From: a virus
Length of the DNA: 42,935 nt
IMG/VR virus record: IMGVR_UViG_3300047322_000582
Span: 1-42,935 of that record
Reading direction: 5' to 3' (one strand)
Positions 1 to 42,935 of this stretch are shown piece after piece. Position 1 is the first letter of the stretch. Every line of letters starts with the position of its first letter. The notes beneath the pieces were generated by a model. That model saw nothing but the letters and a program-made list of their open reading frames with translations, was not told the DNA's origin and ran no database searches. Both the position numbers and the translations under genes were made by a program.

Positions 1-100
1 TGGCACCCACGAAAGGTTCCCGGCGGCGCATCTCTACTTCGCCGGGAGCTTCCCCGACCAGCATGATGCGCGCGGGGACTGGACCGGAGGGTGGGATCAT
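1..100 (-). CDS. UDG-DNA polymerase fusion, N-terminal fragment (duplicate of the gene at 40432-42852)
   Basis: This is the first 33 codons of the uracil-DNA glycosylase/polymerase gene, cut by the window edge and repeated in full at the right end. The start codon (complement of 98-100) overlaps the TGA of the upstream small gene in an ATGA arrangement. The encoded peptide, including the family 4-type GEAPG motif, is identical to the right-end copy although five codons differ. On the circular genome this and the right-end copy are one gene. Confidence 0.9.
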   Translation of the reverse strand, partial: MIPPSGPVPARIMLVGEAPGEVEMRRREPFVGA

Positions 101-183
101 GCGCTTCCACTCCGCTCATGCTCTGGGGCGGGCTGTTCGTCGAAGTGATCTATCTCGACGTTGAGTATGTCCTTCACTGCGGT
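1..183. repeat. Redundant contig end (copy A of 183-bp terminal direct repeat)
   Basis: Bases 1-183 match 42753-42935 except at positions 41, 44, 47, 53 and 56. All five mismatches fall on the third codon position of the minus-strand polymerase gene and are synonymous (Val, Gly, Ala, Pro, Gly codons). The repeat is best read as the overlap of a circular or circularly permuted genome assembled from two closely related strains. A packaged direct terminal repeat would be identical at both ends. Confidence 0.9.
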
Positions 184-369
184 CTCCGTTATCTTCTTCA
201 GTAACTCCTTCCACTCATTGAACAAGCCAGGCTGGCGCTGGACGACACCCCTGTGAATGCTGGCGAGAAAGTGTGCACCTTCCATTGTGGAGGGCTTTGC
301 AAAGTAGGCAACGATGCGATCGCCTTCAGTGCGGATAGCTAGGCGGACGAAGGGAGGTGGTGTACTCAT
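97..369 (-). CDS. Small hypothetical phage protein (90 aa)
   Basis: I do not recognise this protein. It is 90 aa, starts MSTPPPFVRL, has a short beta-rich N-terminus (IRTEGDRIVAYFA) and an acidic, proline-containing C-terminus. The chosen ATG (367-369) overlaps the TGA of the methyltransferase gene by ATGA, and its own TGA overlaps the ATG of the UDG-polymerase gene the same way. It therefore sits translationally coupled between a DNA-modifying enzyme and the replicase. The longer frame reaching back to 441 would overlap the methyltransferase by 76 bp and is unlikely. A replication accessory role is only inferred from position. Confidence 0.75.
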   Translation of the reverse strand: MSTPPPFVRLAIRTEGDRIVAYFAKPSTMEGAHFLASIHRGVVQRQPGLFNEWKELLKKITETAVKDILNVEIDHFDEQPAPEHERSGSA

Positions 370-1703
370 TTCAGCTCCTCGATCCGCTGCACAGCTATTC
401 CGTAGTAGGAGGGATCTTTTTCGATACCAAGAGCACTGCACTTAAGCGCGTGCGCCGCCGGGAAGATAGTTCCTGTTCCAGCAAACGGATCCAGGATTCG
501 ATCTCCTGCTCTGACAGATCGGACCAAGAGACTCGTATACAGGTTAACCGGCTTCTGCGCGCCGTGTCCGAGATTGTCATCCCCCTTGGATTCAATGACA
601 TCTGGATAGATGGCGGTGACGCGCTTGCCCCCGCGAAATGCGTAAAGGACAAGTTCATAGCTTCGTCTTGGACCATGTTCGGGCAAGGGCACTCGGCCCC
701 CTCCTTGCTTGTAGTTGATCAGGGGAGTACGAATGGCGTTCCAGTCCATGCCGACGGTTCCCGAGTTAATCAGGTCCCGAAGCCACACGAACTGGTCGAT
801 GTCACAGCAGATATACATGTGGGCCTGCGGCTTTGCCAGGCGCGAGATGAGCGGCAAGGCGTACTTCATCAACGAGCGGAATCCCAGCTCGCTGTCGGAG
901 TATTCGTGAGTGATGGCTGTCATGCGGCCGGCGCTGTCGCCGAAGTCGTCGGCGTCCATCCCGTAAGGGGGATCGGTGCAGATGACGTCGAACTGCCCGG
1001 GGTCGATCGTGTTCATCCAGTCAATACAGTCCCCCAAGTACACATGATGAAGGTGCGCTCCGAAGGTCTCACCGACGATGGCAGCGTGAACTGCGTTCTT
1101 CTCTGCGTTCTCCTTCGCTTCGAGGATCTTGAACGCCTCCTTCAGCGTCTTGGCCTTAGCGATATCCGGGTCGTCCATGTGCTTGGTGATGGCCAGGGAC
1201 TTATGCACATTGGCTCGGTACTCGCCTAGCTCCGTGGGCGGTACGTCAGCGGGAATGTCGTATACTTCCCTGGCCGTGTCGCCGGTGGTCTGCGCGGGAT
1301 TGCGCGCTAGGCGGAGCCGATGGAGACTGGAGACGGCCTCAGCTCGTTCTTGCCAGGTAAGGTCCATCCGCCGGATATTCTCCTCCAGCTCCGCCTCATA
1401 CGCATCCAGTGAATCGAGTTCCCCGAGGTTTGTCACTGGCAATCTCCCCTCGGGTACTGCCTCACCCCCGCAGCGGAATTCCCCGCCGAGGTCACGCAAC
1501 TGGCGGATTGCGCGGAGTCGTCGTTCCCCTGCTACGAGAACCCATAGAGACGCTTCGCTATTCGTCCCCGGTCGCACGACCAGCGGGTGCATCAGCCCCA
1601 GGCGCGAGATGGAGTCAGCTAGCTCCATTACACCCTGGGGGTCGAACTCTCTTCGCTGACGGTTCTCAGCTACCCTCAGTTCGTCCGAGTGGATCAGGAA
1701 CAT
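366..1703 (-). CDS. ParB/Srx-domain DNA methyltransferase fusion (N6-adenine/N4-cytosine type)
   Basis: This 445-aa protein has two parts. Residues about 1-110 form a ParB/sulfiredoxin-like domain with the VAGERRLRA box near 58-66. Residues about 215-445 form an amino-methyltransferase with catalytic DPPYG at 244-248 and a C-terminal SAM-binding DPFAGTG at about 405-411. The DPPY-before-FxGxG order fits a beta-class enzyme. It probably methylates adenine or N4-cytosine in phage DNA, giving restriction protection or marking DNA for replication; the target is not readable. The ATG at 1703 has GGAG seven bases upstream and is preferred over the GTG at 1751. The fusion is common in environmental phages. 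The gene lies between an SSB-like gene and the replicase. Confidence 0.88.
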   Translation of the reverse strand: MFLIHSDELRVAENRQRREFDPQGVMELADSISRLGLMHPLVVRPGTNSEASLWVLVAGERRLRAIRQLRDLGGEFRCGGEAVPEGRLPVTNLGELDSLDAYEAELEENIRRMDLTWQERAEAVSSLHRLRLARNPAQTTGDTAREVYDIPADVPPTELGEYRANVHKSLAITKHMDDPDIAKAKTLKEAFKILEAKENAEKNAVHAAIVGETFGAHLHHVYLGDCIDWMNTIDPGQFDVICTDPPYGMDADDFGDSAGRMTAITHEYSDSELGFRSLMKYALPLISRLAKPQAHMYICCDIDQFVWLRDLINSGTVGMDWNAIRTPLINYKQGGGRVPLPEHGPRRSYELVLYAFRGGKRVTAIYPDVIESKGDDNLGHGAQKPVNLYTSLLVRSVRAGDRILDPFAGTGTIFPAAHALKCSALGIEKDPSYYGIAVQRIEELK

Positions 1704-1786
1704 TGCTTTCTCCAGTTGGTGGGAGCGGTCGGCCCTTCCCCGACCGTGCACATATTACTGTTAGCGAGTGCAGCGCTCCCGGTGTG

Positions 1787-2239
1787 CTAAGCGCGTGGGG
1801 CGACTGCCGTCACGTCGTTGTAGATCTGGTCTCCGTCAACCCGGGGCTTGATATGCCCCTTGACGACCTGCCCGACCATCATGCGGAAGTTGAACGGTTG
1901 GCCGGGCACATTCAAGCCCATCGCCTCCCGTACCCTTCCGAGCTGGACATTGCGTCCCTTCTCCGTCGAAATCCCACCCCCTACGTTCAGGTCCAGCATG
2001 ATGCCCTGCCTCACCGTTACCTTGTCCCGGCCGAGCATTTCTTTCAGCTCTGGGTCATCGACCTCGTAAGTAATGTCGATGGCGATGCCGGACTGGGTCT
2101 GGTCCTTGCTCGTCCACGGCCGGGCCTTCACCTCCGTTGAGAGCAGGGTGTAATCCTTCTCGGGGATGGGGATGTACTGCGTGCTGTTTGCATCGGTCAG
2201 CGTAGTATCGAGAAACTGTTGCGGGTCGAATGTACCCAT
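1787..2239 (-). CDS. Probable single-stranded-DNA-binding-like protein (DUF669-like)
   Basis: This 150-aa acidic/polar protein immediately follows the Sak4-like ATPase. It begins MGTFDPQQFLD and carries an alternating beta pattern (VKARPW, AIDITYEV, QGIMLDLNV, FRMMVGQV, YNDVTAV) consistent with an OB-fold. In many phages a DUF669/DUF2815-type ssDNA-binding protein is encoded next to an AAA_24/Sak4 ATPase, so the call rests mainly on synteny plus this pattern. An AGGAG site lies eight bases before the ATG at 2239. The upstream in-frame ATG at 2323 overlaps the ATPase gene and lacks a ribosome site. Function is an inference. Confidence 0.6.
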   Translation of the reverse strand: MGTFDPQQFLDTTLTDANSTQYIPIPEKDYTLLSTEVKARPWTSKDQTQSGIAIDITYEVDDPELKEMLGRDKVTVRQGIMLDLNVGGGISTEKGRNVQLGRVREAMGLNVPGQPFNFRMMVGQVVKGHIKPRVDGDQIYNDVTAVAPRA

Positions 2240-2312
2240 GACTGTAATGCTCCTGTTGATTGAACTGAGAACCGGCGGTGCTTCAGCCCAGCGGCCGGGA
2301 CGCTTCAGCGGG

Positions 2313-3152
2313 CTATGCGGCAATAGGTTCCTTGTCGGGAACCTCGATTACTCCTCCCTGCTTTTTCCAGCTCGCAATAATGGCTCCAAAGTCGGGTGGC
2401 AGTCCATCGGCGACTGGTAGGTTTCGGGCCTTGAGGTCGGCTCCCACGCTTGCAGTGGACCAAGTGAATTTCGTACCCTGTCGCTCACTGAGGATAACGT
2501 CGGAGAAGAATCTGGGGAGGACTGGAGCGAGCTTTCGACCAAGGGTTGCAGCCATGATCTTAGTTCCTCCAACAATTTCATCTGTTTCCCTATCGACGTG
2601 CGAGATAAGGACGAAATGACAACGTGTATCGGTACAGAGCTTTTGAAATAGATTTGCCACAAGTTGCATGGCAATTCCCCAATCGCCCTGATGGCGCACA
2701 GGCTTGCTCCCGACGACGAGGCCCATTGCCATAATGCCGACTCCAGTGAGTCCGTCGACCACGATGGCACGCTTGGTTCCCCATTTACAAACGTCTCCAT
2801 ACACCTCTCCACCCCGGTCGCAGGTGTAATTATTCAGCGCTGTTAGAAAGTCCACGAACTGGCTGTATTGCGAGCGCGTGGGGTCGGACAACTTAGTAAT
2901 TGACTCGAAGCTGAGTTGATTGACATTCTTCGCCCCGGCGATCATGTTAGCCCAGGATTGGCTCGCGGGGGCGATGTACCTCCAGTGCAGTTCCTCGTGC
3001 GAAACATCGCCAAGCGTGTCATACCCTGGCTCTGTGAAGATACAAAACGGGGTAATGCCTGCCTTTATCAGCGTGCGAATGGCATACGTCTTCCCACTCC
3101 CACTCGCTCCCATCAGCAGAACATTAACCCCTGGCAAAGGCGACTTCTCCAT
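2313..3152 (-). CDS. Sak4-like AAA/RecA-fold ATPase, single-strand annealing recombinase
   Basis: This 279-aa P-loop ATPase has Walker A GASGSGKT at residues 15-22 and Walker B AIVVDG ending at about 134. A conserved FVLISHVDRE segment near 185-195 corresponds to the sensor/motif 3 strand of RecA-like phage ATPases. Such proteins (Sak4, AAA_24) work with a phage SSB in recombination-dependent replication, and an SSB-like gene follows directly. The gene has its own upstream leader with an extended -10 promoter (3289-3317) and an 8-bp-stem hairpin (3187-3214). The ATG is preceded by AAAGG. Assignment to the family is confident; a role in annealing is inferred from relatives. Confidence 0.85.
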   Translation of the reverse strand: MEKSPLPGVNVLLMGASGSGKTYAIRTLIKAGITPFCIFTEPGYDTLGDVSHEELHWRYIAPASQSWANMIAGAKNVNQLSFESITKLSDPTRSQYSQFVDFLTALNNYTCDRGGEVYGDVCKWGTKRAIVVDGLTGVGIMAMGLVVGSKPVRHQGDWGIAMQLVANLFQKLCTDTRCHFVLISHVDRETDEIVGGTKIMAATLGRKLAPVLPRFFSDVILSERQGTKFTWSTASVGADLKARNLPVADGLPPDFGAIIASWKKQGGVIEVPDKEPIAA

Positions 3153-3186
3153 TGAGATGCCTTTCAGGATGGTTGGACTGCGGAGT

Positions 3187-3214
3187 CCCGACCTTGCTCT
3201 CTCGTTAGGTCGGG
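3187..3214 (-). promoter_or_regulatory. 5'-leader hairpin upstream of the Sak4-like gene
   Basis: An 8-bp perfect stem (3187-3194 with 3207-3214) and 12-nt loop lies between the promoter at 3289-3317 and the ATPase start at 3152. There is no T-run on either side, so it is not a standard intrinsic terminator. It would lie in the mRNA leader and could stabilise or attenuate the transcript. Confidence 0.45.
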
Positions 3215-3288
3215 GGTACTGCGTGGGTTAGGCCGCGACTACTTCCAGGGAACCGAGAGCGCCTGCGTTAGAATAACGGGATCACAAT

Positions 3289-3317
3289 ATCCTACCATTT
3301 CGTGACCCAGTTGTCAA
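3289..3317 (-). promoter_or_regulatory. Leftward sigma70 promoter with extended -10, for the Sak4-like operon
   Basis: On the minus strand TTGACA (3312-3317) is followed by exactly 17 bp and TAGGAT (3289-3294), with TGG directly before the -10 (extended -10). It lies in the 163-bp gap between the ATPase gene and the gene ending at 3320. The same TTGACA-N14-TGn-TAnnnT layout recurs at several other sites in this genome. Confidence 0.75.
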
Positions 3318-3319
3318 GC

Positions 3320-3556
3320 CTAAGCCTTCCCGCCGCGGGCCATACCCAGGAGTGCAGCCCGGCCCTGCACTGACTCCATCGCTGCCCCGATCCTGGTCAT
3401 GAACTCGCTGGGGGTAAGGTGGATGCGGGCGTACACTCCGTTAATGTGCGCCATGAAGAGCTGGGAGTGCTGCTCCCCATCTGGAATCAAGAGGATCATC
3501 GCCTCCAAGGCGAACGCGAAGTTCTGCTTGCTATTGTCTTCAATTCCGACGATCAT
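3320..3556 (-). CDS. Small hypothetical phage protein (78 aa)
   Basis: This protein of unknown function has predicted beta strands (FALEAMILLIP, LFMAHINGVYARIHL) followed by a helix (SEFMTRIGAAMESVQGRAALL). Its ATG at 3556 overlaps the stop of the upstream gene by four bases, so it is probably translated from the same transcript. The promoter for the following ATPase gene begins 3 bp beyond its stop codon. No catalytic or metal-binding motif is visible. Confidence 0.7.
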   Translation of the reverse strand: MIVGIEDNSKQNFAFALEAMILLIPDGEQHSQLFMAHINGVYARIHLTPSEFMTRIGAAMESVQGRAALLGMARGGKA

Positions 3557-3846
3557 TTGTGGTACCTGTCATAGTGGGCTAAGTGCAGTTGGAATTCCCG
3601 CAACAGTACCTCGCGCGGGAGCGACTTGGTGTACTCAGGACGCAGGGTAAGCCATAGCGACCCCGGGACGATATAGTAATTGTCCACTGGCTCTAGGTCG
3701 CAGGGCTGTGTGACGACCATGAACCGCTGGCCTTCGACCACAGCCTTCGCCCAGATCCGCCCGCAAACTGGGCAGAACCAGGCGAAGCTGCAGGGCTCTT
3801 GTACCTCGTTGTGCACGAGGACTGATGGGGATACTCCTGTCCCCAT
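3553..3846 (-). CDS. Small hypothetical protein with a CxxC pair (97 aa)
   Basis: I do not recognise the family. It carries FCPVCG near residue 25, a single CxxC knuckle that may be half of a zinc site, then a basic C-terminus rich in Leu, His and Tyr. I chose the ATG at 3846 because AAGGA sits seven bases upstream and it avoids overlap with the membrane-protein gene. The alternative ATG at 3885 has no ribosome site. It is four-base coupled to the next gene. Confidence 0.65.
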   Translation of the reverse strand: MGTGVSPSVLVHNEVQEPCSFAWFCPVCGRIWAKAVVEGQRFMVVTQPCDLEPVDNYYIVPGSLWLTLRPEYTKSLPREVLLREFQLHLAHYDRYHK

Positions 3847-3857
3847 CGGGGTTCCTT

Positions 3858-4040
3858 CTACTTCAAACCGAACAGGGAAGAGCATATGCTGATGAAAGTG
3901 CTACCGACGAAGATGAACAACAGGATGTACTTCAACGGGAGGTCCTTCCCGGTCCACGCCCGCTTGGGCAGTACCGTGGCGACTCCTCCCATTGCCAGTC
4001 CTATCCCCGCGAGGATCAAGAACAGCTCGATGAGGAACAT
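3858..4040 (-). CDS. Small two-span membrane protein (60 aa), holin-like
   Basis: Two hydrophobic segments are evident: residues about 2-22 (LIELFLILAGIGLAMGGV) and 37-57 (YILLFIFVGSTFISICSSLF). They are separated by a short basic loop (PKRAWTGKDLP). Size and topology fit a small class II-type holin or another phage membrane protein. Because it sits in the early/replication block rather than with late genes, the lysis role is uncertain. Start ATG 4040 lies three bases after the nuclease stop. Confidence 0.6.
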   Translation of the reverse strand: MFLIELFLILAGIGLAMGGVATVLPKRAWTGKDLPLKYILLFIFVGSTFISICSSLFGLK

Positions 4041-4043
4041 GGC

Positions 4044-4988
4044 TCAATCCAGCGGGGTGTTTGTGCGCTCGATCGGGTCCCAGCGGATTCGCCGGAAGTA
4101 GACCTTCAGCCAGGTTTCTGGCTCTGGGGACTTGCAGACGGGGACGAACTGGCATCCGCCGTAGGAGCTGCAGGAGTCGCCGTAGTTCTTTTTCCACTCT
4201 CGCTTTTCCCACGCGGTTCTAAGGTCTGCAAGATCGTCAAGTGTTGTGGCAAGCCACTCGTCAATTTCTGCTGCTGAACGGTAAGTGAGAGCTTGAGCGG
4301 AGCCATACTTCGTTTTAAGGATTGACACACCTCGCACGAGCACTCCATTTGTCTCAGTTCCAGACTCTCGTGCGGCCCAACAATAACCTGTAAACTGGCC
4401 ACGAAGTTCCCACTGTTTGGGCCAACTGTCACCAAGTTGCGTGGTTGTCTTGTCGTCTTCAATGTAGACTCCTTCGGCGAAGTCGGCGATCATATCGCTG
4501 CGGCCGACGTATAGCACGGGCTGGCGGGTGACGGGGTGGAGAAAGGGGAGTGGCTCAGCGAAGCTGAATTCGATCGCCGGGTTGCCGGAAGGCATGATAT
4601 GGGGCATTGCCTGGTTGGCGTCCCCGAGCGGCCACTCGCTGAAGTAGAAGTCCAGCGCCCCTAGCCCGCGGTCGAGCGTCTTGGCACTTTGCTCCGGGGG
4701 AACGTAGTCTCCCCAGGACTCGAAGAACGCCCGCATACCAGCCCCGAGGCATTCGTCCTGGGGCTTGCCCGCGATGTAAAACTCCTGGCGGGCTGCCTCC
4801 AGTGCCTTGGCGAAACATGCGCCAAAGTGCAGGTGAACCGACTCGCCCTCTGGCTTCCAGTGCTGCATGTGTGCGCGGAAAGCTTTGTGCCTGCAAGCGC
4901 GCCACTCGTTCATGAAGCTGGCGTCGATGACCTCGGGGAACTCGACTTCCTCATATTGCGGCAATGCGACTAACTTGTCTCCGTCCAT
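4044..4988 (-). CDS. Cas4/RecB-like PD-(D/E)XK nuclease with Fe-S cluster cysteines
   Basis: This 314-aa protein has the hallmarks of the AddB/RecB/Cas4 exonuclease family: a candidate conserved His at H54, D165 in GRSDM, the D178-D-K180 catalytic triplet in IEDDKTT, and QxxxY at Q198-Y202. Four cysteines (C32, then C273, C279 and C285 spaced CX5CX5C) match the [4Fe-4S] arrangement that locks N- and C-termini in these nucleases. It probably resects DNA ends for recombination with the Sak4-like ATPase and SSB-like protein downstream. ATG 4988 has AAGGAG upstream; the in-frame ATG at 5066 overlaps the previous gene. Confidence 0.85.
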   Translation of the reverse strand: MDGDKLVALPQYEEVEFPEVIDASFMNEWRACRHKAFRAHMQHWKPEGESVHLHFGACFAKALEAARQEFYIAGKPQDECLGAGMRAFFESWGDYVPPEQSAKTLDRGLGALDFYFSEWPLGDANQAMPHIMPSGNPAIEFSFAEPLPFLHPVTRQPVLYVGRSDMIADFAEGVYIEDDKTTTQLGDSWPKQWELRGQFTGYCWAARESGTETNGVLVRGVSILKTKYGSAQALTYRSAAEIDEWLATTLDDLADLRTAWEKREWKKNYGDSCSSYGGCQFVPVCKSPEPETWLKVYFRRIRWDPIERTNTPLD

Positions 4989-4998
4989 GCTATGCTCC

Positions 4999-5214
4999 TT
5001 AGTAAGGTCCTTCAGATACGTCCTTGCCTGGCTCCCATAACCTGCCACTCGGCCCGCAAGCATCATCCATGCGGACGTTGAAACAGTAGTTAGGCAAGCC
5101 TTTACCGGTGACCAGATCGTTTTTGATCCTCACCTTTGGAGCTAGGCACTCCCACATGGTAGCCAACTCTTCCTTCTTTACCCACTTGCAGTCCGTGCAG
5201 AACTTCTGCTCCAT
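4999..5214 (-). CDS. Small cysteine-rich protein, probable zinc-binding (71 aa)
   Basis: Starting at the ATG at 5214, the N-terminus has a CxxC knuckle (FCTDCKW) followed by further cysteines in ECLAP, NYCFN and DACGP. The pattern suggests a compact zinc-ribbon-like fold. GTG at 5217 is an alternative start, but the ATG is better spaced from GGGAG and overlaps the upstream stop by one base. The gene directly precedes the nuclease gene (10-bp gap). Function is unknown. Confidence 0.7.
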   Translation of the reverse strand: MEQKFCTDCKWVKKEELATMWECLAPKVRIKNDLVTGKGLPNYCFNVRMDDACGPSGRLWEPGKDVSEGPY

Positions 5215-5450
5215 CACAGATCTCCCGCCTCTTCGCTGCCCAGGAAACCCGCGAGCAGTTCCTCGGCCGACCGCGGGGGAGCCTTGCTCTTCCGGGCGAG
5301 TCCGAGGGCAGCTGCCGCGATTCGATCCTCCCGGATGACCTGCACGGCGTGCTTCAGCTCATCGTCGCTGAGCGTGCCCGCGATCGCTTTCTGCCGCCAA
5401 ATGTCGATCATGGCCTGGACGGGCAGTCCATCCATTTCAGCTTGTTCCAT
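5214..5450 (-). CDS. Small hypothetical helical protein (78 aa)
   Basis: This protein of unknown function is dominated by predicted helices (VQAMIDIWRQKAIAG, DDELKHAVQVIRED, SAEELLAGFLGS) and ends acidic. GGAGG precedes the ATG, which overlaps the previous stop by one base (TAATG), so it is part of the continuous leftward operon. No known motif is visible. Confidence 0.7.
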   Translation of the reverse strand: MEQAEMDGLPVQAMIDIWRQKAIAGTLSDDELKHAVQVIREDRIAAAALGLARKSKAPPRSAEELLAGFLGSEEAGDL

Positions 5451-5659
5451 TACGCTTCCTCCATTTCCGGTTGACGCATGGCTTGCTTGACCCTCTCGAG
5501 CTTTTCCCGAATCGCGAGTTCGAAGAACTCACTCAACTTGCCCAGCGGGACTCTTCCGTGCGCGTCCGACCAGAGAAGTAACGATACCTCCCCGATCAAC
5601 GGAGCCGGGAGCTTCAGATGCACATGCACCGGCCGATCCAGCTTCGCTCTCCTTCCCAT
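5450..5659 (-). CDS. Small conserved phage protein with basic N-terminus (69 aa)
   Basis: The protein begins MGRRAKLDRP and follows a layout I have seen in many small phage proteins: a basic start, a beta segment VHVHLKLP, a hydrophobic stretch with GRVPLG, and a C-terminal helix. It resembles a small ribbon-helix-helix-like protein, but no DNA-binding function is proven. The site AAAGGAG is well placed before the ATG and lies inside the coding sequence of the overlapping gene 5529-5753. Confidence 0.7.
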   Translation of the reverse strand: MGRRAKLDRPVHVHLKLPAPLIGEVSLLLWSDAHGRVPLGKLSEFFELAIREKLERVKQAMRQPEMEEA

Positions 5660-5753
5660 CTTCCATCTCCTTTCTCAGTCGTTTAAAGGTCTTGCGAATG
5701 TCAGTGTGCGTGCTACTGACGTACTTGAAGCTTGGATCGAGGATTGACTTCAT
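5529..5753 (-). CDS. Small basic protein overlapping the next gene by 131 bp (74 aa)
   Basis: The N-terminus (MKSILDPSFKYVSS, then TDIRKTFKRLRKEM) is a pattern I recall from short phage proteins. A strong AAAGGAGG site and a four-base overlap with the previous gene support it. After about residue 32 the frame runs on through the start of the gene at 5450-5659 in another frame. The composition there turns to a low-complexity Ala/Gly/Ser tail. Either the protein really has this tail, or a shorter ancestral gene lost its stop codon. Confidence 0.6.
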   Translation of the reverse strand: MKSILDPSFKYVSSTHTDIRKTFKRLRKEMEDGKESEAGSAGACASEAPGSVDRGGIVTSLVGRARKSPAGQVE

Positions 5754-5926
5754 TCGGTCCCCTCCTTTCGAGTGAGTTTAGCAACAAACCAAGTTAGAGC
5801 TACATATACTTCCGGCTCCAAAATAATTGTGTTGCTGGGGTCCGTTGACAGTCCATTCTCGGTTGTGAGAATAATCTGTCCATCCTGGAAGTCCGCGTAT
5901 ACGCTGTCTCCAAGATAGGTTTTCAT
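5750..5926 (-). CDS. Small conserved phage protein, MKTYLGDSVYADF family (58 aa)
   Basis: The translation from the ATG at 5926 has the sequence layout of a small protein common in phage genomes: MKTYLGDSVYADF, a strand IILTTENG, a Pro-Ser-Asn-Thr turn, ILEPEVYVAL and a C-terminal helix. Its role is unknown to me. ATG 5926 overlaps the TGA of the upstream zinc protein by four bases, which decides the start over the further ATG at 5989. Confidence 0.8.
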   Translation of the reverse strand: MKTYLGDSVYADFQDGQIILTTENGLSTDPSNTIILEPEVYVALTWFVAKLTRKEGTE

Positions 5927-6156
5927 GCCTGCTTCCTCGCCGGGATCAAGCCCCAGTACTTGCGCTCTGGCAGGCAGCACATGAAGCAATGGTCGCCGTA
6001 CTCCTCACTGCGCACCGCCGGGAACCCTGCCTGGGGCTTGCCACAGCCATCACAGTACCATACCCGCGCGCGATGGCAGCCCCGGTGCCCGGCGAGCAAT
6101 CGGCACTTCGTATCCGCCCTGGGCATGAAATGCCCGCATACTTTCTTCTCCGCCAT
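5923..6156 (-). CDS. Cysteine/histidine-rich zinc-finger-like protein, copy 1
   Basis: This 77-aa protein has CGHFMPRA, KCRLLAGHRGC, WYCDGCGKP and CFMCCLPERKYWG segments, giving at least seven Cys and several His that could bind two zinc ions. It is clearly paralogous to the protein at 9938-10174: both share MPRA, KCRLLAGHRGC, VWYCD, GFPA, CFMC, LP and IP in the same order. Start at ATG 6156 (GTG 6159 is possible). No known enzymatic motif is visible. A nucleic-acid or protein-binding role is a guess. Confidence 0.8.
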   Translation of the reverse strand: MAEKKVCGHFMPRADTKCRLLAGHRGCHRARVWYCDGCGKPQAGFPAVRSEEYGDHCFMCCLPERKYWGLIPARKQA

Positions 6157-6707
6157 CACTCGACCCCTGGGTAGTAGCCCATCGCCACTTCCGCTGCGAT
6201 GCGCAGTTCACAGCACTTCGCACAGACCGGCACGATCCCGCGATCCATGACTTCTGCCCACCGTGGCAGGGGCTCGTTCGGCTCGCCGGCTTTCAGATCC
6301 CGCAGGTGCTTGTCGGTGGCGTGTGTGCGGACAGTAAACCATCCCATGAAGAACTCGTGCGTGGTCTGGCATGTGCCGCACACTTGCTTATAGAACAGCG
6401 CCACGCACCCGACCGTGTGCCATACTCGCTTCTCCTCCAAGTTGTTAATCTCGACCAGCAAATCCATTTGCTCCTGTTGCTGATCTGGGTGGTTGTGGCG
6501 CTGGATCTGGACGAGGCGCTTGCGCGCTGCCTTGAGGCGCTTCTCCTCGGCGGATTGCGCGGTGGCTTGATTGAGCAAGTCCCGGAGCGAGTTCAGCTCC
6601 TCGACCTTGCTCGGCTCGTCCTCGGGTGGCTCGCCGGGAACCAGTGCCTCGACCTCATCCTCTTCGAGGATGGTGGCTTCCTCCATCTCATCCTGCTCGC
6701 GTTGCAT
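6156..6707 (-). CDS. Hypothetical protein with acidic coiled coil and C-terminal Cys pairs (183 aa)
   Basis: Residues 1-40 are strongly acidic, and about 40-100 form a charged coiled coil (EELNSLRDLLNQ, then KRLKAARKRLVQ). The C-terminal part has CGTC near 115 and a terminal CAKC, suggesting a zinc-stabilised domain, with a conserved-looking FFMGWFTVRTHATDKH stretch. GGAG lies before ATG 6707, and the extended -10 promoter at 6767-6795 lies just upstream. I do not recognise a family. Confidence 0.65.
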   Translation of the reverse strand: MQREQDEMEEATILEEDEVEALVPGEPPEDEPSKVEELNSLRDLLNQATAQSAEEKRLKAARKRLVQIQRHNHPDQQQEQMDLLVEINNLEEKRVWHTVGCVALFYKQVCGTCQTTHEFFMGWFTVRTHATDKHLRDLKAGEPNEPLPRWAEVMDRGIVPVCAKCCELRIAAEVAMGYYPGVE

Positions 6708-6766
6708 TTCGTCTCCGTTCAAAGTTAGTGGGTCACCAGATGGCAATTTCCGCCACCCGATAACCC

Positions 6767-6795
6767 ACAATATCACGAACCCGTTAAGAAGTCAA
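6767..6795 (-). promoter_or_regulatory. Leftward sigma70 promoter with extended -10
   Basis: On the minus strand TTGACT (6790-6795), a 17-bp spacer and TATTGT (6767-6772) with TGA immediately before the -10. It lies 60 bp upstream of the gene starting at 6707 and matches the TTGACA-N14-TGn-TAnnnT layout of the other promoters here. Confidence 0.6.
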
Positions 6796-6819
6796 CCGCT
6801 GCACTGCATCTCTGTGCAA

Positions 6820-6984
6820 TTACTTGAGCAATGTCTGCCCGTGAAAGAAGATCTGTTCGAGGATCAGCAACGCGAGTGCCAGCCAGCCAAAGTTCGCGGG
6901 CCGAATACCTGTTGCTCCCTTGAACGCCTCGATCAGTGCAAACACCAGTGCGAACACCAGAATGATGAGACTGGTTACTAGCAT
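6820..6984 (-). CDS. Small two-span membrane protein (54 aa)
   Basis: From ATG 6984 (GGAGG eight bases upstream) the protein is two hydrophobic segments (residues 1-19 LVTSLIILVFALVFALI and about 31-46 FGWLALALLILEQIFF) joined by KGATGIRPAN. A holin or other membrane role is possible. The position in the early block, just after a terminator, argues against the main late holin. Confidence 0.65.
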   Translation of the reverse strand: MLVTSLIILVFALVFALIEAFKGATGIRPANFGWLALALLILEQIFFHGQTLLK

Positions 6985-7017
6985 GGTAGACCTCCAGTTA
7001 ACGCGCTTGCGCGCGGG

Positions 7018-7059
7018 CAAAACAAAGCCCCCAGGCACCGACAGGTTAACCTAGGGGCT
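7018..7059 (-). terminator. Rho-independent terminator, leftward
   Basis: A 10-bp stem (7050-7059 with 7026-7035, one G-U pair) and 14-nt loop is followed on the minus strand by TTGTTTTG. It lies between the genes at 7163-7831 and 6820-6984 and would end transcription of the former. Confidence 0.75.
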
Positions 7060-7162
7060 CTGCCCACTTCACGCTAGACCGCACTACGCTTCGGGACGGA
7101 GACGAACCTCAGCCGTGTGCTTGTGTGCGCTCAGTGTATCGCAGCCAGCCGAGACATAAGCC

Positions 7163-7831
7163 TCAGGCCGCGAATCCTGCCAGCAACGTGGCTGCGTCTG
7201 CCTTGCTGCCACGCGCTGCCTTCTCTTCCTCCAGCCGATCGGCGATTTGCTTGATCGTAACGCCGGCCTTGTTGGGGATCTTGGAGGTCTTCAGCGCGGC
7301 CTTTTCCGCCGGCGTCTTGTCCTTCAGGAACTCCTTGACCAGCTCGGTCGCCTTGCCAGTGTACTCGACCATCGCCTTGAGCAGGATGCTGGTTCCCGCC
7401 ATGCCGCTGGCGTCGCCCTTCTGCTTCCATTCGCCCTTGTTCAGGTTCTCGATGAGGTTGTCGACTGCGAGGATGGCGTCATCCAGGTCGTCGATGCCAG
7501 CCATCTCATCGCCCAACTTCTGCTCCGCTCCGTGCCCGACGTAGATCGGGTACATATCCTTGCGGGGCGTGAAGGTCCGCGTTTCCCCGTTGAGGAAGTC
7601 CATCCGCACGGTCACTTCACCGGCTTCCGTGATGAACGTGGACTTTTGCAGCCGGCGCTTGCCCGGGAAGTCCACAATCGTGCCGTCGGTCATCTTGACG
7701 GAGTTGACAGGCGTCGCCGCCTTCTTCGTGGCCGGGGCTGCGCCATCACCTGCGGGCACAGCGCCTTGCGCGACCACTGCCGCCGGGGTTTCCTTACCCT
7801 TCGTTCCCTTTGCAACTTGTGCTTCAGCCAT
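7163..7831 (-). CDS. Conserved phage protein of unknown function (222 aa), likely abundant early product
   Basis: Residues 1-45 are Ala/Lys/Pro-rich and probably disordered. The rest has strands (VDFPGKRRL, EVTVRMDFLNGETRTF) and a helical C-terminus (LVKEFLKDKTPAEKAALK, IKQIADRLEEEKA). The second half resembles the protein at 11873-12364 in order: GHG...GD, an ILAVDNLIENLNKGEW-like helix, a TPAEKxALK segment and a final LL-xxF. The gene has its own extended -10 promoter, an AGGAG site and its own terminator, so it is a monocistronic unit and probably highly expressed. Confidence 0.7.
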   Translation of the reverse strand: MAEAQVAKGTKGKETPAAVVAQGAVPAGDGAAPATKKAATPVNSVKMTDGTIVDFPGKRRLQKSTFITEAGEVTVRMDFLNGETRTFTPRKDMYPIYVGHGAEQKLGDEMAGIDDLDDAILAVDNLIENLNKGEWKQKGDASGMAGTSILLKAMVEYTGKATELVKEFLKDKTPAEKAALKTSKIPNKAGVTIKQIADRLEEEKAARGSKADAATLLAGFAA

Positions 7832-7922
7832 TTTCTTTCTCCTGAGTTACTGCGTTGTGCCACCACTGTCCGGGGTGGCTGTCGGTGTTGGGCAGGTTGC
7901 TAGGACCGCCTCAACGAAACCC

Positions 7923-7951
7923 ATCGTATCATGCGCGGGGAAGTGTGTCAA
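7923..7951 (-). promoter_or_regulatory. Leftward sigma70 promoter with extended -10
   Basis: On the minus strand TTGACA (7946-7951), 17-bp spacer and TACGAT (7923-7928) preceded by TGA. It lies 92 bp upstream of the gene starting at 7831, in a gap without coding signal. Confidence 0.75.
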
Positions 7952-7964
7952 GCACTTTGACGAA

Positions 7965-8345
7965 TTATTTTTTATCTGGGCTCTCAAGCTTCCATTTAGT
8001 TCTGTCGTGCTTTGCCCTGTGTTCTTCCCGGCGTCGCTTGTCCTCTGGGTCCCCAAGTTCATCCAAGGAAAACCCTAGGACGTTCGCATATTCCTCCTTC
8101 GTATGACCAGTCATGTTGAACCTGTATCCGCTCAGCTGCTTCTCTAACTCCCCAAACGCACGATCTACCTGCCCTGCTTTAAGCAGCACTACTACCGGCT
8201 TGTTTATCATCCAAGGATTGTCCTTCTCAAATCTTTGGATGAATGATAGCTTGTCTTCTTCAAGAGGATACTGTAGCTTGAATCCTATCAGTATCCTAAT
8301 CTTTTCCCTGTATGATTCCTTGTCGCTCATGTGCCTGCCGCTCAT
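7965..8345 (-). CDS. Hypothetical protein (126 aa)
   Basis: This is a highly charged, helical protein (EKIRILIGFKL, EEDKLSFIQRFEKDNPW, DRAFGELEKQLSGYRFNMTG) with a strongly basic C-terminal tail. No known family is recognised. ATG 8345 has AAGGAG seven bases upstream and follows the previous stop by one base. Its base composition is more AT-rich than its neighbours, which may indicate later acquisition. Confidence 0.65.
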   Translation of the reverse strand: MSGRHMSDKESYREKIRILIGFKLQYPLEEDKLSFIQRFEKDNPWMINKPVVVLLKAGQVDRAFGELEKQLSGYRFNMTGHTKEEYANVLGFSLDELGDPEDKRRREEHRAKHDRTKWKLESPDKK

Positions 8346-8346
8346 G

Positions 8347-8811
8347 TCAGGACTCCTTTAGAGCGCCGGGATGCAGCTTACCTAACAGCTCCTGTATACT
8401 CTCGTCCATTTTGTCAGCAACCTCCCCCTGTGTCCTGCCCGACGCCAGTATCCTATCAAACAGCTCGCTCGAAGGCGTGTTGTCCCTGTGCACGAAGCGT
8501 ACCTTCGCGGGACCAACGAGCTGCCTCCCCAGGTCATGTGGCCCGGGCCTGTCCACCCAGCACACTGTCTGCGCGCTGAACTCGAGATAGGCCTGAAGCT
8601 TCTCTTCCCACGCTGGGTCTTTCTTCTTCCCAGCCACGCGCTCGTATTCCTGGCGCAACGCGCCTCGGAAGGCGTAGAATTTACCTTGGAGGGAAAGCGC
8701 CTTTTGAATGCTTTCCACTTCGACAGCGAATTCCTCCTTCCCGACGGCGCAGCGCTCGCAGATCTGCCAGAGCGCCTTTGGGTAAGTGTTGACGTTCTTA
8801 CTGCGGGGCAT
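8347..8811 (-). CDS. Hypothetical protein (154 aa)
   Basis: No recognised domain. The N-terminus (MPRSKNVNTYP) is followed by helices containing ICERCAVGKEEF and LQGKFYAFRGALRQEYERV. A middle segment has FSAQTVCWVDRP and the C-terminus is an acidic helix (DKMDESIQELLGKL). AGGAG precedes ATG 8811, and the start overlaps the upstream gene by 14 bp. A DNA-interacting role would be speculative. Confidence 0.65.
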   Translation of the reverse strand: MPRSKNVNTYPKALWQICERCAVGKEEFAVEVESIQKALSLQGKFYAFRGALRQEYERVAGKKKDPAWEEKLQAYLEFSAQTVCWVDRPGPHDLGRQLVGPAKVRFVHRDNTPSSELFDRILASGRTQGEVADKMDESIQELLGKLHPGALKES

Positions 8812-9058
8812 CGCTTTCTCCTGTAATGTCCTGCTCACGCAGGTGGCGCTCGAGATTCCTGGCCGCGACCCGCCGGGCGTCGATGGACTGCAGGCGCTGC
8901 AGCTCGAGCCAGAGGGTACGCAGCTTGGGGCCCCAGTGGATCAATCCTTCATAATCGCACCAGGCGTCGAATATCTCCCCGATGGTCATGCCTGGCACGT
9001 CGTTGGGCCTGTTGTCAAGCGCTTCCTTGACCGGCGGGGGTAGGTCGCTGAAGTTCAT
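8798..9058 (-). CDS. Small hypothetical protein (86 aa)
   Basis: From ATG 9058 (AGGAG upstream) the protein reads MNFSDLPPPVKEAL, then a helix with TIGEIFDAWCDYEGLIHWG and a basic helical tail (LRTLWLELQRLQSIDARRVAARNLE). The ATG overlaps the TGA of the 54-aa gene before it by four bases. Unknown function. Confidence 0.65.
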   Translation of the reverse strand: MNFSDLPPPVKEALDNRPNDVPGMTIGEIFDAWCDYEGLIHWGPKLRTLWLELQRLQSIDARRVAARNLERHLREQDITGESDAPQ

Positions 9059-9219
9059 TTCCTTGCTCCTGAAATCTCGATCTCCTTGACGCGGCAGCAC
9101 CGCAGCACTGACACGCCATCCACATGCACATACAGTACTTTTCGCTCGCTGTCCCACTCCACTTGCACAAACTCCGGCGCTGTAATATCCAGCATCTGCA
9201 CGTTCCTGAAGTCGGTCAT
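9055..9219 (-). CDS. Small conserved phage protein (54 aa)
   Basis: This short gene is read from the sequence itself. It runs from the ATG at 9217-9219 to a TGA at 9055-9057, encoding MTDFRNVQMLDITAPEFVQV, then a strand (KVLYVHVDGVSVLRCCRV) and a basic end. Both ends overlap neighbours in ATGA fashion, which strongly supports it. The layout (short, beta-rich, VDGVSVLR) resembles small proteins I have seen in other environmental phages. Function unknown. Confidence 0.8.
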   Translation of the reverse strand: MTDFRNVQMLDITAPEFVQVEWDSERKVLYVHVDGVSVLRCCRVKEIEISGARK

Positions 9220-9398
9220 TGATCCACCTCTATCGTTATCTTGATCTTCCCGAACTGCACCGTGATCGGGGCTTGGCCATTCAGCCGTACCCGCGGGGGC
9301 GCTTTTCTCGCTCCGCTCGCGGGTATCAAGTCGTGAATAGGAACAACCGCTTTCGCGGCTGCTCCCTTTGGCTTCCTTTCGTAGATTCCGCGTGGCAT
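9216..9398 (-). CDS. Small basic protein containing an ASGARKA repeat peptide (60 aa)
   Basis: Starts MPRGIYERKPKGAAAKA and ends with two strands (QAPITVQFG, KITIEVDQ). The middle heptapeptide ASGARKA is encoded by the 22-bp repeat at 9299-9320, which also occurs in the gene at 9687-9941. ATG 9398 follows the previous stop by one base. Longer in-frame starts give an Arg/Thr/Cys-rich nonsense-like extension and are rejected. Unknown function. Confidence 0.65.
   Translation of the reverse strand: MPRGIYERKPKGAAAKAVVPIHDLIPASGARKAPPRVRLNGQAPITVQFGKIKITIEVDQ
9299..9320 (-). repeat. Dispersed 22-bp GC-rich repeat, copy 1
   Basis: On the minus strand GCGAGCGGAGCGAG followed by AAAAGCGC. An identical copy is at 9908-9929 and a near copy on the plus strand at 17468-17490. 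Confidence 0.8.
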
Positions 9399-9399
9399 T

Positions 9400-9690
9400 T
9401 CAGTCCACCTCCCAGCCATCTTGCAGCATGGCGGCGAAGTTGGGATACTCCTTGGTCTTGGGCATCTCCGGCGTCGGGAAGTAGGTCTTGATCTCGTACA
9501 GCGTGATGGTGTACAGCATGTTTGGCTTGTCCGCGTATGCGTCCGCGTGCAAGGTCGCGCATTCCAACCCATCTTTCCCGTGGCGCTTCATGGGCAGCCA
9601 GGGCCAACGCGGCCAGAGACGCGGGTCGCTCATCATCGCCAGGTCCTTATCTTCCTGGCTCTCTTGCTTGACTTCCGCTTTCTTTCTCAT
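9400..9690 (-). CDS. Small hypothetical protein (96 aa)
   Basis: ATG 9690 overlaps the TGA of the preceding gene by four bases and has AAAGGAG ten bases upstream. The N-terminus is charged (RKKAEVKQESQEDKD), followed by a Trp/Pro-rich DPRLWPRWPWLPM segment and a beta-rich part (LYTITLYEIKTYFPTPEM). Unknown function. Confidence 0.65.
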   Translation of the reverse strand: MRKKAEVKQESQEDKDLAMMSDPRLWPRWPWLPMKRHGKDGLECATLHADAYADKPNMLYTITLYEIKTYFPTPEMPKTKEYPNFAAMLQDGWEVD

Positions 9691-9941
9691 ATGATGGTCA
9701 CTCCTTTCACCGTGCGCTTGTACGTCCCAGACTCGTGGGTCGTTTCGTGGTTGTAGACTGTGATCGTCCGCCCGATCGGCGCCCACTTGTCGCAGAACAG
9801 CATCGCGGCGTGGTGCGCCGACCTCTTGTGCTTGTAGTACCTGCCCCGCATGTCCAGGTTCGCGGCATCATCGCGCAACCGGAAAGGGCGGGTGTTGTCC
9901 CCATTCAGCGCTTTTCTCGCTCCGCTCGCTGGCTCCGTCAT
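9687..9941 (-). CDS. Small basic hypothetical protein with ASGARKA N-terminus (84 aa)
   Basis: Starts MTEPASGARKALNGDN. The ASGARKA peptide comes from the repeat at 9908-9929. The rest is basic with several His/Tyr (YYKHKRSAHHAAMLFC, ITVYNHETTHESG). GGAG lies upstream of ATG 9941. The repeat sits right at the 5' end, as if it replaced or extended the original N-terminus. Unknown function. Confidence 0.65.
   Translation of the reverse strand: MTEPASGARKALNGDNTRPFRLRDDAANLDMRGRYYKHKRSAHHAAMLFCDKWAPIGRTITVYNHETTHESGTYKRTVKGVTII
9908..9929 (-). repeat. Dispersed 22-bp GC-rich repeat, copy 2
   Basis: Identical to 9299-9320 over 22 bp and in the same reading phase, encoding SGARKA in a different gene. 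Confidence 0.8.
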
Positions 9942-10174
9942 TGCTTTCTCCTTCCCGGGATTATCCCGTAGTACTTGTTATCTGGCAGCATGCACATGAA
10001 ACAGCTCACGACGCCCGCCTCTGGCTCCGTGGCCGCCGGGAACCCGGTCCTGGGTTTGTTGCATGTGTCGCAGTACCAAACCGACTGGTTCCGGCAGCAT
10101 CCCCGGTGACCCGCGAGCAAGCGACATTTCCGCTTCGCCCGGGGCATATACTTCCCGCATTCCTGTCTGTTCAT
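9938..10174 (-). CDS. Cysteine/histidine-rich zinc-finger-like protein, copy 2
   Basis: A 78-aa paralogue of the protein at 5923-6156. It has CGKYMPRA, KCRLLAGHRGCC, WYCDTCNKP, GFPA and CFMCMLPDNKYYGIIP in the same order and spacing. The two copies differ most in the N-terminus and the segment between GFPA and CFMC. It overlaps both neighbours by four bases. Zinc binding is inferred from the Cys/His layout; function is unknown. Confidence 0.8.
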   Translation of the reverse strand: MNRQECGKYMPRAKRKCRLLAGHRGCCRNQSVWYCDTCNKPRTGFPAATEPEAGVVSCFMCMLPDNKYYGIIPGRRKQ

Positions 10175-10707
10175 TCTCCGTCTCCCATGATCTTCGCCAA
10201 TAGCTGTTCTGCCGTCATCGTGGCTTCAGCGATGAGGCGCCGTTTACATTTCCTGCAAATGTACGTCGCTCCGAGTTGCAGCTTCCTGTGAACCTTTGGC
10301 CCTACGAGCTGCACCGGCCCGCACGCGCAGCGATAGCGAAACTTCTCCACCATGCGAACGGGCGCTGCGCTCTCATAGCTGTGACAACGGGTCGCCGGGT
10401 GGCCGAAAGCTACCATGATCCTGCGCCAGCGATACCCATGATGCTCCTGTTTCCGCCGATGCCCTTCGCGAAAGTCCAGCGCCCAGTCCACCGCGTGCGC
10501 GTACTCGTGCGCGATTGTGGCTGCGAACTTTTCCCCCTCCGCCAACGCAATGTCCGCGTTCAGCGAGATTTCGCTGGCCCCGCCGGCCTTGTATTTACAG
10601 TGCCCGGCGGTGAGCCCTCGAATGCCCCAGTCAATGGTAACATCTGGCATCACCCCAAATCGATCCTGGGCAATGATCCTGCAGCGTTCAATCTCTGTAA
10701 ACTTCAA
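10171..10707 (-). CDS. SprT-like zinc metallopeptidase
   Basis: A 178-aa protein with HEYAH (residues 67-71) as the zincin HExxH motif and a third ligand candidate in EHHGYRW (about H90), followed by a C-terminal zinc ribbon (CACG near 127-130 and CRKC near 151-154). This is the SprT/Spartan layout: a protease acting on DNA-bound or DNA-crosslinked proteins. I prefer the TTG at 10707, with GGAG seven bases upstream, because the ATG at 10827 lacks a ribosome site and overlaps the upstream gene by 76 bp. Family assignment is firm; the substrate is unknown. Confidence 0.8.
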   Translation of the reverse strand: MKFTEIERCRIIAQDRFGVMPDVTIDWGIRGLTAGHCKYKAGGASEISLNADIALAEGEKFAATIAHEYAHAVDWALDFREGHRRKQEHHGYRWRRIMVAFGHPATRCHSYESAAPVRMVEKFRYRCACGPVQLVGPKVHRKLQLGATYICRKCKRRLIAEATMTAEQLLAKIMGDGE

Positions 10708-10751
10708 TGCTGTCTCCGGTTGGATACTTGCCGTGGTCCTGGGAAGGTTCC

Positions 10752-11036
10752 CTACGCGGGTCGCCGGTGAATCTTGCTGTGTTGTTGCAAGCGCCCGACG
10801 CTCATGATCCCTCCGCAAGCAGGACATTTCGCCAGCACCCTGTGAAAGTATCGTTGCCCGATCTTGGTGCGCTTCAATCGGTCCTTCGGCTCAACCCAAA
10901 CGATGATCCCTTGTACGTCCTGCGGGTCCATTCCTCCATCCGGCAGCGCGTCCCGTTCGCACCCGAGCAATGCTCTCACTTCGGATTTGCTGGCCTGCCA
11001 GCTGGCATGATGCGCTGTGTGAATGTAAAGATTCAT
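10752..11036 (-). CDS. Small protein with a C-terminal C2H2-type zinc finger (94 aa)
   Basis: From ATG 11036 (GGAG eight bases upstream) the protein starts MNLYIHTAHHASWQASKSEV. It ends with CPACGG, SVGRLQQH and SKIH, a C-x2-C-x11-H-x3-H arrangement typical of a single C2H2 finger. It could bind DNA or stabilise a small fold. The long frame reaching back to 11354 runs through the promoter leader and is not the gene. Confidence 0.7.
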   Translation of the reverse strand: MNLYIHTAHHASWQASKSEVRALLGCERDALPDGGMDPQDVQGIIVWVEPKDRLKRTKIGQRYFHRVLAKCPACGGIMSVGRLQQHSKIHRRPA

Positions 11037-11095
11037 GTAAGGTCTCCGATTCTGGTTCTCGATACGGGGGCATATCGCGCCCCCATTTCCCAAGT

Positions 11096-11320
11096 TCACG
11101 CAGTCGCCGGTCCCGGCTCGATCCCAAACTTGCGGGCGTAGTTTTCCGTGCACCAGGCCTGCGGGTAGACCTCGAACCCGAACCTGGCAGCCAGCCGCTC
11201 CGTCTCTTCGCGGGTCGCCGGCGGCGCTGCTGAAAGCCCCAAGCTCATCGCCAGGTAATTCCCCGTAAAGAGCCCCACGATCCCGCTTTGCGTAACCCCC
11301 ATCAATACTCGCTGTTTCAT
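11096..11320 (-). CDS. First gene of the main leftward operon, hypothetical (74 aa)
   Basis: Starts MKQRVLMGVTQSGIVGLFTGNYLAMSL with a mildly hydrophobic N-terminal third, then a helical PATREETERLAARFGFEV segment. A GGAG site is well placed. It is the first gene after the strong leftward promoter at 11373-11401, so it is probably expressed immediately after infection. Unknown function. Confidence 0.65.
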   Translation of the reverse strand: MKQRVLMGVTQSGIVGLFTGNYLAMSLGLSAAPPATREETERLAARFGFEVYPQAWCTENYARKFGIEPGPATA

Positions 11321-11372
11321 CCCAGTCTCCGCCTAATGTCGCTTCGATCCCCATGACCCATGCGACCCGCCC

Positions 11373-11401
11373 ATGTTATCACAGCCGCGAGTGAATGTCA
11401 A
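11373..11401 (-). promoter_or_regulatory. Main leftward (early) sigma70 promoter with extended -10
   Basis: On the minus strand a perfect TTGACA (11396-11401), 17-bp spacer and TAACAT (11373-11378) with TGA directly before it. It sits 53 bp upstream of the first gene of the long leftward operon and next to the origin-like region. Confidence 0.8.
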
Positions 11402-11463
11402 CCCCTGTCCTACATCTCTTTCCCCTCATTCAGTCCCCCTTGTTTCCCCCGCTCTGCACAAAT

Positions 11464-11760
11464 CCCCCCATACGTCCCCCATATTCCCTACCCATATCTC
11501 CCCCATGCCCACATTTTCTCTCAGACCGGATTGTCTCCCAAACACATTACTGCGCCTCTTGTACTTCATTGCCACTACACTTCAAAAAAAAAAATAAATA
11601 ATAGTATTCTGGAGGAGTTGCTTGATAGGGATTGAAGTAGGGATTGAAGTAATGTATTTGGGAGACAATGTGGTTAGCGAAAAAAAGTATACATGTGGGA
11701 CGTATACCGGTGGAATATGGGGGGAATATGGGGGGAGACCGTGGGGACTGGGAGATATGG
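11464..11760. other. Dyad-symmetric, G4-rich, AT-centred non-coding region; candidate replication origin
   Basis: A 22-bp inverted repeat with one mismatch (11530-11551 and 11648-11669) brackets an AT-rich centre with an A-tract at about 11584-11595 and two 12-bp direct repeats (11627-11638, 11639-11650). Outside it, G-run motifs lie at mirror positions. The minus strand at 11464-11504 has five G-runs with loops of 6, 5, 2 and 6; the plus strand at 11719-11752 has four G-runs with loops of 5, 7 and 3. GGAATATGGGG is repeated in tandem at 11712-11735. No gene is supported here. An origin or transcription-regulatory role is inferred. Confidence 0.6.
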
Positions 11761-11843
11761 CTTAGTGACTTTAGAAATGGGAAAGCAAATGTCCACCTTT
11801 TTACCGGCGACCCAGGCTAGCCAGATATGGCAAAATCCGGGCG

Positions 11844-11867
11844 AAAAAAAAGCCCCCTTGCGGGGGC
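11844..11867 (-). terminator. Rho-independent terminator, leftward
   Basis: A GC-only 6-bp stem (11862-11867 with 11852-11857), GCAA tetraloop and eight following T residues on the minus strand. It lies 6 bp after the stop codon of the gene at 11873-12364. Confidence 0.9.
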
Positions 11868-11872
11868 GAGGT

Positions 11873-12364
11873 TCAGCCGTGGATGAATTTCTTGAGAATC
11901 GCCGCCGGATCGACCGCCGACTTTTTCGCCTCCGTCGCCGCATTCCTGTCGATGATCTTCTTGATCGGCGGATGCACCCGGAGGACCGATTTTTCCGCCG
12001 TTGACATTTTCTTGAGATCGGCGGCAACTTTCGCGCGGTCCAGTTTGGGATCATTCTCGCAGATCGCTTCGATCAGGTCCGCATCGGAAGGTTCCCGTTC
12101 GCCGCGCCATGTACCCGCGTACAATGCGTCGATCACTTTCTGCATCGAATCGAGCTTTTCCGCCGTCGTGGCATTTTGCAATGCGCCCGCGTCACCAACT
12201 TTTGCGTTCATACCGTGGACGAAGATTGCCATGCGAGTCGGTTCGGGAATCTTGGCCGCATCGCACGTTACCGCGCGCCCGCCGTCAATCGCCGTCCAGG
12301 TCATCGTCGTGGCAAAACCTTCGCCGCTCACCGACTTCGTGAAAATTGCATTTTTGCGTGCCAT
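11873..12364 (-). CDS. Conserved phage protein of unknown function, likely early (163 aa)
   Basis: This gene is isolated between its own promoter (12438-12466) and a strong terminator. The protein starts MARKNAIFTKSVSGEG, has a strand (AVTCDAAKI), a segment IFVHGMNAKVGDAG, a helix with MQKVIDALYAGTWRGE and a C-terminal STAEKSVLRVHPPIKKIID. The order of these pieces parallels the 7163-7831 protein. In families I have seen with this layout, function is unassigned. Its arrangement as the first monocistronic gene beside the origin suggests an abundant or regulatory early product. Confidence 0.7.
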   Translation of the reverse strand: MARKNAIFTKSVSGEGFATTMTWTAIDGGRAVTCDAAKIPEPTRMAIFVHGMNAKVGDAGALQNATTAEKLDSMQKVIDALYAGTWRGEREPSDADLIEAICENDPKLDRAKVAADLKKMSTAEKSVLRVHPPIKKIIDRNAATEAKKSAVDPAAILKKFIHG

Positions 12365-12437
12365 TTGAAGTCTCCGTCAAAATCGGCGATTCGGTCGCCG
12401 CACCGTTTGAACCTTTCATGCGTTATTCAATGAACCG

Positions 12438-12466
12438 ATTATCGCATAGCTTTTTTCGCGTGTATA
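12438..12466 (-). promoter_or_regulatory. Leftward sigma70 promoter for the gene at 11873-12364
   Basis: On the minus strand TATACA (12461-12466), 17-bp spacer and GATAAT (12438-12443) preceded by TGC, an extended -10. The -35 is a weaker match than at the other sites. It lies 74 bp upstream of the start codon. Confidence 0.55.
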
Positions 12467-12490
12467 TACCGTCCGTCGGCTCATTCCAGG

Positions 12491-12760
12491 TTGCGTAGAT
12501 GCGAATGGTAATACGACTGAGAATGATTCGCATTCCGCTGCAGTGGTCCAACCACTGGGCCACCCGGCCTCTCCCGCTGGGGGTACCCTGCCTGAGCGCG
12601 ACCTTTAGGCGCGGGCTCGCAGGTGGAATGCACAGAAACAGAGTAACAGGATCCAGATTGCATTGCATATCACGACCCCCCTATCGGGGAACTTACCGGC
12701 GACCCCGCGGTCAGACATTGGGCTATAAGAACCCCCGGCCCCGGCCAGAAAGTTAAACAC
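12491..12760. other. Non-coding structured stretch between divergent operons
   Basis: No gene is supported in this part of the 12365-12817 gap. It holds an 8-bp inverted repeat (12499-12506, 12526-12533), a Fur-box-like TGAGAAT-G-ATTCGCA (12518-12532), a 7-bp stem hairpin with CCA loop (12541-12557) and a larger hairpin (12587-12623). The minus strand has a D-arm-like segment but no complete tRNA cloverleaf. It may be a host-derived remnant or a regulatory region. Confidence 0.5.
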
Positions 12761-12789
12761 TTGACAATTAGGAGGATCTGTGATATGGT
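12761..12789 (+). promoter_or_regulatory. Rightward sigma70 promoter with extended -10, for the late/packaging operon
   Basis: TTGACA (12761-12766), 17-bp spacer, TATGGT (12784-12789) with TGA before it. Transcription would start near 12796, just before the AAGGA site at about 12805-12810 that serves the ATG at 12818. This is one reason to prefer 12818 as the small-terminase start. Confidence 0.65.
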
Positions 12790-12817
12790 AGCGAAAGACG
12801 GCGAAAAGGAACTCGCG

Positions 12818-13363
12818 ATGAGCGCAGTGAGCACAGGTGCGGTGATCGAGAAACTGAGCTATTCGCACAAGGCGATGATTGACCTGCTGGTTGCGAATCC
12901 GATGATTAGCCAGGGGGAACTGGCGAAGGCGTTCGGATACACGCAGGCGTGGATTAGCCGCATTCTCCGATCGGATAGCTTCCGGGAAATGCTCGCGTCG
13001 AGGACCGCCGAGATGGTGGACCCCTTGGTGCTCCAGTCAATAGAGCTAAGATTCGAGGCGCTGGTGACACAGAGCCTGGATATACTGCAGGAGAAACTGG
13101 AGCGATCAGCAATGCCCACGGCCGACCTGGCGCTCAAGGCCGCGGAACTCGGCTCCCGTGCCCTGGGGTATGGTGCCAAAGTCGGGAATGTACATATGCA
13201 AGGCAACTTCGTCGTGGCTATGCCAGAGAAGGCGGCAAATTCCGAGGAGTGGCTGAGCAGATTAGCAGGCACGAGCAAATACTCCGGCGGTTCACAGCGT
13301 TCGCGGGTGATTGACGTCCCGGCCGCTTCAGCGGAATGTCGTGGCAGTGATGCTGGAGAGTAA
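12818..13363 (+). CDS. terS: Terminase small subunit
   Basis: The 181-aa protein has an N-terminal helix-turn-helix (ISQGELAKAFGYTQAWISRIL) typical of DNA-recognising terminase small subunits, then a long helical oligomerisation region (VLQSIELRFEALVTQSLDILQEKLE). It directly precedes the large terminase gene. I chose ATG 12818, with AAGGA seven bases upstream, because the promoter at 12761-12789 would place transcription start downstream of the other candidate ATG at 12785. That earlier ATG has AGGAGG nine bases before it and remains possible. The stop overlaps the terL start. Confidence 0.82.
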   Translation: MSAVSTGAVIEKLSYSHKAMIDLLVANPMISQGELAKAFGYTQAWISRILRSDSFREMLASRTAEMVDPLVLQSIELRFEALVTQSLDILQEKLERSAMPTADLALKAAELGSRALGYGAKVGNVHMQGNFVVAMPEKAANSEEWLSRLAGTSKYSGGSQRSRVIDVPAASAECRGSDAGE

Positions 13364-14858
13364 TCCCAGTGGGCAGCAGATCATCTGGGAGCCACAGCCA
13401 GGACCGCAAACGGCGCTTATTGAGTGTCCGACGTTTGAGGTACTATACGGAGGAGCTAGAGGTGGAGGGAAAACGGAAGGGTCGATTGGGGACTGGCTCG
13501 AGCACTCCGGGAGGTACGGGCAAAGCGCTGTTGGAGTCTTCTTCCGGCGGAAATTTAAGCAGCTGGAAGAGGTGGTGGCGCGGACTAAGGAGCTATTTCC
13601 GAGGCTGGGGGCGAAGTACAACGAGCAAAAAGCGGAATGGGTGATGCCCGGCGGTGGGCGGCTGAAGTTTAGATACCTGGAAAAGGATAAAGATGCAGAA
13701 GAATACCAAGGACACAGTTATACCCGGGTATACGTTGAAGAAGTCACGAACTTTCCTACTCCCGCGCCGATCAATCTACTGCGCGCAACGCTGCGATCGT
13801 CCGCAGGAGTGCAGGTGGGGATGCGTCTTACTGGGAATCCCGGCGGCCCCGGGCACCACTGGGTTAAAGCGAGGTTCATAACTCCAGACCCGAGAGGGTG
13901 GAGGATACTGAAGGAGGATTATGAGGGACTGAACGGGGAGAAACTGACGCTTGAGAGAGTGTTCATTCCAAGCAAGATCGCGGATAATGTGCTGCTGCTT
14001 AGGAATGATCCATTCTACATAGCGCGGCTGAGGCAAAGTGGGAGTGAAGCGCTGGTTCGTGCGTGGTTGGAAGGCAATTGGGACCTGGTGGACGGAGCGT
14101 TTTTTGATTGTTGGGATGAAACCAAGCACGTTCTGGATACTGGCGACTGGCTTTCTCGTATTCCTTATTATTCTCTTCGTTTTCGTAGTTTTGACCATGG
14201 TTATGCAAAGCCGTTCTCCGTCGGCTGGTACGCAGTCAGCGATGGGACTTGGGGACTGCCTGAAGGGGCGTTGCTCAAGTATAGGGAATGGTACGGGACA
14301 AATGGAAAGCCGAATGAAGGACTGAGAATGACGGTGGACCTGGTCGCGAAGGGGGTACTGCAGAGGGAAGTGACGCTGGATAGCAAGACCGGGAACTATA
14401 AAGAGGAGAATGTACTGTACGGGGTCGCGGACCCGAGTATCTTTATCAGGGATGGCGGGCCGAGCATTGCAGAGACGATGGGGGCAGCGAGATGCCAATG
14501 GAGGCGGGGAGACAACAAGCGCGTGCCTGGCTGGGCAGAGATGAGACGGAGGCTGAACGGGGAGGGGGGAAGACCACTTCTGTATTTCTTGAGCTGCTGC
14601 GACGACTCGATACGAACGATACCTACACTGCAAGTGGACCAAACGGACCCGGAGGACTTGGATACAGAGGGCGAGGATCATGCAGCGGATGAGACGAGGT
14701 ATGCTTGCATGGCCCGGCCTTGGGTGAAGGGGCAACCGGAAGAGAGCAGGATTGTGTATCCGAAGACGCCGGATCAAATGACGCTGAATGAGATTCTGGA
14801 GCAGCACTTTCGGCATAGAAGGCAGGAGAGGGAAGAAGGAGCGTATTCGAATGACTAA
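13350..14858 (+). CDS. terL: Terminase large subunit
   Basis: ATPase-nuclease motor of about 502 aa that packages DNA. Walker A is YGGARGGGKT (near residue 33-42), and Walker B with catalytic Glu is RVYVEEVTNF. The C-terminal RNase H-like nuclease shows acidic residues in SFDHGYAKPF, GVADPS and DHAADETRY. ATG 13350 overlaps the terS end by 14 bp and has no strong ribosome site, so translational coupling is likely. The frame stays open back to a TTG at 13311. Confidence 0.93.
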   Translation: MLESNPSGQQIIWEPQPGPQTALIECPTFEVLYGGARGGGKTEGSIGDWLEHSGRYGQSAVGVFFRRKFKQLEEVVARTKELFPRLGAKYNEQKAEWVMPGGGRLKFRYLEKDKDAEEYQGHSYTRVYVEEVTNFPTPAPINLLRATLRSSAGVQVGMRLTGNPGGPGHHWVKARFITPDPRGWRILKEDYEGLNGEKLTLERVFIPSKIADNVLLLRNDPFYIARLRQSGSEALVRAWLEGNWDLVDGAFFDCWDETKHVLDTGDWLSRIPYYSLRFRSFDHGYAKPFSVGWYAVSDGTWGLPEGALLKYREWYGTNGKPNEGLRMTVDLVAKGVLQREVTLDSKTGNYKEENVLYGVADPSIFIRDGGPSIAETMGAARCQWRRGDNKRVPGWAEMRRRLNGEGGRPLLYFLSCCDDSIRTIPTLQVDQTDPEDLDTEGEDHAADETRYACMARPWVKGQPEESRIVYPKTPDQMTLNEILEQHFRHRRQEREEGAYSND

Positions 14859-14902
14859 AACCTCTAGCGGAGCGAGCCAGGCAGCGTGCATTGAGGTGCT
14901 GA

Positions 14903-17464
14903 ATGAGTGATCCGCTGCGCGAACTGCAAATGGCTGACCGGGCGGAGCACCCGCGGGTTAAATTCTGGAGGCAAGAGCTCGAGAACGCGCAGAAAAGGGA
15001 GAAAAAGTTCCGGCGAGAAGCACTGCGGGTAGTGGAGATTTACGAAGGGGAAAAAAGGCAAGAAAATAGCTTTAATGTCCTGTTCTCTAATACAGAGACG
15101 CTTCTTCCAGCGTGTTATAATCAACTTCCCCGGCCGTACGTCGATCGACGATTTAAGGATGAGGATCCTCTAGGAAAAGCCGCTGCTCAGTGTCTTGAGC
15201 GCACGCTCAGCTCGCTAGAAGATAGCGGGAGCGCGGAGTATCAACCATTTGGGACCTTGATGGAGCAGGCGGTGCTCGGCGCGCTGGTTCCCGGGCGGGG
15301 ACTGACGTGGTTCAAGTACGATGCTGAGTTTGAATCCAGCGAGCAAGGCGAGAAAAGCGCTGATACGGAGAAAAGCGCGGAACAGAAAAACGCTGATTTA
15401 CCGGAGGATGCCGATGAGACCGCCAAGCAAGCGCAACGGGATACAGAAGGGGAAGAGATACTTGAGACTCCCCAAGAGAAGGTTAAGTACGAGACGATCT
15501 GCGGGGAAGATGTTGACTATGATTCGTTCTGCTTCGGGCCCGGAAGGCAATGGGTAAATGTGCCCTGGGTGGCGAGATACCACCTGATGACGGAGGCGGA
15601 CGCGGTTGCGAGCTTTGGGAAGAAGATTGCCAGCAAGCTGAAGTATCAGACGGCGACCAAGATCAATGTTGATGGCTGGAAAAAGGAGAATAGCGAGGAG
15701 CAGGACCCGCAGGGCACACAGCATGTGAGTCCGGTGTGGGAGATCTGGAATAAGGAGAAAAAGGAGGTACACTTTTACTCCCCGAGTTACCCCGACGACC
15801 TGCTGAAGACAGTGGAGGATCCGTATGGGCTGAGTGGGTTCTTTCCTTGCCCGGAGCCACTGCATTTTCTACTAAAGCGGAGCACGTTGGTGCCGACGCC
15901 GCTTTATATCCTGTACGAGGAGCAGGCGAAGGAGCTGAACCGCATCACGACGAGGATTAATAAGATACTGGGCGCCCTCAAAGTGCGGGGCTTCTACGAC
16001 GGCACGATGCAGGGGCTGAAAAACCTGCTCGAAGCGGACGATAACACGCTCCTACCGGCGGAGAACGTCGCGGCGCTGCAGCAGGGGCAGAATCTGCAGA
16101 ATAGCGTGTGGTTCATGCCCTTTGAGGTGCTTGTGAGCGCGTTGCAAGCACTGTGGCAAGGCCGGGAGGAGATAAAGGACACGATTTATGAAATTACTGG
16201 CATGGCGGACATTATGCGCGGGGAAGGCGCCGCCAGTGCTCCCGCCACGCTGCAGCAAATTAAGAATCAGTGGGGTACACTGAGACTGAAGAGGTGGCAG
16301 CGCTATGTTCAAGAGTATGTACGCTCGTGCCTGCGCATTATGGGAGAGCTTGCGGGCAAGCATTTCTCGATTAATACCCTTGCGACGATTACCAACCTCG
16401 ACTTCGCTAAGCCGGAGGACATTAAGAGAGCGCAACAAACGCTGAGAGCGATAAATCAGCAGATGATGCAGATGCAGCAGCAGGCACAACAACAAGCGGC
16501 GATGCAGCCTCAACAAGGTCCCCCCGGTCCACCCGGCGGCTCTCCCCAGCCTCCAGGCGCTGCTCCTGTCGCGCCTCCGGGTGCTCCCGCGGGTCCCGCT
16601 GCACCGCCGCCCCCTCTACAGCCTACTCCGGAGATGCAGCAGGGGATGGAGCAGGCGCAGGCAGTACTGCAGAAACCGGCGTGGGATGACGTGGTGAAAC
16701 TCCTGCGGAATGACATGCTGCGGAGTTACCGGATCGACATTGAGACTAACTCCACGATCGCATCAGATACGCAGGAAGACAAGGACAATGTTAGCGATGC
16801 GCTGACAGGGATTAGTCAGATGCTGCAGAGCTTTGCCCCGATGGTACAGCAAGGCGTGCTGACCATGCCGGTGATGAAGACGATTCTGCTGACGACTGTG
16901 AGGAAGTTCGCATTTGGCAGGGAGTGCGAGGATGCGATTAAGCAGATGCCGGATCAAGCTCCGTCGCCTCCACCGGACCCAAGCGCTCCGTCGCCTGAGG
17001 AACTGGATGCGAAGAAACAGGAAGCAAACGTCAAGATTCAAGTAGCGCAGAGCAAGCTGCAACTCGCCGGGATGGAGGGGCAGCAGGCACAACAGGACCT
17101 GCAAGTGAAGGCGCAGGAGAGCCAAATGAAGATGGCACAGGCGCAGCGGGATGAGCAGCTAGCGCAGCAACAGCATCAAGTGAAGCTGGCGCAGATGGAC
17201 CTGCAGATGCAAGAGATCGCGATGAAGAAGCAAGTAGCACAGATGACCCTGCAGCAGAAGCAACAGGAACTGGCACTGAAAGGCCAGGGGATGATGATGG
17301 ATGCACAAGCGGATAGGATGCAGCAGGGACTGCAGATGGAGACTGCGCAGATGGGAGCCCGGACGGCAGAGACGCTGGCGAGGACGCAGGTGCAAACCGC
17401 GCAAACGAAGGCGAAGGCAGCGAAACAGGCTGCAGCAGCAAGACCGAAGGGAAATGGGAGTTAA
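14903..17464 (+). CDS. Portal protein with long Pro-rich and Gln-rich coiled-coil C-terminus
   Basis: The 853-aa protein follows terL, as expected for the portal. The N-terminal half has portal-like features (NSFNVLFSNTETLLPACYNQ, TLMEQAVLGALVPGRG, the ELNRITTRINKILGA helix, TGMADIMRGEG). Residues about 533-580 are a Pro/Gly/Ala linker. Residues about 700-840 are a Gln/Ala/Met-rich helix resembling the barrel domain of podovirus portals. The length is at the high end. GAGGTG precedes the ATG. Confidence 0.85.
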   Translation: MSDPLRELQMADRAEHPRVKFWRQELENAQKREKKFRREALRVVEIYEGEKRQENSFNVLFSNTETLLPACYNQLPRPYVDRRFKDEDPLGKAAAQCLERTLSSLEDSGSAEYQPFGTLMEQAVLGALVPGRGLTWFKYDAEFESSEQGEKSADTEKSAEQKNADLPEDADETAKQAQRDTEGEEILETPQEKVKYETICGEDVDYDSFCFGPGRQWVNVPWVARYHLMTEADAVASFGKKIASKLKYQTATKINVDGWKKENSEEQDPQGTQHVSPVWEIWNKEKKEVHFYSPSYPDDLLKTVEDPYGLSGFFPCPEPLHFLLKRSTLVPTPLYILYEEQAKELNRITTRINKILGALKVRGFYDGTMQGLKNLLEADDNTLLPAENVAALQQGQNLQNSVWFMPFEVLVSALQALWQGREEIKDTIYEITGMADIMRGEGAASAPATLQQIKNQWGTLRLKRWQRYVQEYVRSCLRIMGELAGKHFSINTLATITNLDFAKPEDIKRAQQTLRAINQQMMQMQQQAQQQAAMQPQQGPPGPPGGSPQPPGAAPVAPPGAPAGPAAPPPPLQPTPEMQQGMEQAQAVLQKPAWDDVVKLLRNDMLRSYRIDIETNSTIASDTQEDKDNVSDALTGISQMLQSFAPMVQQGVLTMPVMKTILLTTVRKFAFGRECEDAIKQMPDQAPSPPPDPSAPSPEELDAKKQEANVKIQVAQSKLQLAGMEGQQAQQDLQVKAQESQMKMAQAQRDEQLAQQQHQVKLAQMDLQMQEIAMKKQVAQMTLQQKQQELALKGQGMMMDAQADRMQQGLQMETAQMGARTAETLARTQVQTAQTKAKAAKQAAAARPKGNGS

Positions 17465-17467
17465 CTG

Positions 17468-17490
17468 GCGAGCGAACGCGAGAAAAGCGC
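17468..17490 (+). repeat. Dispersed GC-rich repeat, plus-strand near copy
   Basis: GCGAGCGAACGCGAG followed by AAAAGCGC. It is one base longer than, and near-identical to, the minus-strand copies at 9299-9320 and 9908-9929. It lies in the gap after the portal gene. Confidence 0.65.
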
Positions 17491-17517
17491 TATACTACGC
17501 TATACTACGCTATACTA
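17489..17517 (+). repeat. Three tandem 10-bp repeats carrying TATACT
   Basis: GCTATACTAC occurs at 17489-17498 and 17499-17508, with a third copy (GCTATACTA) at 17509-17517. Each copy contains TATACT, a -10-like hexamer, exactly one helical turn apart, just upstream of the FmdB-like gene. No matching -35 at 17 bp is evident. Confidence 0.85.
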
Positions 17518-17519
17518 AC

Positions 17520-17909
17520 ATGCCTGTTTATGAATACCAGTGCCCGGAAGGGCATGTGACAAATGAGCTGAGGACGGTAGCGGACCGCGAGCGGGCGCCG
17601 GAATGTTACTGTGGGCATATGACCCAGAAGGTGATACTGCACGCACCGCGGGTCTTCGGGGATTATGAAGGATATGAGTCACCGACGAGCGGGAAATGGA
17701 TCGAAGGCAGGCGGGCCCGGCTCGAGGACCTTAAACGGACCAACTGCCGCCCATACGAGGACGGTGAACGGGCTGAGTTTGAGCGCAGAAGAGCGACTGC
17801 TGATCGGGAACTGGACAAGACCGTCGACGAAGTTGTGGATCGTTCGATGGAAGTGCTGACACAACACGACGAGGGCAGCGACGCCCGCCAACAACTGATG
17901 AGAGGCTGA
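17520..17909 (+). CDS. FmdB-like zinc-ribbon protein (129 aa)
   Basis: The N-terminus MPVYEYQCPEGH with later CYCGH fits the FmdB/YfgJ-type zinc-ribbon start, where the four cysteines are normally in two CxxC pairs. Here the pairs are degenerate (CPEGH, CYCG). The rest is a charged helical domain. In phages such proteins often lie between portal and scaffold genes with unknown function. The long frame opening at 17301 overlaps the portal and is not the gene. Confidence 0.7.
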   Translation: MPVYEYQCPEGHVTNELRTVADRERAPECYCGHMTQKVILHAPRVFGDYEGYESPTSGKWIEGRRARLEDLKRTNCRPYEDGERAEFERRRATADRELDKTVDEVVDRSMEVLTQHDEGSDARQQLMRG

Positions 17910-17910
17910 G

Positions 17911-18999
17911 ATGGCTGGAGAGACCGAGGGTACGGGCACGGAAGGCATGACCGGGGCAGATGACGGGCTGAGTGTCGAGGAAACGGTCAATGACCTGGCG
18001 GAGAGCCTGCATCTGGTAGAGGAGCAGGCGGAGGGAAAGGGAAATGAGCAAGGTGAAGCATCGACTCAAGATGGTGCGGCTCCCCCGGCAGGCACCGAGC
18101 AGGAATCGACAGAGGGTGCTGCCCCGGCGGCGGCAGAGCAAGGCGCGGCTCCGGTTGCTCCTCCCACGGCGGACGAGCGAGTACCGGATACTTGGAGGCC
18201 AGAGGCTCAAGCGAAGTGGGCCACTGTCGACCCGGTGGTGCGAGCGGAGATTGCGAAGCGTGAGCAGGATGTAGCCCGCTTCGTAGGGGAAGCAACTCCC
18301 GCGATCAACATTGCCAAGGCGGTGACGAAGACCTTTGAGCCATACCTGCCAATGCTGCAGCGCTATGGCATCGACCCAATAGTACACATTTCAAGGTTAC
18401 TGGAGGGGCATACGCTACTGCTCTTCGGGGACCCACAGACTAAAGCTCAAATGGCTCGGAATCTGATCCAAAGTGCCGGGATTGACATCCAAGCGCTTGC
18501 ATCAGACCCCAACTCCACAGCGCAAGCGAATAACCAACAGCTTGGTTATATCCGCGCGCTGGAGGAGCGTTTGGCCCGCATGGAGACTGGGGTGACTGGC
18601 GTTACCTCTACGATCCAGGAAGCGAGAGAAGCCGAACTCTCGCAAGGGATAACGGCCTTTGCAAGTGATACCGAGAACCACCCGTTCTTCTGGGAAGTCG
18701 CCAATACTGGTGAGATAAAGGCTCTCATTGATAGTGGCGCAGCTCGGACACTGAGTGACGCATATGAGCTTGCAGTGCTGAAGAATCCAGTCACGCGGGC
18801 CAAGCAGCTCGCACTGGATTCCAAGAGGCAGGCCGAGGCGGCAGCAACGGCGAACGCAGCGAAGTCTGCTGCGGCGCGGAAGGCTACGAGCGCGAACGTC
18901 AAGTCAAGAGGAAGCGGGCGCCTAGCGCCGGCGGAAGAAACCATCGACGAGACGCTTCGCACTACCTTGAGCGACATTCACGCAAGAGCACCCCACTGA
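17911..18999 (+). CDS. Putative scaffolding protein
   Basis: The 362-aa protein is acidic and Ala/Glu/Gly-rich over the first 85 residues. It then has VPDTWRPEAQAKWATVDP and IAKREQDVARF helices typical of phage scaffold-type proteins placed just before the capsid gene, and a basic C-terminal tail (KSRGSGRLAP). Scaffolds guide capsid assembly and leave the head. The call is based on position, composition and the WRPEAQAKW segment. Confidence 0.75.
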   Translation: MAGETEGTGTEGMTGADDGLSVEETVNDLAESLHLVEEQAEGKGNEQGEASTQDGAAPPAGTEQESTEGAAPAAAEQGAAPVAPPTADERVPDTWRPEAQAKWATVDPVVRAEIAKREQDVARFVGEATPAINIAKAVTKTFEPYLPMLQRYGIDPIVHISRLLEGHTLLLFGDPQTKAQMARNLIQSAGIDIQALASDPNSTAQANNQQLGYIRALEERLARMETGVTGVTSTIQEAREAELSQGITAFASDTENHPFFWEVANTGEIKALIDSGAARTLSDAYELAVLKNPVTRAKQLALDSKRQAEAAATANAAKSAAARKATSANVKSRGSGRLAPAEETIDETLRTTLSDIHARAPH

Positions 19000-19006
19000 G
19001 GACCAA

Positions 19007-19987
19007 ATGGCAAGCCCAAACGCAACCTTCACGGAACTGGTCAGCACGACCTTCCGGCGGCACGGAAAGAAGTTCATCGACAATGTGTCGAAGAACAACG
19101 CTTTCCTGGCCTGGATTACTCGGAACAACGAGATCACGACTGTGGCTGGGGGGCTTACGATCGTCAAGCCCCTCGACTACAACAGCAACAGTACCTATCA
19201 ACGGTACAGCGGGTATGATGTGCTGAACGTGGCGCAGAGCGACGTGCTGACAAGCGCGGAGTACCCGTGGCGCCAGATCGCGATCAACGTCGTCGCCAGC
19301 GGCCTGGAAATGCGCATCAACAAGGGCGACACGCAGATCATCGCGCTGGTGAAGTCCCGGATCAAGAACGCGATTCGGACGTTCAAGAACAACTTCAGCG
19401 TCGACCTCTACTCCGACGGCACGCTGCCGAATCAGATCACCGGGCTGCAGGCGCTGGTGGCGGACGCCGGGACTGGAACGGTGGGCGGGATCGATAGCGG
19501 CACGTGGCCATTCTGGGCGAACACGGTGCAGAGCGCTGCGGCGCCGTTGCAGGGTGGTGGCGCGATCGTGCCAAGTGGGACAACGATGGAGTCGTTAATG
19601 CTGCCCCTGTGGCTGCAACAAGTCCGGGGGGACGACAAGCCCAACTTGATCGTCGCGTCGAACGACTACTACACGTTCTACGAGCAGTCGCAGACGAGCA
19701 TCAAGCGCTATACCGGCGACAACCCACATAACCAGGCGACTGGGGGATTCCTCTCCCTGAAATACAAGTCCGCCGATGTTGTGTTCGACGGCGGGAGTGG
19801 GATCCCAGCAGCGCACATGTACTTCCTCAACACGGACTACTTCGATCTGACCGTGCATGAGGATGCGAACATGACGGTGCTGGATCAGGTCCATCCGTTC
19901 AACCAAGATGCAGCGGTCATCCCGGTGCTCTGGATGGGCAATACCACGCTGTCCAATCGGCGCCTGCAAGGAGTGCTCAAGGCGTAA
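19007..19987 (+). CDS. Major capsid protein
   Basis: The 326-aa protein follows the scaffold gene by 7 bp with a GAGG site. N-terminal FTELVSTTFRRHGKKFIDNVSKNNAFLAWI, a central INKGDTQIIALVKSRIKNAIRTF helix and C-terminal HMYFLNTDYFDLTVHEDANM and DAAVIPVLWMGNTTLSNRR segments match the HK97-fold major capsid family seen in environmental podoviruses. No protease or cleaved delta domain is evident. Confidence 0.9.
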   Translation: MASPNATFTELVSTTFRRHGKKFIDNVSKNNAFLAWITRNNEITTVAGGLTIVKPLDYNSNSTYQRYSGYDVLNVAQSDVLTSAEYPWRQIAINVVASGLEMRINKGDTQIIALVKSRIKNAIRTFKNNFSVDLYSDGTLPNQITGLQALVADAGTGTVGGIDSGTWPFWANTVQSAAAPLQGGGAIVPSGTTMESLMLPLWLQQVRGDDKPNLIVASNDYYTFYEQSQTSIKRYTGDNPHNQATGGFLSLKYKSADVVFDGGSGIPAAHMYFLNTDYFDLTVHEDANMTVLDQVHPFNQDAAVIPVLWMGNTTLSNRRLQGVLKA

Positions 19988-20071
19988 CATAACGGGGGCC
20001 GGATACAGAGCGATATCGTGATCCACAATCCCCGGCCGCTTTAGCGGAACGTATTTCTTAAGGAGCTTGAA

Positions 20072-20773
20072 ATGCCTGGATACGCACCAGTTCATCCCCT
20101 TGCAGGAATGGGGCCGGTCACAGATATCATGGTGCCCGACACCACGCAGAAGTTTCAGGCGGGGACGGTGATCGACGCAGTAGATCCGTACTTTGGGTTC
20201 GGGCGGTTCGTGTACCTGCAGGCTGGGGCAGCATACGACCCCGGCGTGCTGGTCACAGTTGTGGACCAAACGTTTCTGACGGCAGTGCTCGCGACGACGG
20301 CGAACCTGGGGACGAGCTTCTATGTCGTCCGCCAAGTTATGTCGGCGGTCAACGTGTGGGGCTGGTTCCAGTTCGAGGGGATCTGCCCAGTGCGCGTGGA
20401 CACCGGCGTGGCCGCGGGCGCTGCAATCGGGATCGGCACGACGGCAGGCCGGGCGACCACGAACGCAGCGGGCAAGCAACTGCTCGGCGTGCGCGTGCTG
20501 CAGCCGGCGACGTTCACGCTCACGAAGACGGGTACGACTTACAACGGGACCAAGTTCATCGACGTGAGTAACGTGGATGGGCTGTTCAAGGGCCTGGCGG
20601 TGAGCGGCACGGGGGTGGCAGCGGGAACGGTTGTTACGCTGGATCCTGGCGGGACGCGCATCGCAGTGAGCGCGAACTCAACAGCCAGTGGCACGGTCAC
20701 GGTGACGTTTACCTGGACTGGGTACAACATGCTGATGATTCAGAATCCGCTCACGCAAGGGGCTATTACCTAG
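20072..20773 (+). CDS. Putative capsid decoration/head accessory protein
   Basis: The 233-aa protein comes directly after the capsid gene. It is rich in Gly, Thr, Val and Ala with a beta pattern. The C-terminal third (KGLAVSGTGVAAGTVV then SGTVTVTFT) looks like an Ig-like or beta-sandwich insert often seen in head-decoration and tail proteins. AGGAG precedes the ATG. Decoration function is inferred from position and fold pattern. Confidence 0.6.
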   Translation: MPGYAPVHPLAGMGPVTDIMVPDTTQKFQAGTVIDAVDPYFGFGRFVYLQAGAAYDPGVLVTVVDQTFLTAVLATTANLGTSFYVVRQVMSAVNVWGWFQFEGICPVRVDTGVAAGAAIGIGTTAGRATTNAAGKQLLGVRVLQPATFTLTKTGTTYNGTKFIDVSNVDGLFKGLAVSGTGVAAGTVVTLDPGGTRIAVSANSTASGTVTVTFTWTGYNMLMIQNPLTQGAIT

Positions 20774-20777
20774 CCTT

Positions 20778-20829
20778 CGACGCAGGCGGTAAGTTTCGGG
20801 CTGTGAGGGCCAAGGGGCGGCGCCCGAAA
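20778..20829 (+). repeat. Intergenic 26-bp repeat with hairpin, copy 1
   Basis: CGACGCAGGCGGTAAGT followed by TTCGGGCTG (20778-20803) recurs at 21148-21173 with four differences. In this copy an 8-bp stem forms between 20794-20801 and 20822-20829. It sits between the decoration-like gene and the Gp49-like gene. Confidence 0.75.
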
Positions 20830-20858
20830 GACCGTCCCATAACGAAGGAGTAGATGAG

Positions 20859-21155
20859 ATGAATGATAGAGAGCTGGACAAAGCGATTGCCGAGAGGTCT
20901 TATCCGAAGGTGACTAAGGAGGGAATCGAGGCGAAGGTGGAGAGAGTAAGTTACATGGTGCTGCCGGATAGCACTGTGACGATTTGTAACTTGCTGCTGA
21001 AGAACGGGTTTAGCGTCAGGGGTGAGTCAGCCTGCGTCGATCCACGGAACTTTAACATGGAGATCGGGCAGCAGCTGGCGTATCGAGACGCCTTCTCGAA
21101 GATGTGGCAGCTGGAGGGGTATTTGCTGGCTGAGAAGCGTAACTCTCCGACGTAG
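20859..21155 (+). CDS. N4 Gp49/Sf6 gene 66 family protein (98 aa)
   Basis: Shows the family signature: NLLLKNGFSVRGESACVDP, FNMEIGQQLAYRDAF and KMWQLEGYLLAEK, with a variable charged N-terminus. The family is small, of unknown function, and common in unrelated phages. GAAGGAG precedes the ATG. Both flanks carry the 26-bp repeat, so the gene is bracketed by a repeated structured element. Confidence 0.85.
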   Translation: MNDRELDKAIAERSYPKVTKEGIEAKVERVSYMVLPDSTVTICNLLLKNGFSVRGESACVDPRNFNMEIGQQLAYRDAFSKMWQLEGYLLAEKRNSPT

Positions 21156-21199
21156 GCGGTAAGTCTCTGGCTGCGGAGCGGCGCCATTAAGTCCGCTCC
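21148..21199 (+). repeat. Intergenic 26-bp repeat with hairpin, copy 2
   Basis: Second copy of the 26-bp repeat (21148-21173), overlapping the stop of the Gp49-like gene. It is followed by a 7-bp stem (21175-21181 with 21193-21199) just before the PEP-CTERM gene. Confidence 0.75.
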
Positions 21200-21217
21200 G
21201 ATTGACTGGGGAATAGA

Positions 21218-22057
21218 ATGAAGCTTAGACGAAACCTGGTGGCTTTGGCGATGGCAGCGCTCGCGGGCAGTGCGCAAGCGAGTTTGTGTGTGCTCGGGAC
21301 GGTGGATTCGACCTGCACGTTCAGCACGGATACGAGCGGGGGCACGACGCTTTACACGAACCCGAGCAACCTGAGTAACATCGGGTCCGGGGAGATCAAT
21401 CCGTTCCTGGGCACGCAGGTTGGCGGGAACGGGGGCACGGAGTTTGGGGTCAATACAGACCAGGCGAGTGTGAACCTGCTGCCGCTGGATGACAAGCGGG
21501 ACAATGCAAATACCTTCACCGAGACGATGAGTCTGGATCAACTCGGCTTCGTGACGATCGGGGGAGTGGATTACTTCGATTTCTTCCTCGATATTAACGA
21601 GCCGAACAACGATCCGGCGAGGTTCCTGTCAATTGACAGGCTGGCGATCTTCGGTCAGACCGGTGCAACGCCGGGAGCGGCAGTGGATCTGAACAGCACC
21701 AACATCACGTCGCTGGCGGACGTCGATGTGTTTCCGAATCTGGACATCGTCTACAGGTTGGGGATCACCAACAGCTTGATCCTGGACTACAGCCTGTTCG
21801 CGGGCAGTGGCCTCGGCTACGACCTCTCGTTATTGATTCCGACTAGCCTGTTCAGCAGTCTCGACCCGAACAGCCGCATCGTGTTCGCCGTGCAGTATGG
21901 CGGTGCGGACTTCGCCGGGGCACTGGCGCAGGATGGGTTCGAGGAGTGGGCATTTCTGCCCGGTGCAGGCCCGCGAGCCGTTCCCGAGCCAGGTTCGCTA
22001 GCACTGCTTGGTTCTGGCCTGATTGGCTTTGGCTTGATTCGGCGCAAGCGTAGTTGA
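21218..22057 (+). CDS. PEP-CTERM sorting-domain exported protein carried by the phage
   Basis: The 279-aa protein has a signal peptide (MKLRRNLVALAMAALAGSAQA, cleavage near 21-22). It has a Gly/Thr/Asn/Asp-rich extracellular-type middle and a clear PEP-CTERM tail: VPEPGS (255-260), a hydrophobic span and RRKRS at the end. In bacteria such proteins are exported by Sec and processed by a membrane exosortase, often for matrix or surface display. It sits among head genes, is bracketed by the repeated hairpin element upstream and a strong terminator downstream, and has no structural role I can see. It looks like host-derived cargo (a moron), perhaps altering the infected cell's surface. Confidence 0.88.
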   Translation: MKLRRNLVALAMAALAGSAQASLCVLGTVDSTCTFSTDTSGGTTLYTNPSNLSNIGSGEINPFLGTQVGGNGGTEFGVNTDQASVNLLPLDDKRDNANTFTETMSLDQLGFVTIGGVDYFDFFLDINEPNNDPARFLSIDRLAIFGQTGATPGAAVDLNSTNITSLADVDVFPNLDIVYRLGITNSLILDYSLFAGSGLGYDLSLLIPTSLFSSLDPNSRIVFAVQYGGADFAGALAQDGFEEWAFLPGAGPRAVPEPGSLALLGSGLIGFGLIRRKRS

Positions 22058-22063
22058 TATTCT

Positions 22064-22102
22064 CCCCGAGGGGCTCTTACCCTCCCCCTCGGGGACCTTT
22101 TT
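22064..22102 (+). terminator. Rho-independent terminator after the PEP-CTERM gene
   Basis: A perfect 10-bp GC-rich stem (22064-22073 with 22085-22094), 11-nt loop, then ACCTTTTT. It would end or reduce transcription before the tail genes resume at 22114. Confidence 0.88.
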
Positions 22103-22113
22103 AGGAGCAGGGC

Positions 22114-22827
22114 ATGGAACAAGTGCAACCGTTTATCGGAATTCAGGCTCCACGGATTCCGTTTATTCGCTTTGAGCAGCGGCCGGTGGAAAAGAGGACG
22201 GAAACCGGGGAACTGCGGTACGAGGACACGGACTTTGCGCTCATAACGGCGCAAGGAAGCAAGGACACGACGGAGAAGATCTGGAAGGAATGGATTCCCC
22301 AGATCAAGCGGGCAGCCGCGGACGGAATGTACCCGCCAGGCTGGATTCCCCGCTTCGAGGAGATGTACAAGATCTGGAAAGAGACGAACGCGGATCCTGT
22401 GATGGGGACGCCGGTGAAGAACTGGCCGGCGATCAGTCCCGCGGAGTGCAAGATCCTGCTGTTTGCGGGGGTACGGAGCATCGAAGATCTGGCGGAGGCG
22501 AACGAGGAGTGGATGGGCAAGATTGGGATGGGGGCCAGGCGGTTGAAGCAGCTCGCAATTGACTGGATTTCGGCGAACCAGGCCCAGGGACCCCTCGTGG
22601 CGCAGTTGGACACCCTGCGGCAGACAGTTGAGGCGCAGGGACAGCAAATTAAGGCCCTGATGGAAGCGAACGCGAGCCTGGCGCGAGAGGCAACGGAGGC
22701 CAAGCAAGCGAGCGTGGGCTCGAGGTTTCCAGTCGGCATGCCCTCCCCCGAGGATCGGCTGGCGGACGTTCGGGACAGCAGCAACGCGGATGAGGCTGAA
22801 GCCCTCGACGACATACTGAAGAGCTGA
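22114..22827 (+). CDS. Virion-block protein with helix-hairpin-helix-like segment (237 aa)
   Basis: I do not recognise a named family. The middle (CKILLFAGVRSIEDLAEANEEWMGKIGMGARRLKQLA) looks like a SAM/HhH-type helical unit. Residues about 165-205 are a coiled coil (QLDTLRQTVEAQGQQIKALMEANASL) and the C-terminus is acidic. AGGAG precedes the ATG and the gene ends one base before the adaptor gene. It may be a head-completion or scaffold-like protein. Confidence 0.6.
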   Translation: MEQVQPFIGIQAPRIPFIRFEQRPVEKRTETGELRYEDTDFALITAQGSKDTTEKIWKEWIPQIKRAAADGMYPPGWIPRFEEMYKIWKETNADPVMGTPVKNWPAISPAECKILLFAGVRSIEDLAEANEEWMGKIGMGARRLKQLAIDWISANQAQGPLVAQLDTLRQTVEAQGQQIKALMEANASLAREATEAKQASVGSRFPVGMPSPEDRLADVRDSSNADEAEALDDILKS

Positions 22828-22828
22828 C

Positions 22829-23548
22829 ATGGCCGAGAAAAACCTTCTCCAGATCGTGCAGGACTTTTGCAAGCGGGTGGGGTTGCCTGTTCCCCCGGTT
22901 GCCGCGGGCTCTGGAGACGACACTACGGTGCAGGTTGTAGCCCTCCTGAATGAGGGTATCCAGGAGATCTGTGATAGGTACGCGCTGCAGCAGTTAATGA
23001 CCCGCTGGAACTTCACCCATGCAAATGGCACAGATTTCCTGGCGCTGGATCTAAAGGCTGGGGCCTCAGACTGGAAGTACAACGCTCCGCTCACGATCTG
23101 GAATACGGCGACCCGGCTGCCTCTGCGAGGACCGGCGACTATTCAAGAGTGGCAGCAGATCATCGTGATGACGGTGGCTCCAGCCGTCTACACCTACACC
23201 CTATACGGGGATGCGATAAGGATTTATCCGGTTCCGGGAGATATTCCTGGAACTGTCTTCTCCTTTTTCTACCAGTCCAAGTGCGGAGTCACCGACGGAT
23301 CTGCCCTGTTCGAGACCTACGAAGAGGACAGTTACACCCCCCGGCTCCCTACTTACCTGATTGAGGCGGACCTCAAGTGGCGGTGGAAAAAGGAAAAGGG
23401 ACTGCCTTATGCTGAGGACTTTCGCACCTGTGAATCCATGCTGGTGGACGCAGTAGGACGGACGCCGAATCCAGTACTGAATCTTGATTCCGGGGATAAA
23501 CAGTACCTGCCGGGGATCTTCGTGTCGCCAGGTAGCTGGAATCTCTAA
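22829..23548 (+). CDS. Head-tail adaptor protein (podovirus type)
   Basis: The 239-aa protein has an N-terminal helical region (LLQIVQDFCKRVGLP, LLNEGIQEICDRYALQQLM), a beta-rich centre (YTYTLYGDAIRIYPVPGD, TVFSFFYQSK) and a C-terminal helix (YLIEADLKWRWKKEKGLPYAEDF). This order is typical of podovirus adaptor/tail-tubular-A-like proteins that bind below the portal. The next gene is the nozzle-like protein, supporting the call. Confidence 0.75.
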   Translation: MAEKNLLQIVQDFCKRVGLPVPPVAAGSGDDTTVQVVALLNEGIQEICDRYALQQLMTRWNFTHANGTDFLALDLKAGASDWKYNAPLTIWNTATRLPLRGPATIQEWQQIIVMTVAPAVYTYTLYGDAIRIYPVPGDIPGTVFSFFYQSKCGVTDGSALFETYEEDSYTPRLPTYLIEADLKWRWKKEKGLPYAEDFRTCESMLVDAVGRTPNPVLNLDSGDKQYLPGIFVSPGSWNL

Positions 23549-25116
23549 TGCGGCAGCCTACACAGGACTCCATCCCCCGCGACCGCGGAGGGACTAGCCA
23601 TGCCACGCATGCCGGCGCTCCCGTTGGAGGACTGAATACCCGCGACTCAGTCGTCCATATGGACGCCCGCGATGCACTGGTGCTGGATAACTGGTTCCCG
23701 CAGGCCAGTGAGGTGTGGCAGCGAGGTGGATATACTTCCTTTGCTACGGGCATGACCGGGATTATTAAGGCGCTGGCTAGCTACAACGTACCTAGCGGAG
23801 CGGATCAGTTTCTCGCGTTCACCGACGCGGGAGCTTATGATATTACCGCCGGTGGTGCTATCGGCGGGATTATGACGGGAAGTGCCCTCACTAATGGTTA
23901 TGTTCAGACACTGAACTTCACCAACAGCGCCGGGGATTCATTTCTATGGATCTGTAATGGGGTTGACACGCCCAAGTACTATGATGGAGCAGCATGGACA
24001 CCTGCGGCAATAACTGGCCTTATTGCTGCTGATATAGTCCAGTCCTGGATATTCAAGCATCGAATCTGGTTCATCGAACAGAATACGATGAACGCCTGGT
24101 ACCTGCCGATTGACTCAATTCAGGGCGAAGCGACGCAGTACCCGATGGGGAACTTGTTCCGTCGGGGTGGATATCTGGTAGCGGGAACGAACTGGACCCT
24201 CGATGGAGGCGATGGACCGGATGATGCGCTGGTGCTGATTACCAGCGAGGGGGAATTAGCCGTGTTTCAAGGCACGGACCCCAATAGCGCATCAGCATGG
24301 GCCCTATCTGGAATCTTCTATGTTGGGAAACCCGCCGGTAGGAAGTGCTTCTTCAAGCTCGGGGGAGACGTCGGGCTGATCACGGAAAGTGGTATTTATC
24401 CGCTGTCGCGGGCCTTGCAGCTCGGGTCGATGAACTTCGCTGCAGCACTGAGTAACAAGATTCAGCCCAGTGTGTCGGCGGCGGTGGCTATCAGTGGACC
24501 ATATGCGAAGGGATATGAAGGCTGCGTGTATCCCAAGACAAATGCGCTGATCGTGAACATGCCAAACGTAGCGACTGGTAAGGCTACCCAGTTCGTTATG
24601 AACACGATTACCGGCCAGTGGTGTACGTTCTCCGGGTGGAGTGCTACCTGCTTCGAAGTCTTTCAGGGACAGCTATACTTCGGTGATGCCACTGGGGCAG
24701 TACAAAAGGCTTGGACAGGGGTAAGCGACGCTGGCGCGGCAATTACTGCTACCGTATATCAAGCCTACCAGTACTTTGGCTCCTCAGCGCGGATGAAGAA
24801 GGTAAGGTTACTGCGATTCCTGATGGAATACGATGGTTCGCTGGACATAAAGTGGGCTATCTCCGCGGATTACAGTAACGTAAACATAAACTCCTTTTCC
24901 CCAGGTGGGGGAAGCCCCTCCTGTGCGGTTTGGGACGTGTCGGACTGGGATACCAGCTGGTGGTGCCTGGATGTGAACAGGAAAAAGCAGTGGCGAGCAG
25001 CCTTTCATACCCCGGGCTACGCATTGAGCCTGCGTATGATTACCTCTGGCCTTACCAGTGATCCAGTAAAGTGGGCAGGAACGGACTTTATCGTTGATCC
25101 GGCGGGGATGATGTGA
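23548..25116 (+). CDS. Tail nozzle/stabilisation-like protein
   Basis: The 522-aa protein has N-terminal APVGGLNTRD, MDARDALVLDNWFP and WQRGGYTSFATG, a layout shared by phage nozzle/stabilisation proteins. Many beta repeats follow (FLAFTDAGAYDIT, FLWICNGVDTPKYYDG, LVLITSEGELAVFQGTDP), consistent with a beta-propeller. It starts with a TAATG overlap with the adaptor gene. Position and fold pattern support a role in closing the short tail. Confidence 0.75.
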   Translation: MRQPTQDSIPRDRGGTSHATHAGAPVGGLNTRDSVVHMDARDALVLDNWFPQASEVWQRGGYTSFATGMTGIIKALASYNVPSGADQFLAFTDAGAYDITAGGAIGGIMTGSALTNGYVQTLNFTNSAGDSFLWICNGVDTPKYYDGAAWTPAAITGLIAADIVQSWIFKHRIWFIEQNTMNAWYLPIDSIQGEATQYPMGNLFRRGGYLVAGTNWTLDGGDGPDDALVLITSEGELAVFQGTDPNSASAWALSGIFYVGKPAGRKCFFKLGGDVGLITESGIYPLSRALQLGSMNFAAALSNKIQPSVSAAVAISGPYAKGYEGCVYPKTNALIVNMPNVATGKATQFVMNTITGQWCTFSGWSATCFEVFQGQLYFGDATGAVQKAWTGVSDAGAAITATVYQAYQYFGSSARMKKVRLLRFLMEYDGSLDIKWAISADYSNVNINSFSPGGGSPSCAVWDVSDWDTSWWCLDVNRKKQWRAAFHTPGYALSLRMITSGLTSDPVKWAGTDFIVDPAGMM

Positions 25117-25589
25117 TAGCACCACTGCTTCCCCTCGAAGTGACCCTGGCTGAACCAGGTCTTCCCCCGGGGCGAGCTGCTATCCTGCGACTTGAGAATG
25201 AGATCACGAAGTTACCTCAAGCAGAGTGCCCCATTAGGCATTTCTTCGCCAAAGGAGTGTTTGTCCGCGAGATTACTATTCCCAAGGGAGTAGTTCTAAC
25301 CGGCTGCATCCATATGTTCGAGTGTGTTAGTACCTTGGCAAAGGGCAGCATTGTAGTAACGCAGGGAACAGAGGTAGTGCAGCTAACTGCTCCCTTCACA
25401 GGTTTCTACGATGCTGGAACAAAGAAGGCAATTTATGCGGTGGAAGAATCAGTGTGGATGGATGCCTACGCTAATCCTGATGATGAACGGGATATAGAGG
25501 TGCTGGAGGCTCGTTACACGGCGAGTTCCCACCAAGAATTCCTTCATAGAGTACAACCATTACTGGAAAAATCATGGTCTGGGCCGTAA
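25113..25589 (+). CDS. Cupin-like tail-region protein (158 aa)
   Basis: GTG start overlapping the previous TGA (GTGA). The core FFAKGVFVREITIPKGVVLTG, HMFECVSTLAKGSIVVTQG, LTAPFTGFYDAGTKKAIYAVEESVW is a cupin-type double-strand arrangement seen in small phage tail-region proteins. Metal ligands are not complete (one His in HMFE), so it is probably structural. Its end overlaps the next gene by 16 bp. Confidence 0.65.
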   Translation: MIAPLLPLEVTLAEPGLPPGRAAILRLENEITKLPQAECPIRHFFAKGVFVREITIPKGVVLTGCIHMFECVSTLAKGSIVVTQGTEVVQLTAPFTGFYDAGTKKAIYAVEESVWMDAYANPDDERDIEVLEARYTASSHQEFLHRVQPLLEKSWSGP

Positions 25590-26791
25590 CTGCAGCTGTC
25601 ATTGGCGTAGCTGGGAGTGCCTATATAAACAGCCGAAACCAGTCTAACCTGAATCAGGCTGCCCAGACCCAGGGACAGCAAAACCTGGAAACTGCGCGAC
25701 AGCAGAACCTGCTGAATAACCCGAACGTCACAGGACCGTATGGAAGTCAGTCCTGGACGATAGGGCCGGATGGTAGGCCGTCGCTGACGCAAACGCTCAG
25801 TCCCGACGAACAGTGGGCGTATAACCAGAATAACGCTCTGCGGAGTGCTACTAACAGCCGGCTAATGGAGTCCTTCCCGAATCTAACGGCGGGACTGTCT
25901 CAGCCTTTTGGCATTCCTGGCAGCCCAATGATGGGGCTGGACGCTAACTATGCTCCCCAACCGGGAGATATACAGCGAGACCCGAGACTGGGCCAAGCCG
26001 GGCCGATTCAATCCGGGCTAGACTTCAGTGGAGCACCGGGAATGCCTGTAGCAAGCGATGCTACTCGACAGGCAGTAGCGGATGCGGTTTACCGGCAGGG
26101 AGCGAGATATCTGGATCCACAATTCCATGAGCAGCAAGATGCCATGACCACGGCACTGGCGAACCAGGGGATCACGCAGGGAAGCGTGGGGGCGCAGCGC
26201 GCGCAGGATGCCTACGATAGGTCGAGGACGCTGGCGTATGGGGACCTGGGCGACCGCGCTACGCAGCAGGGTATAGCCGCGATGAACACGCTCTTCAGTG
26301 AGCAGATGGCTGCAAGGCAGCAGGGAGTTAATGAGACCACAGCGCAGGGGCAGTTTGGAAATGCTGCACAGTTGCAGGGAGTTAATGAACTGCTCGCTTC
26401 GATGCAGGCGAGGAATACGGCAGCCACAACCGGGGCAAACATTGCAAATCTGTCTACGGGGGCGTATAATGCTGCCCGGCAGCAAGCTTACAATGAAAAG
26501 ATGACTAATGTGACCACGCCGATTAACCTGTATAACTCGCTGAGAACGGGGTCGCAGGTCAACAACCCTGCATTTCCAACAATGACTCCTACCTCTATAA
26601 CCCCGCCTCCAACGCTTGCGGGAGCCCAAGGGCAAGCGCAGATCAATGCTGCGAATATTAGCAGTTACAATCAGCTCCTTGGTGGAGGTATGAATGCGTT
26701 TTCCAACTACTTTGGCCAGCCGCACAACCCGACGATGTTCTCACAGCCGGCGGCGCCAATTACTGATTACAGTACGCCAGCAGAAGGATGA
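25574..26791 (+). CDS. Ejection/internal virion protein A (putative)
   Basis: The 405-aa protein starts with a hydrophobic segment (VWAVTAAVIGVAGSAYI) followed by a Gln/Asn/Ala-rich helical body (NLNQAAQTQGQQNLETARQQN, MTTALANQGITQGSVGAQRAQDAYDR) and a Pro-rich end. Gln-rich helical composition, position after the nozzle gene and the next two similar large genes fit podovirus ejection proteins that form a channel through the cell envelope. No enzymatic domain is visible. Confidence 0.6.
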   Translation: MVWAVTAAVIGVAGSAYINSRNQSNLNQAAQTQGQQNLETARQQNLLNNPNVTGPYGSQSWTIGPDGRPSLTQTLSPDEQWAYNQNNALRSATNSRLMESFPNLTAGLSQPFGIPGSPMMGLDANYAPQPGDIQRDPRLGQAGPIQSGLDFSGAPGMPVASDATRQAVADAVYRQGARYLDPQFHEQQDAMTTALANQGITQGSVGAQRAQDAYDRSRTLAYGDLGDRATQQGIAAMNTLFSEQMAARQQGVNETTAQGQFGNAAQLQGVNELLASMQARNTAATTGANIANLSTGAYNAARQQAYNEKMTNVTTPINLYNSLRTGSQVNNPAFPTMTPTSITPPPTLAGAQGQAQINAANISSYNQLLGGGMNAFSNYFGQPHNPTMFSQPAAPITDYSTPAEG

Positions 26792-26797
26792 TAGATC

Positions 26798-28345
26798 ATG
26801 GCTGATCCATCAGTTGCACTGAACGCAGGGATCCTCCCTCCCACGGGTCTTCCCCCGGAGCTGGCAACTCAGCTCTCGCAACTGCAGATCCGTCAGCAGC
26901 TCGCGGAGGCGTTGCTGGCGAAGAGCCTGCAGGACGTGCCATCGACAACGGCGGGGCCCTCCGGGAACCCCTATGCGCATGATACAGTCAACATCGGGGG
27001 GATGCTGAATCGGATGATCAACGCCAGGACGGGGAGGGAGCAGCTGGATCAGATCATGCCGCAGGAGATGGGACTCGCGCAGCAGGGTGAAGCAATTCGG
27101 CAGCAGGACCTAGCGGGGGCGTTGCAACAGGCCTTGGGTGGGCAAACTGCTGGACCCTACGAGGGCGGGTCGATTATGAAAAAGCCTGACCTCGCGGGGG
27201 CTGTTGCTCGAGCCCAGTTGAGTTCTCACCCCGCCGTGCAGGCTTGGGGGCAGGGAATGCAGAAGTCTCTGCTCGAAGCACAAATGAAGATGCTGGCGAC
27301 CCCGGAGGTGGCGGCATCGGCATCTAGATATAATACCCCGGGGTCTGTTGGTAACTCCGTTACTCCTATGACTGGGGGCTTTCCCATAGGAAACACGTTT
27401 AATCCCGGCTTGTGGGATCCAAAGGCGCTTCATGTGGGGGGCCCAGGAGGAGCACAGGGAACGATAGCTCCAATAGTAGGGGCTCAAGTTCAACCAGCGG
27501 GAGTACTCAGAGCAGCCGAGCCGGGGCTTATTCCCTCAGCTGAAGGTGATGTTGGTGCTACCCTTTCGCGAGACCCCACAGGGAAGATCTCGGTTCTTCC
27601 AACTGCAGCAACAGAGGGTAGCAAGCAGCTAACAAAGGATATTCAAGAGAAGCTCTCCACCGGCCGGGATGATGCGATTAACTTCGTTTCAACTGAGCCG
27701 AAGTTGGTTGAGGCACTGAAGCTGCTCCAGAACGCTGACCTGGGAGCCGGTGGGAAGAACATTACCCAGGCTCGTCAGTGGATGGTCACAATGGGAGTTG
27801 ATCCCGACGTAGCTAACAAGGTGAGCGATACCCAGACCTACGTCAAGACCATGATGAGCCCGGCGGTGACAGCTGCCAGGAAATTCAATTCCCGTGCCAC
27901 GCAGATGGAGTTTGTGCAGTTCATGCTTGCCTTTGCCGCGGATCAAGGGATTAGCAAGGGAGCTGCGCAGAACATCATCACGCAGATGCTGCTGAACGGC
28001 CACAACGACTACGCGCAGCACACGAAGGATATTGAGCAGTGGAAGGGGATTCCCGGGGCGAATACAAAGCAGTTTCTCGTTCCCAACTTCCCAACGCTCA
28101 AGAGTACTGCGGAGCGCATGATGGCAACTGGGACACCAACGGATATAAGTGTACTCCCAGACACTGGGATGGCAACGGACACCCTGGCAACCAAGCGACC
28201 AACCGGTGGAGGCCCTATATCGGGAGGTAAATACCCGACCCCTAAGCCCCAGGCAATTCAGGACTTGAAGGCTAATCCTGCCTTGGCCGCGGAGTTCGAT
28301 GCCAAGTATGGAGTTGGAGCTGCAGCCTCTTACGGGGTGAAGTAA
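26798..28345 (+). CDS. Ejection/internal virion protein B (putative)
   Basis: The 515-aa protein has an N-terminal helical Gln/Leu region (QLSQLQIRQQLAEALLAKSL), a Gly/Pro-rich middle and a conserved-looking helical C-terminal domain (ARKFNSRATQMEFVQFMLAF, ISKGAAQNIITQMLLNGHND). No known catalytic motif. Grouped with the flanking genes as an ejection protein because of size, position and composition. Confidence 0.55.
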   Translation: MADPSVALNAGILPPTGLPPELATQLSQLQIRQQLAEALLAKSLQDVPSTTAGPSGNPYAHDTVNIGGMLNRMINARTGREQLDQIMPQEMGLAQQGEAIRQQDLAGALQQALGGQTAGPYEGGSIMKKPDLAGAVARAQLSSHPAVQAWGQGMQKSLLEAQMKMLATPEVAASASRYNTPGSVGNSVTPMTGGFPIGNTFNPGLWDPKALHVGGPGGAQGTIAPIVGAQVQPAGVLRAAEPGLIPSAEGDVGATLSRDPTGKISVLPTAATEGSKQLTKDIQEKLSTGRDDAINFVSTEPKLVEALKLLQNADLGAGGKNITQARQWMVTMGVDPDVANKVSDTQTYVKTMMSPAVTAARKFNSRATQMEFVQFMLAFAADQGISKGAAQNIITQMLLNGHNDYAQHTKDIEQWKGIPGANTKQFLVPNFPTLKSTAERMMATGTPTDISVLPDTGMATDTLATKRPTGGGPISGGKYPTPKPQAIQDLKANPALAAEFDAKYGVGAAASYGVK

Positions 28346-29709
28346 TGGCGATTCCCCTGCAATATAGTCCCGAGGAAATGGCAGCATTTAATGCTGCTAG
28401 AGATAAACTGAGGGCGGAGGAAGCGGCTGGTGCCCCGGGGACGTACAATGCTCCAGGAGAAGGTCCAGTTCCCGTTGCTGCGAAGGGGAACTACTTCGAT
28501 AAGTATGATGAGCCTACTGTGCCAGCGCCTCCTCCTGAACCAGCTGGCCTCGGGAAGAACTACTTCGACAAGTACGACGAGCCGAAGAAGACGCTGGGGG
28601 ATTATCTGCAGGCTGGGACCGTCCGCGCAGCCAAGGACTTTGGCTCTATAGTGACAGGGGGAATAAAGGCAGGACAGAGTCTCCTGGGAATGCCTGGGGA
28701 CGTAGACGCCTTTCTAAAGGGCATTGGTGCTCCGCCTATATTTGGAGGTGGGCACTACCCGACGACGGAGGAACTGGGAGATATCGTCAGCAATGCAACG
28801 GGAACAAGCTTGGCTAAGCCAAGCACTGTAGAGGGGCAATTCCTGGAGCCCATGACGCAGGGAGCTGTTAGTATGCTCTCGGGGAACCCACTGGTGGCAG
28901 GGGTGGGAGCGGCGGCAGGAGGAGCAGGGGAGCTGGCCTCTCGCTTCCTCGATATGGGAGCAGGAGGAGATAAGTCAGTACCAAGGAGCCTCGGAGAGTT
29001 GGCTGTAATTGCTCCATTTGCAGCAGCCAGTGCCTTCCGGCCGGGGAACGTGCGGGCCTTGCAGCCCGTACTGAAGACTTTGGGTCCGACGAAGGAGGCT
29101 GTATTAGCCGCGATCGACAGGGCAGCTAATAGAGCTGATGTAGCGGCGACTACGCTGAGTATGCCCCACACGAGCCTCTGGTCACAGATTCCAGAACTCG
29201 CGCCGGAGGTGAAGAGTCTCCGGGGAACCCTCGCGGGTCAGCCTCTGAATGAACAAGCCGCAATGGAGTTGGAGGCTATCAAGCGAGAGGTTCCTCCAAG
29301 CCGGCTCTCAAGTCTAACCCCTCAATGGAGTGACACCTTCGGGTATACAGATCCTAAAATGGCACTTGGTAATATCGTTGCGATGACCAAGAAGACGGCC
29401 GCTCCACGCACTACAAACCTTTCTTCAGACCTAAGTAACAACATCGTCGGGAAGATAGTAGGGATGATTAACCCACTTGACTGGCCCAGGAAAGGGGGAG
29501 AGGCGATATCAGGGGCTGTCTCGCGGGGAAATATAGAGGACCTAGTTAGTTCCCTGGTATCCCCCGGGGCGGCCAGTGGGTTAAAGGCTATTGTAAACTA
29601 CAGCCCAGGGGTCAATTTCGCTAAGATGCTTGCGAAGAGCCTACTTCGGATGCAGGGAATGTCGGGGCCTCCAGCATCGCCCATGATCGGCGGAAATCAG
29701 CTACAATAA
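28345..29709 (+). CDS. Ejection/internal virion protein C (putative), with NYFDKYDEP repeat
   Basis: The 454-aa protein contains the peptide NYFDKYDEP twice near residues 50 and 72. A long Gly/Ala/Ser-rich amphipathic or membrane-active region follows (residues about 95-240, including VAGVGAAAGGAGELAS). Such regions are typical of podovirus internal virion proteins that insert into membranes. The start overlaps the previous stop by one base. Confidence 0.55.
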   Translation: MAIPLQYSPEEMAAFNAARDKLRAEEAAGAPGTYNAPGEGPVPVAAKGNYFDKYDEPTVPAPPPEPAGLGKNYFDKYDEPKKTLGDYLQAGTVRAAKDFGSIVTGGIKAGQSLLGMPGDVDAFLKGIGAPPIFGGGHYPTTEELGDIVSNATGTSLAKPSTVEGQFLEPMTQGAVSMLSGNPLVAGVGAAAGGAGELASRFLDMGAGGDKSVPRSLGELAVIAPFAAASAFRPGNVRALQPVLKTLGPTKEAVLAAIDRAANRADVAATTLSMPHTSLWSQIPELAPEVKSLRGTLAGQPLNEQAAMELEAIKREVPPSRLSSLTPQWSDTFGYTDPKMALGNIVAMTKKTAAPRTTNLSSDLSNNIVGKIVGMINPLDWPRKGGEAISGAVSRGNIEDLVSSLVSPGAASGLKAIVNYSPGVNFAKMLAKSLLRMQGMSGPPASPMIGGNQLQ

Positions 29710-29748
29710 CAGGATCGCGATAACCCCCTATATCAGGAACCATATATC

Positions 29749-30723
29749 ATGCCAGGTTGGAACGGTGCCGGAGTATTCGTACTGCCCTACTCGATGGTCG
29801 CGGAGGCAGCCGCGGGGGTGAAGATCCTTGCGAGCCACCAGGATGTGCAGTGGACTGCTGTGAAGGAGGGGCTCGAGAACTGTCAGACCCGCGATGGGCA
29901 GAACAGCCCGAGCGCAGACATTAGCTGGGCGGGGAACAAGATCACGAACTTGGACACACCTACAAGTGGCACGGACGCCGCGAATAAGACTTATGTAGAC
30001 AGTCGCATAAATGTTCCCTGGATCACGGAAGCTAATGCGGTAATCCGCATTACGAATAACTCCCTGCGGGTAGTTGGGGGTAATTATACAGCAACCTACA
30101 CGATAGGGCGTCGAGTTAAGATCACTCATAACGCCGGGGCTACAGTTAGTTACGCTACTGTCTTCGCCTCGATATTCCCAGGAACAGGAGGCTTTACATC
30201 GGATACAGTCCTGGGATTGGCAATAGACGGTGGGGTAGCGTTGGTAGCTCCAATAACAGTGTTGGAGTATGCACAGCTCGAGTACTTAAACCCTTCGTAT
30301 CTCGATCCCAGGTCAGTTGTACTTGCGTTTACCTCAGCAACTGCTACCTACGGTGCTGCCCCCAGCCTCACGAAGATTACCTTCGATTCCAAGTCCTGGG
30401 ACACGAACTCAGAGTACTCACTGGTTACATACAGGTTCGTGACGCGCTACCCCGGGTACTACACTGTGGGGGCTAATCTGAACCTTGTCGCTACCAGTGG
30501 AGGTAACGCACGTATCCACATTTACAGAAATGGGACAACGGAGGTTAACTTCCCCTTCATTCTCACCGCGAGCACGTTTGGGCAGACGAAGCAAGCCTCC
30601 ATTCCCATGCTCCTTGATTATGATGACAACCTCGAGATCTACTTTGAGAGCACGGTTAACTGTGACATTGTTGGCGATGCGTCGAAGCCTTTCTCGAACT
30701 TCAGCGTCGTGCGGATTCCGTGA
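29749..30723 (+). CDS. Tail fibre with C1q/TNF-like C-terminal domain (putative)
   Basis: The 324-aa protein has residues 45-85 (GLENCQTRDGQNSP, NKITNLDTPTSGTDAANKTYVDS), a motif common in phage tail fibres. The C-terminal 130 residues (FDSKSWDTNSEY, FVTRYPGYYTVGANL, ARIHIYRNGT, DNLEIYFE) form a jelly-roll like the C1q/TNF fold used for receptor binding. It begins the fibre/adhesin cassette after the ejection genes. Confidence 0.75.
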   Translation: MPGWNGAGVFVLPYSMVAEAAAGVKILASHQDVQWTAVKEGLENCQTRDGQNSPSADISWAGNKITNLDTPTSGTDAANKTYVDSRINVPWITEANAVIRITNNSLRVVGGNYTATYTIGRRVKITHNAGATVSYATVFASIFPGTGGFTSDTVLGLAIDGGVALVAPITVLEYAQLEYLNPSYLDPRSVVLAFTSATATYGAAPSLTKITFDSKSWDTNSEYSLVTYRFVTRYPGYYTVGANLNLVATSGGNARIHIYRNGTTEVNFPFILTASTFGQTKQASIPMLLDYDDNLEIYFESTVNCDIVGDASKPFSNFSVVRIP

Positions 30724-31073
30724 TAACTCCTACTATTACCCAGTTAGTCGCTACCCAGTTCCTCACGAACGCGGCCGCGACTTACTACACAATGGTAGGA
30801 ATGCCGAATGATAAGGCAGTTATCAACGTAATTGTGTTTTGTAATACGACTGCGGGGCCGGTTACAGTGACCGTGCACAACGTGCCCCCAGGGGGGTCTG
30901 CGAGCGCAGGGAATAAGATATTTGGAGGGCCGGCTATTCCGGCGAATACAACTTGGGTTGGAAGGTATCCCGATGATGGGCTCTGCGTGATTCCATCCGG
31001 CGGGACCCTGCAGGCGCTCGCGGGAGCGAACACTTCCATTACGCTGACGGTTAGTGGCAGAGAGTATCACTAG
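30720..31073 (+). CDS. Small fibre-associated beta protein (117 aa)
   Basis: GTG start overlapping the previous stop. Beta-rich sequence (VINVIVFCNTTAGPVTVTVHNVP, TWVGRYPDDGLCVIPSGGTLQ, ITLTVSGREY) typical of small phage proteins encoded beside fibres. Probably structural or a receptor-binding accessory. No catalytic residues evident. Confidence 0.6.
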   Translation: MITPTITQLVATQFLTNAAATYYTMVGMPNDKAVINVIVFCNTTAGPVTVTVHNVPPGGSASAGNKIFGGPAIPANTTWVGRYPDDGLCVIPSGGTLQALAGANTSITLTVSGREYH

Positions 31074-32347
31074 TGGCTGTTGATACAACTACTGTTACCC
31101 CTAGTGGCCTGGACGTCTACCCGCCGATCATTGCCGGTGGAGGCGGGGGAGGGGGCGCAGTCAACTCCGTTACTCCTGGTGATGAAACCATCATCATTGA
31201 GGGAACACCAACTGACCCCACGGTAAGGAATAACACCACCGATATTCTCGAGACTTCAGTAAACGTAGTTCCTGGCCTGTGGGTCAACGTGTATGACTCC
31301 GCGGGTACACCAAAGATTAGACTTGCAGATGCTTCCCTTGGGCAGGGGTATCAATGTGATGGCTTCGTAGTAGACACTGTGTTAGCTGGCAACACAGTTA
31401 AGATCTACACCGATGGCATGAACACGCACGTCAGTGGAATGGTGGCGAGCGAGGTTTGGTTGGGCAATGCGGGACTGGGCACGAACACCCCGCCAACGAC
31501 AGTAGGGTACATCTCCCAGCAGATCGGTATTGCCACTTCCGCAACCGAGGTCGCCTTCGAGCCACAGCCAGACATTCTCATTGCTGCTCCTGGCTCGGCA
31601 GGAAATAATGGCTCTAGCATCTCCATCGAGATCACTACCACCCAGAACATTACCATCAGCAACGTGGTGGGGGCTGGTTGGATCACGATGGTAGGAGCAG
31701 GCGGCGGTGGGAAGTCGTCGGCGGCAGCTGCTGTCCCAGGTGGTGGTGGGGGTGGAGCGGGGGAGTACTGCCAGAACTTCATGATCCCCTTCACGCCGGG
31801 GGAGACGATTACAGTTAACATTGGTGCCAAGGGTGTTGGTGGCACCGCGGGGGCTGCAGGTACGGATGGAGGCTCAACCAGCATTGTGTGTGCTGCAGGC
31901 ACGTTCCTGGTACTTGGTGGTAAGGGGGCGACAGTTGGTACGGGGGGTGCAGGCGGCGGAGTTAGTGGTGGTACAGGTGGTGCAGCAGGAAACCCTGGTG
32001 GTACAGGGCGTCTTGGCGCGGCCGAGTCCCCCGTTCACTTCGGGGGATCGTCCGGTGGGGGTGCGGGGACTGTTGCGAACAGTACTTGCGGTACTGGTGG
32101 TGGAGCACCGGGGAGGTTGACAGGTGGTGCGGCAGGGGTGATAAACGTCTCCGCTGCACCAGGGGGAGGCGGTGCGGCCTCGGTATGGGGAAATGGAGGT
32201 GCAGGAGGAACGACGAATGCTCCTGGGGTGAGTGCAGCAGCCACCGCATATGGTGCTGGTGGTGGTGGAGCCGGCGGGAATACTGGCGCTTCGCAAGCCG
32301 GCGGAGATGGTGCGCCGGGATACTGTCTGATAATGTATGTCGCTTAG
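31073..32347 (+). CDS. Glycine-rich tail/fibre adhesin (424 aa)
   Basis: GTG start (31073) overlapping TAG of the previous gene by one base. The N-terminal 170 residues carry a fibre-type module. The rest is a glycine-rich domain with many GGG/GG-x-GG motifs and regular Val/Ile, similar to glycine-rich loops that display recognition surfaces in phage tail fibres (as in T2-like adhesins). Some 35-40% of the C-terminal half is Gly. Confidence 0.7.
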   Translation: MAVDTTTVTPSGLDVYPPIIAGGGGGGGAVNSVTPGDETIIIEGTPTDPTVRNNTTDILETSVNVVPGLWVNVYDSAGTPKIRLADASLGQGYQCDGFVVDTVLAGNTVKIYTDGMNTHVSGMVASEVWLGNAGLGTNTPPTTVGYISQQIGIATSATEVAFEPQPDILIAAPGSAGNNGSSISIEITTTQNITISNVVGAGWITMVGAGGGGKSSAAAAVPGGGGGGAGEYCQNFMIPFTPGETITVNIGAKGVGGTAGAAGTDGGSTSIVCAAGTFLVLGGKGATVGTGGAGGGVSGGTGGAAGNPGGTGRLGAAESPVHFGGSSGGGAGTVANSTCGTGGGAPGRLTGGAAGVINVSAAPGGGGAASVWGNGGAGGTTNAPGVSAAATAYGAGGGGAGGNTGASQAGGDGAPGYCLIMYVA

Positions 32348-33053
32348 ATCAGCCGTCTTTAGAACACAGGGCTACTGGGTTTGCCCAGCAAGTGTCAGTG
32401 CCATTTGGGTTAACGGATCTGGACCTGGCGGGGGAGGAGACGCGAGCTTGCAGTTCCAAGCAGCCAAGGGAGCAGGTGGCTCTGGAGAGTTCTGGTTGGG
32501 CTTTCCGATGGCAGTGGTTGCGGGGGCTACCTACTTTGTTGATCCAGGGTCCCCTGGAACTGGAAATACAAAGATTGCTCCAGCCACCTCAGCCGCGGGT
32601 ATTCCAGCTATCGCAGTAGCATTCAACAACTACGCTGTATTACCAGGAAATACCTGTGCAGCTGGAGCTGGTGCAACGCAAGGCGGAGATGGTGGAGGTC
32701 CAGGTGGGAGCCTGCGGGGTGGAGGAGGAGGAGCACATACTGTTACACCTGGTACACAGGAAGGTCCCTGCTCCTATGGGGGATCAGGAGGTGGGATTGG
32801 TGGTGCTTGGACCGGCGGTATGCAGATAGGACAGTACCAGACACCTTCGGGCGGTGACGCAACCTATGGCGGGACTGGTGGAAGTGGGCCGTTCGGAGCA
32901 GGGGGAATTGGAAATAACGTGCAGGGCGTTGTCGCGGCTGGCGGGGCCTATGGAGCGGGGGGTGCTGGCGGGGTACAGGGTTCCCCCAGCCTCATCGACG
33001 CTGGAGGCCTTGGTGGTGGTGGGCTGATGATGCTCTTCTGGATAGAGCACTGA
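32337..33053 (+). CDS. Second glycine-rich tail/fibre protein (238 aa)
   Basis: Overlaps the previous gene by 11 bp. N-terminus WVCPASVSAIWVNGSGPGGGG resembles the start of glycine-rich phage proteins, followed by more than 20 Gly-rich turns and a hydrophobic end (GLGGGGLMMLFWIEH). Probably a second recognition or adaptor module; specificity cannot be read. Confidence 0.65.
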   Translation: MSLRSAVFRTQGYWVCPASVSAIWVNGSGPGGGGDASLQFQAAKGAGGSGEFWLGFPMAVVAGATYFVDPGSPGTGNTKIAPATSAAGIPAIAVAFNNYAVLPGNTCAAGAGATQGGDGGGPGGSLRGGGGGAHTVTPGTQEGPCSYGGSGGGIGGAWTGGMQIGQYQTPSGGDATYGGTGGSGPFGAGGIGNNVQGVVAAGGAYGAGGAGGVQGSPSLIDAGGLGGGGLMMLFWIEH

Positions 33054-33463
33054 TGACCACCAGAAACCCTCTCGTCCGCGTTACAGGGAAGATAGTTGAG
33101 CTTCCTGCCGGTGACAGCATCGCGGGTGCGCAGTCAGGGAGCACAGGTAGTACTGGTCCCACAGGACCGAGTGGAACGAATGGAGCGAATGCCTCTCAGT
33201 ACACTACGAACATCGGCGACGGGGCAAGCACTGTCATCGCCGTCGTTCACAACTTGGGTACGAAGAATGTTACAGTCACTGTTATCAAGAACTCCGACGA
33301 CAGTGTGCTCAACGATCCCACCTGGGTCGCAACCGACGTTAACACAGTCACCTTTACCTTCAGCGGAGCGCCGACGAGCGGTCAGTACCGAGTTATCATC
33401 TTGGCTGGTAACTCCACCACCGGCGCACCTCCACCGCCAACTCTCGATCTTTACTTCATATAA
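33053..33463 (+). CDS. Fibre protein with short collagen-like stretch (136 aa)
   Basis: Residues about 29-44 show Gly-x-x triplets (GSTGSTGPTGPSGTNG). These precede a beta domain with NIGDGASTVIAVVHNLGTKNVTVTVIKNS, common in phage fibre-tip and baseplate-like proteins. Collagen-like repeats favour trimerisation. The start overlaps the stop of the gene before. Confidence 0.7.
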   Translation: MTTRNPLVRVTGKIVELPAGDSIAGAQSGSTGSTGPTGPSGTNGANASQYTTNIGDGASTVIAVVHNLGTKNVTVTVIKNSDDSVLNDPTWVATDVNTVTFTFSGAPTSGQYRVIILAGNSTTGAPPPPTLDLYFI

Positions 33464-33885
33464 TGCCAGCCAATACATCCCCCATTTACTGTAACGTACC
33501 AGCTAACATCTGGGGCGTCCTGACCACAGCGAACACGGCCAAGGATGGGACGGGAACAGTTGTCACGATCTTCACCGCCGGGAGCAATGGCTCGCGGGTG
33601 GAGCAAGTACGCTGGGTAGCACAGGGATCAAATACCGCCAGCGTGGGCCGTCTCTTCATCAACAACGGCAGCACTAATACGACCGCGGGGAACAACAGTT
33701 ACCTCTGCTCCATTGCTCTGCCCACAGTGGTGAACACCGAGGTGGCTGCGCTCGCGGATCAGATCATGGCGATGTATCCCTATCCCTTCCCGTTGGCACT
33801 CAAAGCTGGGTTTAAACTCTTGGCAACGATTGGCACCACGGTCGCTGCTGGTTGGGCCGTGACTGCACTTGGAGGAGATTACTGA
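33463..33885 (+). CDS. Small virion/fibre-region protein (140 aa)
   Basis: Beta-rich with VVTIFTAGSNGSRVEQVRWVA and VGRLFINNGST strands, a pattern seen in small phage proteins next to fibres. Ends LKLLATIGTTVAAGWAVTALGGDY-like with Ala/Val-rich strands. Coupled on both sides by overlapping start/stop codons. Function unknown. Confidence 0.6.
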   Translation: MPANTSPIYCNVPANIWGVLTTANTAKDGTGTVVTIFTAGSNGSRVEQVRWVAQGSNTASVGRLFINNGSTNTTAGNNSYLCSIALPTVVNTEVAALADQIMAMYPYPFPLALKAGFKLLATIGTTVAAGWAVTALGGDY

Positions 33886-34577
33886 TGTACCGTGTAACTG
33901 ACATGGGGGGCTTCCCCGAGTCAGGGATTGTTCCGCGCGTCAACTTGGCAGGAGGTGTAACGAGCTTCCCGGGAATGAGCTGGTACAATACCCAGTTCAA
34001 GAAGCCTCACCCTTCCATGTTCAACACGGTGATAAACACCTTTACCTCGGTTGCAGACGCCGCGGACAGGATGGTAGTTTCTATGCCGGCGGCTGCCACT
34101 GGGGGCGCCTCCTATCTTCGTGCCCTGTTAATGCCGGTCATTGGAGCGCCTTATACCTGCGATGCATTTATCTGCCATGACGGAGCGCCTACCGGCACGG
34201 GAAGTATGGTAGCCGGTATAATAGTAAGTGATGGCACGAAGTATGAATCCTTTTACCCTGGTGCTAGCAACAACTTACTCAGACTCTTTGCTGACACCTA
34301 CACTACCACATCCTCAGTAGGTTCCGTCAACATCCTTAACATCACCTTTGGTGGCAATATGGCTATGTATGGTCTCAGGATGGCTGATGATGGAACAAAT
34401 AGGACCTTTCAAATTTCTTCCAATGGAAGGGACTGGTCAACAGTTCTAAGCAGAGCAAGCGCCGTTTTCCTCACTGCTACCCAGATTGGGTTATCGTTTC
34501 TCTGTACCTTGAATTCAACAAAGTATTCAATATATCACTTCGATTTGAGAAGTGGTGTTGCAGGAGATACACCATGA
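33885..34577 (+). CDS. Putative fibre/receptor-binding protein with lectin-like beta domain (230 aa)
   Basis: ATG 33885 (GGAGGAG upstream) overlaps the previous stop. The beta pattern (NTVINTFTSVADAADRMVVSMPA, TCDAFICHDGAP, GSMVAGIIVSDG, YGLRMADDGTNRTFQISSNGRDW) resembles concanavalin/LamG-like jelly rolls used by phage fibres to bind surface glycans. Specificity unknown. Confidence 0.6.
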   Translation: MYRVTDMGGFPESGIVPRVNLAGGVTSFPGMSWYNTQFKKPHPSMFNTVINTFTSVADAADRMVVSMPAAATGGASYLRALLMPVIGAPYTCDAFICHDGAPTGTGSMVAGIIVSDGTKYESFYPGASNNLLRLFADTYTTTSSVGSVNILNITFGGNMAMYGLRMADDGTNRTFQISSNGRDWSTVLSRASAVFLTATQIGLSFLCTLNSTKYSIYHFDLRSGVAGDTP

Positions 34578-34729
34578 CCACCTCCAAACTACCAGCTGAA
34601 TCCAATCGCCCAACTGTGCTTAATCCGCAGGATAAGAACAAGGATCGCGGGAAGCATGAGACGCAGAAGCGCATTGCCATCCTCGGTGCACTGGCGAAGT
34701 CAATGGTAAAGTCCAACGCGAGGGTGTAG
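34574..34729 (+). CDS. Small basic protein (51 aa)
   Basis: Short gene read directly: ATG 34574 overlaps the previous TGA in ATGA, AGGAG is eight bases upstream, and it ends at a TAG at 34727-34729. The product is basic (MTTSKLPAESNRP, then KNKDRGKHETQKRIAILGAL). Unknown function, possibly a DNA- or membrane-associated small late protein. Confidence 0.75.
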   Translation: MTTSKLPAESNRPTVLNPQDKNKDRGKHETQKRIAILGALAKSMVKSNARV

Positions 34730-34738
34730 GCTGCACGC

Positions 34739-34767
34739 TTGCCAAAACGTCCAATTTATGTTAGGCT
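34739..34767 (+). promoter_or_regulatory. Candidate rightward promoter with extended -10
   Basis: TTGCCA (34739-34744), exactly 17 bp, TAGGCT (34762-34767) with TGT before it. It has the layout of the other promoters but weaker hexamers. Transcription would start close to the ATG at 34773, implying a leaderless or nearly leaderless mRNA. Confidence 0.4.
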
Positions 34768-34772
34768 AAATC

Positions 34773-35180
34773 ATGGCAGAGATACTCCCCGACCTTCTAT
34801 CCGCATTCGACGCGAGGAAGCGAGCGGTGGTGAAACAACTCGCGTCGGCCCTCGCTGATCCCAGTGGGGCGATGACACAACTGCTGGCCCAGCGCCAGGA
34901 GGATGTCGGGAGCAGGAATGCGGCTACCCGGGATGCCCTTGCCGGTGGGGACTGGGCAGGGGTCACGGCGCAGGCGAATCAGGGAATTGCTCCGGCTCCC
35001 ATTCCAGTCGCAGGTGGCGTCCCCGGGCTGGCAGCTTACCAGCTCCCGGTCTACCGGCGACTGTTAGCAGCAACGGGCGACCACGAGCTGGCTCTCCAGC
35101 AAACCCTCAAGATGACGAACCTGATGTCAGATGTGCCAGGATCGACAGCAGGTTTAATCAAACCTCCTGGCTCACTGTAG
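34773..35180 (+). CDS. Small hypothetical late protein (135 aa)
   Basis: Helical protein (LPDLLSAFDARKRAVVKQLASAL, MTQLLAQRQEDVGSRNAATRDALAGGDW) with a Pro-rich middle. I do not recognise it. No good ribosome site precedes the ATG, and the candidate promoter at 34739-34767 would begin transcription at the start codon. Confidence 0.6.
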   Translation: MAEILPDLLSAFDARKRAVVKQLASALADPSGAMTQLLAQRQEDVGSRNAATRDALAGGDWAGVTAQANQGIAPAPIPVAGGVPGLAAYQLPVYRRLLAATGDHELALQQTLKMTNLMSDVPGSTAGLIKPPGSL

Positions 35181-35190
35181 AGGAGATGCA

Positions 35191-35574
35191 ATGGCACTGA
35201 AACCAACACCGCCGGGGGCGACTGGAGTGGGAACCAACCAGCCTACTCGGGGGGCTGGACTGACCGACGAGGAAGAACAGGAACAGAAGTTCCTCGCGGA
35301 GAAGCTGAAGGAGGAAGAAGCAAAGGAAAGAGCCGACGAGAAGGCCGTTGGCACTCCGGCAACTTCCTTCTCGATTACGAATAGCGGGACGGATGATCTG
35401 GATCTGTACCAGCTGGCAGTCGGCCCGGATGGCATGATTGTGCAGCGGTACATGGGGCGGGTGAAGCCGCGGGGGGTCCTGGCAATCGACTCTCCGATCA
35501 ATGCGCTGCGATTCAAGGCGCCAGATCCCGCGGCGGCGAACCCCGCGCAGGTGATCCACGGGTTTCCTGCTTGA
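35191..35574 (+). CDS. Small hypothetical late protein (127 aa)
   Basis: N-terminal half disordered and charged (DEEEQEQKFLAEKLKEEEAKE, coiled coil). C-terminal half a beta-rich unit (FSITNSGTDDLDLYQLAVGPDGMIVQRYMGRVKPRGVLAID). GAGGAG precedes the ATG. Unknown function. Confidence 0.65.
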   Translation: MALKPTPPGATGVGTNQPTRGAGLTDEEEQEQKFLAEKLKEEEAKERADEKAVGTPATSFSITNSGTDDLDLYQLAVGPDGMIVQRYMGRVKPRGVLAIDSPINALRFKAPDPAAANPAQVIHGFPA

Positions 35575-35575
35575 C

Positions 35576-35740
35576 GTGCGCTTCGTTGCAGCCCTGGCGG
35601 GCTTAATCCTCTGGGGCTGCACGAGCGTCTATGTACAGACAGGAAATGGGACGATTGACGCATCAACTGACGTAGAGCGGAGTGTGAAGGGGAAGAGCAG
35701 TACAGTCGAGCAACCCAGGAAAGAGAAGGAACAGCCATGA
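35576..35740 (+). CDS. Small predicted lipoprotein (54 aa)
   Basis: Gene read from sequence: GTG 35576 two bases after the previous TGA, ending at TGA 35738-35740, which overlaps the next ATG in ATGA. The product starts MRFVAALAGLILWGCTSVYV, a signal peptide with lipobox (LWGC), then a charged hydrophilic tail (GKSSTVEQPRKEKEQP). It would be lipidated at the Cys and anchored in the envelope. An Rz1-like spanin or superinfection-related role is possible but unproven. Confidence 0.7.
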   Translation: MRFVAALAGLILWGCTSVYVQTGNGTIDASTDVERSVKGKSSTVEQPRKEKEQP

Positions 35741-36207
35741 CAATGAAGCCAATTGCTGGACTGCTGTACCAAGGGTACCAGTGTAGCTATGATGATGGCC
35801 AGGGGACGACGGAGCCTCCAGTGCAACCCCCAACGGGTACACCTGCACCCGGTGCGGGACCGAACAGCGTGAAGTACGACACAGTAGCAAATGCGTCGGA
35901 CGATAACTACTGGATTAACAAGAAGCTAGGCGACTACCGAAGCGACCTCTCGAGCCTGCCGGGATCGCACCAGCTCTATTACGACATCTTGGTCAATGCC
36001 TATGGCAAGCGGTACTCGGATGCTGTACCGAGTCCGCCGGGGTATGCCAAGGATGACAAGATGAAGCTGCACATTAGCAACCTCATCAACTACGCCAGCT
36101 ACAACGGCGGAGGCTACGATCCGGCGACCTACACGGGGCGCTTGATTCCCATTTACGATCAGCTGGTGGTGGACAAGAAAGCCGGGCTGATCGGACCACC
36201 AATCTGA
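35737..36207 (+). CDS. Hypothetical late protein (156 aa)
   Basis: No recognised domain. After a Pro-rich linker (TEPPVQPPTGTPAPGAGP) comes a helical/Tyr-rich part (DNYWINKKLGDYRSDLSSLPGSHQLYYDILVNAYGKRY) and KMKLHISNLINYASYNGGGYD. The composition could suit a muralytic or structural protein, but no catalytic motif is seen. It overlaps the lipoprotein gene. Confidence 0.6.
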   Translation: MTMKPIAGLLYQGYQCSYDDGQGTTEPPVQPPTGTPAPGAGPNSVKYDTVANASDDNYWINKKLGDYRSDLSSLPGSHQLYYDILVNAYGKRYSDAVPSPPGYAKDDKMKLHISNLINYASYNGGGYDPATYTGRLIPIYDQLVVDKKAGLIGPPI

Positions 36208-36218
36208 AAGGAACAACA

Positions 36219-36602
36219 ATGAGCGAAATGAAGCTAGATGAAGCGGGGCAAGCCGCTGCGGTGTACCACAAGGTGGTGCTGTCCTTCGCGGTGAAGCAGG
36301 ACGGCCAGCCCTTCATGGACCTGCCGGTGACGTACTACCACTGCACGGATGCGGTGCAGGCGTACATCGTCGGCATGGTGGCAGGAATGGGGGCTGCACT
36401 CGGCCCGAAGGGGAAGAAGGCGAAGGACGGTAACTTCGCGGTCGACATTACAGTGACCTCCGACGACGCGCCCGTTGCGTCGGGGAGCTGGGATGGACTG
36501 GGCCGCGAAGGCTCCCTGTTGTTCGAGAAGTATGTGCTGGAGAACTGGCTGCACATGAACCAGCAGGCGTTCGTGGCGGCAAAGGCACACGGCAAGATCT
36601 GA
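36219..36602 (+). CDS. Hypothetical late protein (127 aa)
   Basis: Alternating strands and helices (VVLSFAVKQDGQPFMDLPVTYYHCTD, VQAYIVGMVAGMGAALGPKGKK, FAVDITVTSDDAPV) without a recognised fold. AAAGGA precedes the ATG. Unknown function. Confidence 0.6.
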   Translation: MSEMKLDEAGQAAAVYHKVVLSFAVKQDGQPFMDLPVTYYHCTDAVQAYIVGMVAGMGAALGPKGKKAKDGNFAVDITVTSDDAPVASGSWDGLGREGSLLFEKYVLENWLHMNQQAFVAAKAHGKI

Positions 36603-36612
36603 AGGAGCTGTA

Positions 36613-36732
36613 GTGGACCCCACGGTCTGGGCAACTGCAATGTACGACATGCTGTTCTGGGTGCTGGTGATCGTGGGAATTGTGATGGTTTTACTTGTCG
36701 CAGCTATGAGCTGTGGCTCTAAGGAGAACTAA
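36613..36732 (+). CDS. Small single-span membrane protein (39 aa)
   Basis: Short gene read directly: GTG 36613 with AAGGAG upstream, ending at TAA 36730-36732. The product is almost entirely one hydrophobic segment (MLFWVLVIVGIVMVLLVAAM) with a short tail CGSKEN. It may be a holin/pinholin-like or other membrane protein. Its place among late small genes near the lipoprotein fits a lysis function, but this is inference. Confidence 0.65.
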   Translation: MDPTVWATAMYDMLFWVLVIVGIVMVLLVAAMSCGSKEN

Positions 36733-36734
36733 CG

Positions 36735-37196
36735 ATGTATGCGTATATCAAGCACGCGGATCAAAGCCTGGAGTTCGTGGAGATCATCCCGATCGGTATT
36801 ACGCCTGGGGTGCCTCCGCGTCCGACTCCAGGGCCGACGCCCCCTGGCGGTGGAGGAGGTGGGCCAGTTGATCCTGGCTACTCGCCCCCGTGGGCGCAGG
36901 TTCCGGTTGACCCTGGCTACTCTCCGCCTTGGGCACAGATACCCGTTGATCCAGGCTATTCCCCGCCTTGGGCAACACCGGGGCCTGGTGGTGGACAGCC
37001 GCCGAGTCCCGGCCCAGGCTTCAGCGCGCGGGTGTTCTTGGTCCCGCCGACCGATCCGCCGGCGACACCTCCGGAAGGCATGGCTCCGGACAGCAAGCAG
37101 GTAATGATCTGGTTTGGCCCGGGAACGAAGCCAGCAATGGCTTGGGTCGCGCCGTATGCCTCGACTGGGCCGGTCGAGCCGGGGGCAGGCGCGTAG
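36735..37196 (+). CDS. Pro/Gly-rich protein with three VDPGYSPPWA repeats (153 aa)
   Basis: After MYAYIKHADQSLEFVEIIP comes a Gly/Pro-rich linker, then three 13-residue repeats of PVDPGYSPPWA (residues 44-82; bases 36864-36980) and a compact C-terminal part (GFSARVFLVPPTD, KQVMIWFGPGTKPAMAWVAPY). The repeats differ at synonymous sites, so they are maintained at protein level. Unknown function; possibly a surface or fibre-tip protein. Confidence 0.65.
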   Translation: MYAYIKHADQSLEFVEIIPIGITPGVPPRPTPGPTPPGGGGGGPVDPGYSPPWAQVPVDPGYSPPWAQIPVDPGYSPPWATPGPGGGQPPSPGPGFSARVFLVPPTDPPATPPEGMAPDSKQVMIWFGPGTKPAMAWVAPYASTGPVEPGAGA

Positions 37197-37202
37197 GCTA
37201 AC

Positions 37203-37282
37203 CAAAGCCGGGACTCGTGGGCGGCAAGCAGGAGGTCCGCAAGGTGACACCTTACCGCGGCTCGAACCGACCCCGGCTTTTC
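37203..37282 (+). ncRNA. Structured intergenic RNA element with 9-bp closing stem
   Basis: Bases 37204-37212 pair with 37272-37280 (AAAGCCGGG/CCCGGCTTT). Inside are smaller hairpins, one at 37241-37253 (AAGGT-GAC-ACCTT) and one pairing 37221-37224 with 37237-37240. The element ends in TTTT. It could be a branched terminator/attenuator or a leader RNA of the gene at 37294. Not a standard tRNA. Confidence 0.5.
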
Positions 37283-37293
37283 AGGAGAATGCA

Positions 37294-37803
37294 ATGCCAC
37301 TTCCTTATAACAGTGCAGTTCCCCCGCTAGCACAGTCAATGATGCAGCGTGGCGCAGGACTTGGCGGGGCGCCCAACATGAACGCTGCAATTCAGGCAAG
37401 GTTGGCTCAAGAGGCACAGCAAAATCCTGCCCTGCAAAACCCCGCCGTCATGCGGCAGGTACAGGATCGAATCGGGCAGATGCAGAATCATGCTTCACAG
37501 TTGCAGTCTCAGGGAGTACCTGCAGCGCAAGCCATGCAGCACGCCGCGCAACGGTTTACTCCACCTGGAGCAGTGGGTGCAAGTGCGGGAATGGCTAGAC
37601 CCTTTGGAGCTCCTCCAGGCTTCTCGAATCCGCTGAATGGGATGTTCGGCCCGCCTCCAATGATGCCTCCCGCAGGACCTGCGCCGCAGATGGGGCAGCG
37701 CATGGCACCGCCTGCTGTGGGCCCGATGCCAGTTCAACCCCCTGTGCCTGCTCCGGGGCCGGTTGCAGCGCCTGCACCAATGCTAAGCCATAATCCCTTC
37801 TAG
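37294..37803 (+). CDS. Hypothetical late protein, Gln/Pro-rich (169 aa)
   Basis: ATG 37294 with AGGAG. N-terminal QSMMQRGAGLGGAPNMNAAIQARLAQEAQQNPALQN helices, then a Pro/Ala/Gly/Met-rich C-terminus with no hydrophobic core. Possibly disordered virion protein. Not recognised. The longer frame from 37114 reads through the structured RNA and is rejected. Confidence 0.6.
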   Translation: MPLPYNSAVPPLAQSMMQRGAGLGGAPNMNAAIQARLAQEAQQNPALQNPAVMRQVQDRIGQMQNHASQLQSQGVPAAQAMQHAAQRFTPPGAVGASAGMARPFGAPPGFSNPLNGMFGPPPMMPPAGPAPQMGQRMAPPAVGPMPVQPPVPAPGPVAAPAPMLSHNPF

Positions 37804-37812
37804 GAGAACGCT

Positions 37813-37980
37813 ATGCCCAGCGTGTCGAAGAAGCAAGCTCGGTTCATGCAGGCCGCTGCGCATAATCCAGAGTTTGCGAAGAAGGCGGGGATTCCGCAGT
37901 CTGTGGCGCGGGAGTTCACTGAGGCGGACAAGGCCAAGGCGGTGCATGGTATCGCGCAGTCGATGATGAGGAGAAAGTAA
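37813..37980 (+). CDS. DUF3008-like small protein (55 aa)
   Basis: Short gene read directly: ATG 37813 (AGGAG upstream) to TAA 37978-37980. The product MPSVSKKQARFMQAAAHNPE then FAKKAGIPQSVAREF and TEADKAK fits the DUF3008 layout of small basic phage and bacterial proteins. It overlaps the next ATG by one base. Function unknown. Confidence 0.8.
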   Translation: MPSVSKKQARFMQAAAHNPEFAKKAGIPQSVAREFTEADKAKAVHGIAQSMMRRK

Positions 37981-39167
37981 TGGCGCTTCCTACGATTAAC
38001 TTCGGAACGAGTCGGTATGTCGCGCCTGCGGCCCCTCCCAATCCCAACACTAACGCCCTTACACAGAGTATGCTCAAGCAGAAGGCTGAGGTAGGGGGAC
38101 TAAATCCGAACTTGGTAACGCCCAGCACTTTGGGAACGCAGGTCCCGCAGCCCATGCGCCAGCTGGATTACAGCAACACATCCGGGGTGGCACCTCCAAA
38201 TACCTTGCCCCCGTCAGACACTACAACGCAGACTGGACAGGGAGGGGGACAATCAGCAGTGCCAGGCGCTTCCCAAGGCCAGCCAGGTCAAGCAACCGGC
38301 TTAGGTGGAAACCCTGTAGGCTCCGCGGGAGGAGCCCCAGGTGCGCCTATTCCCAAGCCTCCAGCTGGTACTATCCAGGATCCCCGCAGGCCACCCACAG
38401 GAGCAGTGGCCCCGCCTGATCCAAGCACAACCTCGTGGTGGGATCAACTGCATCAAGCCAGCGCGAATCCGCAGGGGATTAAGCCCTTGGTGGATGCTAC
38501 TGGACACCCGATTCCCCAAACTCAGATCAGAATGGATGCTGCAGGGCATCCTATCAACATAGGGTCAGTGCAGTCCTACAAGAGCTCAGGACCAGACACT
38601 TGGTATGGCTCGCTGTCGGGAGCGCCACAAGCTCCCACCGGCGGGGACACGACACAGCATTTTAATACCGCGAACTCCATTGCGAGCCAATCTCAATCCC
38701 CCACAGGTCAGAAGTTCCTGGCTAACATCGGCAAGTATGGACAGTCCGCGGCGAATAACTATCTGTCAATGCCACAGTCCTTTACCGTGGCTGACTTCAA
38801 CAACGTCGCCCAGTCCAACCCGACGCTGGCGGTGCAGATGCTTGGGCAAGGTGGGCAGGCAATGCAGGATGCAATAAGGAAGAACAATAACTGGACGCAG
38901 CAGCAAATGAACCAGTTTATCAATGCCTACGGCAGTGGAGCAATGCCCGGAGTGAACCAACAGAATCTTACTGCAGCAGGCTACACCGGTGGATTCGGGC
39001 CAGGGTATACACCGCCAGCCACTACACCCACTACACCTACCCCAACGCCTGCACCCCCGGGTGCCCCGGCTCCTGTGTCGCCCCCCACTACCACCGCTAG
39101 CCCCGGAGCGCAGCAAGGATTCGGATACTTCGATCCTTACTGGACCCAGTTATACGGCCAGCGCTAA
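37980..39167 (+). CDS. Large Pro/Gln/Gly-rich virion-type protein (395 aa)
   Basis: Low-complexity N-terminal 150 residues, then a helical part (QKFLANIGKYGQSAANNYLSM, ADFNNVAQSNPTLAVQMLGQGGQAMQDAIRKNNNW) and a Pro/Thr linker (TTPTTPTPTPAPPGAPAP). Ends with YFDPYWTQLYGQR. Composition resembles ejection-type proteins. Last gene of the rightward block; its stop overlaps the end of the convergent helicase gene by four bases. Confidence 0.6.
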   Translation: MALPTINFGTSRYVAPAAPPNPNTNALTQSMLKQKAEVGGLNPNLVTPSTLGTQVPQPMRQLDYSNTSGVAPPNTLPPSDTTTQTGQGGGQSAVPGASQGQPGQATGLGGNPVGSAGGAPGAPIPKPPAGTIQDPRRPPTGAVAPPDPSTTSWWDQLHQASANPQGIKPLVDATGHPIPQTQIRMDAAGHPINIGSVQSYKSSGPDTWYGSLSGAPQAPTGGDTTQHFNTANSIASQSQSPTGQKFLANIGKYGQSAANNYLSMPQSFTVADFNNVAQSNPTLAVQMLGQGGQAMQDAIRKNNNWTQQQMNQFINAYGSGAMPGVNQQNLTAAGYTGGFGPGYTPPATTPTTPTPTPAPPGAPAPVSPPTTTASPGAQQGFGYFDPYWTQLYGQR

Positions 39168-40381
39168 CCTTCCTGCGGGGTAGCGTCGGGTGGCTGGAGC
39201 GAAACCAGCATCATGGCGTTACCTTCTTGGAGTAACTGCACGTAGCCTGCATTAACGCAGCCGGCAACCACATCTGTAAAGTCCCGCATGGAAGGAAAGT
39301 AAGCGTGGATGAAGCGATATGCCTCCGCGTAGGGGACCTTGCGCTTCGAGCGGACGAAGTTCAGGAATCGATCCGTTTGCAGTGATACATCCGTCCGCCC
39401 AATCTTGCTGAAGACCGCGGGCATCCCCGCCTCCAAGTCGGTGACCATTTGTACAGCTGTTGCAAGATCTTCCACCGTGATGGTAAGTTCGTCGCGAATC
39501 GCTGCTGAGAGCACCATCGCCAGTTTATGAACATGAGTTTGCTTCCGCGCAATGTACCCCCCGAAGCGCTCATCATCCAGCCCGTTAGGCCTGTGTGTGT
39601 AGTGGTGCTTATACCACGCTTCCCCCCATGCGACTGCATCCGGGGTAAGCTTATACTCCCCAGTAAGCGAAATGGCGATATGCTCCAGGTCCTGTACCAA
39701 CCTGTCCTCAATCGCCTTGAGATCCTTGGGGACGTGCAGGCCGGGGTACGCAACATACTTTGTCTTCTCCTTAACATAAATGAATATGCACCTGGAAGTG
39801 AACCCGCCGCCGATCATATACTCTGGGAAGTTGCCTGCGATCCACGCTGGAGTCGTGCAAGCCACGAGGTTGATCCAGGGATTCTCGAACTTATCGTTAC
39901 CGCTCATTTTCGTGCGCTTCTCAAACGCTCCCTGCTTGCCATCCCAGAGGGTTACCAGAAGGTCAACCATGTCCTTGTCCGCCGGGTTCAGCAGATTGCC
40001 AAACTCGCTGGACTCGATCGTAATGGCACTCATGGGCATAAAGTCTTCGCCGTATGGGAACATTTCGGCAGCCTCGGTAAACGCGCCGACGAGCGCTTGC
40101 CAGGTTACAACATCTGGCCCGAAGTTTACCCCGGGAACCCGGCGAAGTAACTTCATCGCCAACCCCGCCGTGGTTGACTTCGACACAATCCCCGGTGGAG
40201 CCACCAGTACAATGTAAAAGTTAGGAAACCATTTGAAGTAGGCCTGATCTATCCAGACCTTCCGCCGGAGCGCTCCCGCAATCGCACTAACCCCAACCCA
40301 GAAGTACATATTTCTAGGTGCCTCACCGAACTGGGCGTAGTCGCAGAAAGCCTCCAGCCAATCGCTGAAGTTTCTGGCCAC
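39164..40381 (-). CDS. DUF3987-like replicative helicase/ATPase
   Basis: The 405-aa protein has an N-terminal KVWIDQAYFKWFPNFYIVLVAPPGIVSKSTTAG segment with a degenerate Walker A (APPGIVSKST: the second Gly of GxxxxGK is replaced by Ser before Lys) and later ITIESSEFGNLL as a Walker B-like strand. This is the layout of DUF3987-type ATPases that act as phage primase-helicase partners. GTG start at 40381 with AGGAG nine bases upstream. It follows the UDG-polymerase gene, so the replication proteins are encoded together at the end of the leftward block. Confidence 0.75.
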   Translation of the reverse strand: MARNFSDWLEAFCDYAQFGEAPRNMYFWVGVSAIAGALRRKVWIDQAYFKWFPNFYIVLVAPPGIVSKSTTAGLAMKLLRRVPGVNFGPDVVTWQALVGAFTEAAEMFPYGEDFMPMSAITIESSEFGNLLNPADKDMVDLLVTLWDGKQGAFEKRTKMSGNDKFENPWINLVACTTPAWIAGNFPEYMIGGGFTSRCIFIYVKEKTKYVAYPGLHVPKDLKAIEDRLVQDLEHIAISLTGEYKLTPDAVAWGEAWYKHHYTHRPNGLDDERFGGYIARKQTHVHKLAMVLSAAIRDELTITVEDLATAVQMVTDLEAGMPAVFSKIGRTDVSLQTDRFLNFVRSKRKVPYAEAYRFIHAYFPSMRDFTDVVAGCVNAGYVQLLQEGNAMMLVSLQPPDATPQEG

Positions 40382-40431
40382 AGGGAAGTGCTCCTAGTTG
40401 ACATTACCCTCTTCGTTGTCGAGTATAGAAA

Positions 40432-42852
40432 TCATTTACAGTCACCCCATGATTTAGCTGATGTTTTAATGCTAAGGGGGATAACCAGTGGGTCGTCGTA
40501 GGGAACCGAAACCCGCTTGGCTATGTCCAGTATCTGTGCCTTGTACAGTACGGCGATGTTGCTGGGAAACTGCCCTGCCAGGGAATCATGCACCTGGAGT
40601 AGCACCTGAACGTCGGGAAGCTGGTGATAGACGTTCAGCCAAATCTGGTTGATGAAGTGGCCTACAGTTGACTGAGGAACCCATGCGATGGCCTCGGGAA
40701 GTTCCGCGTCGATACGATCAAAACTGTATCGCCGGAATCCAAAGCGATTGTCGACATACTTGTGTGTCTTGAGCTGTGCAGCAACCCTCTCGTGCCACCG
40801 CTTGATACCGGGATGAATACTGAACCATCGAAGTTGGAATCGTTCAACTTCATGATAGGGGATTCCGAAATTTGCAGAAACAGTACGTGCGCTTCCGACA
40901 TAGTTAGTGGCATGTACCACCTGTCGTGTAATTTGACGCTTAGCATAGTACTTTGCCTTAGTCTCTGGAAAATTCGGGTGGGTTTCCAGTAACTCATCAT
41001 CGCTGATGGGCAGGTTGTAGACCGCCCGGGCGCTGTGCAAGTGAATGTCTACCCTTCGACGTAATGCGGACTTCAAATCCTCGTCATCAGCTTCCCACGC
41101 CACCACCTGTAAATCCGCTCGGTCCAGGTCGCAGTCGAAGAAGGTAAAACCGGGGTCAGGAATGAAGAGTGTTTTAACATTAGGAAGTTGCAGTGCATCG
41201 ACGTCTTCGGAGGCGTCCCCTCCGGCGGGAATATTCTGAAGATTAAGTCCAGAATCAAACGCATTTTTGGAGGAGGAGAGTCGCAGCGTAGACGTACCTG
41301 CAATGTTATAAGAACATCGGAGTCGCGAGTCTCGATCGAGCCTTGCACCAACGAAGGTAGAAAGGAAAACTCCGAGCGATCGGTATTCACGGATGTTCCT
41401 TATGAGTGGACGAAGGATAGGCTCTCGGACCGCGATCTTTTGCAGGGCCTCATCGTCAAGCGTGACCTCGTGGGACTTGCGGGAGATGATTTCCCGCTGC
41501 TTGAAGTCCCCGTAGAATAGGTTGCGCATCTGCAGGGGGGAGCGTGGGTTAAGTGCATGACCAAGGATCTTGATGAACCACGCTTCACGCTGGCTGATTT
41601 CGTCCTGGAGTTCGAGGGCGAATTCGCTCCGCCTTTCCGTGTCCACCCGCACCCCTCGGATCATTGCCTGTAATACAGGCCAGAACATAGCCTGCTGGAA
41701 GTCGCTCTGCGTCCGCAACCCCAGCTTGTCTACGGTTTTCTGGATGTTTTCATCGCACTCGAAGGTGATGACACAGTCTTTGCAGTTATACGCCCAGAGC
41801 TGGTCCTCACCCGTTTTCCTGTCCCAGTTCTTGCCCTCGGCTTTCCAGTAGACATGCTTTTCGCAATACATGCTTGATAGGTAGTCAAGTCCCTTAGGAA
41901 GTGTAGTAAAGCAGCTGTGATGCCCAAGCATTGTATCTCGGTCAAACCGAGGGGAAAAGCCCCAGTGTCGCCAGAAGTACTGCGTGTCGTAGATAAAGTT
42001 CTGTCCCACAACCCTAGCGTTTCGATGAGTAAGGACCTTTCGAAGGAGAATGATAACAGCAACTTCCTCCTCTGGAAGCCAGTACCCTTCAGGCCGTTCA
42101 ACACACATGAACGGGATGCAGAGAGCACTTTGTTTATCGCGAGCGATGCCGACGCAGGCAATGTGGCCCGACCTGGTTTCGATGTCACAAGCGAGAGTCG
42201 TGGGGCCGGTTTCGAGGACTTCAAGGCATTTCTCCAGGTAGGAAAAAACTGTAGAATAACTGGGGCGCAATAAAAACGAATACTCGGACCCCGTAATTGT
42301 GTCAGTCGCTATCTCCCCTTTCGCCCTGCGCAGGTCCTGTACGCTTATGTTTCTTGCGCTCCAGTCGCGCATGATATATGCCGGGTGGTAGACCGGGATC
42401 ACCTTGGGTGACCGTGAAGATGACAGCCCTTCCGTGGACAGTAAGCTTCCCCGCCAGGACTTTATCCCCCATTTCCCGGTCAAAGCCCACATGGACACAT
42501 TTCCAAAGGCCACGATAACATTGGGCTTCACCATATCTATTTCCGCCTGCAGGAGCTGGAAGCCCGCCAGCACGATTGGTTTGACCATCTTGTCCCGCAT
42601 CGGGACCATGTCCTCTGTGATTCGCTTCTTGACTTTTGGAATCCATAGCTCTATATCGTTCCCCGGGGGTTGATCTCTGCAGACGTTGGTGAGAAAGCAC
42701 TCGCTGCGCATGATGCCAGCTTCGTGCAGTAGGTCGTTTAAGAGCTGCCCGCTGGCACCCACGAAAGGTTCCCGGCGGCGCATCTCTACTTCCCCCGGCG
42801 CTTCGCCAACCAGCATGATGCGCGCGGGGACTGGACCGGAGGGTGGGATCAT
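40432..42852 (-). CDS. Uracil-DNA glycosylase-family A DNA polymerase fusion (replicase)
   Basis: An 806-aa fusion. Residues 1-185 are a family 4/5-type UDG (GEAPG 16-20, PFVGASG 29-35, HPAY 156-159). About 215-380 are a 3'-5' exonuclease (DIE at 223-225, D289, D359). About 385-806 are a family A polymerase: motif A FFDCDLDRADLQ (D575), O-helix R639/R643/H647/Y651, motif C QVHDSL (H755-D756). By alignment to E. coli Pol I, the steric-gate Glu is Asp (D580), Lys758 is Arg (R643), Phe762 is His (H647) and Glu883 is Ser (S757). It replicates phage DNA and may scan for uracil. The ATG (42852) overlaps the upstream gene by ATGA. Confidence 0.92.
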   Translation of the reverse strand: MIPPSGPVPARIMLVGEAPGEVEMRRREPFVGASGQLLNDLLHEAGIMRSECFLTNVCRDQPPGNDIELWIPKVKKRITEDMVPMRDKMVKPIVLAGFQLLQAEIDMVKPNVIVAFGNVSMWALTGKWGIKSWRGSLLSTEGLSSSRSPKVIPVYHPAYIMRDWSARNISVQDLRRAKGEIATDTITGSEYSFLLRPSYSTVFSYLEKCLEVLETGPTTLACDIETRSGHIACVGIARDKQSALCIPFMCVERPEGYWLPEEEVAVIILLRKVLTHRNARVVGQNFIYDTQYFWRHWGFSPRFDRDTMLGHHSCFTTLPKGLDYLSSMYCEKHVYWKAEGKNWDRKTGEDQLWAYNCKDCVITFECDENIQKTVDKLGLRTQSDFQQAMFWPVLQAMIRGVRVDTERRSEFALELQDEISQREAWFIKILGHALNPRSPLQMRNLFYGDFKQREIISRKSHEVTLDDEALQKIAVREPILRPLIRNIREYRSLGVFLSTFVGARLDRDSRLRCSYNIAGTSTLRLSSSKNAFDSGLNLQNIPAGGDASEDVDALQLPNVKTLFIPDPGFTFFDCDLDRADLQVVAWEADDEDLKSALRRRVDIHLHSARAVYNLPISDDELLETHPNFPETKAKYYAKRQITRQVVHATNYVGSARTVSANFGIPYHEVERFQLRWFSIHPGIKRWHERVAAQLKTHKYVDNRFGFRRYSFDRIDAELPEAIAWVPQSTVGHFINQIWLNVYHQLPDVQVLLQVHDSLAGQFPSNIAVLYKAQILDIAKRVSVPYDDPLVIPLSIKTSAKSWGDCK

Positions 42853-42935
42853 GCGCTTCCACTCCGCTCATGCTCTGGGGCGGGCTGTTCGTCGAAGTGA
42901 TCTATCTCGACGTTGAGTATGTCCTTCACTGCGGT
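42753..42935. repeat. Redundant contig end (copy B of 183-bp terminal direct repeat)
   Basis: Same 183 bp as at 1-183 with five third-codon-position differences at 42793, 42796, 42799, 42805 and 42808. See copy A. Confidence 0.9.
42849..42935 (-). CDS. C-terminal fragment of the small 90-aa gene (duplicate of 97-183)
   Basis: Last 28 codons plus stop of the gene annotated at 97-369, truncated by the window end. The stop overlaps the polymerase start by ATGA, as at the left end. Confidence 0.85.
   Translation of the reverse strand, partial: TAVKDILNVEIDHFDEQPAPEHERSGSA

Follow-up and report, generated by a model that had tools for sequence, protein, structure and literature searches.

A PEP-CTERM protein encoded behind the capsid gene of a podovirus-type phage, with relatives in phages of several architectures

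The phage studied here encodes a PEP-CTERM protein among its virion genes, and related proteins are carried by phages of several other architectures. The window, by which we mean the whole stretch of DNA that was analysed, is a linear IMG/VR record (IMGVR_UViG_3300047322_000582) of 42,935 bases and unknown completeness from a podovirus-type phage. An earlier note had read the protein from the letters of the sequence, and that observation is correct. The surface-display role which it suggested is likely; the tail of the protein scores over the cut-offs of the models for such sorting signals.

Results

The gene (21218..22057, + strand) has an ATG start, encodes 279 amino acids and is matched by both models of the tail, TIGR02595 with 31.1 bits in a DNA-level search and 28.4 bits in a protein scan (cut-off 16), and PF07589 with 28.8 bits (gathering score 20.7). 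The profile match that the earlier note had proposed as a check is thus significant, and with both curated cut-offs exceeded its claim of a complete tail holds. TIGR02595 had no match in 14 control genomes. By eye and by hydropathy the N-terminus MKLRRNLVALAMAALAGSAQA looks like a signal peptide, with a basic start, a hydrophobic core and AQA, and residues 1-21 (21218..21280, +) form a putative Sec signal. They are followed by a passenger body of residues 22-254 (21281..21979, +), which is beta-rich in a model of low confidence and homologous to bacterial PEP-CTERM proteins, and by the sorting tail VPEPGSLALLGSGLIGFGLIRRKRS, residues 255-279 (21980..22054, +), which consists of VPEP, a hydrophobic helix and RRKRS.

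No other model reached its own cut-off for the protein, and no PHROG family, virion families included, matched at E <= 0.1. Homology to the flocculation-associated PepA (NF033554) was rejected, at 15.6 bits against a cut-off of 80; the two share the type of tail, with 28 columns aligned, whereas the bodies do not align without it. Some relatives have weak full-length scores with the same model (up to 36.9 bits, cut-off 80), and a tail-trimmed comparison with PepA by hhalign covers 21 columns at the signal peptide only (probability 17). The THxN family (NF038125) was likewise dismissed, with 37.6 bits against 85 and the tail, residues 253-278, as the best stretch. The AlphaFold2 model is weak (pLDDT 66.2) and has a helix at 258-278; it had no match at E <= 0.001 in the PDB or in viral structure libraries, and a search of solved structures with the protein gave weak matches only, the best at E 0.19.

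That the gene lies inside a block of virion genes, as had been claimed, is borne out by its neighbours. The terminase (13311-14858) and the portal (14903-17464) are followed by the major capsid protein (19007..19987, +; NF033394 capsid_maj_Podo, 314 bits), which would belong to a transcript that ends at the PEP-CTERM gene. Then come a virion structural protein (phrog_29386; 20072..20773, +), a gene of the gp49/gp66 family (PF13876; 20859..21155, +), the PEP-CTERM gene, a phrog_20268 protein (22114..22827, +) and an adaptor of SU10 type (22829-23548). The gene after the adaptor (23548-25116) is an amidase according to PHROG 5107, and this lysis label looks doubtful because MW202489.1 has a phage stabilization protein annotated at the matching position. 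Two fused genes were seen elsewhere on the complementary strand of the window, an 806-aa protein with a uracil-DNA glycosylase domain joined to a PolA-type DNA polymerase (40432-42852) and an N6/N4 DNA methylase joined to a ParB N-terminal domain (366-1751). There was no integrase among the 30 of 46 gene calls that were scanned with Pfam or PHROGs, and the phage is presumably lytic. A search with the capsid gene in 369 genomes gave one match, of 49%, and a host assignment was not obtained.

Three contigs with other sample ids (L002, L003, L004) have an identical gene order around the PEP-CTERM gene and neighbours that are 99-100% identical, and a contig with a fourth sample id (L010), which begins inside the PEP-CTERM gene, has the same downstream genes as the window. 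Because these contigs repeat the order, the placement of the gene is not an artefact of assembly. At the DNA level L003 matches the window without a difference between the capsid gene and roughly position 21660; over 21720-22080 the identity drops to 72-83%, beyond that it is 85-100%, and residue 171 is the first to differ between the two PEP-CTERM proteins. The divergent stretch was probably donated by a related phage of the same gene order. Between the two phrog_20268 genes (22114-22827 in the window, L003:3118-3828) there are about 29 synonymous changes and one non-synonymous change, a ratio which points to strong purifying selection on that protein.

The gp49/gp66-family gene and the PEP-CTERM gene make up an insert between the phrog_29386 and phrog_20268 genes, in a slot (20773-22114) that we followed through relatives of the capsid gene. 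The best 80 of 597 viral loci in a capsid search, together with two of 12 isolate-type records, gave 82 loci, of which 80 had homologues of both the capsid and the next gene, and the length of the slot could be estimated in 63. It is at most 130 nt in 52 of these, negative estimates from partial alignments included, and longer in 11, and the PEP-CTERM gene fills it in L003 and L068 alone, both of the window's own species. The slot is variable in itself; nine of the 63 relatives have other gaps of 231-1482 nt, and longer slots are filled by a 458-aa ORF in L081 and a 150-aa ORF in L122. In the nearest other relative, L069 (capsid 89% identical), the slot is empty and 91 nt long, and it is empty also in L066 and L077 (61 nt in the latter). 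L070 has a capsid identical to that of the window, on a contig that ends before the slot. Among the 82 loci, TIGR02595 matched the records of L003, L068 and L077, and none of the other 79, many of which are fragments. The record of L077 (the same as L026) has a 70% identical protein elsewhere, close to the distal end of the late genes. Related phages thus keep the same protein in different places, which is the behaviour of a mobile accessory gene. Judging from this distribution, the gene is an accessory one that the phage has gained, as the earlier note had supposed in calling it a moron.

The same note had taken the terminator downstream for a part of the moron, and this did not stand. In the intrinsic terminator (22063..22103, +) a stem of 11 pairs (22063-22095) leads into CCTTTTTA, and the folding energy is ordinary for the composition (z -1.08; 32 of 200 shuffles do as well). 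In L069 the same terminator stands in the empty slot, with a local alignment score of 40 that none of 300 shuffles reached. For 44 of 80 relatives a hairpin of terminator type lies within the 140 nt that surround the next gene's start, whereas 29 of 1600 random stretches have one. In the lineage of the window the terminator thus predates the insertion, and the moron arrangement is half right; the insert is accessory, and the terminator belongs to the slot from before and was not brought along. The insert thus seems to have entered in front of an ancestral terminator, and the PEP-CTERM gene is probably the last gene of the capsid transcript, which this terminator would close. The three gaps that separate the capsid gene from the PEP-CTERM gene yielded no hairpin of terminator type. 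Across the phages that carry the gene, terminators follow seven of 14 copies, where 0.24 would be expected. The base composition, in which a moron would differ from its genome, does not set the gene apart (59.3% GC, the window 57.0%).

The repeated hairpin that had been described upstream also stood in part. There are two copies of a repeated element, one before the gp49/gp66-family gene (20775..20803, +) and one before the PEP-CTERM gene (21145..21173, +), which are 86% identical, and the pattern matches twice in the window and never in 100 shuffles. The word hairpin is half right, because the copy before the PEP-CTERM gene folds no better than shuffles (z -0.85) and only the one before the gp49/gp66-family gene (z -2.1) folds better than most of them. 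The stretches that hold the repeat align with the slot of L069 at chance level (25 and 220 of 300 shuffles as good).

No promoter-like site of the sigma-70 type, which was the type covered by the scan, was found in 18900-23600 (mean of shuffles 1.4). Most proteobacterial PEP-CTERM genes have a common upstream site with a sigma-54 motif, according to PMC1569441. Unlike these, the window gene has no -24/-12 site that stands out, this being the part of the motif that was compared; the best candidate agrees with the consensus at 8 of 11 positions, which 21 of 200 mononucleotide shuffles also attain, and a sigma-54 promoter is unsupported for this gene. Sites of this type that at most 5 of 200 shuffles reached are present at three of the 14 loci (L006, L009 and L036; 0.35 loci expected), and sigma-54 may control the gene in some other phages.

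Searches of viral contigs with the window protein gave 10 loci with the single sequence and 17 with an alignment, which included the 10 records. We call this family f1. TIGR02595 exceeded its cut-off in 20 of 20 viral records, which cover all 17 f1 loci and three records that were reached through a second family (f2, below). In isolate-type phage records the only match to the window protein had E 10, and f2 had none at E 0.01. The carriers are phages of several architectures. The portals of G004 and G005 belong to other families, and G005 also has a phrog_9 terminase and a phrog_10 capsid; a phrog_332 head-tail adaptor is present in G007 and a tape measure in G010, while G006 has a head-closure protein and matches to tail spikes; there are polymerases in L031 and L036, a phage helicase in L035, matches to tail fibres in L032 and L061, and a distant portal in L009. 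For L033, the one protein that was tried had no PHROG match. On two further viral contigs (L201:3-584, L202:1-537) there is another protein with a tail like that of PEP-CTERM proteins and a different body.

In an alignment of 14 phage proteins, from which the identical or truncated copies L002, L004, L010 and L034 were excluded, the mean pairwise identity is 0.96 for VPEP, 0.60 for the body, 0.41 for the hydrophobic span and 0.17 for the linker. The dN/dS of the body was 0.152, 0.056, 0.066, 0.053, 0.165, 0.098, 0.201, 0.075 and 0.416 in nine chosen pairs, i.e. 0.05-0.20 in eight and 0.42 in the ninth, with synonymous change near saturation in several, which also makes the values for the tail unreliable. 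These ratios suggest purifying selection on the body, and together with the conserved VPEP they make both the body and the PEP motif look as if they are kept for use.

Contigs of bacterial genomes contained 23 homologous loci when the alignment was used as query, and none with the single sequence. The nearest bacterial homologues are PEP-CTERM proteins, to which L037, L038 and others belong; the tail-trimmed profiles of phage and bacterial proteins align with probability 100 and E 1.2e-45, whereas the best segment identity is 39%. A branch (99/95) in a tree of 31 proteins separates the 14 distinct phage sequences, which form one clade beside L037 and L038. No NCBIfam model was over its cut-off for the five members of the L037/L038 family that were scanned. 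Matches to the profile were found in 86 of 399 genomes of the order of G111 and in 37 of 369 of the class of G098, counts in which at most six candidates per genome were scored and most of the matches listed cover the tail only.

Of the bacterial genomes with homologues, 21 were searched for the exosortase (PF09721) and 19 have it; L053 and L054, which come from the same isolate as L052, were omitted. The window protein has the layout of the PEP-CTERM/exosortase (EpsH) system, with a signal peptide as read by eye, a variable body, PEP, a hydrophobic span and a basic end. It differs in that its gene is encoded by a phage, and none of the 11 viral records tested has an exosortase; the enzyme of the host would therefore have to act.

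In three of the phages (G005:21654-22334, G006:3088-3807, G007:16634-17290) another PEP-CTERM gene, of the family f2, lies just upstream of f1, and G010 has a second PEP-CTERM gene that differs from f2. The family f2 was found in six viral records, and in the other three (L061, L063 and L064) the gene that follows it is of a third family, f3, instead of f1; both arrangements are two-gene cassettes. A comparison of G007 (f2 and f1) with L063 (f2 and f3) gives 88% identity across f2 and into the first codons of gene two, whose body is then unalignable, and 84% identity resumes at the V of VPEP and continues for about 600 nt. The 78 nt of the tail are 92% identical and the 60 nt before it 23%, and the two bodies have no significant similarity (E 1.9). 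With the flanks kept around an unalignable body, the whole passenger, signal peptide included, is thus different. In the pair G006 and L061 the tail is 81% identical, the sequence before it 23% and that after the stop 20% (ungapped), and on the 5' side a match of 78% stops within f2, before the f2 tail. The next-best pair of tails from truly different families, among those listed, is 71% identical. These comparisons argue that passenger bodies have been exchanged under a kept tail DNA in these other phages; since f1-f1 and f3-f3 comparisons align throughout, both pairs may reflect one older event.

Discussion

We hypothesize that the PEP-CTERM protein is a late surface protein that works through the sorting enzyme of the host. 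Its gene would be transcribed late, at the end of the capsid transcript, as the position, the outcome of the promoter scan and the age of the terminator suggest. The signal peptide would lead it out by the Sec route, and a host exosortase would recognise the PEP motif, after which the protein would end up at the surface or in the exopolysaccharide; we regard export and sorting, taken together, as likely. The displayed body would then mask or re-bind a surface polysaccharide or receptor, and would keep released progeny and rival phages from attaching to the dying cell or to what is left of it. This last step is drawn by analogy with exclusion lipoproteins of structural gene clusters, and our confidence in it is modest. 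The chain as a whole, in which a late, exported and host-sorted protein alters or masks the envelope or the exopolysaccharide and blocks re-adsorption or superinfection, is our tentative preference.

Cor and Llp are phage lipoproteins of superinfection exclusion. The mEpimmI lipoproteins belong here too; according to PMC11893012 they are encoded in structural clusters, occur as several sequence types and act against phages with the same receptor, though not against all of these. Like them, the window protein is an envelope-targeted phage protein from a structural cluster, where the gene varies in type between related phages; unlike them, it has a PEP-CTERM tail and no lipobox anchor, and it is known from sequence alone, whereas exclusion is known for mEpimmI. 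These lipoproteins are the closest working parallel, and because of this we rank masking of a receptor or polysaccharide first, with modest confidence, and a change of the matrix second. Against the exclusion step it counts that the analogues are lipoproteins of temperate phages and that one of them failed to exclude a phage with the same receptor. Against the surface chain as such it counts that the body is not PepA and has no significant match among solved folds, which leaves binding of exopolysaccharide putative, and that a presumably lytic phage which expresses the protein late has little time left in which it could be sorted and the surface changed.

The short time weighs also on the explanation that we place second, which we consider rather unlikely. 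The displayed protein would here cross-link or retain exopolysaccharide, and infected cells would stick to their neighbours or keep virions within the aggregate, so that the progeny meets hosts and exclusion is unnecessary. PEP-CTERM proteins stabilise cell-bound exopolysaccharide and mediate flocs in Aquincola and Zoogloea (PMC9850573 and PMC12188702). Overexpression of PepA in Aquincola shifted exopolysaccharide from soluble to bound (PMC9850573), which counts for the preferred chain too, and Nostoc that had lost its exosortase gene by deletion was impaired in polysaccharide adherence and biofilm formation (PMC12188702). The homology of the body to bacterial PEP-CTERM proteins speaks for such a role. 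The body is however not homologous to PepA, and several other PEP-CTERM proteins of Aquincola were tested without rescue of floc formation (PMC9850573).

An abundant late product could also saturate the exosortase and halt the display of the host's own PEP-CTERM proteins. The site after the capsid gene and before the old terminator suggests high late expression, and VPEP is the most constrained stretch of the protein, but for this purpose the tail alone would suffice, whereas the body is under apparent purifying selection in eight of nine pairs and bodies are exchanged rather than lost, which makes such a decoy very unlikely. Slightly less credible still is a structural part of the virion that is anchored in a membrane by its C-terminal helix and is not processed by an exosortase. 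The gene does sit among virion genes, but a signal peptide and a PEP motif would direct the protein out of the cytoplasm, where virions are assembled, its homologues are at other positions in other phages, and the PEP-CTERM model matches none of the other 79 capsid-relative records. The earlier note had named an anchor of a known virion family as what would speak against its reading, and the protein has no PHROG match and, once trimmed of its tail, resembles bacterial PEP-CTERM proteins. A host gene that was captured recently and does nothing for the phage, which the bacterial homologues and the accessory distribution might suggest, is the least probable explanation and is already disfavoured, given that the phage members form a clade of their own beside the bacterial sequences recovered, and given the purifying selection, the several types of phages and the exchange of cassettes.

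The exchange of bodies under a kept tail fits a display cassette, with a passenger that matches the surface to be changed. In a wider hypothesis, which we put forward with reservation, diverse phages of exosortase-positive bacteria would have interchangeable cassettes of this kind, with a tail fitted to the exosortase of the host and a passenger that is swapped. They would redecorate the exopolysaccharide coat by means of the host's sorting enzyme and so control adsorption, as a Gram-negative counterpart of the sortase-anchored conversion proteins.

The PEP-CTERM type of tail is already known. Carriage by several types of phages, an apparent reliance on an enzyme of the host, and the exchange of passengers with the tail kept are not described in the literature that we found. 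A phage-encoded PEP-CTERM protein was not met with in the collection searched, which is poor in subscription papers and bioRxiv, nor in the accessible portions of, among others, PMC12642866, PMC1569441, PMC4886054 and PMC3630121; the literature found holds no viral use of the exosortase system, and conversion of the surface by way of this sorting route is apparently unreported for phages there.

Few substrates of the exosortase system have been tested. Should phages rely on this system, their proteins would be natural substrates with a measurable phenotype, such as adsorption or plaque size. The exchange of passengers points to the tail by itself as a portable unit of sorting. A dependence on the exosortase would also give a host marker for uncultured phages, since display of the protein would require an exosortase-positive cell, and a new path by which infection could alter biofilm and floc structure.

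Follow-up and report, generated by a model that had tools for sequence, protein, structure and literature searches.

A phage DNA polymerase that joins a family-4-like uracil-DNA glycosylase to a family A catalytic domain with histidine at position 762

Introduction

Why should a phage replicase carry a domain that recognizes uracil, and what kind of nucleotide pocket does such an enzyme use? Both questions are raised by a single gene at 40432..42852 (-) of a 42,935-base virus record, which as a whole is called the window below. Its 806-aa product (P0001) combines a uracil-DNA glycosylase (UDG), a proofreading exonuclease, and a family A polymerase (PolA) with unusual residues in its active site. 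Among these is residue 762 (E. coli Pol I numbering), which sets nucleotide selectivity in the Pol I and T7 enzymes (PMC13228545, PMC9069017). The reading that we consider quite probable is that the protein is a phage replicase with a family-4-like UDG, a proofreading exonuclease, and a coupled Asp710–His762–Ala845 pocket. The UDG would contact DNA, recognize uracil, and excise it in the window virus, with binding or architecture as the role common to the whole group.

Genome and Gene Neighborhood

The first and last 183 bases of the window (1-183 and 42753-42935) are identical at 178 positions, so the genome is probably complete at about 42,752 bases. The five mismatches all fall inside 16 bases, at third codon positions of UDG motif 1 (residues 15, 16, 18, 19, and 20). 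The probable explanation is a circular or terminally redundant genome whose two ends were drawn from two strains. The virus appears to be a tailed phage of roughly 43 kb, and the 806-aa protein would be its replicative DNA polymerase. Binned relatives gave no reliable host signal, as L136–L141 are found in MAGs of unrelated phyla and all but one of these six contigs measure 24-45 kb. Elsewhere in the window, a SprT-like metalloprotease domain with a zinc ribbon is found at 10171-10827 (-).

The 806 codons of the polymerase gene are uninterrupted by any in-frame stop. An in-frame stop lies 18 nt upstream of its ATG, which rules out a longer N terminus, and the choice of start therefore hides no truncation. 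The gene sits in a module that is conserved across 89 distinct relatives (defined below), in the order Sak4, a protein of 169-178 aa, ParB–methyltransferase, polymerase, DUF3987. Directly downstream of the polymerase is the DUF3987 protein (39164..40381, -; PF13148, 2.6e-15), found beside 84 of the 89 polymerases. Closing the genome ends places a gene for a ParB_N and N6/N4 DNA methyltransferase protein (366..1751, -; PF02195, PF01555; beside 80/89) directly upstream. Beyond it lie a 178-aa protein (1787..2323, -) that found no match in Pfam and PHROG searches, with its family beside 82/89, and a Sak4-like ATPase of the kind associated with ssDNA annealing (2313..3152, -; phrog_124, 2.5e-15; beside 75/89). 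A PD-(D/E)XK exonuclease is encoded at 4044..5066 (-; PF12705, phrog_1218).

Genes of thymidylate and dUTP metabolism are not typical of the group: thymidylate synthase was found in none of 50 related viral records and dUTPase in one. Nor was a second UDG found in the 50 related records scanned, where the UDG is single and always fused; the extra match in the window is the terminal overlap. Together with the conserved module, these findings fit a phage replicase engaged in recombination-linked replication and do not fit a modified-base phage.

Domain Architecture and Closest Known Systems

Three Pfam domains follow one another from the N to the C terminus, each above its curated cut-off. The UDG domain covers residues 4-168 (42349..42843, -; PF03167, 2.1e-24), the 3'-5' proofreading exonuclease residues 207-374 (41731..42234, -; PF01612, DNA_pol_A_exo1, 4.4e-7), and the polymerase residues 409-797 (40462..41628, -; PF00476, DNA_pol_A, 1.4e-35). 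This bears out the first-pass annotation, which had proposed all three in a single polypeptide. PHROG 17 ('DNA polymerase'; phrog_17) spans residues 10-805 (2.1e-82), and BFVD returns structural matches over the full length of the protein. An AlphaFold model of the protein alone, DNA-free and built with 80 homologous viral sequences, has a mean pLDDT of 93.9 and a pTM of 0.89; in Foldseek, the nearest solved structures are Klenow (the best solved match, TMt 0.79) and Bacillus polymerases. The activities named throughout are predicted ones. For the exonuclease, all five catalytic residues (D223, E225, D289, Y355, and D359) are present and invariant in 89/89 relatives.

Fusion of a UDG with a family A polymerase is already known from SPO1 and PHROG 17. 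SPO1 and its relatives share with the window protein the order UDG, exonuclease, polymerase on one chain, as well as an HDS motif C. At about 21% identity, however, the SPO1-type enzymes carry F762, E710, and N845, and their UDG pocket is partly changed, with M for F54 and S for N80, both of which the window protein keeps. Further F762 phage polymerases (L128, L129, L132, and L133), in which the UDG region is intact, degenerate, or vestigial, lie beside thymidylate synthase and mostly dCMP deaminase genes too, unlike the group described here.

Relative to the Klenow part of E. coli Pol I, the window protein retains the fold, the exonuclease residues, and D705, R754, Y766, and D882. It differs in having a UDG in place of the 5' nuclease and in H762, D710, A845, and S883, to which the window virus adds R758. 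A further likeness is to PDB 9QHS ('Putative DNA-directed DNA polymerase I', 1142 aa), residues 9-71 of which match the window UDG domain (2.2e-6). That protein is larger than the one described here, and the listed matches of the window's polymerase region do not include its polymerase.

Unusual Residues in the Polymerase Active Site

Residues were numbered by alignment to E. coli Pol I, T7, and an SPO1 relative, which gives D705=D575, E710=D580, R754=R639, K758=R643, F762=H647, Y766=Y651, Asn845=Ala723, and H881-D882-E883=H755-D756-S757. In motif A (D575-L-D-R-A-D580; 41113..41130, -), Asp580 occupies the position of the Glu710 steric gate. The O-helix, or motif B (residues 636-650; 40903..40947, -), reads R639-x3-R643-x3-H647 and is followed by Tyr651; it places Arg643 (40924..40926, -; codon CGA) at Lys758 and His647 (40912..40914, -) at Phe762. 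Ala723 (40684..40686, -) stands at Asn845, and motif C is H755-D756-S757 (40582..40590, -), an HDS that is also found in SPO1L1.

A shifted O-helix can be ruled out, given that R639, R643, and H647 all lie within one predicted AlphaFold helix, 636-650, in agreement with the alignment. The register proposed in the first-pass annotation, with His at 762 and Arg at 758, is thus correct, as are its assignments of Asp for Glu710 and of HDS in motif C. A computational study of Pol I describes E710 and Y766 as universally conserved in family A (PMC4882331). Here the Tyr is present and Asp replaces Glu in 89/89 relatives, a conservative exception that leaves family A membership unaffected; D575 and D756, the equivalents of the catalytic Asp705 and Asp882, are invariant in the same 89.

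A Clade with Histidine at Position 762

One sequence scan returned 40 relatives; when IMG/VR was scanned with a profile, at least 546 contigs matched. The group is large and mostly uncultured, with Microcystis phage Mel-JY34 among its cultured members. From these enzymes a set of 89 distinct full-length members, window included, was used to define the clade. H762, D710, A845, and S883 are invariant across all 89, as is the HDS of motif C. Position 758 behaves differently: the other 88 distinct members have the usual O-helix Lys, and the window has Arg. An assembly or base-call error can be rejected, as the near-identical L002, an independent assembly with 11 nt different in 1,956, has the same CGA codon and Arg recurs in L051; L003, 85% identical, has Lys. 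Arg758 is thus a recent change private to the window virus and two relatives, and H762, D710, and HDS form the clade signature. Single-sequence scans with L146, L132, and L129 as queries returned close relatives only.

The polymerase gene is interrupted in some relatives. In five it is split into two genes (L035 6540-6760, L036 4900-5300, L041 6240-6720, L048 5600-6260, and L140 6500-7730) directly after a conserved NLQN(I/L)P-type motif, at window residues of about 544-555, a low-confidence loop of the AlphaFold model. Small unrelated ORFs lie between the halves in 4/5, and L036 also has a helicase-like ORF there; the second half is seen in 4/5, as the L036 contig ends before it. Rfam searches gave no intron match at the split sites of L035, L036, L041, and L048, which speaks against group I introns there. 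Split family A polymerases are known in the OM43 phages MEP401/402 (PMC10580990). The polymerase of Caulobacter phage Kuura (L047, 3977-7381) is split elsewhere, at window residues of about 337/351, and two small ORFs separate its halves. L029 (4911-8306) has an in-frame insertion of about 290 aa in the O-helix region (FIHG^TNYGG); its first residue is Cys and it ends in TGN before Thr, so that it looks like an intein at the polymerase active site.

Linked Changes at 710, 762, and 845

Across 277 distinct phage PolA polymerase domains, with counts that include related sequences, residue 762 is tightly paired with two other positions. His762 occurs with Ala845 in 162/162 cases, Phe with Asn in 105/106, and Tyr with Asn in 6/7. 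At position 710, His762 is accompanied by Asp in 159/162 and by Glu in 3, and Phe or Tyr by Glu in 113/113. The three H762/E710 cases are the deep-branching enzymes of Kuura, Tiera, and a Desulfofustis phage. Two members of the actinophage group have V or L at 762 and keep A845 and D710.

Histidine 762 and the UDG are separable. UDG-fused F762 enzymes are found in SPO1L1, MW202455, and vir526, and UDG-free H762 enzymes in Tiera and in phages of Streptomyces, Mycobacterium, and Actinoplanes. The full triad D710-H762-A845 is present without a UDG in cultured phages of the last three hosts (Streptomyces phage Asis, Mycobacterium phage phiGD24-3, and Actinoplanes phage phiAsp2). The Streptomyces and Mycobacterium phage proteins (666 and 594 aa) begin at the exonuclease, and motif C in this actinophage group is HDE or HDA rather than the HDS of the window.

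In an unconstrained tree, the UDG clade and the actinophage clade fall apart, as would be expected from two independent origins of H762. Yet a tree constrained to keep H762 as one clade is not rejected (AU p 0.667) and fits better by 13.7 log units. The triad could therefore have arisen as one joint change that was then passed down, rather than through repeated coupling. The incoming dNTP is normally contacted at its sugar and triphosphate by a Phe or Tyr, in whose place His647 stands. With Asp710 and Ala845 changed along with it, the result would be an alternative nucleotide pocket in which dNTP selection is retained. Our search of the literature found no biochemistry for any H762 family A polymerase.

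The first-pass annotation had remarked that His is not one of the commonly discussed states of residue 762, and published work supports the remark. Papers from 2018 and 2026 describe Phe, Tyr, and Leu groups (PMC6302109; PMC13228545), and a 2022 survey of viral PolA discarded any sequence that lacked R688, D705, K758, or one of F, L, and Y at 762 (PMC9069017). Under such a filter, the His762 group could not be seen. The phage 762 literature searched, in which coverage of subscription papers was incomplete, contains no mention of His762; in the literature searched, neither the coupling of H762 with 710 and 845 nor recurrent UDG inactivation was found.

A Glycosylase Domain Retained throughout the Clade

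The UDG domain aligns to the solved family 4 enzymes 1l9g/1vk2, 1ui0, and 4zbx and matches TIGR00758 (UDG_fam4) at 2.2e-27, below the cut-off of that model. In Thermus UDGa, the uracil pocket consists of E41, G42, E47, F54, N80, and H155, with N89 for the catalytic water (PMC5387724); read in that order, the window residues are E, A, E, F, N, H, and N. The equivalents of four of these residues in T. thermophilus (Tth) UDGa were traced across the 89 members: Glu17 (42802..42804, -) for Glu41 of motif 1, by alignment to 1ui0 (E in 82); Asn56 (42685..42687, -) for Asn80, which contacts uracil N3/O4 (N in 78; PMC5387724); Asn65 (42658..42660, -) for Asn89 (N in 64; PMC5387724); and His156 (42385..42387, -) for His155, which stabilizes the leaving group (H in 64; PMC5387724). 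GEAPG at 16-20 and HPAY at 156-159 agree with the family 4 motifs GE(A/G)PG and an HPA start as defined in PMC10359453. The same definitions exclude UdgX, as the motif is not GEQPG and the KRRIH R-loop is absent from residues 1-200. The motif set E-A-P-E-F-N-N-H is complete in the window and, applied strictly, in 46/89 members.

Two features set the domain apart from UDGa, apart from its fusion to a polymerase. It has about 25 extra residues inserted behind the PPxN motif, and it lacks the ligands of the 4Fe-4S cluster carried by family 4 UDGs (PMC10359453): the N-terminal CxxC is found in 0/89, and the equivalents of C84 and C100 are replaced. Since the F762 outgroup fusions MW202455 and vir526 retain these Cys ligands, the cluster was probably lost within the H762 UDG lineage. 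Even with the pocket residues in place, a domain stripped of these ligands could be weaker or inactive as a glycosylase.

In 25/89 members, L052 and L067 among them, S, P, A, T, or G stands in place of the catalytic His. The tree implies 15 or more changes of state at this site, and N89 has become Gly in 11 of the 25. The domain itself is retained in 89/89, the His-less members included, and its invariant positions include the scaffold residues L42, P110, W122, L124, S136, and D173. Between the window and L003, dN/dS is 0.13 for the UDG and 0.11 for the polymerase; His-less pairs mostly have UDG values of about 0.1-0.3, well below 1, and polymerase values of 0.02-0.1, and His-bearing pairs are similar. 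The domain is thus under purifying selection even in UDG-dead lineages. A second UDG standing in for the dead ones was found in none of the 50 records, and no family near the 89 polymerases tracks UDG loss convincingly (best p 0.015, uncorrected).

What the UDG Domain Does

With the catalytic His gone in 25/89, excision cannot be an obligatory role of the domain. Its presence in every member under purifying selection indicates that it is kept for something besides, or other than, excision. Most likely, the UDG fold touches DNA, either template or product, and recognizes uracil; in the window virus, where the full residue set for excision is present, it is probably also an active glycosylase. 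Since excision has been lost repeatedly and the domain never, what the group as a whole conserves is probably a binding or architectural function; a noncatalytic role in binding uracil or DNA, beside optional excision, is likely. The earlier suggestion that the polymerase handles uracil at the fork survives in part: the catalytic residues whose conservation it called for checking are complete in the window, but the refutation it had itself proposed, relatives with a UDG inactive at its catalytic residues, holds in part, since the catalytic His is gone from 25/89.

An unlikely alternative is that the domain is simply a replication-coupled eraser, which removes uracil at the fork and is being shed by His-less lineages that no longer need it. 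The complete catalytic set of the window, the 46 strict and 64 His-bearing members, and the low dN/dS between the window and L003 speak for such an enzyme. Shedding is harder to reconcile with a domain that is never lost and that stays under purifying selection once dead. Moreover, an abasic site made in the template by a replicase would block that replicase, and an abasic-site repair gene was not identified among the window proteins scanned, a subset of the genes.

The opposite possibility, a structural remnant with vestigial uracil chemistry that would now do no more than bind DNA or aid folding, as other N-terminal extensions of phage PolA do, also seems doubtful. It draws on the group-wide loss of Fe-S ligands present in the outgroup fusions, the repeated replacement of the catalytic His, and the scaffold residues among the invariant positions. 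A vestigial site would not be expected, however, to retain His in 64/89 members, almost always together with E41, E47, F54, and N80.

Rather unlikely, too, is a reader whose main task would be to detect uracil before it reaches the active site and to stall the polymerase, with no need to cut, much as archaeal family B polymerases do with their N-terminal pocket. Retention of the domain in all members is consistent with this, as is the partial upkeep of the pocket when His is lost, with F54 kept in 21/25 and N80 in 15/25. In some of these members the pocket nevertheless decays, N80 being changed in 10/25 and E47 being replaced by Asp in 17/25.

SPO1 is known as a phage in whose DNA thymine is replaced by hmU. 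A replicase whose unusual pocket serves a noncanonical nucleotide (Z, hmU, or U DNA), as the first-pass annotation had entertained, is very improbable here: beyond the SPO1 precedent, weak matches to models of the aminoadenine polymerase DpoZ, and F762 fusions of other phages that adjoin thymidylate synthase or dCMP deaminase genes, it faces an NCBIfam DpoZ score of 57 against a cut-off of 500 bits, Leu/Phe at 762/766 of DpoZ (PMC8599892; L455 placed by its spacing to F459) against His/Tyr in the window, where Tyr651 departs from the Phe-for-Tyr766 that defines DpoZ (PMC8599892), and the scarcity of thymidylate synthase (0/50) and dUTPase (1/50) noted above.

Implications

Residue 762 serves as a marker of phage replication lifestyle, with Phe, Tyr, and Leu as its published states. 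Several hundred viral contigs at least are related to the His762 polymerases and fall outside this scheme, since a filter for F/L/Y and K758 was applied in one key survey or more. A more far-reaching proposal, put forward tentatively, is that D710-H762-A845 constitutes an alternative coupled pocket and a fourth major 762 phage group beside Phe, Tyr, and Leu, filtered from surveys, and that the UDG of its largest branch is a uracil reader in which eraser activity has repeatedly been switched off. His762 together with the changes at 710 and 845 predicts altered discrimination against dideoxy- and ribonucleotides. A UDG that has been inactivated repeatedly, yet never lost, offers a natural experiment on why a replicase carries a uracil-recognizing domain.
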